A DNA stretch of 35,767 nt from Bacteroidia bacterium (lineage in GTDB: Bacteria; Bacteroidota; Ignavibacteria; UBA10030): assembly GCA_022180565.1 (NCBI GenBank), contig BQML01000027.1:1-35767 (forward strand), written 5' to 3'. Below are positions 1 through 35,767 of the stretch, piece by piece. The position numbers were made by a program, and so were the translations under genes. Below the pieces are notes generated by a model. It saw only the letters and a program-made list of their open reading frames with translations. It was not told the DNA's origin and searched no databases. Positions within the stretch are counted from its first letter, which is position 1; the number at the start of each line of letters is the position of its first letter.

Positions 1-2783
1 CGCGCTTTCCGAACGGTTTCGGCTTTTCTCCAATCGCCCTGATGCGGATACAGGGCGTAGGAAAATTCCTGCCGACCCTCGTCTGTGACCACACTGTCCG
101 TCGACGATTTTGGATCAATCGGATGCGGATAGCGGGGAGATCGGATGAGGGTCAGGCGCAGGGTGGATTCCTTCGCATCACAGCCGTACTTCCCATCATT
201 CAGAAGACTTACGCCGAATTTTTGGTCTGAAAGATCCATCCATTGATGAACCGGTACTTCAAACCGGGCCTTTTCCGAGGGCGTTCTTGGTTTCGTGGTT
301 CGCTCGATGGACCCGAAAGGAATTTCACAGCGCATGGCCGCCGCGTGAACGTTGACCGGGAATGCGGCTTTGACGAGAATATGTTCATCGCGCCAGTCAA
401 CAGCGGTGGAGAATTCCATGAGCGGAGACCGGTGAAAGAGCCGAATTTTCTGAACAATGGTCGAACCGCGGTCTGTTCGTCGCACCACTTCCAGCGTCAG
501 ACGGAGCGGGCCTTGCTCGACAATTCTTGCAGATTTGAACCTCAAGACATCCGCCTTTCGGTTGTCATACCCGCCGACGAGTTCCCAGGCTTCCCACTCA
601 TGGGGGGCATCATGGAAGCTCAGGAGAGCGTTTCCTCGCTGCCCTTTTTGCAGGATTTCCTTGCGCGATCGCCTGTCCAGAATCGACGTGAAGTTCCCCT
701 GGGAGTCCAAACGGATTCGATAGAAGGGCGTCTCGATCATCCGCATGCTCGTTTTCCATTGTGCAGACGAGGAAGGCTTGTCGTCGGACGGCGCGACCGC
801 CACCTGAATGCCGGCGAGAGGCGGAAGATCGGGGACATGACAGAGAAGAGTCGTCAACCCCTTGGCGCGTCGGAGGAGTTGATATTCAAGTTTGTTGCCC
901 CTCCCGTCAGTCACGCTGAAGAATTTTTCCTTCGATTTCACGCTGAGTTCGATGTACGCGCTGCGGCTCCAGGCAAGAGAATTGAAAACCGTAAAATGAT
1001 GGGTTTTCGCCTTTCCCCGCGCGGACTTCGAGAGAGCTGATGTTGAGTTCCTGGATACGCCGTCGGCGACGGCGCGGGCTCGATCGAACTCCCGGAGAGC
1101 TTCGTCCGCCGCGTCCTTGATGACTGTTCCGGAGAGGATGTCGTGAAATTGGTTTTGGAGGAGGCGTTTCCAGGACTTGTCGAGGTCTGTCTCGGGATAT
1201 TTTCTGCCGGCGAGCAGAAGCGCCAGAACGGCAAGAAGTTCTGCAGTGTACAGCGACCGCTCCGTTTCCCTATGGGCCTTCTTGATCCGGCCGTGCGTGG
1301 TGAACACCCCCCGGTGCTTTTCAAGATACAGTTCGTTGTTCCATTCCGGGAGCTCCTTGACAGCCTCATCAAGTTTTCCGCAAAACTCTTTCAGAGAGGC
1401 GATCCTGGTTGACGGAAGGGCAGGCAATTGTTTCATAAACGACAGAGTATGAACATCCTTCGCCGTTGGTCCGCCTCCGCCATCGCCATAGCCGTACGTT
1501 TGCAGAACTTCCGTCATTTGCTCCTGCTGATGAAACTGCTCCCAGCTTTTTCGGACATCGGCGGGGCGCACCTGTCCCTCAAGCCCCACGGGCGGCACAT
1601 GGGCGACCACCGACGAGCCGTCAATTCCCTTCCACCGGAACGAATTGTAGGGAAAAGCCGTTGTGTCGTTCCACGTCAGTTTGGTTGTGAGGAAATACCG
1701 GATTCCGGACTTGGCAAGGATCTGGGGCAGAGACCAGGGAAAGCCGAAGGAATCAGGAAGCCAGGCTGTATTGACGTCCACCCCGAACTCGTCACGATAG
1801 AACTTCTTACCGTGCAGGATATGACGGATCAGCGACTCTCCGGACGGCATCTGGCAATCAGGTTCAACCCACATTGCTCCCACGGGCTCCCACCGCCCTT
1901 CGGCAATCGCCTGACGTACTGCTTTGTAGAGATCAGGGAAGTCGCTCTTAAGAAAGGAGAGCAGGAGAGGCTGGCTCTGGGCAAATCGGAATTCCGGGAA
2001 CTCCTCCAACAGCCGAAGGGCGGTAGAAAAAGTTCTGGCCGCTTTCCGGCGTGCTTCCCTTGTTGTCCAAAGCCAGGCAACGTCGAGATGGGATTGGCCG
2101 AGAAGGTGGACCGTACCGGGCACGTCGGTGCGGAACTCTGCCTCGAGGGTTTGAGTGAGAAACCGATAGGCCCGTCCGATGGCATTCGGATACTCCTCGC
2201 CCTCGGGTTTGAAGTATTTGAGGTAGATCAGAGTCCGCCGGATGAGCTCCCGGATTTCCTTGGATTCAGCAGAGCCCTGACCATAGAATTTTTCAAGATC
2301 GCGTAGGAGGGAAAGTCCGATATAGAGTGCACGGGCAGTCGGATTGACGACGGCGAGATCTGCCTGGCGGAAGTCGTTTTGCTCTTTCTTGCGTCCGCTG
2401 TATGCCTGAATGGCCAGGGAATATGTCTGGCCCGGGCGCGCCCGTGGGGTCAACGGCACGACGCGGTGGTTGGAGTCAAGGCCATGATGCGGTCTCCCGT
2501 TGACGAAGAGCAGGCCTTCCGGTATGTCCAAGAGCAGGACGAGAGATTCGTTGGCAAAATTCGCAGGGACGGTGACCTTCGCTCTGAACCAGAACGTTGT
2601 GTCATAAGCTCCCCATCGGGCCTGGGGGGGCGTTATGGGGGTCCAATTGTGATCGTTCAGGGATGGGGCGAATCCGTTCGGGATATCCCCAACCTTTATT
2701 TTCCAATCACTTATGGGGATTACGGCGGGATAAATATGCCTTAGAACGCTGGGGAGGATCTGGTCGAGCAGGTCAAGCGCCAT
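1..2783 (-). CDS. Alpha-mannosidase, glycoside hydrolase family 38 (3' end missing)
   Basis: Hydrolyses alpha-mannosidic bonds by a zinc-dependent retaining mechanism. On the minus strand the frame is open from ATG at 2783 to the left edge (927 codons), so the last part of the C-terminal beta domain is outside the window. About 220 residues form a beta-rich N-terminal region. The catalytic domain then opens with HLLGQSHLDVAWLW (H232 and D234 are the zinc-binding pair) and continues with AWLPDSFGFPW, where D344 is the expected nucleophile. The alpha-mannosidase middle domain is recognisable (EKHRGVFTTHGRIKKAHRE), followed by QNQFHDILSGT with a further zinc-binding His. An in-frame TGA lies 7 codons upstream, so ATG 2783 is the first possible start; no clear Shine-Dalgarno sequence is seen. 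It diverges from the symporter gene and probably shares its regulation. No signal peptide is visible, so it is likely cytoplasmic. Substrate linkage cannot be read from the sequence. Confidence 0.95.
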   Translation of the reverse strand, partial: MALDLLDQILPSVLRHIYPAVIPISDWKIKVGDIPNGFAPSLNDHNWTPITPPQARWGAYDTTFWFRAKVTVPANFANESLVLLLDIPEGLLFVNGRPHHGLDSNHRVVPLTPRARPGQTYSLAIQAYSGRKKEQNDFRQADLAVVNPTARALYIGLSLLRDLEKFYGQGSAESKEIRELIRRTLIYLKYFKPEGEEYPNAIGRAYRFLTQTLEAEFRTDVPGTVHLLGQSHLDVAWLWTTREARRKAARTFSTALRLLEEFPEFRFAQSQPLLLSFLKSDFPDLYKAVRQAIAEGRWEPVGAMWVEPDCQMPSGESLIRHILHGKKFYRDEFGVDVNTAWLPDSFGFPWSLPQILAKSGIRYFLTTKLTWNDTTAFPYNSFRWKGIDGSSVVAHVPPVGLEGQVRPADVRKSWEQFHQQEQMTEVLQTYGYGDGGGGPTAKDVHTLSFMKQLPALPSTRIASLKEFCGKLDEAVKELPEWNNELYLEKHRGVFTTHGRIKKAHRETERSLYTAELLAVLALLLAGRKYPETDLDKSWKRLLQNQFHDILSGTVIKDAADEALREFDRARAVADGVSRNSTSALSKSARGKAKTHHFTVFNSLAWSRSAYIELSVKSKEKFFSVTDGRGNKLEYQLLRRAKGLTTLLCHVPDLPPLAGIQVAVAPSDDKPSSSAQWKTSMRMIETPFYRIRLDSQGNFTSILDRRSRKEILQKGQRGNALLSFHDAPHEWEAWELVGGYDNRKADVLRFKSARIVEQGPLRLTLEVVRRTDRGSTIVQKIRLFHRSPLMEFSTAVDWRDEHILVKAAFPVNVHAAAMRCEIPFGSIERTTKPRTPSEKARFEVPVHQWMDLSDQKFGVSLLNDGKYGCDAKESTLRLTLIRSPRYPHPIDPKSSTDSVVTDEGRQEFSYALYPHQGDWRKAETVRKA

Positions 2784-2822
2784 CTGGCTGGCTTTGGTCG
2801 GTCAAAGTTCGAAAAAGGTGGT

Positions 2823-2853
2823 GGAAAATATGAATTCTTACCGACTTGCGCAA
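2823..2853 (-). promoter_or_regulatory. Promoter of the alpha-mannosidase gene
   Basis: On the minus strand TTG (2853-2851) is followed after exactly 20 bases by TATTTTCC (2830-2823). This matches the Bacteroidota-type -33 TTG / -7 TAnnTTTG layout, with the last two bases of the -7 box off consensus. Transcription would begin near 2815 and leave a leader of about 30 bases before ATG 2783. The -33 element lies inside the palindrome at 2844-2855. Confidence 0.6.
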
Positions 2854-2855
2854 GT
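2844..2855. promoter_or_regulatory. Palindromic operator candidate between divergent promoters
   Basis: ACTTGCGCAAGT is a perfect 12-bp palindrome. It covers the -33 element of the mannosidase promoter and lies 15 bases upstream of the -33 element of the symporter promoter. A TTGCGCAA core with central CG resembles sites bound by LacI/GalR-family regulators (family knowledge), but no regulator gene is in the window, so the regulator is unknown. Confidence 0.5.
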
Positions 2856-2869
2856 GTTCAGTTTTTCCC

Positions 2870-2901
2870 TTTGCTATTCCTTCTCACTTCTTGTAAATTT
2901 G
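2870..2901 (+). promoter_or_regulatory. Promoter of the symporter gene
   Basis: TTTG (2870-2873), 20 bases, then TAAATTTG (2894-2901): an exact match to the Bacteroidota primary-sigma consensus TTTG-N19-21-TAnnTTTG. Expected transcription start is about 2907, giving a leader of about 70 bases before ATG 2978. Confidence 0.8.
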
Positions 2902-2977
2902 ACCCGTCTCGCCGGCTTCACCTATCCTTCGGATCCCACAATATGCGAGCACAGCAGCATCCCTCAACATTTTCTTC

Positions 2978-4732
2978 ATGCAGAGCATAGATTGGATCAT
3001 TGTAGGAGCGTATTTCGTCCTCAGTGCGGGGATTGGAACGTATTTTACGCGCCGTGCCGGCCGCAATATCCAGGAATTCTTCCTCTCCGGCCGCAATCTT
3101 CCCTGGTGGCTTGCGGGAACGTCCATGGTGGCAACGACATTTGCGGCAGATACTCCGCTGGCGGTTACAGAGCTCGTTGCCCGGAACGGCATCGCCGGGA
3201 ACTGGCTTTGGTGGAACTCCCTCTTTGGGGGTATGCTCACGGTTTTCTTCTTTGCCCGGCTTTGGCGGCGAGCGGGCATCATGACCGACGTGGAATTCGT
3301 CGAGATGCGATATTCCGGCAAACCCGCGGCGTTTCTCAGGGGATTCCGATCGCTTTATCTCGGCCTCTTCATCAACTGTGTGATCATGGCCTGGGTCAAC
3401 CTGGCCATGGCTTCGATTCTCGAGGGGATGTTCGACATCCCCCGCAATCTGGTCATGTGGTACGTCGCCGGGGCTCTCGCTCTGACGGCGGTCTATTCCG
3501 CTTTGTCCGGACTCTGGGGGGTGACGATCACCGACGCCTTTCAGTTCGTTCTTGCGATGACGGGCACAATAGTCCTTGCATTCATTATCCTCGATTTGCC
3601 GACCGTGGGGGGAATCAGCGGATTGCTCAATCGCCTTCCGGCGGAAACCTTTCGTTTCACCCCCGTTATCGGATCGACAAGCAGTGAGGCGGGCGGCCCG
3701 CTTGCGCTGTCGCTCGCAGCGTTCCTGGCCTTTGTCGGCGTGCAGTGGTGGGCATCCTGGTACCCGGGGGCCGAGCCCGGGGGCGGAGGCTACATCGCCC
3801 AACGCATGATGTCGGCGAAGGATGAAAAGCACTCTCTCTTAGCTACCCTTTGGTTTACGATCGCCCACTATTGCCTGCGTCCGTGGCCGTGGATCATTGT
3901 GGGCCTGGCGACCCTGGTTCTCTACCCGGAATTGGGTCCGGAGAGCAAGCGCCTGGGATATGTCCATGCCATGCGCGATTATCTCCCCGCGGGTCTTAAG
4001 GGGATGCTGGTGGCCTCATTTTTTGCCGCCTACATGTCCACGATCGCAACCCAGCTCAACTGGGGTACTTCCTACGTCATCAATGATTTCTACAAACGAT
4101 TCATTCGACCCGATGCCGACGAAAGGCGTCTTGTGTTACTCTCCCGCATGATGACGATCCTGATCATGGCCGCATCCCTTGTGATCACCGGATTGCTCGA
4201 GACGATCTCGGGCGCCTGGGTGTTCATTTTCGAGGCAGGTGCCGGCCTTGGATTGGTTCTTATCCTGAGGTGGTATTGGTGGCGGATCAACGCATGGAGT
4301 GAAATCACTGCCATGGTAGTCCCGTTGATCGTTCTTGTCGTTTTAAAGCAGGGAACGGGCATCGAATTTCCGGAATCCCTCTTTCTCATTGTGATCGTCA
4401 CAACGGTTGCATGGGTCGCGGTTACATATCTGACGAAGCCGACAGACGCGCAAACCCTGCAGGCGTTTTATCGACGGGTCCACCCGGGGGGGTGGGGCTG
4501 GAAACACGTCGCACGAATGGTCCCTGACGTGCAGGGGGACTCGGGATATTCTTCGTTGTTTCGGAATTGGATCGCCGGGGTTCTCTTGGTATATTCCATG
4601 CTGTTCGGCATTGGAAAAATCATCCTGGGGGAAACGGAAGGTGGCCTGCTGTTCATAGCCGTCGGATGCCTCGCAGGATGGGTCATTTATCGGGACCTGT
4701 CAACAAGGGGATTCGGGACTGTCGTGAAATAG
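2978..4732 (+). CDS. Sodium:solute symporter family (SSF) transporter
   Basis: A 584-residue polytopic membrane protein that should import a small solute with sodium. The N-terminus has the SSF arrangement: a first hydrophobic helix (about residues 5-20), then FFLSGRNLPWW (residues 34-44) leading into GTSMVATTFAADTP, the conserved discontinuous-helix region around the sodium and substrate sites. Around a dozen or more further hydrophobic helices follow, with two close to the C-terminus. Length is normal for SSF proteins. The start ATG has only a weak ribosome-binding site but follows an excellent promoter. It is divergent from the alpha-mannosidase, so a sugar or glycoside substrate is a reasonable inference. 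SSF members also carry amino acids, vitamins and nucleosides, so the substrate is not proven. Confidence 0.92.
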   Translation: MQSIDWIIVGAYFVLSAGIGTYFTRRAGRNIQEFFLSGRNLPWWLAGTSMVATTFAADTPLAVTELVARNGIAGNWLWWNSLFGGMLTVFFFARLWRRAGIMTDVEFVEMRYSGKPAAFLRGFRSLYLGLFINCVIMAWVNLAMASILEGMFDIPRNLVMWYVAGALALTAVYSALSGLWGVTITDAFQFVLAMTGTIVLAFIILDLPTVGGISGLLNRLPAETFRFTPVIGSTSSEAGGPLALSLAAFLAFVGVQWWASWYPGAEPGGGGYIAQRMMSAKDEKHSLLATLWFTIAHYCLRPWPWIIVGLATLVLYPELGPESKRLGYVHAMRDYLPAGLKGMLVASFFAAYMSTIATQLNWGTSYVINDFYKRFIRPDADERRLVLLSRMMTILIMAASLVITGLLETISGAWVFIFEAGAGLGLVLILRWYWWRINAWSEITAMVVPLIVLVVLKQGTGIEFPESLFLIVIVTTVAWVAVTYLTKPTDAQTLQAFYRRVHPGGWGWKHVARMVPDVQGDSGYSSLFRNWIAGVLLVYSMLFGIGKIILGETEGGLLFIAVGCLAGWVIYRDLSTRGFGTVVK

Positions 4733-4771
4733 GTAGGGTTTTTTCATTCTTCCTCTTTTGAGTGCTCACTC

Positions 4772-6532
4772 ATGAAAGACCATCTTCGCATCTTTCTGTC
4801 GTTTGCTGTACTCATCATCTTCTTTTTTGTCATGTTCAAACGAATTCTTCCCGTTAAAGCGGATACGATCTACGTCAATGGGCGGATCCATACGATGGAC
4901 AGGCACAATACGGTAGCAGAAGCGCTTGCCGTGCGCGGAGATCGGATTGTTGCCGTCGGGTCGCGGGCCGATCTTGAGGATCGCGTGCGATGGAAGAGGA
5001 GCGTGGATCTTGAAGGCCGCGCTGTTTTCCCCGGATTCGTTGACGCGCACGCACACCTCATGAGTCTTGGCATCGCCCGTCTCACCGTGGATCTGGTCGG
5101 AACGCGCTCAGAAGCCGAGGTCCTTGCACGAGTGCGGGATCGTGTGGAGCAGGCTGAGCCCGGAACGTGGATCCGCGGAAGGGGGTGGGACCAAAATGAT
5201 TGGCCTGGAAAGCGGTTCCCGAATCATGCGCTCCTTGACCGTGTGGCCCAACGGAATCCTGTCTATCTGACGCGCATCGATGGACACGCGGCGTGGGCAA
5301 ACCGGTTGGCGCTTGAGCTCGCGGGCATCACACGGGAAACGGAGGATCCCCCGGGCGGAAGGATCATCAGAGACGCTTCAGGCGAACCAACCGGTGTGCT
5401 GATCGACGATGCTATGGACCTTGTGTACAAAGTTCTGCCTCCGCCGTCACCGGACGAACAGCGCGAAGCCCTGCAGACGGCAATTGCTGAGTGCCTGGCG
5501 TACGGGTTGACGGGTGTTCATGACATGGGGGTGGATCTGGAGCAGATCGCCCTCTATAAATCGTTCGCGGACGAAGGAAAGCTTGGGGTGAGAATCTATG
5601 CGGCGATCGGAGGCGCAGGGGAAACGTGGAATGCTTTCCTTACTTCAGGTCCTCTGCTCGGGTACGGCCGCGATCGTTTGACCGTACGCGCCATCAAATT
5701 GTATGCAGACGGTGCTTTGGGATCACGCGGTGCAGCGTTGATCGAACCGTATGCTGACGAGCCCGACAATCGCGGACTCACCCTGACTTCACAGTCGGCT
5801 CTGCAGGAGGTCGTGAACACAGCCCTTCAAAAAGGGTTTCAAGTGTGTACCCATGCCATTGGGGATCGCGCGAACAACATTGTCCTGGACGTGTACGAGC
5901 AGGGGTTGAGGGGGAATCCGCGCAGGGATGCACGACTGCGCGTGGAACATGCACAGGTTCTTGCGCCGGAAGACATTCCCCGGTTCAAAACGCTGGGTGT
6001 CATTCCAAGCATGCAGCCGACCCACTGCACATCGGATATGTACTGGGCCGAGGCCCGGCTCGGTCCACAACGCGTACGCGGCGCCTATGCATGGCGTTCC
6101 CTGCGCGAGACGGGCGTCATTCTGGCCGGAGGATCGGATTTTCCGGTGGAGCATCCGAACCCCCTGTACGGTATCTACGCCGCGATCACGAGGCAGGATC
6201 ACGACCGAATTCCTGCATCGGCGGAGGATGTACGAAAGTATTTTCAACTCTCATCGGCTGGAGTAACAGATGAAGCGGCGTTTGAAGGCGGATGGTATGC
6301 CGATCAGAAACTGACGCGGGAAGAGGCCGTCAGGATGTTTACGTCCTGGGCCGCCTGGGCGGCCTTTGAGGAAGACAAGAAGGGGAGCCTCGAAACCGGC
6401 AAGCTTGCGGATTTTGTGGTCCTCTCCGCGGATATCATGGACATTCCTCCCCAAGAAATTTTACGAACAGGAGTCCTGATGACTGTCGTTGGGGGCCGGG
6501 AGTCCTTCGTCGCTCCGGCGATGATGCCGTGA
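4772..6532 (+). CDS. Membrane-anchored amidohydrolase, family 3 (YtcJ-like)
   Basis: A 586-residue metal-dependent amidohydrolase. A hydrophobic segment (residues 7-22) followed by FKR suggests an uncleaved membrane anchor or a signal peptide, so the enzyme probably acts outside the cytoplasmic membrane. The typical short beta domain (TIYVNGRIHTMD) comes next. Metal-binding motifs are present in order: VDAHAHL (H93 and H95), THAIGDRANN, RVEHAQVL and GSDFPVEHPNP. These match the YtcJ / amidohydrolase-3 group, whose members hydrolyse various amides and N-acyl compounds; the substrate is unknown. It lies 39 bases after the symporter gene with no terminator between, so co-transcription is possible. 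A small hairpin-forming sequence (GAGTG-CT-CACTC, 4760-4771) touches the start codon. Confidence 0.9.
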   Translation: MKDHLRIFLSFAVLIIFFFVMFKRILPVKADTIYVNGRIHTMDRHNTVAEALAVRGDRIVAVGSRADLEDRVRWKRSVDLEGRAVFPGFVDAHAHLMSLGIARLTVDLVGTRSEAEVLARVRDRVEQAEPGTWIRGRGWDQNDWPGKRFPNHALLDRVAQRNPVYLTRIDGHAAWANRLALELAGITRETEDPPGGRIIRDASGEPTGVLIDDAMDLVYKVLPPPSPDEQREALQTAIAECLAYGLTGVHDMGVDLEQIALYKSFADEGKLGVRIYAAIGGAGETWNAFLTSGPLLGYGRDRLTVRAIKLYADGALGSRGAALIEPYADEPDNRGLTLTSQSALQEVVNTALQKGFQVCTHAIGDRANNIVLDVYEQGLRGNPRRDARLRVEHAQVLAPEDIPRFKTLGVIPSMQPTHCTSDMYWAEARLGPQRVRGAYAWRSLRETGVILAGGSDFPVEHPNPLYGIYAAITRQDHDRIPASAEDVRKYFQLSSAGVTDEAAFEGGWYADQKLTREEAVRMFTSWAAWAAFEEDKKGSLETGKLADFVVLSADIMDIPPQEILRTGVLMTVVGGRESFVAPAMMP

Positions 6533-6542
6533 AAATCCGCAG

Positions 6543-6573
6543 TTGTATTTCCCTCCAAAAAACAGTAACTTTT
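6543..6573 (+). promoter_or_regulatory. Promoter of the response-regulator gene
   Basis: TTG (6543-6545), 20 bases, TAACTTTT (6566-6573). The spacing is the same as in the other promoters of this window. It sits in the 81-base gap after the amidohydrolase gene and would give a leader of about 35 bases. Confidence 0.65.
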
Positions 6574-6613
6574 TTGCTGTCGAAACGACCCTGGCAAAGG
6601 AAACGAATACTGG

Positions 6614-7018
6614 ATGCCGTATAAAGTTCTTGTTGCAGACGATGACGAGGGTCAGCGCAAGTCCCACGGCTTTGCCCTCGAAGTCGCAACAGCCATCCTT
6701 GAAGATGAGATTGCCGTTGTAGAGACTGCAACGAGCGTCGAAACGTGGCAAAAAATCAAGTCGGAACAGTTCAATCTCATCATCCTCGACAACGATTTCA
6801 AGGATACGAATCTTAAAGGTCATCTTCCCGGAATAGCCCTCCTTCAACTTGCCAAGAAAGAGGGGGCGAACAGAAGCACACCGATATTCTTCTGCAGTGC
6901 AGACGCCTACGATACCCTGAAGTCCATGGTGGAACGGTTCGGCGGTGTCTATCTCCCCAAGGTCGGATACGACATCGAAAAAGTCGCTGAGCTCTTTGCA
7001 GCAAAAATGAAGAAGTAA
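6614..7018 (+). CDS. Stand-alone response-regulator receiver domain protein
   Basis: 134 residues forming one CheY-like receiver domain with no output domain. The key residues are all present: the acidic cluster VADDDE (D9-D11), the phospho-acceptor in LIILDND (D59), the switch serine in FFCSADA (S94) and the conserved lysine in YLPKVG (K116). It should therefore be phosphorylated by a histidine kinase and act by protein contact, as CheY or Spo0F do. No kinase gene is nearby. It has its own promoter and a hairpin terminator after it, so it is a single-gene unit. Confidence 0.88.
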   Translation: MPYKVLVADDDEGQRKSHGFALEVATAILEDEIAVVETATSVETWQKIKSEQFNLIILDNDFKDTNLKGHLPGIALLQLAKKEGANRSTPIFFCSADAYDTLKSMVERFGGVYLPKVGYDIEKVAELFAAKMKK

Positions 7019-7045
7019 CGCGGCGCCCTATCGTCGATGCCCGGG

Positions 7046-7067
7046 GGCCGCCTGCGCGGCCTTTCTT
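7046..7067 (+). terminator. Intrinsic terminator after the receiver gene
   Basis: GGCCGC (7046-7051), loop CTGC, GCGGCC (7056-7061), then TTTCTT. This is a perfect 6-bp GC stem with a tetraloop and a short T-rich tail, 27 bases after the stop codon. The tail is interrupted by one C, so termination may be partial. That would explain how the transporter gene 11 bases downstream is transcribed. Confidence 0.6.
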
Positions 7068-7077
7068 CCCCTGATCC

Positions 7078-8334
7078 TTGGATACCCGTCGCTCCATCAC
7101 CTCATCGAATTTCCGGTACCACCTCATCGAGGGCGCACTCTATTTCGCGAGCTTTGCCCTGCTGAATTTCCAAGTTGTGTTTCCCGCCCTCGTCCAGCGC
7201 CTCGGGGGCGGTAACATTGCCATCGGCTCCCTGCCGATGATGAACTATCTCCTGTACCTCCTCCCCCAGGTCGTGGCCGCGAACTACGTGACGATGGAAC
7301 CGTACCGGAAGCCCTGGGTCATGATTGCCGGTATCGCCCAAAGATCCGTCATCCTCCTGATGGCGGTCAGTATCGGCATCTTTGGCGGAGCCGTGCCAAG
7401 CCTTGCCCTGTTGTTGTTTTTCCTGCTCTATGCGCTCAACCAAATGGTCGCGGGAGTCGCGGCCCCTAACTGGTTCGATTTTGTGGTGAAAACCACGCAT
7501 CCCCTCCAACGAGGCCGTCTCATGGGGATCCGCTCGGCCTTGGGGGCTCTGCTGGGTTTTCTGAACAGCCTCGTGTTGGCCGGACTTCTTACCTATCTGC
7601 CGTTTCCCGAAAACTATGCTCTGGCATTTTTCCTCGCGTTCGGATTCCAGTTTGCATCCCTGGTTGTCCAGAGAAACATTGTGGAGGACATCCCGTCGCC
7701 CACGGAGTCTCCCGTACCGCTGTCAAGACTTATGGCGAAGGTCGTTCAAATCGTCCGTTCGGACCGGGCCTTTCGGAGATTTCTCCTTTCTATAGGCCTC
7801 TCGGTCATCGGTCTCATGCCGCAGGGATTCTTCACCGTGGCCGCGTTTCATCGGTTTGGACTTCCGGAGTCGTTTGTCGGATTCTTCACCATGACGATGC
7901 TTGCGTCACAGGTCATTTTTGCAGGACTTCTCGGCCTGCTGGGTGACTTCAAAGGCCATAAGATCTCCCTCATGATCTGCGCCCTTGCCATGACGGCCGC
8001 CTCGGTCATCGCCGTCCTGGCAGGTCATCCCGCATGGTTTTTCGTTATCTTCTCATTCGTTGGTTTAATCTTTGGCGTGGAACTGATTACGAGGCATAAC
8101 TTTGTCTCGGATCTCGCGACGAATCAAACCAGGCCTCTCTATATCGGCATCATGAATGCCTGGTCGGCTCCGTTCTTCCTCTCGAGTCTCATCGGGGGAT
8201 GGATCAGTGACCAATGTGGTTATGATGCGACGTTTATCATCGGTGCCGTCTTCTCGCTCGCGGGATTGTTGGTTCTGATGCGCGTGCCCGATCCGCGCAC
8301 GGCAAAGAAAGAGACACCCCCTCAGGCGGCTTGA
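7078..8334 (+). CDS. Major facilitator superfamily (MFS) transporter
   Basis: 418 residues with about 12 hydrophobic helices in two halves, the halves separated by a charged cytoplasmic loop near residues 205-230 (EDIPSPTESP...LMAKVVQ). This fits an MFS permease. The substrate is unknown; the general form resembles exporters or sugar-type carriers. An in-frame TGA lies two codons upstream, so TTG 7078 is the first possible start. No ATG or GTG occurs before the first membrane helix, so a TTG (or a rarer) start is required. No ribosome-binding site is visible. The gene begins 10 bases after the terminator's T-tract, so its transcript either reads through the terminator or starts inside the receiver gene. 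Confidence 0.85.
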   Translation: MDTRRSITSSNFRYHLIEGALYFASFALLNFQVVFPALVQRLGGGNIAIGSLPMMNYLLYLLPQVVAANYVTMEPYRKPWVMIAGIAQRSVILLMAVSIGIFGGAVPSLALLLFFLLYALNQMVAGVAAPNWFDFVVKTTHPLQRGRLMGIRSALGALLGFLNSLVLAGLLTYLPFPENYALAFFLAFGFQFASLVVQRNIVEDIPSPTESPVPLSRLMAKVVQIVRSDRAFRRFLLSIGLSVIGLMPQGFFTVAAFHRFGLPESFVGFFTMTMLASQVIFAGLLGLLGDFKGHKISLMICALAMTAASVIAVLAGHPAWFFVIFSFVGLIFGVELITRHNFVSDLATNQTRPLYIGIMNAWSAPFFLSSLIGGWISDQCGYDATFIIGAVFSLAGLLVLMRVPDPRTAKKETPPQAA

Positions 8335-8339
8335 TCCGG

Positions 8340-8370
8340 TTGCGCTTTCCGGGAAATAGTTTTACCTTTT
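8340..8370 (+). promoter_or_regulatory. Promoter of the prmC-comEC-mutase operon
   Basis: TTG (8340-8342), 20 bases, TACCTTTT (8363-8370), placed in the 60-base gap between the MFS gene and the next gene. The leader would be only about 20 bases. Confidence 0.6.
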
Positions 8371-8394
8371 TTCATCCATCAAGCCCAGCAACCC

Positions 8395-9033
8395 ATGTAC
8401 GAGCGTTGCCTGAACGAAGCGGAAAGAATTCTCGCTGCCGACAAGGATGTCATTGTCGCCGTGAAGAAAGTCTGGCTGGAAGTGTGCCGTGAAGGCGGCG
8501 CACAAGGTTTTGAAGTGCCGCAACTTTCCGATTTCACCGCGATGCTCGAAGGGGATCCCCGCTTTGAATTCTTTCCGGTCCGCAACACTCTGCAGGATGA
8601 TCTTGATAACCCGCCGGATGAAGACACGCCCCTCGAAGAGGCCGAGATGGAACAGCTCGGGTTCTTCTCCGGCGACCGGGTGAAGCTGAAGAATGTTGAG
8701 CTGACCCCCACGCTCCTCGGAACCATCATCCGCTCCAAGGTTGATCGTACCATGGATGCCCTTACGAAGGCGTGGGAACTGAGGCCGGAGGGTGACCAGA
8801 ATACCGAGGACCGGCTTTTGGAGATTCTCGCCAAAACCCGGAAACTTCAACAAGACGTCCGGAAGACGTTTTCGTCCGGAAGGATGAGCAGGATTGAAGC
8901 GATGCTGAAAAAACGCAGGAAACCGTCAAGGCGCAAACGTTCCCCCGCGGAGCCAAAGAAGAACCGGAAACAAAAGACTGCCGTCTCTCGTCAACGGACC
9001 CCCAAACGGCCGTCCACACGCCGGAGATCGTAA
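8395..9033 (+). CDS. Unknown protein with a very basic C-terminal tail
   Basis: 212 residues, not recognised with confidence. The first 75 or so residues (MYERCLNEAERILAADKDV...) look like a small helical, possibly winged-helix domain, somewhat like the HARE-HTH / RNA polymerase delta type; this is a weak resemblance. A charged middle segment with acidic stretches (DNPPDEDTPLEEAEMEQ) follows. The last 45 residues are almost entirely Lys, Arg, Ser and Pro (KKRRKPSRRKR...), a likely disordered nucleic-acid-binding tail. It is first in its operon, and its TAA overlaps the ATG of prmC by one base (TAATG), so translation is coupled. Role in DNA or RNA binding is inferred from composition only. Confidence 0.75.
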   Translation: MYERCLNEAERILAADKDVIVAVKKVWLEVCREGGAQGFEVPQLSDFTAMLEGDPRFEFFPVRNTLQDDLDNPPDEDTPLEEAEMEQLGFFSGDRVKLKNVELTPTLLGTIIRSKVDRTMDALTKAWELRPEGDQNTEDRLLEILAKTRKLQQDVRKTFSSGRMSRIEAMLKKRRKPSRRKRSPAEPKKNRKQKTAVSRQRTPKRPSTRRRS

Positions 9034-9950
9034 TGCTCCAGCAGGATACGAGGATCTGGACCATCCGCGAACTCATGAAGGTTTCCATTGACCTTCTCCA
9101 GAAGAAAGGTTTTGAGGAGGCCCGCCTCAATGTCGAACTTCTCCTTGCGCACGCCCTGAAGTGTCAGCGCATTCAATTGTATACAGGCTTCGACAAACCC
9201 CTCACCAGGCACGAGATGCGCGAGTTTCGCACGCTGTTCGAGCGTCGGCTGAACAGGGAACCCCTGCAGTACATCATCGGCAGCGCAGGGTTTATGGGAC
9301 TCCATTTTCGTGTCGATCCGCGCGTGCTGATTCCCCGGCCTGAAACAGAAACGCTCGTCGAGCAAACGATGCTCCTCTGCAACGCCGCTCCGGAAGGCAA
9401 ACCGATCTCGATTCTGGAGATCGGAACGGGCAGCGGGAACATCGCCGTGGCGCTTGCCAAGTTCGTCAAGAATGCCTTCGTGGTCAGTATCGATGTCTCG
9501 CCGCAGGCGATTGAAGTGGCGGAACTGAACGCAAAAGTCCATGAGGTGACAGACCGCGTGGAATTCCGTGTCCTGGATGTGTATGAGCCGGTGGACCAGA
9601 TTCTCCTCAAACGGTTCGACATCGTCGTCAGCAATCCCCCGTACACGTCGGCTGACGAATGGGAATCGCTTCAGCTCGAGGTACGGAAATATGAACCCAG
9701 GAGCGCGACCACGGACGGAAAAGACGGGCTAGAGTTCTTCAGGCGGATCATCGAACTGGGTCCGTATCTTGTAAGCGACGGCGGTTCTCTGGCATTTGAG
9801 GTCGGTTTCGGACAGGCGGACCGTGTACGACGCATGATGAGCGAGAGCGGCTTCTTCAATATTTATGTTGTGCCCGATCTCCAAAACGTGCCGCGGGTCG
9901 TGATCGGCTCAGGCCGCTCCACCACGCGAAATCCCGGCCCCGTCAACTAA
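9033..9950 (+). CDS. prmC: Release factor glutamine N5-methyltransferase PrmC (HemK)
   Basis: Methylates the glutamine of the GGQ motif of peptide-chain release factors RF1 and RF2 using S-adenosylmethionine. The 305 residues comprise an N-terminal helical release-factor-binding domain (IWTIRELMKVSIDLL...ARLNVELLLAHAL). A methyltransferase domain follows with the SAM-binding motif EIGTGSGNIAVAL and the diagnostic NPPY motif at residues 201-204. GFMGLHFRVD and LIPRPETETLVE are typical of PrmC. Translation is coupled to the gene before by a one-base overlap. In many bacteria prmC follows prfA; here prfA is not adjacent. Confidence 0.95.
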   Translation: MLQQDTRIWTIRELMKVSIDLLQKKGFEEARLNVELLLAHALKCQRIQLYTGFDKPLTRHEMREFRTLFERRLNREPLQYIIGSAGFMGLHFRVDPRVLIPRPETETLVEQTMLLCNAAPEGKPISILEIGTGSGNIAVALAKFVKNAFVVSIDVSPQAIEVAELNAKVHEVTDRVEFRVLDVYEPVDQILLKRFDIVVSNPPYTSADEWESLQLEVRKYEPRSATTDGKDGLEFFRRIIELGPYLVSDGGSLAFEVGFGQADRVRRMMSESGFFNIYVVPDLQNVPRVVIGSGRSTTRNPGPVN

Positions 9951-9966
9951 CCCCCCCCATCTCCAC

Positions 9967-10419
9967 ATGCGAGCGTTGGTTCAGCGTGTATCGCGGTGTG
10001 CGGTGTCCACGGCACAGGGCGAGCATTCCGCCATCGGCACGGGCATGCTCGTGTTCCTCGGCGTCGGCAAGGAGGATACGCAGGAAGATGCCCGGACTCT
10101 TGCCCAGCGGTGCGCGGCCCTTCGGTGCTTTCAGGACTCCGGCGGAAAGATGAATCTCTCGGTGCGCGAGGTGAGCGGCGAAGTCATGGTCGTTTCCCAG
10201 TTCACGTTGTATGCAGATACGCGAAAAGGAAACAGGCCGGGCTACACCGACGCCGCCGATCCCGTGAAAGCTGAGGAACTCTACCACGCGTTCGTCACCG
10301 CGCTGCGAACGGCCATTGCTCCGCTCAAGGTTGCCACGGGCTTCTTTCGTGCCGAAATGTCCGTCGAGCTTGTCAACGAAGGTCCTGTGACCCTGCTTCT
10401 GGAAAGCAAAAAGTCATGA
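9967..10419 (+). CDS. dtd: D-aminoacyl-tRNA deacylase
   Basis: Removes D-amino acids (and misattached glycine) from tRNA, acting as a translation proofreader in the cytoplasm. 150 residues, the normal length. The start MRALVQRVSRC, the active-site segment SQFTLYAD (residues 77-84) and the cross-subunit NxGPVT motif, here NEGPVT (N137), are all present. The start is preceded by a run of C and no Shine-Dalgarno sequence. It lies 16 bases after prmC in the same operon, and both products serve translation quality. Confidence 0.96.
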   Translation: MRALVQRVSRCAVSTAQGEHSAIGTGMLVFLGVGKEDTQEDARTLAQRCAALRCFQDSGGKMNLSVREVSGEVMVVSQFTLYADTRKGNRPGYTDAADPVKAEELYHAFVTALRTAIAPLKVATGFFRAEMSVELVNEGPVTLLLESKKS

Positions 10420-10435
10420 GGTCTGCCCGCACGCG

Positions 10436-11356
10436 ATGATGAAATCCCCCCGGGTGGTTCTTCTCTTCCTGGATGGTGTCGGCATCGGTCGCAAGGATCC
10501 TGAGCGAAATCCCTTCTTTGTCGCCCGGTTGCCCCATTGGAAGAATCTGCTCGACGGTGACGTGCCGCATCGCGCACACAGCAGGATCCTCGCACGCAGA
10601 GCCGCTGCAGGCCCCGTGAACGCCACGTTAGGTGTTGCCGGACTGCCGCAGAGCGGCACGGGACAGACCGCCATCTTTACCGGCGTGAATGCCGCACGGC
10701 TCATCCAACGACATTTCGGCCCGTACCCGACAACCGAGCTTCAGCCCGTCATCCGCGAGAAGAATATCTTTGCAGGATTGCTGGGCAGAGGAAAACGCGT
10801 TGTCTTCGCAAACGCGTTTCCCAAGCAATTCTTTGACTACACGGATTCAGGCACCAGGCGGCTCACCGTCACGACCATGTCGTGCCTGTTCGCGGGAGTT
10901 CCACTGTTACGGGCCGAACATCTGCGCGAGAATCGCGGCATTTCGGCGGATCTCACGCGTGCACGATGGCCGGAGATGGGATACGAGGATATGCCGATGG
11001 TCTCGGCGGAGGAAGCGGGAGGACATCTTGCCGCGATTGCGCGCGAGCATGATTTTACACTCTTTGAGTACTGGCTGACCGACCATGCCGGCCACAGCAA
11101 GGATATGCAATTTGCCACGGACGTGCTCGAACGGTTCGACGAGTTTCTCGGAGGTTATCTGGAAGATGCTGATCCGGATCACATTACCACAGTGCTGATC
11201 AGCGATCACGGCAACATTGAGGATCTATCCGTGAAGACGCACACGCGCAATCCCGTTCCCTGTATCGTGGTGGGAACCGAGAAGAGGAAGATCCTTGACC
11301 GGATCCGTAATCTTACCCATATTACTCCCGTCATCACGGATTTTCTGCTCTCATAA
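10436..11356 (+). CDS. Alkaline-phosphatase-superfamily metalloenzyme
   Basis: 306 residues of the phosphopentomutase / cofactor-independent phosphoglycerate mutase type of metalloenzyme. The N-terminal metal site is VVLLFLDGVGIG, with the metal Asp in LDG. The nucleophile region is GLPQSGTGQTAIFTG, and the C-terminal metal sites are YWLTDHAGH and LISDHGNIEDL with a following His in KTHTRNPVP. It is shorter than a true phosphoglycerate mutase (about 510 residues) or phosphopentomutase (about 390), so the precise reaction is uncertain: a phosphotransferase or hydrolase of unknown substrate. ATG 10436 and ATG 10439 are both possible starts. It lies 16 bases after dtd and 22 before comEC. Confidence 0.85.
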   Translation: MMKSPRVVLLFLDGVGIGRKDPERNPFFVARLPHWKNLLDGDVPHRAHSRILARRAAAGPVNATLGVAGLPQSGTGQTAIFTGVNAARLIQRHFGPYPTTELQPVIREKNIFAGLLGRGKRVVFANAFPKQFFDYTDSGTRRLTVTTMSCLFAGVPLLRAEHLRENRGISADLTRARWPEMGYEDMPMVSAEEAGGHLAAIAREHDFTLFEYWLTDHAGHSKDMQFATDVLERFDEFLGGYLEDADPDHITTVLISDHGNIEDLSVKTHTRNPVPCIVVGTEKRKILDRIRNLTHITPVITDFLLS

Positions 11357-11378
11357 TACAAAGGGAAAGGGGGGGGAT

Positions 11379-13781
11379 GTGCTCCGGACGCGTCCGGCAC
11401 TTCGCTTTGTCATCCTCTTATCGGGGGGAATACTGTTCGCGGAGGGTATTTCTGTCTCCGCCGCCGCCCTCTGGCTCTGCTTTGCTGCGACCTGGGCGTG
11501 TGCCCTGCTTCAGCTTCTGCGAACCCCGCGATCTCTGTTGTCTCTCTGCCTTCTCCATTGCTCCGTGTTTCTCCTGGGGGCCGTCTGGACGTCGGTCCGT
11601 GAATCCGATCTTGCGTCGGAGCGACTGACTCAGACATTTTCCCGCGAGCCGATTCATTTTAACGCCCTCCTCGAAGAGACGCCCGTCAAACAGGGAGCCT
11701 CGCTGAAGCTCGTTCTCCTCGCCGATCTGCCGGCAGGCGGCCCTTTGCAGGGCAGAAGGGCAAGATTTCTTGCAACGATGCCGTTGAAGAAAGCGGAGGT
11801 CATGCGGAATCTCACAGCCGGACAGGCCCTAACGGTGTTTGGGACGTTGACGGATTTTCCGAGCCCTCGGAATCCCGGTGAGTTCGACTACGGACGATAT
11901 TTGGCCCTCAAAGATATCAACGGCGTTGTTCACGTTGACAGCCTGCGTGCAATCGGAGTGTCAATGGAGAGGTCGGTGCGTTCATGGTTTGCTGTTCTTC
12001 GGGCGCGATTGAACAGGATTCTCGAAGAACATCACGGGACTGAGGCCGCCGGGTTTCTGCAAGGAGTCGTCTTTGGAGACCGGAAGGGTATTTCACCTGA
12101 GCTCAAGGAGTCTTTTCTCAAGACGGGTACCATCCATATCCTCGCGGTTTCGGGATCGAATGTGGCCCTGATTGCCATGATGCTGTATCTCCTCCTGGGT
12201 TTGGTCAGAGTGCCGAAGCGATGGGTTGTCATTCTCACGGCGGCGGGATTGATGATGTACATGATGATCACGGGGGCCGAGTCATCCATCGTCCGAGCCA
12301 CCATCATGGGCTGTGTTATTGTCATCGGCACCGCGATGGAGCGTCGAACAGACATCTTCAACTCGATCGCCGTGGCCGCCCTGTTCGTGTTGCTGATCGA
12401 CCCTCTCCAGCTTTTCGATGTCGGATTTCAACTCTCGTTTTCCGCCGTGTTGTCGATCGTGCTTCTCTATCCTCGTCTTGAACGCCTCGCCGATGCCATC
12501 CCCGAGGCATTCGAAGAAATCCGACTGTTCATGCCCGTTTGGAAACTCTTTGCGGTCTCTGCAGCAGCCCAACTCGGTACGCTCCCGTTCACCGCTTACT
12601 ACTTTGAACGAATATCGCTCGTGTCGTTCCTGGCGAACATCGTGGTTGTGCCTCTCGTCGGATTGAATCTGATCCTCGCGTGCATGACGATCGCTGCCGA
12701 TGTTGTGGCCGGGTGGATTGCCGCAGTCTATGCGGCAATCAATGAAGTGCTGGTGGACCTGTTGCTCGGATTCGTCACTCATGCCGCGGAAGTCCCCGGT
12801 GCGACGATGGATACGTACGGCTTCGGCGTGCTGACCGCGTTGGCATACTATGCCGTGTTATTCGCCGTCTTCAATGTCAATGATGTCCGCAGATTCAAGG
12901 CGAGCGTGTGTGCGGTCATGGTGCTTTTCTTGGCCATGACGGTCAAGAGCATTGTGGATCACAACACCAACCTGAGAGTGACGATGCTGGATGTCGGGCA
13001 GGGAGATGGGATCCTCATCACATTTCCGAATGGCTCCCATGTTCTCGTCGATGCGGGGCCGCGGTCGTTCGGGTATGATGCCGGTGAGCGTGTGGTGGCG
13101 CCTTTTCTGAGGAGACACGGTATCGGCAGAATTGATGCTGTGATCGTAAGTCATGCGCACAGTGATCACATCGGCGGCCTGGAAGCTGTGATGGCGGCCG
13201 TGGAGATCGGCGCAATTCATGAACCCGGGAGTCTCGTCGCGTCTGCCCTGCACAAGCGCCTGAGAGATGCCGCAATCCGCAGGGGGGTTCCGGTTGTGTA
13301 TACAGCCAGGGGAAGCGATCTTTCACCCGATCCTTCCGCAAGGCTCTACGTCCTGCATCCGCCGCCGGGACAATCCATCCCCGACGATGAGAACAACGGA
13401 TCGTTGGTGATCAAACTGGTCTATGGACGAGCAAGCATGTTGCTGACCGGTGATGCGGAAACCGAAGCCGAGGCGACCATTCGGAATCGGTACGGTCTGT
13501 TCCTCGACAGCGACATCCTGAAAGCCGGGCACCACGGGAGCATTACGTCTTCGTCTGAGGATTTTCTCGATGGCATCACTCCGGAAATTGCCCTAATTTC
13601 CGTCGGTGCGCGCAACAAGTTTGGACATCCGTCAGCGCTCGTTCTCTCCCGTTTGTCTGCGCGCGGAGTTGTCGTGCATCGGACGGACCGCGAAGGTGCG
13701 TTGATTTTTGAAACAAACGGAGAAACGTGGCAGCACATCGAATGGTACGACAGGAATGGGTATGAAAAAGAAAACGATTGA
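11379..13781 (+). CDS. comEC: DNA uptake channel protein ComEC/Rec2
   Basis: 800 residues of the inner-membrane channel that passes single-stranded DNA into the cell during natural transformation. N-terminal membrane helices and a soluble OB-like part ([17 protein letters not shown]...) are followed by the Competence membrane domain ([10 protein letters not shown]...[20 protein letters not shown]). The C-terminus is a metallo-beta-lactamase domain with [12 protein letters not shown] and [11 protein letters not shown] (first His is residue 592), plus LTGDAE and KAGHHGS. The frame is open back to an ATG at 11295, inside the preceding gene. The GTG at 11379 has a purine-rich Shine-Dalgarno region (AAGGGAAAGGGGGGG) just upstream and no long overlap, so I chose it. 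Its 3' end overlaps the mutase gene by 20 bases. Confidence 0.93.
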
Positions 13782-15402
13782 CAGGGGCAGATGGGAGAGA
13801 GAGATGGTGGACCCTCTCCTCGCAAGGACGCCAGAACGGAAAAAAGAGTTCCAGACCGACTCCGGAATTCCCATCGATCGATTGTACCTGCCCCAAGAGA
13901 GATCCTATGAGGCGCTGGGATTTCCCGGAGAGTATCCGTTCACCCGTGGTGTCTATCCGACCATGTACCGGAACAGGTACTGGACCATGAGACAGTACGC
14001 GGGCTACGGAACGGCGGAAGAATCGAACAAGCGATACTTGTACCTGATTGAGCACGGTACTACCGGCCTGTCGGTCGCTTTCGACCTTCCGACGCAAATG
14101 GGCTATGATTCGGATCATCCGATGGCAGAGGGAGAGGTCGGAAAGGTGGGGGTTGCCATCGACTCGTTGGCAGACATGGAAACCCTGTTCAAAGGGATTC
14201 GTCTGCAGGACGTGACAACGTCCATGACGATCAATGCAACGGCCGCGATCCTCCTTTGCATGTATGTCGCGCTCGCAAAGAAACAGGGGGCCGATCTCGG
14301 AAGAATCTCCGGAACCATTCAGAACGACATTCTCAAAGAGTACATTGCGCGTGGGACGCATATTTATCCCCCGTCGGCGTCGCTCAGACTGGTCACCGAC
14401 GTTTTCGATTGGTGCAGAACGAACCTGCCGCGTTGGAATACGATTTCCATCAGCGGTTATCATATTCGTGAGGCCGGGGCAACCGCCGTGCAGGAGGTAG
14501 CCTTTACACTGGCAAATGCGATCGCGTACGTGGAAGCCGCACGGTCTCGCGGACTGAACGTGGACGATTTCGGACCTCAGCTCTCGTTCTTTTTCAACGC
14601 CCACAACAATTTCTTTGAGGAAATCGCGAAATTCAGAGCCGCTCGGCGGCTCTGGGCTCGGATCATGAAGGAACGCTTTCGTGCAAAGAATCCGGAGACG
14701 ATGAAGCTGAGGTTTCACGCGCAAACGGGCGGATCGACCCTTGCCGCGCAACAGATTGATACCAATGTCGTGCGCGTCACGCTCCAAGCGCTCGCGGCCG
14801 TCCTGGGTGGATGCCAATCCCTTCACACCAATTCGCGTGATGAAGCACTCGCACTGCCGACGGAAGAATCCGTCAGGCTCGCCCTGCGAACGCAACAGGT
14901 CATTGCCTACGAGGCGGGAGTCGCTGACACGGTAGACCCCGTGGGAGGATCGTATTTTGTCGAAGCACTGACCGATGAGATCGAACGCCGTGCGGAAGAG
15001 TACATCAGGAAAATAGACGACCTGGGCGGCGCCGTACGGGCCATAGAGCAACAGTTCTATCAGCGGGAAATCATGGAGAGTGCGTACCGATACCAAAAGA
15101 GAATCGAATCGAAGGACCAGATCATTGTCGGAGTGAACGAGTTTCGCCTGCAAGAGGATATACAGCCTGAGATCCTGCGGATTGACGAGTCCATCAGGGA
15201 GAAGCAAATGGCAAGACTGAAGGAAATCCGTTCTCGACGTGACGGGTCAGCGGCAGAGTCTGCCCTGGGCCGACTGCGCCGGGCTGCTGAGGCCGGTCAA
15301 AACCTCATTCCCTTCATTCTGACAGCTGTGGAAACGTATGCGACCGTTGGCGAAATCTCGGATTCGCTCCGGAATGTCTGGGGGGAATACAGGGAATCGT
15401 GA
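13762..15402 (+). CDS. Methylmalonyl-CoA mutase, large (catalytic barrel) subunit
   Basis: 546 residues matching the TIM-barrel substrate-binding part of methylmalonyl-CoA mutase, which interconverts methylmalonyl-CoA and succinyl-CoA using adenosylcobalamin. Conserved stretches include [23 protein letters not shown], cited here only by its core YPTMYR...WTMRQYAGY, and [52 protein letters not shown] and [15 protein letters not shown]. The cobalamin-binding domain is absent: the protein stops at the end of the barrel and linker. A separate small B12-binding subunit must therefore be encoded elsewhere, as in two-gene mutases of archaea and many bacteria. Start ATG 13762 has AGGA at a proper distance; an upstream in-frame codon at 13708 would overlap comEC much more. 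A related acyl-CoA mutase specificity (isobutyryl- or ethylmalonyl-CoA) cannot be excluded. Confidence 0.92.
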
Positions 15403-15565
15403 GTGGCGTGGGCGGAAAGCATGCGAAACGTGTTTGAGGTCACACCCTGAGGATACAGAAACCGGTATGGAGATGATAAGGACCTGCCGGACAAATTGTC
15501 TCCTCAAGTCCGGTATCGAATTTCCCCTTATGCCGAACCATCCATTCAAGAACTTTGGGACAATC

Positions 15566-17224
15566 ATGAAACGTCTGACCGCTCTTCTTGCCTTGAGCCT
15601 CTTTGGCGCTGCCATGGCAGGTGCTCAAGTTCCGCGCATCATTTCCTACCAGGGAGTTCTCGCGGACGAAACCGGGACGCCGAAACCCGACGGTGCTTAC
15701 TCCTTTACGTTCACCTTCTTCAACGTGCCGACAGGCGGAACTCCCGTTTGGGTGGAGACAAAGACGCTTTCGGTGAGCAAGGGACTCTTCAGTACCATGC
15801 TCGGAGACGAAACGGCCTTTCCGGATAGCGTAACCTTCTCGAAACCGTACTGGCTGGGCATAAGCGTTGAGGGTACGGACCTTGAGCCGCGGGTTCAGCT
15901 CGGCGCGGTCGGATACGCCTTGCGGGCACTCAGGGCGGACACGGCGCAGTTCGTGATGAATGCCGGTACGGTTGCTCGCCCGATCTCGCCCGGCATAAGC
16001 TCCGACGAACTGCTCGATGGCTCGGTGACAAGTGCAAAGATCGCAAGCGGAGCTGTTTTTTCCTCACACGCCGCGAGCACCTTCAAGGCCCCCAAAGCAG
16101 ATTCTGCCGATGTTGCAGTGAAAGCGCTTTCTCTTGAAGAAGGAACGGTCACCGTTGCAGATCTTGCCTCAGGATTTGTCGCCCCGAGGGCCGACACGGC
16201 CACTGTGGCTCTCACGGCGCTTTCGTCCTCCCCGGTCGGAATTGCAGGAGGCGATTTGACCGGGGAATTCCCCAATCCAACCATCGCTTCGGACAAGATC
16301 ACCACGGAAAAAATCCTCGATGGCAGCATCACCGGGGCTGATCTCGCGGACGGCACCGTGACGGACAACGATCTTGCAGACGGTGCCGTTACAAGCGCGA
16401 AAATTTCTGACGGCACGATTCACGTTGCTCACCTGGCTTCATCGTTCGTTGCGCCGAAGGCCGACACCGCAAATGTGGCTCTCAGTGCGCTTTCCGCTCC
16501 GTTGACAGGGGATGCAGGAGGAGATCTGAAGGGAACGTATCCGAATCCGGCCATTGCAGACAGCGCCGTAACGACGGACAAGATTCGAAACGCGAGCGTC
16601 ACCGATGCGAAGATCGTTTCGTTGAATGCATCGAAACTGACGGGAACGATTCCGGAGGGCTCGATCTTCTCACCCTATACGAGTGAAGTATCGTTTACGA
16701 ACTCATCGAACGGTTTCACCGGAAACGGCTCCGGCCTTACCAATCTGAACGCAAGCGCCCTCGGCAGCGGAACCGTCCCGGGTGAAAGACTCTCCGGAAC
16801 TTATTCGAACCAGCTCGTCCTGAGCAATGATGCGAACTCGTTCACGGGACAATATTTTCAGATGACGTCTGTTGCATTGGGGGTCGTCCTCCTCAAGGAC
16901 GTTACAGACTACGACATAATTCCGGGGAAGGGAACAGTATTTCTCATTGATCCGAATTTTCAGCAGGTGACCATAAACCTTCCTCTTGCCGACGACCTCC
17001 CGTCAGGAACGGTGTATATGTTTCAACTCTTTGGTGGTCTTGACGGAGGCACCGTCACCATTCGCTTGAAGGCGGGGGATGTCATTGTCAACGCGCCGAA
17101 TGCAGTGGCAATATCACTTCCCTCGCCGCAGGAAGTACCGACACTCTTTCACACAAAGATCATCACGTTCAATGGTGATTGGTACTTCTTGGGAACTGAA
17201 CCGGATCTTGTTATTCCACGGTAA
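15566..17224 (+). CDS. Secreted fibre-like repeat protein
   Basis: 552 residues. A clear signal peptide (MKRLTALLALSLFGAAMAGA, cleavage near AGA-QV) is followed by an N-terminal beta domain starting PRIISYQGVLADETG that is common in FCB secreted proteins. The centre is made of low-complexity repeats rich in Ala, Asp, Thr and Ser: pentad-like ...DGSVTSAKI... segments and the element GGDLTG-x-[FY]-PNP-x-I-A, which occurs twice. The last 130 residues (...VTINLPLADDLPSG... to the end) look like a beta-rich C-terminal head resembling those of phage tail fibres. A role as a trimeric surface fibre or adhesin is inferred, not shown. The frame is open further upstream, but only ATG 15566 gives a signal peptide. 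It lies four bases before the next gene, so the two are probably co-transcribed. Confidence 0.85.
   Translation: MKRLTALLALSLFGAAMAGAQVPRIISYQGVLADETGTPKPDGAYSFTFTFFNVPTGGTPVWVETKTLSVSKGLFSTMLGDETAFPDSVTFSKPYWLGISVEGTDLEPRVQLGAVGYALRALRADTAQFVMNAGTVARPISPGISSDELLDGSVTSAKIASGAVFSSHAASTFKAPKADSADVAVKALSLEEGTVTVADLASGFVAPRADTATVALTALSSSPVGIAGGDLTGEFPNPTIASDKITTEKILDGSITGADLADGTVTDNDLADGAVTSAKISDGTIHVAHLASSFVAPKADTANVALSALSAPLTGDAGGDLKGTYPNPAIADSAVTTDKIRNASVTDAKIVSLNASKLTGTIPEGSIFSPYTSEVSFTNSSNGFTGNGSGLTNLNASALGSGTVPGERLSGTYSNQLVLSNDANSFTGQYFQMTSVALGVVLLKDVTDYDIIPGKGTVFLIDPNFQQVTINLPLADDLPSGTVYMFQLFGGLDGGTVTIRLKAGDVIVNAPNAVAISLPSPQEVPTLFHTKIITFNGDWYFLGTEPDLVIPR
16163..16585 (+). repeat. 90-codon tandem repeat inside the fibre-like gene
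   Basis: A unit beginning LAS-x-FVAP-x-ADTA-x-VAL-x-ALS at 16163 returns at 16433, a period of 270 bases. Both copies continue into GGDL-x-G-x-[FY]-PNP-x-IA and a DK-I segment. A weaker earlier partial copy (APKADSADVAVKALS) begins near 16088. Such repeats suggest growth by internal duplication. Confidence 0.75.
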
Positions 17225-17227
17225 CTC

Positions 17228-17797
17228 ATGATAACCATCAAGCGTTTTGGCCCGATCACTCTCTGTCTTCTGATTGCCGTTATTCCGGGGAAGAGCCAGT
17301 TAACCTCTGTACCGTGGTCTTCATTTTCGCAGGCTCTGACGCTCTCGGGTGGGCCCGGAACACAGGTTGCTTCGTTCCTCGGAGCTTCGGCCATTGGCGG
17401 CACATCGGGGGGAGCCCTAGGACTCACCGGGGGGTTTCTCGCCGGGATTTCGCGGCAGTCTGCGGTAACGGGCATGGAAGGAAGGTCGTCGCTTCCGCTC
17501 ACATACGAACTCTACCAGAATTACCCCAATCCTTTCAATCCTGTCACGACGATTTCGTACGACCTTCCTGCGCTCAGCCGCGTGACGATTCATGTGTTCA
17601 ACATTGTCGGTCAGCACATAGCGACTCTGGTTGATCAGGAACAGCCTGCGGGGCGGTACAGGTTGGTCTGGAATGGCAGAACGGACCGTGGCATTCCCGC
17701 AGCCTCGGGGGTATATTTCTATCGCATTGCCGCGAGCGAGAGGTTGGGAAAAGAGCGTCAATTCTCTTCGACCCGGAAGCTTCTTTTTCTGAAATAA
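17228..17797 (+). CDS. Small secreted protein with type IX sorting domain
   Basis: 189 residues. The N-terminus is a signal peptide (LCLLIAVIPGKSQ). A short Gly/Ser/Ala-rich segment of about 65 residues with no recognisable domain follows. The C-terminal 85 residues or so form a FlgD-Ig-like / type IX secretion (Por) sorting domain: YELYQNYPNPFNPVTTISYD, then VTIHVFNIVGQ, GRYRLVWNGRTDRG, ASGVYFYRIAA and a Lys/Arg-rich end (TRKLLFLK). In FCB bacteria this domain directs passage through the outer membrane by the type IX system and often attachment to the surface (established knowledge). The cargo region is unusually small. It follows the fibre-like gene by 3 bases, so the pair probably works together. 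Confidence 0.87.
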   Translation: MITIKRFGPITLCLLIAVIPGKSQLTSVPWSSFSQALTLSGGPGTQVASFLGASAIGGTSGGALGLTGGFLAGISRQSAVTGMEGRSSLPLTYELYQNYPNPFNPVTTISYDLPALSRVTIHVFNIVGQHIATLVDQEQPAGRYRLVWNGRTDRGIPAASGVYFYRIAASERLGKERQFSSTRKLLFLK

Positions 17798-17826
17798 CGA
17801 AACATTTGGGCGCTCCTCCTCCCCAT

Positions 17827-17885
17827 ACCTTTCCAAGGTACCTATGTTTAACATATGTACCTTGGCAAGGTGGGTACCGCGGTAC
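17827..17885. repeat. Long inverted repeat plus second palindrome
   Basis: CCAAGGTACCTATGTT (17833-17848), one central T, then AACATATGTACCTTGG (17850-17865): 16-bp arms with one mismatch. After one more mismatch the pairing goes on outward for five bases (ACCTT at 17827-17831 with AAGGT at 17867-17871). A separate perfect palindrome, GTACCGCGGTAC, lies at 17874-17885. There is no T-tract after either, and the single-base centre is unsuitable for an RNA loop, so a protein-binding site is more likely than a terminator. It lies between the type IX cargo gene and the RNA methyltransferase gene. Confidence 0.7.
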
Positions 17886-17929
17886 GATGAGTGTCTTCCT
17901 TCCTCTCTTTTCACTATATTTTTCGCACT

Positions 17930-18745
17930 ATGCGCCTTTCGAATAGCGAACTGAAGCACCTCCGCTCTCTGACTCAAAAGAAAGTTCGCCAGAACGAAAA
18001 GAAGTTCCTTCTGGAGGGCTGGCGCGCTTTGAAAGAATTTCTGAATTCTTCGGTCGAAGCGGATCTCGTGGCGGTGCTCCCGTCGTATTTCGAGGATCCT
18101 GACTACCGTAAGATGCTTGACGCTGTGCGCGAACGAAAGATTCCGGTGAAGGAAATCACAGAGAAAGAACTGCGATCGGTCTCTGAGACCGTCCATGCCC
18201 AGGGCGTTGTGGCCGTGATCCATCAGCGATCAACCCCGCTCTCACCGTCCGTGCTCGACCAGGCGCGGATGGTCGTTGCCGCCGACGCCATCAGCGATCC
18301 CGGCAACCTTGGCTCCATCATCCGAACGGCAGACTGGTTTGGCGTGGATCTGGTCGTTTTGGGCAAAGGGTGCGTCGAACTTTATAACGACAAAGTTGTT
18401 CGGACAACCGTGGGCTCCCTCTTTCACGTTCGCATAGCCAATGATGTAGATCTTGCCGCGGCGGCCGTTCAATTCAAAAACGCGGGATTCCGCCTGTTGG
18501 CGCTCTCTGCCGAAGGCCGCGTGAGTTATCACACACTGAACTGGAACGCAAAAACTGTTATGGTTGTCGGCAACGAAGCGCATGGCGTCTCAAAGGACGT
18601 GCGGGGCGTCGTGGATGAGGTCGTGAAGATTCCGCGGGAAGGACGCGCAGAATCCTTGAATGTCGGCGTCGCATGCGGCATCGTGCTGGCTCACAGGATG
18701 GTATCGGGACAAGGAGGAAAACGGACATCGACAATCAAACATTGA
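17930..18745 (+). CDS. SpoU/TrmH-family RNA 2'-O-methyltransferase
   Basis: 271 residues. The N-terminal part (MRLSNSELKHLRSLTQKKVRQ...FLLEGWRALKEFL) is the L30e-like substrate-binding domain. The C-terminal SPOUT knot has the three family motifs: SDPGNLGSIIRTADWFG, VGNEAHGVS and IPREGRAESLNVGVACG. It methylates the ribose of a tRNA or 23S rRNA nucleotide with SAM; the exact target cannot be read from the sequence (RlmB-like is likely). ATG 17930 gives the usual N-terminus; a GTG at 17891 in frame would add 13 atypical residues. TATATTTT just upstream (17915-17922) could be a -7 box, but there is no TTG at the expected distance. Confidence 0.92.
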   Translation: MRLSNSELKHLRSLTQKKVRQNEKKFLLEGWRALKEFLNSSVEADLVAVLPSYFEDPDYRKMLDAVRERKIPVKEITEKELRSVSETVHAQGVVAVIHQRSTPLSPSVLDQARMVVAADAISDPGNLGSIIRTADWFGVDLVVLGKGCVELYNDKVVRTTVGSLFHVRIANDVDLAAAAVQFKNAGFRLLALSAEGRVSYHTLNWNAKTVMVVGNEAHGVSKDVRGVVDEVVKIPREGRAESLNVGVACGIVLAHRMVSGQGGKRTSTIKH

Positions 18746-19674
18746 CATCCGTACCTGGTTTTTTGGTCGGGCATAGTTCGGATTTGCTGAACGCCACTGG
18801 ATGCACGGTCGTGCTGTGCCCGCCCAAGACGCGCGGGAGCTGTGAGGTACGCGGGAATTCCCCCGGAAGCCGGGAGCTGGCGCTCCTGGCGCCGGAGAAG
18901 TCTATGCAGGAGGTCCATGCAATTCTGCTCACGGGCGGCAGTGCGTTTGGACTTGCCGCGGCCGACGGCGTTGTTCAATGGCTCCAGGAAAAGGAGAGAG
19001 GATACCAGACTCCCTGGGCCAGAGTTCCGATTGTTCCCGCCGCCGTGGTGTTCGATCTCAACGTCGGCAAGAGCACCGTACGTCCGACGCCGGCGATGGG
19101 GTACGAGGCCTGCAGAGCGGCCACCTCCGACGCGGTGGCTCTGGGCAGTGTGGGAGCAGGAACCGGAGCAACGGTTGGCAAATGGGCCGGTACAGAGGCC
19201 TGGATGAAAGGGGGTGTGGGTTCTGCGGCGTTTGAGTTTGAAGGCCTTAAGATCGGCGTTCTCGCCGTTGTCAATGCGGTGGGCGACATTGTCGATGCCA
19301 ACGGAAAAATCCTTGCAGGCGCGCGCGCAAAAGATGGGACGTTCTTGGGAGATCGACAAAGGGTCCGCATCTTCGCGCGGGGAAGACCCCTCCTGCAATC
19401 GAATACCACCCTTGTCGTGATGAGCACGAACGCAAACCTTTCGAAGCTTGACCTCTACAAAGTTTGTCAGCGAATGCACGACGGAATGGCGCGGGCCGTC
19501 GTTCCGGTCCACACAAGTTATGACGGCGACGTGTGCTTCGCTCTTTCCAGCGGTACCGTCGAGGCCGATCTCGACCTCATCGCAGAACAATCGGCACATC
19601 TGACGGCATCCGCCATTCGCAACGCGGTGCTATCGGCTCGCAGTGTCGGTTCGGTGCCCGCCCTGCGGGACTGA
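18727..19674 (+). CDS. P1 family (S58) peptidase / NylC-DmpA-like hydrolase
   Basis: An N-terminal-nucleophile hydrolase of the DmpA / NylC group (aminopeptidases and amide-oligomer hydrolases) that cuts itself into two chains. Conserved segments are LTSVPGFLVGHSSD, TGCTVVLCP, AILLTGGSAFGLAAADGV, VVFDLNVGK, GSVGAGTGATVGK and, at the processing site, SNTTLVVMSTNA. Self-cleavage should fall between the Asn and the first Thr (codon 19405-19407), as in NylC. The start is uncertain. A perfect AGGAGG (18712-18717) lies nine bases before ATC 18727, which gives the family's usual N-terminus, but ATC is a rare start. Alternatives are TTG 18742, whose codon overlaps the stop of the methyltransferase gene (TTGA), and ATG 18673, deep inside that gene. 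The natural substrate is unknown. Confidence 0.88.
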   Translation: MDNQTLTSVPGFLVGHSSDLLNATGCTVVLCPPKTRGSCEVRGNSPGSRELALLAPEKSMQEVHAILLTGGSAFGLAAADGVVQWLQEKERGYQTPWARVPIVPAAVVFDLNVGKSTVRPTPAMGYEACRAATSDAVALGSVGAGTGATVGKWAGTEAWMKGGVGSAAFEFEGLKIGVLAVVNAVGDIVDANGKILAGARAKDGTFLGDRQRVRIFARGRPLLQSNTTLVVMSTNANLSKLDLYKVCQRMHDGMARAVVPVHTSYDGDVCFALSSGTVEADLDLIAEQSAHLTASAIRNAVLSARSVGSVPALRD

Positions 19675-19775
19675 CCGATACGAGCACAAGGTTCTCCAGT
19701 ACTTTCTCTCCTTTTTTTGATATATTACATCGCAGGGATCATCCGCTCTACTGAAATCTTCACGAAGGAGACTCG

Positions 19776-20375
19776 TTGAAGGCGGCATTAGCATGGCTTC
19801 AGAGGCTTAAGGACTGGGTGGAGGGCTTGGCCCGAAAGCCCGGCGCAGGATGGGCGTTGTTTGTGTTGGCTTTTGCGGAGTCATCGTTCTTTCCCATCCC
19901 TCCGGATGTGCTGTTGATTGCTCTGGCCGTTGCCGTGCCCGCCAGGGCCTTCTCCTACGCGATGGTGTGCTCTGTCGGGTCCGTACTCGGAGGGATGTTC
20001 GGATACCTGATCGGGCTGGAGTTTTACGAGGTGCTCGGCCGGCAAATTATCGATTTCTACGGTCTGCAGGAACAGTATCTTGCGGTCCAGAGGCTCTATG
20101 AAAGCAACGCGTTCTCCGCAATCGCGGTGGCGGGATTTACACCGATTCCGTACAAGGTCTTCACGATCGCGGCAGGCGCATTCCAGGTTTCATTCGAGAC
20201 CCTCGTGATCGCCTCGACGCTCAGCAGACCCGCGCGTTTTTTTCTTGTGGCCGGACTGTTCTATTTTTTTGGGCCGGCGATCAAGCCGTGGATCGACAAG
20301 TATTTCGAGGTGCTCACCGTAGTGTTTGTGGTCTTGCTCATAGGCGGTTTTGTGCTGGTGAAGTATCTTGTCTAG
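19776..20375 (+). CDS. YqaA/VTT-domain membrane protein
   Basis: 199 residues with about five hydrophobic segments and the VTT (SNARE-associated / DedA-like) signature: FAESSFFPIPPDVLLIALA near residues 33-51, then GSVLGGMFGYLIG, and AGFTPIPYKVFTIAAGAF near residues 114-131. These paired re-entrant loops are typical of the YqaA branch. DedA-superfamily proteins are linked with lipid-carrier flipping and membrane homeostasis, but YqaA function is not settled. The start is TTG 19776, supported by AAGGAG six bases before it. A T-run followed by TATATTAC (19721-19728) upstream may be part of a promoter, but no -33 element is evident. The gene starts a long series of closely packed genes. Confidence 0.88.
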   Translation: MKAALAWLQRLKDWVEGLARKPGAGWALFVLAFAESSFFPIPPDVLLIALAVAVPARAFSYAMVCSVGSVLGGMFGYLIGLEFYEVLGRQIIDFYGLQEQYLAVQRLYESNAFSAIAVAGFTPIPYKVFTIAAGAFQVSFETLVIASTLSRPARFFLVAGLFYFFGPAIKPWIDKYFEVLTVVFVVLLIGGFVLVKYLV

Positions 20376-20397
20376 GAGAGAAAAAAGGAGGCAACCT

Positions 20398-21006
20398 ATG
20401 ACCAAAACAATCGTCCTCACTATGCTGACTTTGATGGTTTTTGTCCCGTCAGCACTCATCGGCCAGAACATCCGTCAGTCGTACAGCGGAAAGCTCGGAT
20501 TCTACGCCCCTGGGGATGGATTAAACAACGGTTTCATGATCGGAGCCGATGGGATCACAGAGTTCCTGCGGTTTGATTTTTCGCTGAACCTGACGGCAGA
20601 TCTCTATTTCAAACAGTCCTTCAATTTCTTCAAAGATCCGAAGCCCGAGATTCTCCGTCAGCAAATCGTCCTCATCCCCATCCACGCGGGGGCGGCGTAC
20701 AAGATCTTTGATGTCGCCGATGCAGAATCCCGGGGATATGTGGGAGCGGGTGCGGGATATTATCTGTATTTTTATGGAATCGATTATCGAAGCAATTCGG
20801 GCGGCCTGTTGGGCAGTGCCTTGACACAGTCGGAGTCCAAGAACGGCGGGAATTTCTTTGCGGTCCTGTTCGCAAGGATTCTGATCGGACAGGTATTTGT
20901 GGAACCGAAATGGTACCTTGCCACAAAAGATGAGGACGCCGTCGGTGCCCATGCGTTCGTTGTCAATCCGTCGGGATTCAGCATTGCCCTGGGATTTCAG
21001 TATTGA
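20398..21006 (+). CDS. Outer-membrane beta-barrel protein
   Basis: 202 residues: a signal peptide (MTKTIVLTMLTLMVFVPSALIG, cut to under this by cleavage near LIG-QN) and then alternating polar/aromatic strands (YSGKLGFYAPG, LRFDFSLNLTADLYF, GYVGAGAGYYLYFYG, FSIALGFQY). The chain ends with an aromatic residue in a terminal strand, as expected of outer-membrane barrels assembled by the BAM complex. About eight strands would fit, in the OmpA/OmpW size range. ATG 20398 follows a perfect AGGAGG. Function is unknown; a structural or small-pore protein is most likely. Confidence 0.78.
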   Translation: MTKTIVLTMLTLMVFVPSALIGQNIRQSYSGKLGFYAPGDGLNNGFMIGADGITEFLRFDFSLNLTADLYFKQSFNFFKDPKPEILRQQIVLIPIHAGAAYKIFDVADAESRGYVGAGAGYYLYFYGIDYRSNSGGLLGSALTQSESKNGGNFFAVLFARILIGQVFVEPKWYLATKDEDAVGAHAFVVNPSGFSIALGFQY

Positions 21007-21015
21007 TCGTCAATC

Positions 21016-21507
21016 ATGCCCTTGATTCTCAGTGACATCGTGGAGGTCTGTGTCTTCAAGAACGCGGGTCCGCGCCGACGATATCTTGCTCTGAAGCGTT
21101 CGGCAGAGGATTCGCTCTACCCCGGCATCTGGCAATTGGTGACGGGGATGATCGCGGACGATGAACACGCCGCGGCCGCGGCCCTCCGCGAGGTGAGGGA
21201 GGAAACAGGGCTTACCGCACTTCGGCTGTGGCGCCTTCCCTCTGTCAACTCCTTCTACGATCATGTCCATGACGCGGTCCATCTCTGTCCGGCCTTTGCG
21301 GTCGAAGTGGCGGAGAACTCGGAGCCAAGGCTTTCGTCGGAACATTCCGGCTATGAATGGTGTTCGCTCGAGCGCGCTCTTCACCTTCTGCCCTGGTCGG
21401 GACAGAGGGCAAGCATAAACCTTGTCGATGCGCGGATCATTGACGGTACCGATGAAGCGGTTCTGCTGGAAATCCCTCTCCATGAACTGGAAAGGAAACT
21501 AGAGTGA
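21016..21507 (+). CDS. Nudix hydrolase
   Basis: 163 residues. The Nudix box is complete at residues 44-66: G-x5-E-x7-REVREETGL, which binds magnesium and cleaves nucleoside diphosphates linked to another group. Flanking parts (YLALKRS, YPGIWQLVTG, GYEWCSLERAL) resemble the dATP / dihydroneopterin-triphosphate pyrophosphatase branch, but the substrate cannot be fixed. The start lies 9 bases after the barrel gene, and the stop overlaps the GTG of the next gene by four bases (GTGA). Confidence 0.92.
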   Translation: MPLILSDIVEVCVFKNAGPRRRYLALKRSAEDSLYPGIWQLVTGMIADDEHAAAAALREVREETGLTALRLWRLPSVNSFYDHVHDAVHLCPAFAVEVAENSEPRLSSEHSGYEWCSLERALHLLPWSGQRASINLVDARIIDGTDEAVLLEIPLHELERKLE

Positions 21508-22421
21508 GTCTGCTCGTTGTCGGTTCGGTTGCCCTCGATTCCGTAGAGACGCCGTTTGGGAAGGCCGAGAATGCCCTCGGGGGGTCCGCCGTATACATTT
21601 CGATGGCGGCAAGCTACTTCGCGGCTCCGGTGCGAGTCGTTGCCGTCGTCGGAGGGGATTTTCCAAAAAAGTACGTCCGCCTGCTCGAAGAGCGCGCGAT
21701 CGATCTGGATGGGCTCAAGGTAGTCGACCATGCGAAGACGTTCCGCTGGGGCGGGCGATATCACTACGACCTCAATGTGCGTGATTCGCTTTACACAGAG
21801 CTGAATGCGTTCGAACACTTCGATCCGGTGATCCCCGAGGGATACCGGAAATCCTCCTATGTGTGTCTGGGCAACATTCATCCGGCGCTGCAGAGGAAGG
21901 TCCTGGGGCAGATCGACGGGCCGCGCCTCGTGATTGGCGACACAATGAACTATTGGATCGAAAACACAGCGGACGAACTGCAGAAGACCCTGAAGGTGAT
22001 GGATGTATTGATTGTGAACGATTCTGAAGCACGTCTCCTCACGCGCGAGCCAAATCTGGTCAAAGCTGCCAAGGCCATTATTGCCATGGGACCGACGATC
22101 GTCATTATTAAGAAAGGCGAGCATGGGGCGTTGCTGGTCACGAAAGAGACTATTTTTTCCGCCCCCGCCTATCCCTTGGAGACCATCTACGATCCGACCG
22201 GTGCGGGTGACTCGTTCGCAGGCGGATTCGCCGGATGGCTGGCAAAAACCGATGATCTCTCCCCGGAGAACCTGAAACGAGCAGTCATTTACGGCAGCTC
22301 GCTGGCATCGTTCTGTGTCGAGCGTTTCAGTGTGGAACGACTGCGCGACCTCACGTTCCTGGAAATCAAGGACCGTTACCGGTCTTTCATGTCTCTCTCA
22401 CATTTCGACGATGGCGTCTGA
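21504..22421 (+). CDS. PfkB-family sugar/nucleoside kinase
   Basis: 305 residues of the ribokinase/PfkB fold. The N-terminal signature around ALGGSAVYISMAASYF is present, as are the later GDTMNYWIE and NDSEARLLT segments. The C-terminal ATP-site signature DPTGAGDSFAGGFAG includes the catalytic base D236. It phosphorylates a sugar or nucleoside hydroxyl using ATP. GTG 21504 overlaps the Nudix stop by four bases, and its own end overlaps mtnA by 11 bases. This tight link suggests a substrate connected with methylthioribose or a related pentose (inference), but no PfkB-type methylthioribose kinase is established to my knowledge. Confidence 0.92.
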   Translation: MSLLVVGSVALDSVETPFGKAENALGGSAVYISMAASYFAAPVRVVAVVGGDFPKKYVRLLEERAIDLDGLKVVDHAKTFRWGGRYHYDLNVRDSLYTELNAFEHFDPVIPEGYRKSSYVCLGNIHPALQRKVLGQIDGPRLVIGDTMNYWIENTADELQKTLKVMDVLIVNDSEARLLTREPNLVKAAKAIIAMGPTIVIIKKGEHGALLVTKETIFSAPAYPLETIYDPTGAGDSFAGGFAGWLAKTDDLSPENLKRAVIYGSSLASFCVERFSVERLRDLTFLEIKDRYRSFMSLSHFDDGV

Positions 22422-23460
22422 CCTGGAGGTGATTGGTTGGAGAGAGGGGAAACTCTGGTTTCTGGACCAAAGGCTTCTCCCCGCGGAAGAGCGTATTGTT
22501 GAGACGGAGGAACCTGAGGAGGTGTGTAGGGCGTTGAAATCCCTGGCCATCCGGGGTGCGCCATTGATCGGCATTGCTGCCGCTTACGGGATGGCGCTGG
22601 GACTGCGGTCGGGGATGTGGGAGGAGGAAGGCCTGGGGTCCCGACTTGAACGGCTCGCAACGCTTTTCTTGTCCACGCGGCCGACGGCAGTCAATTTGTT
22701 TAAGGCCGTCGATCGGGTGCGGCGGTCGGTGTTCGCCCACCGAGGATCAGGGGAGAACGCGGCTGAGGCCGCTCTCCGCGAGGCACGGATGATCCATGAA
22801 GAAGAACAGGCGATGTGCAGGGGGATCGCCGACCATGGCGCCAATCTCCTTTCGCCAGGCTCTGTTGTCCTGACACACTGCAATTCGGGAGCGCTGGCGA
22901 CCGGCGGTATCGGCACGGCTCTTGGGGTCATTCGCCGGGCCTGGGAACGAGGAACGCTCCGTCACGTCTATATGAATGAGACACGGCCGCTTTTACAGGG
23001 GGCGCGGCTGACGGCCTGGGAACTCGGGAAGCTGGGAATTCCAGCCACGCTGATAGTGGACTCGGCATCCGCATTCCTTATGCAGGGGGGACGAGTGCAC
23101 GCTGTGATCGTCGGGGCCGACCGGATCGCCGCGAACGGAGACACTGCGAACAAGATCGGCACCTACGCGCTGGCCTTGGCGGCTCACCACCATGGGATTC
23201 CGTTTTACGTCGCTGCACCGACGTCCACCATCGATCTTGCCGCCCGCGCCGGCAAGGATATTCCAATCGAAGTGCGCAGCGAGGAGGAGCTTGTGATGCT
23301 GGGAAGCAAGCGGGTGGCTCCGGAAGGGACGGCGGCGTACAACCCCGCATTTGATGTGACGCCCGGTTCCTTGATCACCGCTATCGTGACCGAACGCGGC
23401 GTTGTCCGCCCACCCTATACGGCGTCACTCGCCGCCACGGAGGAGAGGGTGCAGGCATGA
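22411..23460 (+). CDS. mtnA: S-methyl-5-thioribose-1-phosphate isomerase
   Basis: 349 residues, related to eIF2B alpha/beta/delta. Converts methylthioribose-1-phosphate to methylthioribulose-1-phosphate in methionine salvage. It also serves in 5-deoxyribose disposal in some bacteria. The catalytic Cys lies in THCNSGALATGGIGTALG (C157) and the catalytic Asp in VGADRIAANGDTANKIGTY (D237). SLAIRGAPLIGIAAAYG and YMNETRPLLQGARLTAWEL are diagnostic of MtnA. ATG 22411 is chosen because it gives the usual N-terminus (LEVIGWREGKLWFLDQ); an in-frame ATG at 22315 lies far inside the kinase gene. The stop overlaps recO by four bases (ATGA). No mtnB, mtnC, mtnD or mtnP is in the window. Confidence 0.94.
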   Translation: MASDLEVIGWREGKLWFLDQRLLPAEERIVETEEPEEVCRALKSLAIRGAPLIGIAAAYGMALGLRSGMWEEEGLGSRLERLATLFLSTRPTAVNLFKAVDRVRRSVFAHRGSGENAAEAALREARMIHEEEQAMCRGIADHGANLLSPGSVVLTHCNSGALATGGIGTALGVIRRAWERGTLRHVYMNETRPLLQGARLTAWELGKLGIPATLIVDSASAFLMQGGRVHAVIVGADRIAANGDTANKIGTYALALAAHHHGIPFYVAAPTSTIDLAARAGKDIPIEVRSEEELVMLGSKRVAPEGTAAYNPAFDVTPGSLITAIVTERGVVRPPYTASLAATEERVQA

Positions 23461-24248
23461 TCGTTCGAACGGATGCCGTGGTTCTGAAGTCGATGAGGTT
23501 TCGCGACACGAGCAAGATTGTCACGTTTTACACCCGAAGATTCGGAAAGGTGGCAGCCGTAGCCAAAGGCGCGAGGGAAACGAAAAGCAAATTCGGGGCC
23601 GCGCTTGAGCCGATGACCGAGGTGCATCTGGTCCTCTACAAGAAGGCTCAGCGCGATCTTCAGCTGGTGTCGCAATGCGATATCGTGAAACCGTTCAAGA
23701 ACATCCATGCGGGCATGGAGAGGATGCAGACCGCTCTCTCGGTGCTGGAACTCCTCCATCAGCTCACGCACGATGAAGAAGAAAACCCGGCCGTGTACGC
23801 GCTCCTGACGGAAACGCTGGAAGCCATTGACCAGGCGGACAGGAACTTTCAGAATTACCTGTACGCATTCGAACTTCGGTTCTCGGCGTTGTTTGGATTC
23901 CGTCCCGTGTTCGAACATTGCTTCGTCTGCGGGCGCGGCGTTGCCGATGAGAATCCCCGGATCATGTTCCGCATCGATCGCGGAGGACTCCTCTGTTCCC
24001 GATGTGCCGATCGCCGCATCGGCGACCGTTGGGCCGGAATCTCGACATCCATTGGGAGCCCGACTGCGCGGATTCTTCAGCGCCTCCTGACGGCAAGGCT
24101 TGATAGCCTTTCCGCGTTGGCGTACGGAGGACCGGTGTGGAACGAAGTGGACGAAACTTTGCGTTCATATTTACGGTACCATTTTGAGGGTTGGAGACCG
24201 TTGAAATCTGCGGAAGTGTTCCGGGCCATGACGGCCGACGGACACTGA
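23457..24248 (+). CDS. recO: DNA repair protein RecO
   Basis: 263 residues. With RecR it loads RecA on SSB-coated single-stranded DNA in recombination repair. The N-terminal OB fold (IVRTDAVVLKSMRFRDTSKIVTFYTRRFG) has the typical KGAR segment. A helical domain follows, and then a zinc ribbon with two CxxC pairs: HCFVCGRG and LLCSRCADRR. All four Cys are present, unlike RecO of some proteobacteria. The start overlaps the mtnA stop by four bases (ATGA). Confidence 0.95.
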   Translation: MIVRTDAVVLKSMRFRDTSKIVTFYTRRFGKVAAVAKGARETKSKFGAALEPMTEVHLVLYKKAQRDLQLVSQCDIVKPFKNIHAGMERMQTALSVLELLHQLTHDEEENPAVYALLTETLEAIDQADRNFQNYLYAFELRFSALFGFRPVFEHCFVCGRGVADENPRIMFRIDRGGLLCSRCADRRIGDRWAGISTSIGSPTARILQRLLTARLDSLSALAYGGPVWNEVDETLRSYLRYHFEGWRPLKSAEVFRAMTADGH

Positions 24249-24275
24249 ACGCTTGTACTAAGGAGGACCTATCCC

Positions 24276-25814
24276 ATGTCAACAAAGTCTGTTATCACCG
24301 CTGTGCTGCTGATCGGCATCGGCATTGTGTTTGGAGTGATGCTGGTTTCGAACTTTAAGGGCGTGGATGTCAGTTTTGCCCAGGATCCGGTTCAGATCGG
24401 TTCCAACGGGCCCGCGCCGAAAGTCAACGAGGTGCTCCGGGCCCTGAACGAGGCCTTTCACACCGTCGCCAATGATGTCACGCCGTCCGTTGTCTACATT
24501 ACGGTAAAATCGTCCGGTCGTCGCCAGGAGGGACCGGAGAGGTTCTTTCATTTCTTCGGCCCCGAATTCCGTCTCGAGAACCCGCCGGAAATTGGAGCAG
24601 GGTCGGGAGTCATTCTGACAAGCGACGGATATATCCTGACCAACAATCACGTGGTTGACGGCGCAGACGACGATGGGATTCGGGTGACCCTCTCGGATAC
24701 GCGCGAGCTGAAAGGACGCCTGATCGGTACCGATCGATATACCGACCTTGCTGTCGTCAAGATCGACGCGAAGGACTTGCCTGTCCCGCGACTGGGTAAT
24801 TCAGATAACCTTCAGGTTGGACACGTCGTGTTCGCCGTCGGAAATCCGCTGGGACTGACGTCCACGATGACCCAGGGCATTGTGAGCGCGCTGGGGAGGC
24901 AGATCAACATTATCGACGATGAAGGGACCGGATACGGTATTGAGAACTTCATTCAGACGGACGCGGCGGTGAACCCCGGAAACAGCGGCGGGCCCCTGAT
25001 CGATATTTCGGGGGCGGTCGTGGGCATCAACACGGCCATCGCGACGACGAACCAACGCTATCAGGGATATAGTTTTGCCATCCCCGTCAATCTTGCCCGA
25101 AAGGTTGCTTCGGATATCATCCGATACGGCGAGGTACGCCGCGGATTCATCGGCGTCAGTATTCAGACCGTCGATGCCGTGACCGCTAAAGCCCAGGGGC
25201 TCGATAAGCCGCAGGGCGTTATTGTGCAGTCAGTCACCCCGGGCAGTGCCGGTGAGGAAGCGGGTCTGAAGCCCCTGGATATCATCTTGAGCGTTGACGG
25301 AAAAGAAGTCAACACGTCGCAACAACTCCAGACCCTGATTGCGAGCAAGGATCCGGGACAAACGGTCACGTTGAAGGTCTTTCGCGATAAGAAAACGATT
25401 GAAAAGAAGGTGACGTTGAAATTGCGCGAAGAGGAACGGGCCGTTGCCGCCACCGAACGCCGGCGGGGTACGTCGACAGATCGTGAACCCGCGGCCGCCT
25501 CTGTTTCAATCGAAGAACTGGGTCTCACGGTTCGGGCATTGGATGCGGCACGGAAAAAACAGCTTGACGTAGATCAAGGCGTTGTCGTGGAAAAGGTTGA
25601 GCCGTTCAGCGCCGCGGCAAGCAGGGGGATTGCTCCGGGAGATGTCATCCTGAGCGTCGGAAATCGAAGTGTAGGGAGCCCCGCGGAGTTTAAGGAAACC
25701 ATTGCAGGAATGAAGCCGGGCGAGGCCGTCATGCTGAGGGTGAAGAATGAAAATCGCCGCGTAAATTATGTTGCGATCCAGATTCCCGATCGCAAGGCAG
25801 ACGCCAACAGATGA
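24276..25814 (+). CDS. DegP/HtrA-type periplasmic serine protease (S1C) with two PDZ domains
   Basis: 512 residues. An N-terminal hydrophobic segment (residues 6-25) is a signal peptide or anchor, so the protein works in the periplasm in protein quality control. The trypsin-like domain has the full triad: H125 (TNNHVVDG), D157 (YTDLAVVKID) and S237 (NPGNSGGPL). A first PDZ domain follows from about residue 280 (RRGFIGVSIQTVDA...PGSAGEEAGLKPLDIILSVDGK). A charged, Ala/Arg-rich linker leads to a second PDZ domain (LGLTVRALDA...GVVVEKVEPFSAAASRGIAPGDVILSVG). ATG is preceded by a strong TAAGGAGG. The stop overlaps aroC by four bases (ATGA). Confidence 0.95.
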   Translation: MSTKSVITAVLLIGIGIVFGVMLVSNFKGVDVSFAQDPVQIGSNGPAPKVNEVLRALNEAFHTVANDVTPSVVYITVKSSGRRQEGPERFFHFFGPEFRLENPPEIGAGSGVILTSDGYILTNNHVVDGADDDGIRVTLSDTRELKGRLIGTDRYTDLAVVKIDAKDLPVPRLGNSDNLQVGHVVFAVGNPLGLTSTMTQGIVSALGRQINIIDDEGTGYGIENFIQTDAAVNPGNSGGPLIDISGAVVGINTAIATTNQRYQGYSFAIPVNLARKVASDIIRYGEVRRGFIGVSIQTVDAVTAKAQGLDKPQGVIVQSVTPGSAGEEAGLKPLDIILSVDGKEVNTSQQLQTLIASKDPGQTVTLKVFRDKKTIEKKVTLKLREEERAVAATERRRGTSTDREPAAASVSIEELGLTVRALDAARKKQLDVDQGVVVEKVEPFSAAASRGIAPGDVILSVGNRSVGSPAEFKETIAGMKPGEAVMLRVKNENRRVNYVAIQIPDRKADANR

Positions 25815-26992
25815 TTCGATACTTGACTGCCGGGGAATCGCATGGGCAGGCCGTTCTCGCGATCGTGGAGGGATTACCCGCCGGCATTGCGATCTCGTCT
25901 GAATACATCGACCATCAGCTTTGGAGGCGTCAGCAGGGGTACGGACGCGGCGGAAGGATGCGGATTGAAGCGGACAGAGTGGAGATCCTGTCCGGCGTGC
26001 GCTTCGGAAAGACAATCGGGTCACCGGTCGCGCTGATGATCCGCAATAAGGACTGGACCCACTGGACGGATCGGATGGCGGTGGAGGGAACGGGCACCGG
26101 GATTGACAAAGTGACGATTCCACGGCCGGGTCATGCCGATTATGTCGGGGCAGTCAAGTACGGGTTCGATGATATCCGCAACGTTATCGAACGTGCAAGT
26201 GCGCGTGAAACAGCGGCGCGCGTGGCCTGTTGTACCGTTGTAAGGAAGTTCCTGGAGGATGTGGGAATCTTTACGGGAAGCCATGTCGTATCGATCGGTC
26301 GAAGCATCGCCGATCGGAACCGAACCGACTCGGTGATAAGGAGAACCACCACGGCGTCGTGCGGCGCGTACAAACTGACTGAAGTAGCGGACAAATCCGA
26401 AGTGAGGATGATCGACCGCTCCGCAGCTCGGAACGCCATCGAGGAAATCCGAAAAGCAAAGAAAAAAGGGGACACCCTGGGCGGAGTGTTTGAAGTGATT
26501 GTGACCGGCGTACCGGTCGGGCTTGGGTCCTACGTACAGTGGGACCGGAAGCTTGATGGCCTCCTCGCCCAGGCCGTGATGTCGATCCACGCAGTGAAGG
26601 GAGTGGAGATCGGAGAGGGATTTGCAAATGCCGCCAGGTATGGGTCGGACGTACATGATGCATTTGTCGTCCGCGAGGGTGAAATCAAGAGGAGGACCAA
26701 TCGTGCAGGCGGGATAGAGGGTGGAACAACCAACGGAGAGATCGTGACGCTTCGGGCCGCGATGAAGCCGATCTCGACGTTGGCACATCCCCTGCAATCG
26801 GTAGACCTTCGGACACGCAAAGCCACGCGGGCGCGCTATGAGCGATCGGATGTGTGTGCTGTCCCGGCCTGTTCCGTGATTGCCGAGGCGGTCGTACAGC
26901 CGGTCCTCGCAAATGCGTTTTTGGAGAAATACGGGGGGGATTCTCTTAGAGAAATTCTGAAGCGTTTCAAGCCCCGACCTGCCAAATTCTGA
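25811..26992 (+). CDS. aroC: Chorismate synthase
   Basis: 393 residues. Makes chorismate from 5-enolpyruvylshikimate-3-phosphate with reduced FMN, the last step of the shikimate pathway. Signature segments are LTAGESHGQAVLAIVEGLPAG (first 20 residues cited as LTAGESHGQ...VEGLPAG), RRQQGYGRGGRM, GVRFGKTIGSPVAL, RPGHADYVGAVKYG, ARETAARVACC and NRAGGIEGGTTNGE. Length fits the family. Translation is coupled to the protease gene by an ATGA overlap, an unusual neighbour functionally. Confidence 0.97.
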   Translation: MIRYLTAGESHGQAVLAIVEGLPAGIAISSEYIDHQLWRRQQGYGRGGRMRIEADRVEILSGVRFGKTIGSPVALMIRNKDWTHWTDRMAVEGTGTGIDKVTIPRPGHADYVGAVKYGFDDIRNVIERASARETAARVACCTVVRKFLEDVGIFTGSHVVSIGRSIADRNRTDSVIRRTTTASCGAYKLTEVADKSEVRMIDRSAARNAIEEIRKAKKKGDTLGGVFEVIVTGVPVGLGSYVQWDRKLDGLLAQAVMSIHAVKGVEIGEGFANAARYGSDVHDAFVVREGEIKRRTNRAGGIEGGTTNGEIVTLRAAMKPISTLAHPLQSVDLRTRKATRARYERSDVCAVPACSVIAEAVVQPVLANAFLEKYGGDSLREILKRFKPRPAKF

Positions 26993-27021
26993 TGTGAGCC
27001 TTTCCCCGGGGATCACCTGCC

Positions 27022-27052
27022 TTGACTCTCACCCGCCGTTGTGCTATATTTT
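27022..27052 (+). promoter_or_regulatory. Strong promoter upstream of the HNH-trpS-scpAB operon
   Basis: TTG (27022-27024, in the context CTTGACTC), 20 bases, TATATTTT (27045-27052). Transcription should start near 27058, more than 120 bases upstream of the HNH gene, which leaves an unusually long leader. Confidence 0.75.
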
Positions 27053-27057
27053 TCATG

Positions 27058-27179
27058 CAGTAACGGAGAAACCTTCAAGAAGGCTTTCAGCCGGGGGCTG
27101 AGAGGGCCCATGTCCAGGAGGAGGTGTTCGAGACTTCAGCGCTACAATCCACAGATCAGGCGGTAACGGATCGGTCGAA
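27058..27179 (+). ncRNA. Structured 5' leader of unknown class
   Basis: The roughly 120-base transcribed leader can form two neighbouring hairpins that compete for the same bases. The first is GAAACCTT-CAAG-AAGG-c-TTTC (27068-27088). The second is TTTCAGCC-GGG-GGCTGAGA (27085-27103). Sharing TTTC (27085-27088) makes them mutually exclusive when fully formed. Further on are GGGCCC, AGGAGGAGG and two near-identical CAGGCGGTA elements (one at 27158, one in the start of the HNH frame). The CTGAGA recalls the TPP riboswitch, but its partner motifs are missing. I cannot assign it to a known RNA family. Confidence 0.4.
27110..27166 (+). CDS. Possible 18-codon Arg-rich leader peptide
   Basis: ATG 27110 opens MSRRRCSRLQRYNPQIRR and ends at TAA. 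Seven of 18 residues are Arg, and three AGG codons stand in a row (AGGAGGAGG, also Shine-Dalgarno-like). GAGAGGG lies three bases before the ATG and partly inside the second leader hairpin. Position and composition suit a regulatory upstream frame, but a chance frame cannot be excluded. Confidence 0.25.
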   Translation: MSRRRCSRLQRYNPQIRR

Positions 27180-27704
27180 TTGGTCCACCAGGCGGTAGGG
27201 ATCAGCCGAAAAGTGCTCGTTTTAAACCACAACTACGAGCCGCTCAGTGTTTGTAACGTCAAAAAGGCGATCATTCTCTTGTATCTTGGGAAAGCTGAGT
27301 TGATTGCCGCCATTGACGGCAAGCTTCTCCATTCGGTGTCCAGAACGATGCCGTTTCCCAGCATTGTCCGCCTCTCCATCTACGTCCGGGTTCCCTTCAA
27401 GAAAATCGTCCTCTCGAGAAAAAACATCCTTCGCCGCGACGGGCACCGCTGCCAGTATTGCGGCCGTTCGGATGTCCCTCTGACCGTCGATCATGTCATT
27501 CCGCGCGCTCGTGGCGGTACGGACGTATGGGAGAACCTCGTATGTGCCTGCGTACGGTGCAACAATAAGAAGGGAGACCGAACGCCTCATGAAGCGCAGA
27601 TGCCGCTTCTCCGAAGACCCATCAGGCCGAATCACGTCATGTTCATCCGGGATTTTGTCGGAACGGTGGATGACCGGTGGAAGCCGTATCTGTACATGAA
27701 TTGA
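27180..27704 (+). CDS. HNH endonuclease family protein
   Basis: 174 residues at most. The N-terminal part (KVLVLNHNYEPLSVCNVKKAIILLYLGKAELI) is the strand-helix domain seen in a widespread family of small HNH proteins. The C-terminal HNH domain has RRDGHRCQYCGRSD (C91 and C94), VDHVIPRARGGTD (D104, H105), WENLVCACVRCNNKKGD (C124, C127, N128), a zinc-braced metal-dependent nuclease fold. Biological role is unknown. TTG 27180 is the first start in frame but lacks a ribosome-binding site. GTG 27213, with TAGGGA upstream, would start right before the conserved KVLVLN and is a good alternative. Next gene trpS begins 22 bases after. Confidence 0.88.
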   Translation: MVHQAVGISRKVLVLNHNYEPLSVCNVKKAIILLYLGKAELIAAIDGKLLHSVSRTMPFPSIVRLSIYVRVPFKKIVLSRKNILRRDGHRCQYCGRSDVPLTVDHVIPRARGGTDVWENLVCACVRCNNKKGDRTPHEAQMPLLRRPIRPNHVMFIRDFVGTVDDRWKPYLYMN

Positions 27705-27726
27705 CGAAAAGGAGAGACACGGAGGC

Positions 27727-28710
27727 TTGACGAAACGCAAACGGGTCATTCTCAGCGGGATGCGTCCCACGGGTAAACTCCATCTCGGCCATCTCGTGGG
27801 CGCCTTGGAGAACTGGGTTGCTCTTCAACATGAATTTCAGAATTACCACCTGATCGCCGACTATCACGCCCTGACCACGAATCCGGACACCACTCATATT
27901 CCGGAACATTCGAGGGAAATGCTGATCGACTGGCTTTCCGCAGGAATCGATCCATCCCTGAGCCCCGTCTTCAGGCAATCCAGAATCAAACAGCATACGG
28001 AGCTCCATTTGCTGTTTTCCATGCTCATAAGCTCCTCACGCCTCGAACGTAATCCTACGCTCAAGGAGCAAGTGCGGGACCTCGAGATGGAAAGCGTAAC
28101 CTACGGTCATCTCGGCTATCCTGTTCTCCAAGCGGCCGATATTCTGCTGTACAAAGGCGAAGTCGTTCCCGTCGGTGAAGACCAGCTTCCGCACATCGAA
28201 ATTACCCGCGAGATTGCGCGACGATTCAATCAACAGTATCGACGGGTTTTCCCCGAGCCGGAAGCGAGACTGACGAAGTTTGCCCGCCTCCCCGGATTGG
28301 ACGGCCGTCGCATGAGTAAGTCGGTCGGCAATACGATCCTGCTGTCCGACTCCCCCAAACTCATTCAGGAGAAGATGAAGAAGGCGGTGACGGATCCGAA
28401 GAAGGTTCGCAGGGGTGATCCCGGACGTCCGGACATCTGCCTGGTCTTTGCGTACCACAACAAGTTCAATCAGCCTGAAGTCCCCGCGATCCGTCAGGGA
28501 TGTGAATCGGGCGCGCTGGGATGCGTGGACTGCAAGATGAACTGTGCCCAGCATGTCGTCGAGGCTCTCGCGCCGATTCGGGAAAAAAGAGCATACTATG
28601 AGAGTCATCCGGACGAAGTGGCCGCCATTCTGAACGAAGGCGAACGAAAAGCGGGAGAGGTGGCCAAAGCCACAATGGCAGAAGTGCACGAAGCGATGGG
28701 AATGGGGTAG
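27727..28710 (+). CDS. trpS: Tryptophanyl-tRNA synthetase with probable [4Fe-4S] site
   Basis: 327 residues, class I synthetase. HLGH (residues 19-22, in TGKLHLGHLVGAL) and the KMSKS-type loop RMSKS (195-199) are intact, and QAADILLYKGEVVPVGEDQ is typical of bacterial TrpRS. The C-terminal anticodon-binding part has cysteines at 238, 259, 266, 269 and 273. The first four give C-x20-C-x6-C-x2-C, closely like the C-x22-C-x6-C-x2-C iron-sulfur motif described for Thermotoga maritima TrpRS. The start is TTG 27727; AGGAGAG lies 11 bases before it, and a GGAGG almost touches it. It is in the operon with HNH and scpAB. Confidence 0.95.
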   Translation: MTKRKRVILSGMRPTGKLHLGHLVGALENWVALQHEFQNYHLIADYHALTTNPDTTHIPEHSREMLIDWLSAGIDPSLSPVFRQSRIKQHTELHLLFSMLISSSRLERNPTLKEQVRDLEMESVTYGHLGYPVLQAADILLYKGEVVPVGEDQLPHIEITREIARRFNQQYRRVFPEPEARLTKFARLPGLDGRRMSKSVGNTILLSDSPKLIQEKMKKAVTDPKKVRRGDPGRPDICLVFAYHNKFNQPEVPAIRQGCESGALGCVDCKMNCAQHVVEALAPIREKRAYYESHPDEVAAILNEGERKAGEVAKATMAEVHEAMGMG

Positions 28711-28714
28711 AGGA

Positions 28715-29431
28715 ATGTATACCGTCAAACTCACAGACTTCGAAGGACCGCTGGATCTCCTTCTGTTTTTCATCAAGCGGGATGAGCTTGATATCTACGA
28801 CATCCCGATCGCCCGGATCACGAGGGAGTTTCTGGACTACGTGCATTACATGGAGTCCCTTGATCTGGAAGTGGCAGGGGAGTTCGTGGTGATGGCTGCG
28901 GAGCTGATGCAGATCAAAGTCCGCATGCTTCTTCCTCCGGAACCGGGGGAGGAAGAGGACGAGGACCCGCGCGCGAATCTGGTGAAACGACTGGTGGAGT
29001 ACAAGCGCTACAAGGAGGTCTCGGAACAATTCTCCACCATGGAAGATGAACGATTCCTCATTCACGAACGCGGCTATAGGGAAGCGGATGAAAAGATCCT
29101 GCCGGCGGAAGAAGATGACCATTCGCTGAGGGATGTGACCCTGTTCGACTTAATCGCGTCGTTCAAGTTCGCGATGGACAGAATCCCGAAGAAATTTGTC
29201 CATGAAGTGATACGGCTCAACGTGAGCATCGACGAGCAGATAGCGTTTCTGCAGGACTTCTTTGCGCGCCGCTCGGAAGCGACGTTCTCGGAGCTGATTG
29301 CGGAAATGACGGAACGCATCAGAGTCATTGTGACATTCTTAGCCCTTCTGGAATTGATCCGGAACAGAACGCTGATCGTCCGGCAGAACGATCCGTTCGA
29401 AGAGCTTTCCATCATGCGAACCCTTGCGTGA
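28715..29431 (+). CDS. scpA: Segregation and condensation protein A
   Basis: 238 residues. The kleisin subunit that bridges the SMC dimer in the bacterial condensin complex and organises the chromosome. The N-terminus (YTVKLTDFEGPLDLLLFFIKRDELDIYDIPIARIT) is the classical ScpA start, and the C-terminal winged helix (SEATFSELIAEM...VIVTFLALLELIRNRT) binds the SMC head. A short acidic loop (EPGEEEDEDPR) lies between them. It starts 4 bases after trpS and ends 6 bases before scpB. Confidence 0.96.
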   Translation: MYTVKLTDFEGPLDLLLFFIKRDELDIYDIPIARITREFLDYVHYMESLDLEVAGEFVVMAAELMQIKVRMLLPPEPGEEEDEDPRANLVKRLVEYKRYKEVSEQFSTMEDERFLIHERGYREADEKILPAEEDDHSLRDVTLFDLIASFKFAMDRIPKKFVHEVIRLNVSIDEQIAFLQDFFARRSEATFSELIAEMTERIRVIVTFLALLELIRNRTLIVRQNDPFEELSIMRTLA

Positions 29432-29437
29432 GGACCC

Positions 29438-30607
29438 ATGGCCGATCAACAGGTCGTAGCCGCTGAACAGAAGATCCTGAGAGTCCCCGGCTCGATGAAG
29501 AGCCTCATCGAGGCGCTGATCTTTGCCGCGGAGGAACCATTGTCGGTGAGACAGATCAGGGCGATCTATGAGGAACAGTCGGGCGACAAAGACCGGCGGC
29601 TCGAGCAAGAGGAGATCCTGTCGGCCATTGAAGCGTTAAACGAGGAGTACCGGCAGGCAAGCCGACCGTATAGGATTATTGCGATCGCAGGCGGTTACCA
29701 ATTTGCCACGCTGAAAGAGTACGCCGATTGGCTCGGGTTGCTGCACCGTGAACAATCACGGCGGAAACTCTCACAGTCCTCACTGGAAACCCTTGCCATC
29801 GTCGCGTACAAACAGCCGATCACAAAGCCCGAGATCGAATCCATCCGCGGCGTGAATTGCGATTACGTGATGAAAGCGCTCTTGGAGAAGGAATTGATCA
29901 CGATTGTCGGTCGTGCAGAGAGTGTGGGTCGCCCCTTGTTGTACGGGACAACACGGGAGTTTCTGAAGCATTTTGGGCTTGCAGAGATCACCGATCTTCC
30001 GCGGCCCCGGGAGATCGAAGAAATTCTCGGGGAGAGTGAGTTCGAAACCGCCCGGCGCATGATGGAGGCACAGGCCGGGGCCGAGCAAATGAAGAAAGAG
30101 GAGGAATTCAAGTCCCGCCTCCCTCACATCCCGAAGAAGAAACCGGAGCTCGACGATGAAGTGAAGATCGTCCCCAGAGGACGTCCCCGCACCTTGACGG
30201 TTCGGCCAAAGGAAGACGTTCCCGCCATCGAGGCACCTCCTTCCCCGGCACCGGAACCTGTTGCTCAGGAGGTGAGCGCTGACACTCCTTTCGGTCCGCC
30301 GGCGGCAGAGTCCGAATCACCGAGCGCGGGCGCACAAGAGCCTCTCGACCAACCGGCGGCCGCCGATGAAGATTTCAGTGACGAATCACGCGTTGGCAGG
30401 GACGAGTTGCGTGAGGAAACCGCCGCGGAGACCCACGCGGAAGCCGTTTCTCTTGCGATTGATGAGGAAACCACCGATGTTAGTGACCAACATCCGTCGG
30501 TGCCGACGGTACCTCCTCAAGAGCCTGAGCCTTCTCAGCCTCATACTTCCGCATGGACCGGTTGGAAACAAAAGATACGGAACTTCATCAGGAAACTCTT
30601 CGGCTGA
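29438..30607 (+). CDS. scpB: Segregation and condensation protein B with long C-terminal extension
   Basis: 389 residues; a typical ScpB has about 180-200. The first 205 residues are the normal pair of winged helices: SLIEALIFAAEEPLSVRQI, then LSQSSLETLAIVAYKQPITKPEIESIRGVN and GRPLLYGTT. About 185 extra residues follow: a Lys/Glu-rich connector, an Arg/Pro patch (PRGRPRTLTVRPKED), a long Pro/Glu/Ala-rich disordered stretch and a final basic amphipathic helix ([17 protein letters not shown]). The last 55 bases overlap the rluB start in another frame. ScpB dimerises and stabilises ScpA on SMC; the function of the tail is unknown. Confidence 0.93.
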   Translation: MADQQVVAAEQKILRVPGSMKSLIEALIFAAEEPLSVRQIRAIYEEQSGDKDRRLEQEEILSAIEALNEEYRQASRPYRIIAIAGGYQFATLKEYADWLGLLHREQSRRKLSQSSLETLAIVAYKQPITKPEIESIRGVNCDYVMKALLEKELITIVGRAESVGRPLLYGTTREFLKHFGLAEITDLPRPREIEEILGESEFETARRMMEAQAGAEQMKKEEEFKSRLPHIPKKKPELDDEVKIVPRGRPRTLTVRPKEDVPAIEAPPSPAPEPVAQEVSADTPFGPPAAESESPSAGAQEPLDQPAAADEDFSDESRVGRDELREETAAETHAEAVSLAIDEETTDVSDQHPSVPTVPPQEPEPSQPHTSAWTGWKQKIRNFIRKLFG

Positions 30608-31326
30608 ACCGGTATCTTGCGTTGGCCGGCGTTGGATCCCGCCGCAAGAACGACGAACTGATTCTCTCGGGAGCTGTTCGTGTCAATGGCACGATTGTCA
30701 AGGAGCTTGGATCGAAGGTTGATCCGGGCCGGGATCGTGTCACCGTCAACGGCAAGCCGGTCCAGGTTGCTCACCGTTTCCTGTACATCCTCCTGAACAA
30801 GCCCAAAGACTGCATTACGACGGTTCGAGACGAGCGAGGGAGAACCACCGTCATGGATCTGGTGCGCGTCCGGGATCGTGTGTATCCGGTTGGCCGGCTC
30901 GATCGGGATACCACAGGCATCCTGCTGCTGACCAACGATGGCGACCTCGCACACGGCCTCACCCATCCGAGTTCTGAGATTGAAAAGATGTACCGCGCTC
31001 GCCTCGAGAAAGGCATCACGGACGACGATCTTCAACGGCTGAGAAGGGGAGTCCGTTTGTCCGATGGCCCCGCGAAAGCGCGCGAAGCGGCTGTGATTCC
31101 GGGGACCCGGAGGAAAGAGGTCTTTCTGACGGTGCACGAAGGGCGAAATCATCTGGTCAAACGAATGTTTGACAAGCTCGGATATACGATCCGCCAGCTG
31201 GAGCGTGTAGGATTCGCAGGTCTCACGACGGAGGGAGTGGCGAGGGGCAAGTGGAGATTTCTCCGGCAATCAGAGGTGCAGCACTTGAAATCACTTATGG
31301 ACAAAAAAAAACATACGCATGCCTGA
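30553..31326 (+). CDS. rluB: Ribosomal large subunit pseudouridine synthase (RluB/RsuA family)
   Basis: 257 residues. An S4 RNA-binding domain ([21 protein letters not shown]...VRVNG) is followed by the RsuA/RluB/E/F catalytic domain with the active-site motif [18 protein letters not shown] (catalytic D117) and [15 protein letters not shown]. It converts a uridine of 23S rRNA to pseudouridine; RluB-like placement next to scpB is common in bacteria. ATG 30553 lies inside the end of scpB, a 55-base overlap; no later ATG exists before the S4 domain. A run of nine A precedes the stop. Confidence 0.93.
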
Positions 31327-32851
31327 GATGACCGATCACAATGTGCAACGGGAGCAACAGGAAGACCTGAACGTACTCATGCTCAGGCGAAGGGAAGAGC
31401 TGGATGAGCTGAAGAAGCTGGGAATCAATCCGTATCCGCCGTTGTATGAACGAACGGATTTCTCACGGGACATTCTCCAATCCTTTTCGGACGATGCACC
31501 TCCGCGGAACGTCGGCATTGCAGGGAGGATCATGACGATCAGGCGCATGGGGAAGGCCTCGTTCTTCCACCTGCAGGATTCCCAGGGGCGGATTCAGGTG
31601 TATTTGAAAAAAGACGACCTTGGCGGGGTATACGACGCATTCCGACTGATGGACATAGGGGATATTGTCGGCGTCAAGGGCTTTGTCTTCAGGACAAAGA
31701 TGGGCGAAGTTTCGGTTCACGCCAGGGAGCTTACCCTCCTGGCCAAGTCCCTTCGTCCCCTCCCCGTCGCGAAAGAGAAGACGGATGAAAAGGGAAACAG
31801 GATTGTTTTTGATCCCTTCTCTGACAAGGAACTCCGCTATCGCCAAAGATATGTCGATCTGATCGTCAATCCCGAAGTGCGTGACGTGTTCGTTCGCCGC
31901 GCAACGGCCATTCGGACCATACGGAAGTTTCTCGACGAACGGAACTATCTCGAAGTGGAAACACCCGTTCTTCAACCGCTGTATGGAGGCGCCTCGGCGC
32001 GGCCGTTCATCACCCATCATAATGCCCTCGACGTCGACTTGTATCTCAGGATCGCAGATGAACTCTATCTGAAGCGATTGATCGTCGGGGGATTCGACGG
32101 CGTATATGAGATTGCGAAGGACTTCCGGAATGAAGGGATGGACCGGTCGCACAATCCGGAGTTTACGATGCTCGAACTCTATGTGGCGTATCGCGATTAT
32201 CAGTGGATGATGGATCTGACGGAAGAGCTGATTGCCCGGGTGTGTATCGCGGTGAACGGCAGCCTTGCACTTCCGGATGCGAAAAAGCCCATTGACATGG
32301 GGAGACCATGGAAGCGGATGACGATGTTTGGAGCCATCAAGCAGTTCACGGGGATGGACCTGCGAGGGAAGAATGAAGAGGAGCTGCGCGCCGCGGCTAA
32401 AACACTTCATGTGGAGATCGAACCCTCGGAAGGTTCCGGGGCCATCATCGACGACATCTTCAGCACGCGCGTCGAGCCGCACCTGATCAATCCCACATTC
32501 ATTACCGACTATCCGCGGGAGATGTCTCCGCTGGCAAAACAGCACCGGTCGGAAGCGGGCCTTGTAGAACGATTCGAGCTGATCATCAACGGCCAAGAGA
32601 TTTGCAACGCCTTTTCCGAGCTCAACGACCCGCTCGACCAACGGCAGAGATTCGAAGATCAGGCGCGCTTGCGTGCGCGGGGTGACGAAGAGGCCCAGAT
32701 GCTCGACGAGGACTACCTGCGTGCCCTCGAGTACGGTATGCCGCCAACGGCCGGGCTCGGCGTGGGAATCGACCGTTTGGTTATGCTCTTGACCGGAAAA
32801 GATTCGATTCGTGACGTGATCCTGTTTCCTCAAATGAAGCCCGAGAAATGA
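31319..32851 (+). CDS. lysS: Lysyl-tRNA synthetase (class II)
   Basis: 510 residues, the usual length. An OB-fold anticodon-binding domain ([23 protein letters not shown]) precedes the class II core with motif 1 near [15 protein letters not shown], motif 2 [20 protein letters not shown] and motif 3 [15 protein letters not shown]. Starts are ATG 31319, overlapping the rluB end by eight bases, or ATG 31328. It attaches lysine to tRNA-Lys. Confidence 0.97.
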
Positions 32852-32868
32852 AGCGGCTCCGGATGATA

Positions 32869-32890
32869 CCGCCGCCGGGGGATACGGCGG
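32869..32890 (+). promoter_or_regulatory. GC-rich hairpin before the secreted-protein gene
   Basis: CCGCCG (32869-32874) can pair with CGGCGG (32885-32890) around a ten-base loop, just after lysS. No T-tract follows, so it is not a standard terminator; it could weaken read-through or affect translation downstream. Confidence 0.35.
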
Positions 32891-32930
32891 AATGCGCAAG
32901 GCGCGCGATGACAACCGGCCGAGGATGCTC

Positions 32931-33623
32931 ATGAGAATGCCGCGAGTGCATTTGCCGCATCGGGGAAAGCAGGCCCTTGCCGTTTCTGCCGGTTTTTTCC
33001 TGGCGATCGTGGCCGCGGGGCCTCTCTGCAATGAATCGCTTCCCCCCTACATCAATCCACGAGACGTTTTTTCCGGTACCGTACAGGGTGCGTATGTCCT
33101 TACGATGAGCGATAATTCGGTGAAGATTTATCTGAATGTGACCAATCGGTACGACGAAACACTTGAAGGTCGGGCGCTCCTGAATGGGGAAATGGAGATC
33201 AGTTTGGCGGGGAATCCGATGATCAGCAAGACATTCTCCATCTCCAGTTCGAACCTGTTGACATCGAGAAACTATAACCCGACGACCGGCTTCCTTCGAA
33301 TCGATCCCGGAGAGACGATCCGGTTTGGAGTGAGCTGGAACCTTGTGGCAGATAATGGAACAGACCTTCGAACCGGAGTATTTCGGTACTGGGAGGATAC
33401 TGAATGCGCCGCCCGGTGCGTTGCGGAAGAAGAAGTCTTTGTGATCCGGGGTTCCGTGGACATTTTCGAGCAAACGAACACCGTCGTGGCCGACCCCGCA
33501 TTGTTCAGTCTGTGTCACGTGAGCAATTACGTCGAACCCCGCTTCTGTCCGCCTGTGGACTACACCATTCCATGCTCCAAACGGGCTGTGACCACGGGGC
33601 AGGGAGCAAAGCGGTGTCCATGA
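32931..33623 (+). CDS. Secreted unknown protein, cysteine-containing
   Basis: 230 residues, not recognised. ATG 32931 has GAGG at a proper distance and leads into a signal peptide (basic start, then ALAVSAGFFLAIVAAG). An in-frame ATG at 32892 would add 13 charged residues. A cysteine follows soon after (GPLCNES), but residue -1 is Leu, so a lipobox is unlikely. The mature part appears all-beta and carries seven Cys, including a C-x3-C pair (ECAARC) and four in the last 40 residues, which suggests disulfide bonds in the periplasm or outside. Its TGA overlaps the ATG of the TonB-dependent receptor (ATGA), so the two are co-translated and probably work together. Confidence 0.8.
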   Translation: MRMPRVHLPHRGKQALAVSAGFFLAIVAAGPLCNESLPPYINPRDVFSGTVQGAYVLTMSDNSVKIYLNVTNRYDETLEGRALLNGEMEISLAGNPMISKTFSISSSNLLTSRNYNPTTGFLRIDPGETIRFGVSWNLVADNGTDLRTGVFRYWEDTECAARCVAEEEVFVIRGSVDIFEQTNTVVADPALFSLCHVSNYVEPRFCPPVDYTIPCSKRAVTTGQGAKRCP

Positions 33624-35767
33624 TGCACCGATTCGCGCGGAAGGACGCCATGAGGTCGTTCTGCACGTTGATGGCGGTTGTCACGCTTGCTTCGACGGGC
33701 AGCGGCCGTTCCTTCGGCACTCATGGAATCCTCGAAGGCCGCATTGTGGACAAGGGGACGGGTGAGCCGCTCGTGGCCGTCAATGTCTTTGTGCTTGAAA
33801 CAACCTATGGAGCCGCGTCCGACGCAGAAGGATATTATCAGATCAACAACATCCGGGCAGGGGTATACGATGTCCGATTCAGCATCATCGGCTACAAAAC
33901 GGTGGTGATGCGCAAAGTCACGATCCTTCCGGATTTGCGGACGCGCGTCGATATCCAAATGGAGCAGACCGCGATAGAGCTGGAGACGATCGAGGTCATT
34001 GCCCAAAAGCCGTTGATTCAGAGGGATCTCGCCTCCACGGCATACTCCATCGGTGAACTCAAGATTGAGAAACTCCCGGTGTCATCGTTCCGCGAAGTGG
34101 TCCTGCTTCAGCCGGGAACCACTCTTGAAGGAAACGTCAGAGGCGGGAAAACGAGCGAGGTGCTCTACATGGTGGACGGACTCCCTGTCCAAGACGTCAT
34201 TTCCGGAGGGCTTGGAGCAAACCTGCCGAGGAGTGCGATTACAGGGATGACCATTACAACCGGCGGATTCGAGGCCGAGTATGGCAACGCAATGTCCGGC
34301 GTTGTCAATGTGGTGACGAAAGGCGGAACGAACGAATCAATTCTGGCGGCACGGCTTGAACGGGATGACTGGTTGCCCGAAGCGTGGAATAAACAACAAG
34401 ACAGGATGATGGAGGTCGAACTTACGGCCGGCGGGCCGATCGTGCGGGATAGATTGTTCTACTTCGCTGCCAATACCGTAACGACGACCGATACGCGGTG
34501 GTGGCAGGATTTCGACAGGTATTTTCAATCCCCGGTGAGCAAGGAATTCTCAGGGTTCGGCAAGCTTGAGGCCCTTGTCGTCCGCGACATCCGTGCCTCC
34601 CTCCAGGGGTTCTATTCCATGCGTGATTGGAGAGACTACGAATTCAGCTGGAGGTTCAATCTCGATGGACTTCCGGCCCGAAGCAGACACGCATACCGTG
34701 TGGCCGGAACGGTCTCCCACACCCTCTCCGACCAGTCGTTCTATTCGTTGACCGGCAGCTTGTATTCGCTCCGGTCCCGCATAGGCGATGGGCCGAAGGA
34801 AACGATGGAGCTTACTCCGTACCAGTATGATTTTTTTTTGCGTTATGTTCTTACCGGGAAGCGCAACTGGTGGGCGGATACGCGCCAGACAGTGTACACG
34901 GCGAAAGGCGACTTCACGCATCATTTTCAAAGGATGCACCTCTTCAAAGTGGGATTCGAAGTCCATCAATACGATATTCTCTCCGATGTCGTCAAGTACG
35001 AACCCCAGACGACGTACTTTGGAAAGCCGATCGAAACCGCGCCGTTCCTGAGCTTCACCAACCGTTACAGTTATCAACCCGTTGTTGCCAGCCTGTATGT
35101 GCAGGATAAAATCGAGCTTGTCCGGGATGGATCGAACATTAGTCTCGGCGTTCGATGGGATTTTCTCGATCCCGAAGCCGAACGGCCGATCGTTGAGTTC
35201 GTTCCTGTCACGCCGTCCGAGTACCGGCAGGAAATTGTGGGGAAACAACGTTCAAAGAAGAAATCCCAGTGGAGTCCAAGGGTGTCCGCCGCACTCCCCT
35301 TCGGCCTCTCCAGCTTCTTCTTTCTTAATTTCGGGCACTATTTTCAGTTCCCGCTTTTCGATTATCTGTACTCCGGGATTAATCCGGCGCAGCTGAGAGG
35401 GGCCGCACGCAGTGTTCTGACGGGGAACCCCGACCTGGAACCCGAGCGTGTCGTTTCCTGGGAAATGGGAGTCAAACACGCCCTGAATCCCGGCGTGGTG
35501 GCCTCGTTCACGTTCTTCCACAAGAGCTTTAAGAATCAGATTGACTCCAAGACCCTGATTCCTTTCGACAGCAAATCGGCCGGCGACTATGGATTTGCGT
35601 CTTACGTGAATAACGCTGAGGCAAGTTCCACCGGATTTGAAGTTGTTCTGAACAGAGAACGGGATGAACGATTGACGGGATCCATCTCGTATTCGTACAT
35701 GGTCACAGAGGGGGTAAGTGAATCAGCGGCGCAAGGCATTCAGTATGCACAATGGGGATTCCCGGTC
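33620..35767 (+). CDS. TonB-dependent receptor with carboxypeptidase-like N-terminal domain (3' end missing)
   Basis: An outer-membrane active transporter; 716 codons are open to the right edge, and the end of the barrel is missing. A signal sequence (about residues 10-30) is followed by a carboxypeptidase-regulatory-like domain (GILEGRIVDKGTGEPLVAVNVFV...YYQINNIRAGVYDVRFSIIGY). A TonB-box-like segment (ELETIEVIA) comes next, then the plug (SEVLYMVDGLPV, GGFEAEYGNAMSGVVNVVTKGG). Barrel strands with the conserved NPDLEPERVVSWEMGV and VNNAEASSTGFEVVL follow. No SusD partner is next to it, so a polysaccharide-type SusCD system is not shown. Substrate unknown. Starts ATG 33620 or 33623. Confidence 0.93.
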   Translation, partial: MMHRFARKDAMRSFCTLMAVVTLASTGSGRSFGTHGILEGRIVDKGTGEPLVAVNVFVLETTYGAASDAEGYYQINNIRAGVYDVRFSIIGYKTVVMRKVTILPDLRTRVDIQMEQTAIELETIEVIAQKPLIQRDLASTAYSIGELKIEKLPVSSFREVVLLQPGTTLEGNVRGGKTSEVLYMVDGLPVQDVISGGLGANLPRSAITGMTITTGGFEAEYGNAMSGVVNVVTKGGTNESILAARLERDDWLPEAWNKQQDRMMEVELTAGGPIVRDRLFYFAANTVTTTDTRWWQDFDRYFQSPVSKEFSGFGKLEALVVRDIRASLQGFYSMRDWRDYEFSWRFNLDGLPARSRHAYRVAGTVSHTLSDQSFYSLTGSLYSLRSRIGDGPKETMELTPYQYDFFLRYVLTGKRNWWADTRQTVYTAKGDFTHHFQRMHLFKVGFEVHQYDILSDVVKYEPQTTYFGKPIETAPFLSFTNRYSYQPVVASLYVQDKIELVRDGSNISLGVRWDFLDPEAERPIVEFVPVTPSEYRQEIVGKQRSKKKSQWSPRVSAALPFGLSSFFFLNFGHYFQFPLFDYLYSGINPAQLRGAARSVLTGNPDLEPERVVSWEMGVKHALNPGVVASFTFFHKSFKNQIDSKTLIPFDSKSAGDYGFASYVNNAEASSTGFEVVLNRERDERLTGSISYSYMVTEGVSESAAQGIQYAQWGFPV

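Follow-up and report, generated by a model that had tools for sequence, protein, structure and literature searches.

A small predicted lipoprotein family that accompanies one subfamily of TonB-dependent receptors in Ignavibacteria and in a second phylum

The stretch of DNA analysed here, hereafter the window, is 35,767 nucleotides long, comes from a genome of the Ignavibacteria and closes with two overlapping genes on the forward strand, hereafter labelled S and T, which encode a small predicted lipoprotein and a TonB-dependent receptor. On sequence grounds, S represents a real protein family and its pairing with T is not chance. Because this family is an unnamed, non-SusD-like and nearly obligate genomic partner of a single T subfamily, S very probably serves these receptors as an accessory protein, and by analogy with known transporters it most likely helps T to catch its cargo. 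The features of the locus are as follows:

31319..32851, + strand: class II aminoacyl-tRNA synthetase, a neighbour outside the pair, directly upstream of S–T (PF00152; conserved neighbourhood)
32892-33623, + strand: S open frame in its longest form (ORF)
32931..33623, + strand: S, small predicted lipoprotein (ORF; 61-row family; GAGG upstream of ATG 32931)
32931..33026, + strand: predicted signal peptide of S, ending just before Cys46 (hydrophobic stretch ahead of an invariant Cys)
33027..33059, + strand: conserved tail of S, Cys46–Pro56, CxExLPxYxxP (identity among family members)
33069..33521, + strand: predicted BsuPI-like Ig beta-sandwich of S, residues 60–210 of the 243-residue frame (predicted model and VIA)
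33620..33623, + strand: ATGA in which the stop of S and the start of T overlap (sequence)
33620..35767, + strand: T, TonB-dependent receptor, 716 residues inside the window, open at the 3′ end (ORF, Pfam)
33734..33994, + strand: CarboxypepD_reg-like N-terminal domain of T (PF13715, E 2.9e-19)
34022..34303, + strand: plug domain of T (PF07715, E 1e-5)
34478..35713, + strand: part of the beta-barrel of T (TonB_dep_Rec_b-barrel, PF00593, E 1.7e-25)

The longest frame of S encodes 243 residues, and this numbering is used throughout. The best-placed start is ATG 32931, with GAGG at 32921-32924, six bases upstream, which gives a protein of 230 residues. Its stop codon (TGA, 33621-33623) and the receptor's start codon (ATG from 33620) overlap, confirming the ATGA overlap reported in a first-pass annotation of the window and placing it at 33620-33623. 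The synthetase upstream is, we presume, of the lysyl type. At the other end of the locus, the window's final 282 bases (35486-35767) are found again as positions 1-282 of another contig of this genome, C5 (locus L003), with one mismatch, Ile to Ser, so the two contigs very probably adjoin within the receptor gene. The T reading frame continues into C5 and stops at base 699. The genes that follow, which that annotation had singled out for a look, encode an S41 protease, a DUF3108 protein, a hexapeptide-repeat protein and a metallo-beta-lactamase-fold protein.

A search of 61 related genomes with the single S sequence recovers relatives in 34, and one with a 38-member profile does so in 39; a closer alignment (A3), used as the query of a contig search, returned 11 loci. 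Among the named contigs, those bearing S belong to Ignavibacteriales, Ignavibacteriae, Ignavibacteria, Bacteroidetes or Chlorobi, with one KSB1 record. The earlier description of S as unrecognised stands: the window protein has no match in Pfam or NCBIfam, and across the 38 members no Pfam family is matched consistently at E values up to 5. Scattered matches of single members (best 0.0007, to an intron maturase) were taken as chance, as was DUF5067, matched by two of the 38 at 0.0026, although the latter may hint at the same Ig-like fold as the one predicted below. Against PDB sequences, S gives one match, a zinc finger, at the chance level of E 0.71. The family is not named in the literature searched, mostly from outside the subscription journals; a preprint on lid families, bioRxiv 2023.03.17.533168, may already describe an Ig-like lid.

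A T profile, built from 25 receptors of S loci and run on the same 61 genomes, delimits the receptor subfamily by a clean gap: its members score 939-1536 bits and other TonB receptors at most 434, while a 417-bit piece on C5 is simply where the receptor of the window ends. Both S and T are present in 38 genomes, S only in one, T only in none and neither in 22. The genome with S only, G022, is 55% complete and carries S at a contig end. The small protein therefore does not occur mostly without a receptor, the outcome that the first-pass annotation had set down as fatal to its proposal. Across 294 genomes of the class, T is found in 45 and S in the same 45; a 46th S match, in G202 (E 4e-4, 38 positions within a 409-residue frame), was dropped as a match to the signal peptide. 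A sample of 395 genomes from the phylum gives an S match in 14, all of them in the window's order except G202. The two genes are also close: for 41 of 48 T matches there is an S on the same strand no more than 500 bases away, upstream in 22 and downstream in 19; S is farther off on the contig in six of the others and absent from the contig in one. A gap or overlap of at most 30 bases is possible in 25 of 32 S–T and 18 of 25 T–S pairs. Counted from the S side, 8 of 74 matches are on contigs without T and another 5 are more than 2.5 kb from it, though the contigs concerned are mostly short or break off at that point.

The same pairing is seen in a second phylum, that of the KSB1 record, in which we searched 82 genomes. 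S is found at E 0.001 in 16 of them, and 17 of the 19 T matches above 900 bits have S alongside, the surroundings of all 19 having been inspected. The two exceptions are G667, with T on a 7 kb contig lacking S, and G660, in which T is truncated at the edge of its contig while S is near the end of another; a further receptor, in G655, is split across two contigs and has the S match beside its larger piece. These counts, with those for the class, show the pair to be conserved beyond the window. In many genomes, the pair occupies one recurrent spot, between the gene for a class II aminoacyl-tRNA synthetase upstream and that for the S41 protease downstream, and such a conserved housekeeping position favours a reading in which S and T are neighbours through inherited gene order alone, with no joint function. 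We hold this to be very improbable, because the pair is found at unrelated spots in two phyla; the pairing also comes in both orders, and no genome of the 61 lacking S has T.

A lipoprotein-assisted TonB transporter is, by analogy, the most economical reading of the pair. T has some features of such lidded transporters: a plug, a barrel and a partner gene conserved beside the receptor gene. On balance we lean towards a mechanism in which S, made together with T, would be lipid-anchored in the outer membrane via Cys46 and would dock on T from the cell surface, acting like BtuG or XusB. The tail CxExLPxYxxP would serve as docking segment and hinge, and the fast-evolving BsuPI-like Ig domain would contact cargo or gate entry, after which T would take the cargo in, powered by TonB; where T has several S genes, these might offset the small size of S. 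Lipidation, surface exposure, docking and cargo contact are what we infer here, from the observed genomic pairing, the family itself, the invariant Cys with its tail, the predicted fold and the co-divergence with T.

In the family alignment, which comprises 61 rows from related genomes, the Cys46 that follows the signal peptide is invariant in all 59 rows that reach the site, and among these E48 is kept in 56, L50 in 58 and P51 in 59. The mean pairwise identity of the tail, taken as the eleven residues from Cys46, is 59%, versus 28% over residues 60–210. The predicted signal peptide and the seven cysteines counted in the 243-residue frame (C46, C172, C176, C208, C219, C228 and C242) agree with the initial view of S as a secreted, Cys-containing protein, and a disulfide is plausible because C172 and C219 are both present in 47 of the 61 rows. 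In the window protein, the residue before Cys46 is Leu, which is unusual for a lipobox; most rows have S, A, G or P there.

Ig-like folds occur in periplasmic proteins too, and this counts for a different reading, in which S faces the periplasm and aids T from inside as a carrier, assembly or gating factor. The tail is also no strong match to known surface-export signals: those described are C-X-K-(D/E)2-X, SDDDD and SDDFE (PMC5080379), and the S tail is poorer in acidic residues, with one or two after the Cys in most rows. We consider a periplasmic S quite unlikely, since a conserved T with a fast-evolving S is more usual for exposed partners and since the lipoprotein beside a sister group of receptors, described below, looks to be of the propeller type, whose known representatives as partners are on the surface (PMC10404256, PMC13142918). 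For the periplasmic carrier that the first-pass annotation had offered as one option, nothing was found in its favour.

The predicted model of S, with a mean pLDDT of 85 and at least 92 in each ten-residue block of 61-220, is an all-beta sandwich with a single Ig-like domain of ~150 residues. Foldseek gives no match in the PDB at E ≤ 0.001. By VIA, the closest structure and the best among the 50 matches listed is BsuPI (3isy; Z 8.9, rmsd 3.3, 109 residues), followed among the same 50 by transglutaminase and other Ig-like domains at Z ≤ 7.6; we base the BsuPI likeness on VIA, and Z values of this size denote a fold class, not kinship. BsuPI, a Bacillus intracellular proteinase inhibitor according to its entry title, resembles S in fold only: the 38 S members give no sequence-profile match to it, and S has a signal peptide and adjoins a TonB receptor.

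SusC/SusD and SusE resemble S–T in that a TonB receptor and a lipoprotein share an operon. SusD has a helical, TPR-based fold, unlike the all-beta model of S, and the lack of any match to the SusD family in Pfam among the 38 members, or in Pfam and NCBIfam for the window protein, upholds the earlier statement that the partner is not SusD-like; a structure prediction for the small protein alone, proposed at that time, thus yields an Ig-like beta-sandwich and not a SusD. SusE and SusF are chains of Ig-like and starch-binding domains. The SusE Pfam profile matches none of the 38 S members, yet the fold class of S overlaps SusE, because SusE also has Ig-like parts and the S model shows one Ig-like domain. 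Structures of SusD, SusE, HmuY and BtuH are absent among the 50 VIA matches listed, an absence that says nothing against them. The suggestion of a new type of accessory protein is partly supported, as far as an unnamed family and a nearly obligate partner of T are concerned.

T itself scores 64.5 bits against SusC/RagA, far below the cut-off of 368. Its structure model has a mean pLDDT of only 55, and we therefore left it out of further use. Among PDB sequences, its closest match is XusA (9gbc, PMC13142918; E 1.8e-16), with only the N-terminal domain and plug aligned. XusA and XusB take up xenosiderophores in Bacteroides, XusB being a DUF4374 protein whose seven-bladed propeller caps XusA (PMC13142918). 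As with S–T, a receptor with an N-terminal domain is combined with a lipoprotein partner, but the partner is a propeller instead of the Ig-like sandwich predicted for S. BtuG of the Bacteroides vitamin B12 system BtuB/BtuG is similarly a lipoprotein partner of a TonB receptor, and its post-Cys linker, which runs along receptor loops, is a proposed hinge (PMC10404256); the conserved S tail would be the counterpart of this linker. BtuG too is a seven-bladed propeller, whereas S is modelled as a ~150-residue beta-sandwich and matches no Pfam family. In genomic arrangement, S–T resembles the DUF4249 system, exemplified by the pair BT2172/BT2173, in which a TonB transporter subfamily is almost always beside one lipoprotein family (PMC11003636, citing bioRxiv 2023.03.17.533168). 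DUF4249 genes are present in S genomes too, that of the window included. S was considered as a DUF4249 protein (PF14054) and set aside: 0 of 38 members match, and a profile comparison gives 37%, confined to the signal peptide and start. A link of S to the Bacteroidota BAM canopy (PMC12611786) was likewise considered, with nothing in support among the sequences searched, which did not include BamA.

S evolves faster than T. Over 57 T–S pairs, T averages an identity of 0.48 and S one of 0.24, with S the lower of the two in 1596 of 1596 comparisons. Distances among T and among S correlate (r 0.79; 0 of 999 permutations as high), much of which is explained by shared descent. A stricter test of co-divergence uses genomes holding two T–S loci of different types. 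Between G043 and G048, every S has its closest counterpart in the S that goes with the same T type in the other genome; one other clear two-locus quartet agrees weakly, for a tally of 2 in agreement and 0 in disagreement; these few cases are suggestive only of matched S and T types. TbpA and TbpB show the same asymmetry, the surface lipoprotein TbpB evolving faster than the conserved receptor (PMC7857515). TbpB is unlike S in being two-lobed, with barrel and handle domains (PMC7857515), and no sequence relation between them was found.

S genes often occur in tandem: genome G003 has S-S-S-T-S-S-T, and in G016 a T is preceded by three S and one fragment. Divergent copies in tandem arrays per T, together with the small single domain predicted for S and a variability far above that of T, favour a reading in which S is a surface accessory of the SusE/SusF type that catches substrate near T in the style of TbpB, without forming a lid, its paralogues broadening the catch of each receptor. 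This we regard as somewhat unlikely: S and T are present in a near-perfect one-to-one manner, most genomes have one S per T and the S tail is conserved. The near-perfect co-presence and the conserved tail together suggest direct docking. Broken or fragmentary S copies are found at the ends of tandem arrays (L039 15073-15739, L068 10123-10371) and suggest that S genes turn over by birth and death.

In a tree of 81 receptors, built by a quick method without bootstrap and with a few long-branched rows, 16 further receptors of the second phylum form one clade without S (SH-aLRT 100). They score about 476-716 bits against the T profile. In eight of the 16 (L159-L165, L174), a different lipoprotein directly adjoins the receptor; the other eight have no such lipoprotein within about 2.8 kb on each side, or less at contig ends. 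In L159, the two genes overlap by four bases, and in L161 and L164 the lipoprotein is present in three tandem copies. It has a motif C[WF]xKQ..., a CarboxypepD_reg-like domain (E 6e-6 to 1e-11, below the Pfam cut-off in four of five) and a C-terminal half with a weak likeness to the LRP6 propeller (E 6e-4), so that, from its sequence, it probably bears a propeller. A profile comparison of S with this lipoprotein gives 7.5%, and we treat the two as unrelated.

We read this arrangement as a swap of lipoprotein partners on a common receptor stock, in either direction. A broader scheme, which we put forward tentatively and rate a little short of an even chance, is that one receptor lineage keeps its barrel and exchanges unrelated lipoprotein partners, the Ig-fold S and the CarboxypepD_reg plus propeller-like protein, both sometimes in tandem arrays and each docking via its own conserved post-Cys tail. 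If this were true, lipoprotein-assisted import would be a modular scheme reaching beyond Bacteroidia into Ignavibacteria-type bacteria and KSB1.

For S as a docked lipoprotein we thus count the shared occurrence and adjacency of the two genes, Cys46, the conserved tail, the faster divergence of S, the XusA match and the lipoprotein neighbour of the sister receptors. Against it we count the Leu before Cys46, the less acidic tail, the S copies away from T and the G667 receptor without S, as well as the size of the protein, one Ig domain being small for a full lid.

Accounts of TonB import aided by a lipoprotein come mainly from Bacteroides and its relatives, and one paper calls lipoprotein-capped transporters seemingly exclusive to Bacteroidetes (PMC10404256). 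The pairing of a TonB transporter subfamily with a non-SusD lipoprotein has precedents in DUF4249 proteins with BT2172, in BtuG and in XusB; the S family itself we call new. With it, the known partners would gain an unnamed family whose fold is smaller and of another kind and which almost always goes with a single receptor subfamily, both in lineages that have been little studied and in a second phylum. Since the sister receptors apparently use another partner, the S and T set provides a natural experiment in what a receptor needs from its lipoprotein partner, and the conserved S tail offers a short segment suited to mutation.

Several further observations concern the surroundings of these loci. 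Three S copies, taken as stray, adjoin TonB receptors outside the subfamily (G016:C102, G019:C142 and G027:C123; loci L035, L037 and L044). The receptor in G019 (L037) is followed by a DUF4249 gene, and that in G027 adjoins a gene of the same cluster (c38). The DUF4249 genes of the window's own genome are at G000:C9:40427-41266, G000:C8:72669-73010 and G000:C47:36892-37047, two over the cut-off and one under. A barrel protein of the PorV family (type IX secretion) is near S–T at 5 of 40 loci (L043, L045, L046, L067 and L073) and also in L158 (1014-2063), and near some S–T pairs it is accompanied by secreted proteins with sorting-type tails. Within the window, 17228-17797 encodes a secreted-looking protein of 189 residues that falls in cluster c4 with type IX sorting-tail proteins near other S–T loci; the representative of this cluster carries Por_Secre_tail.
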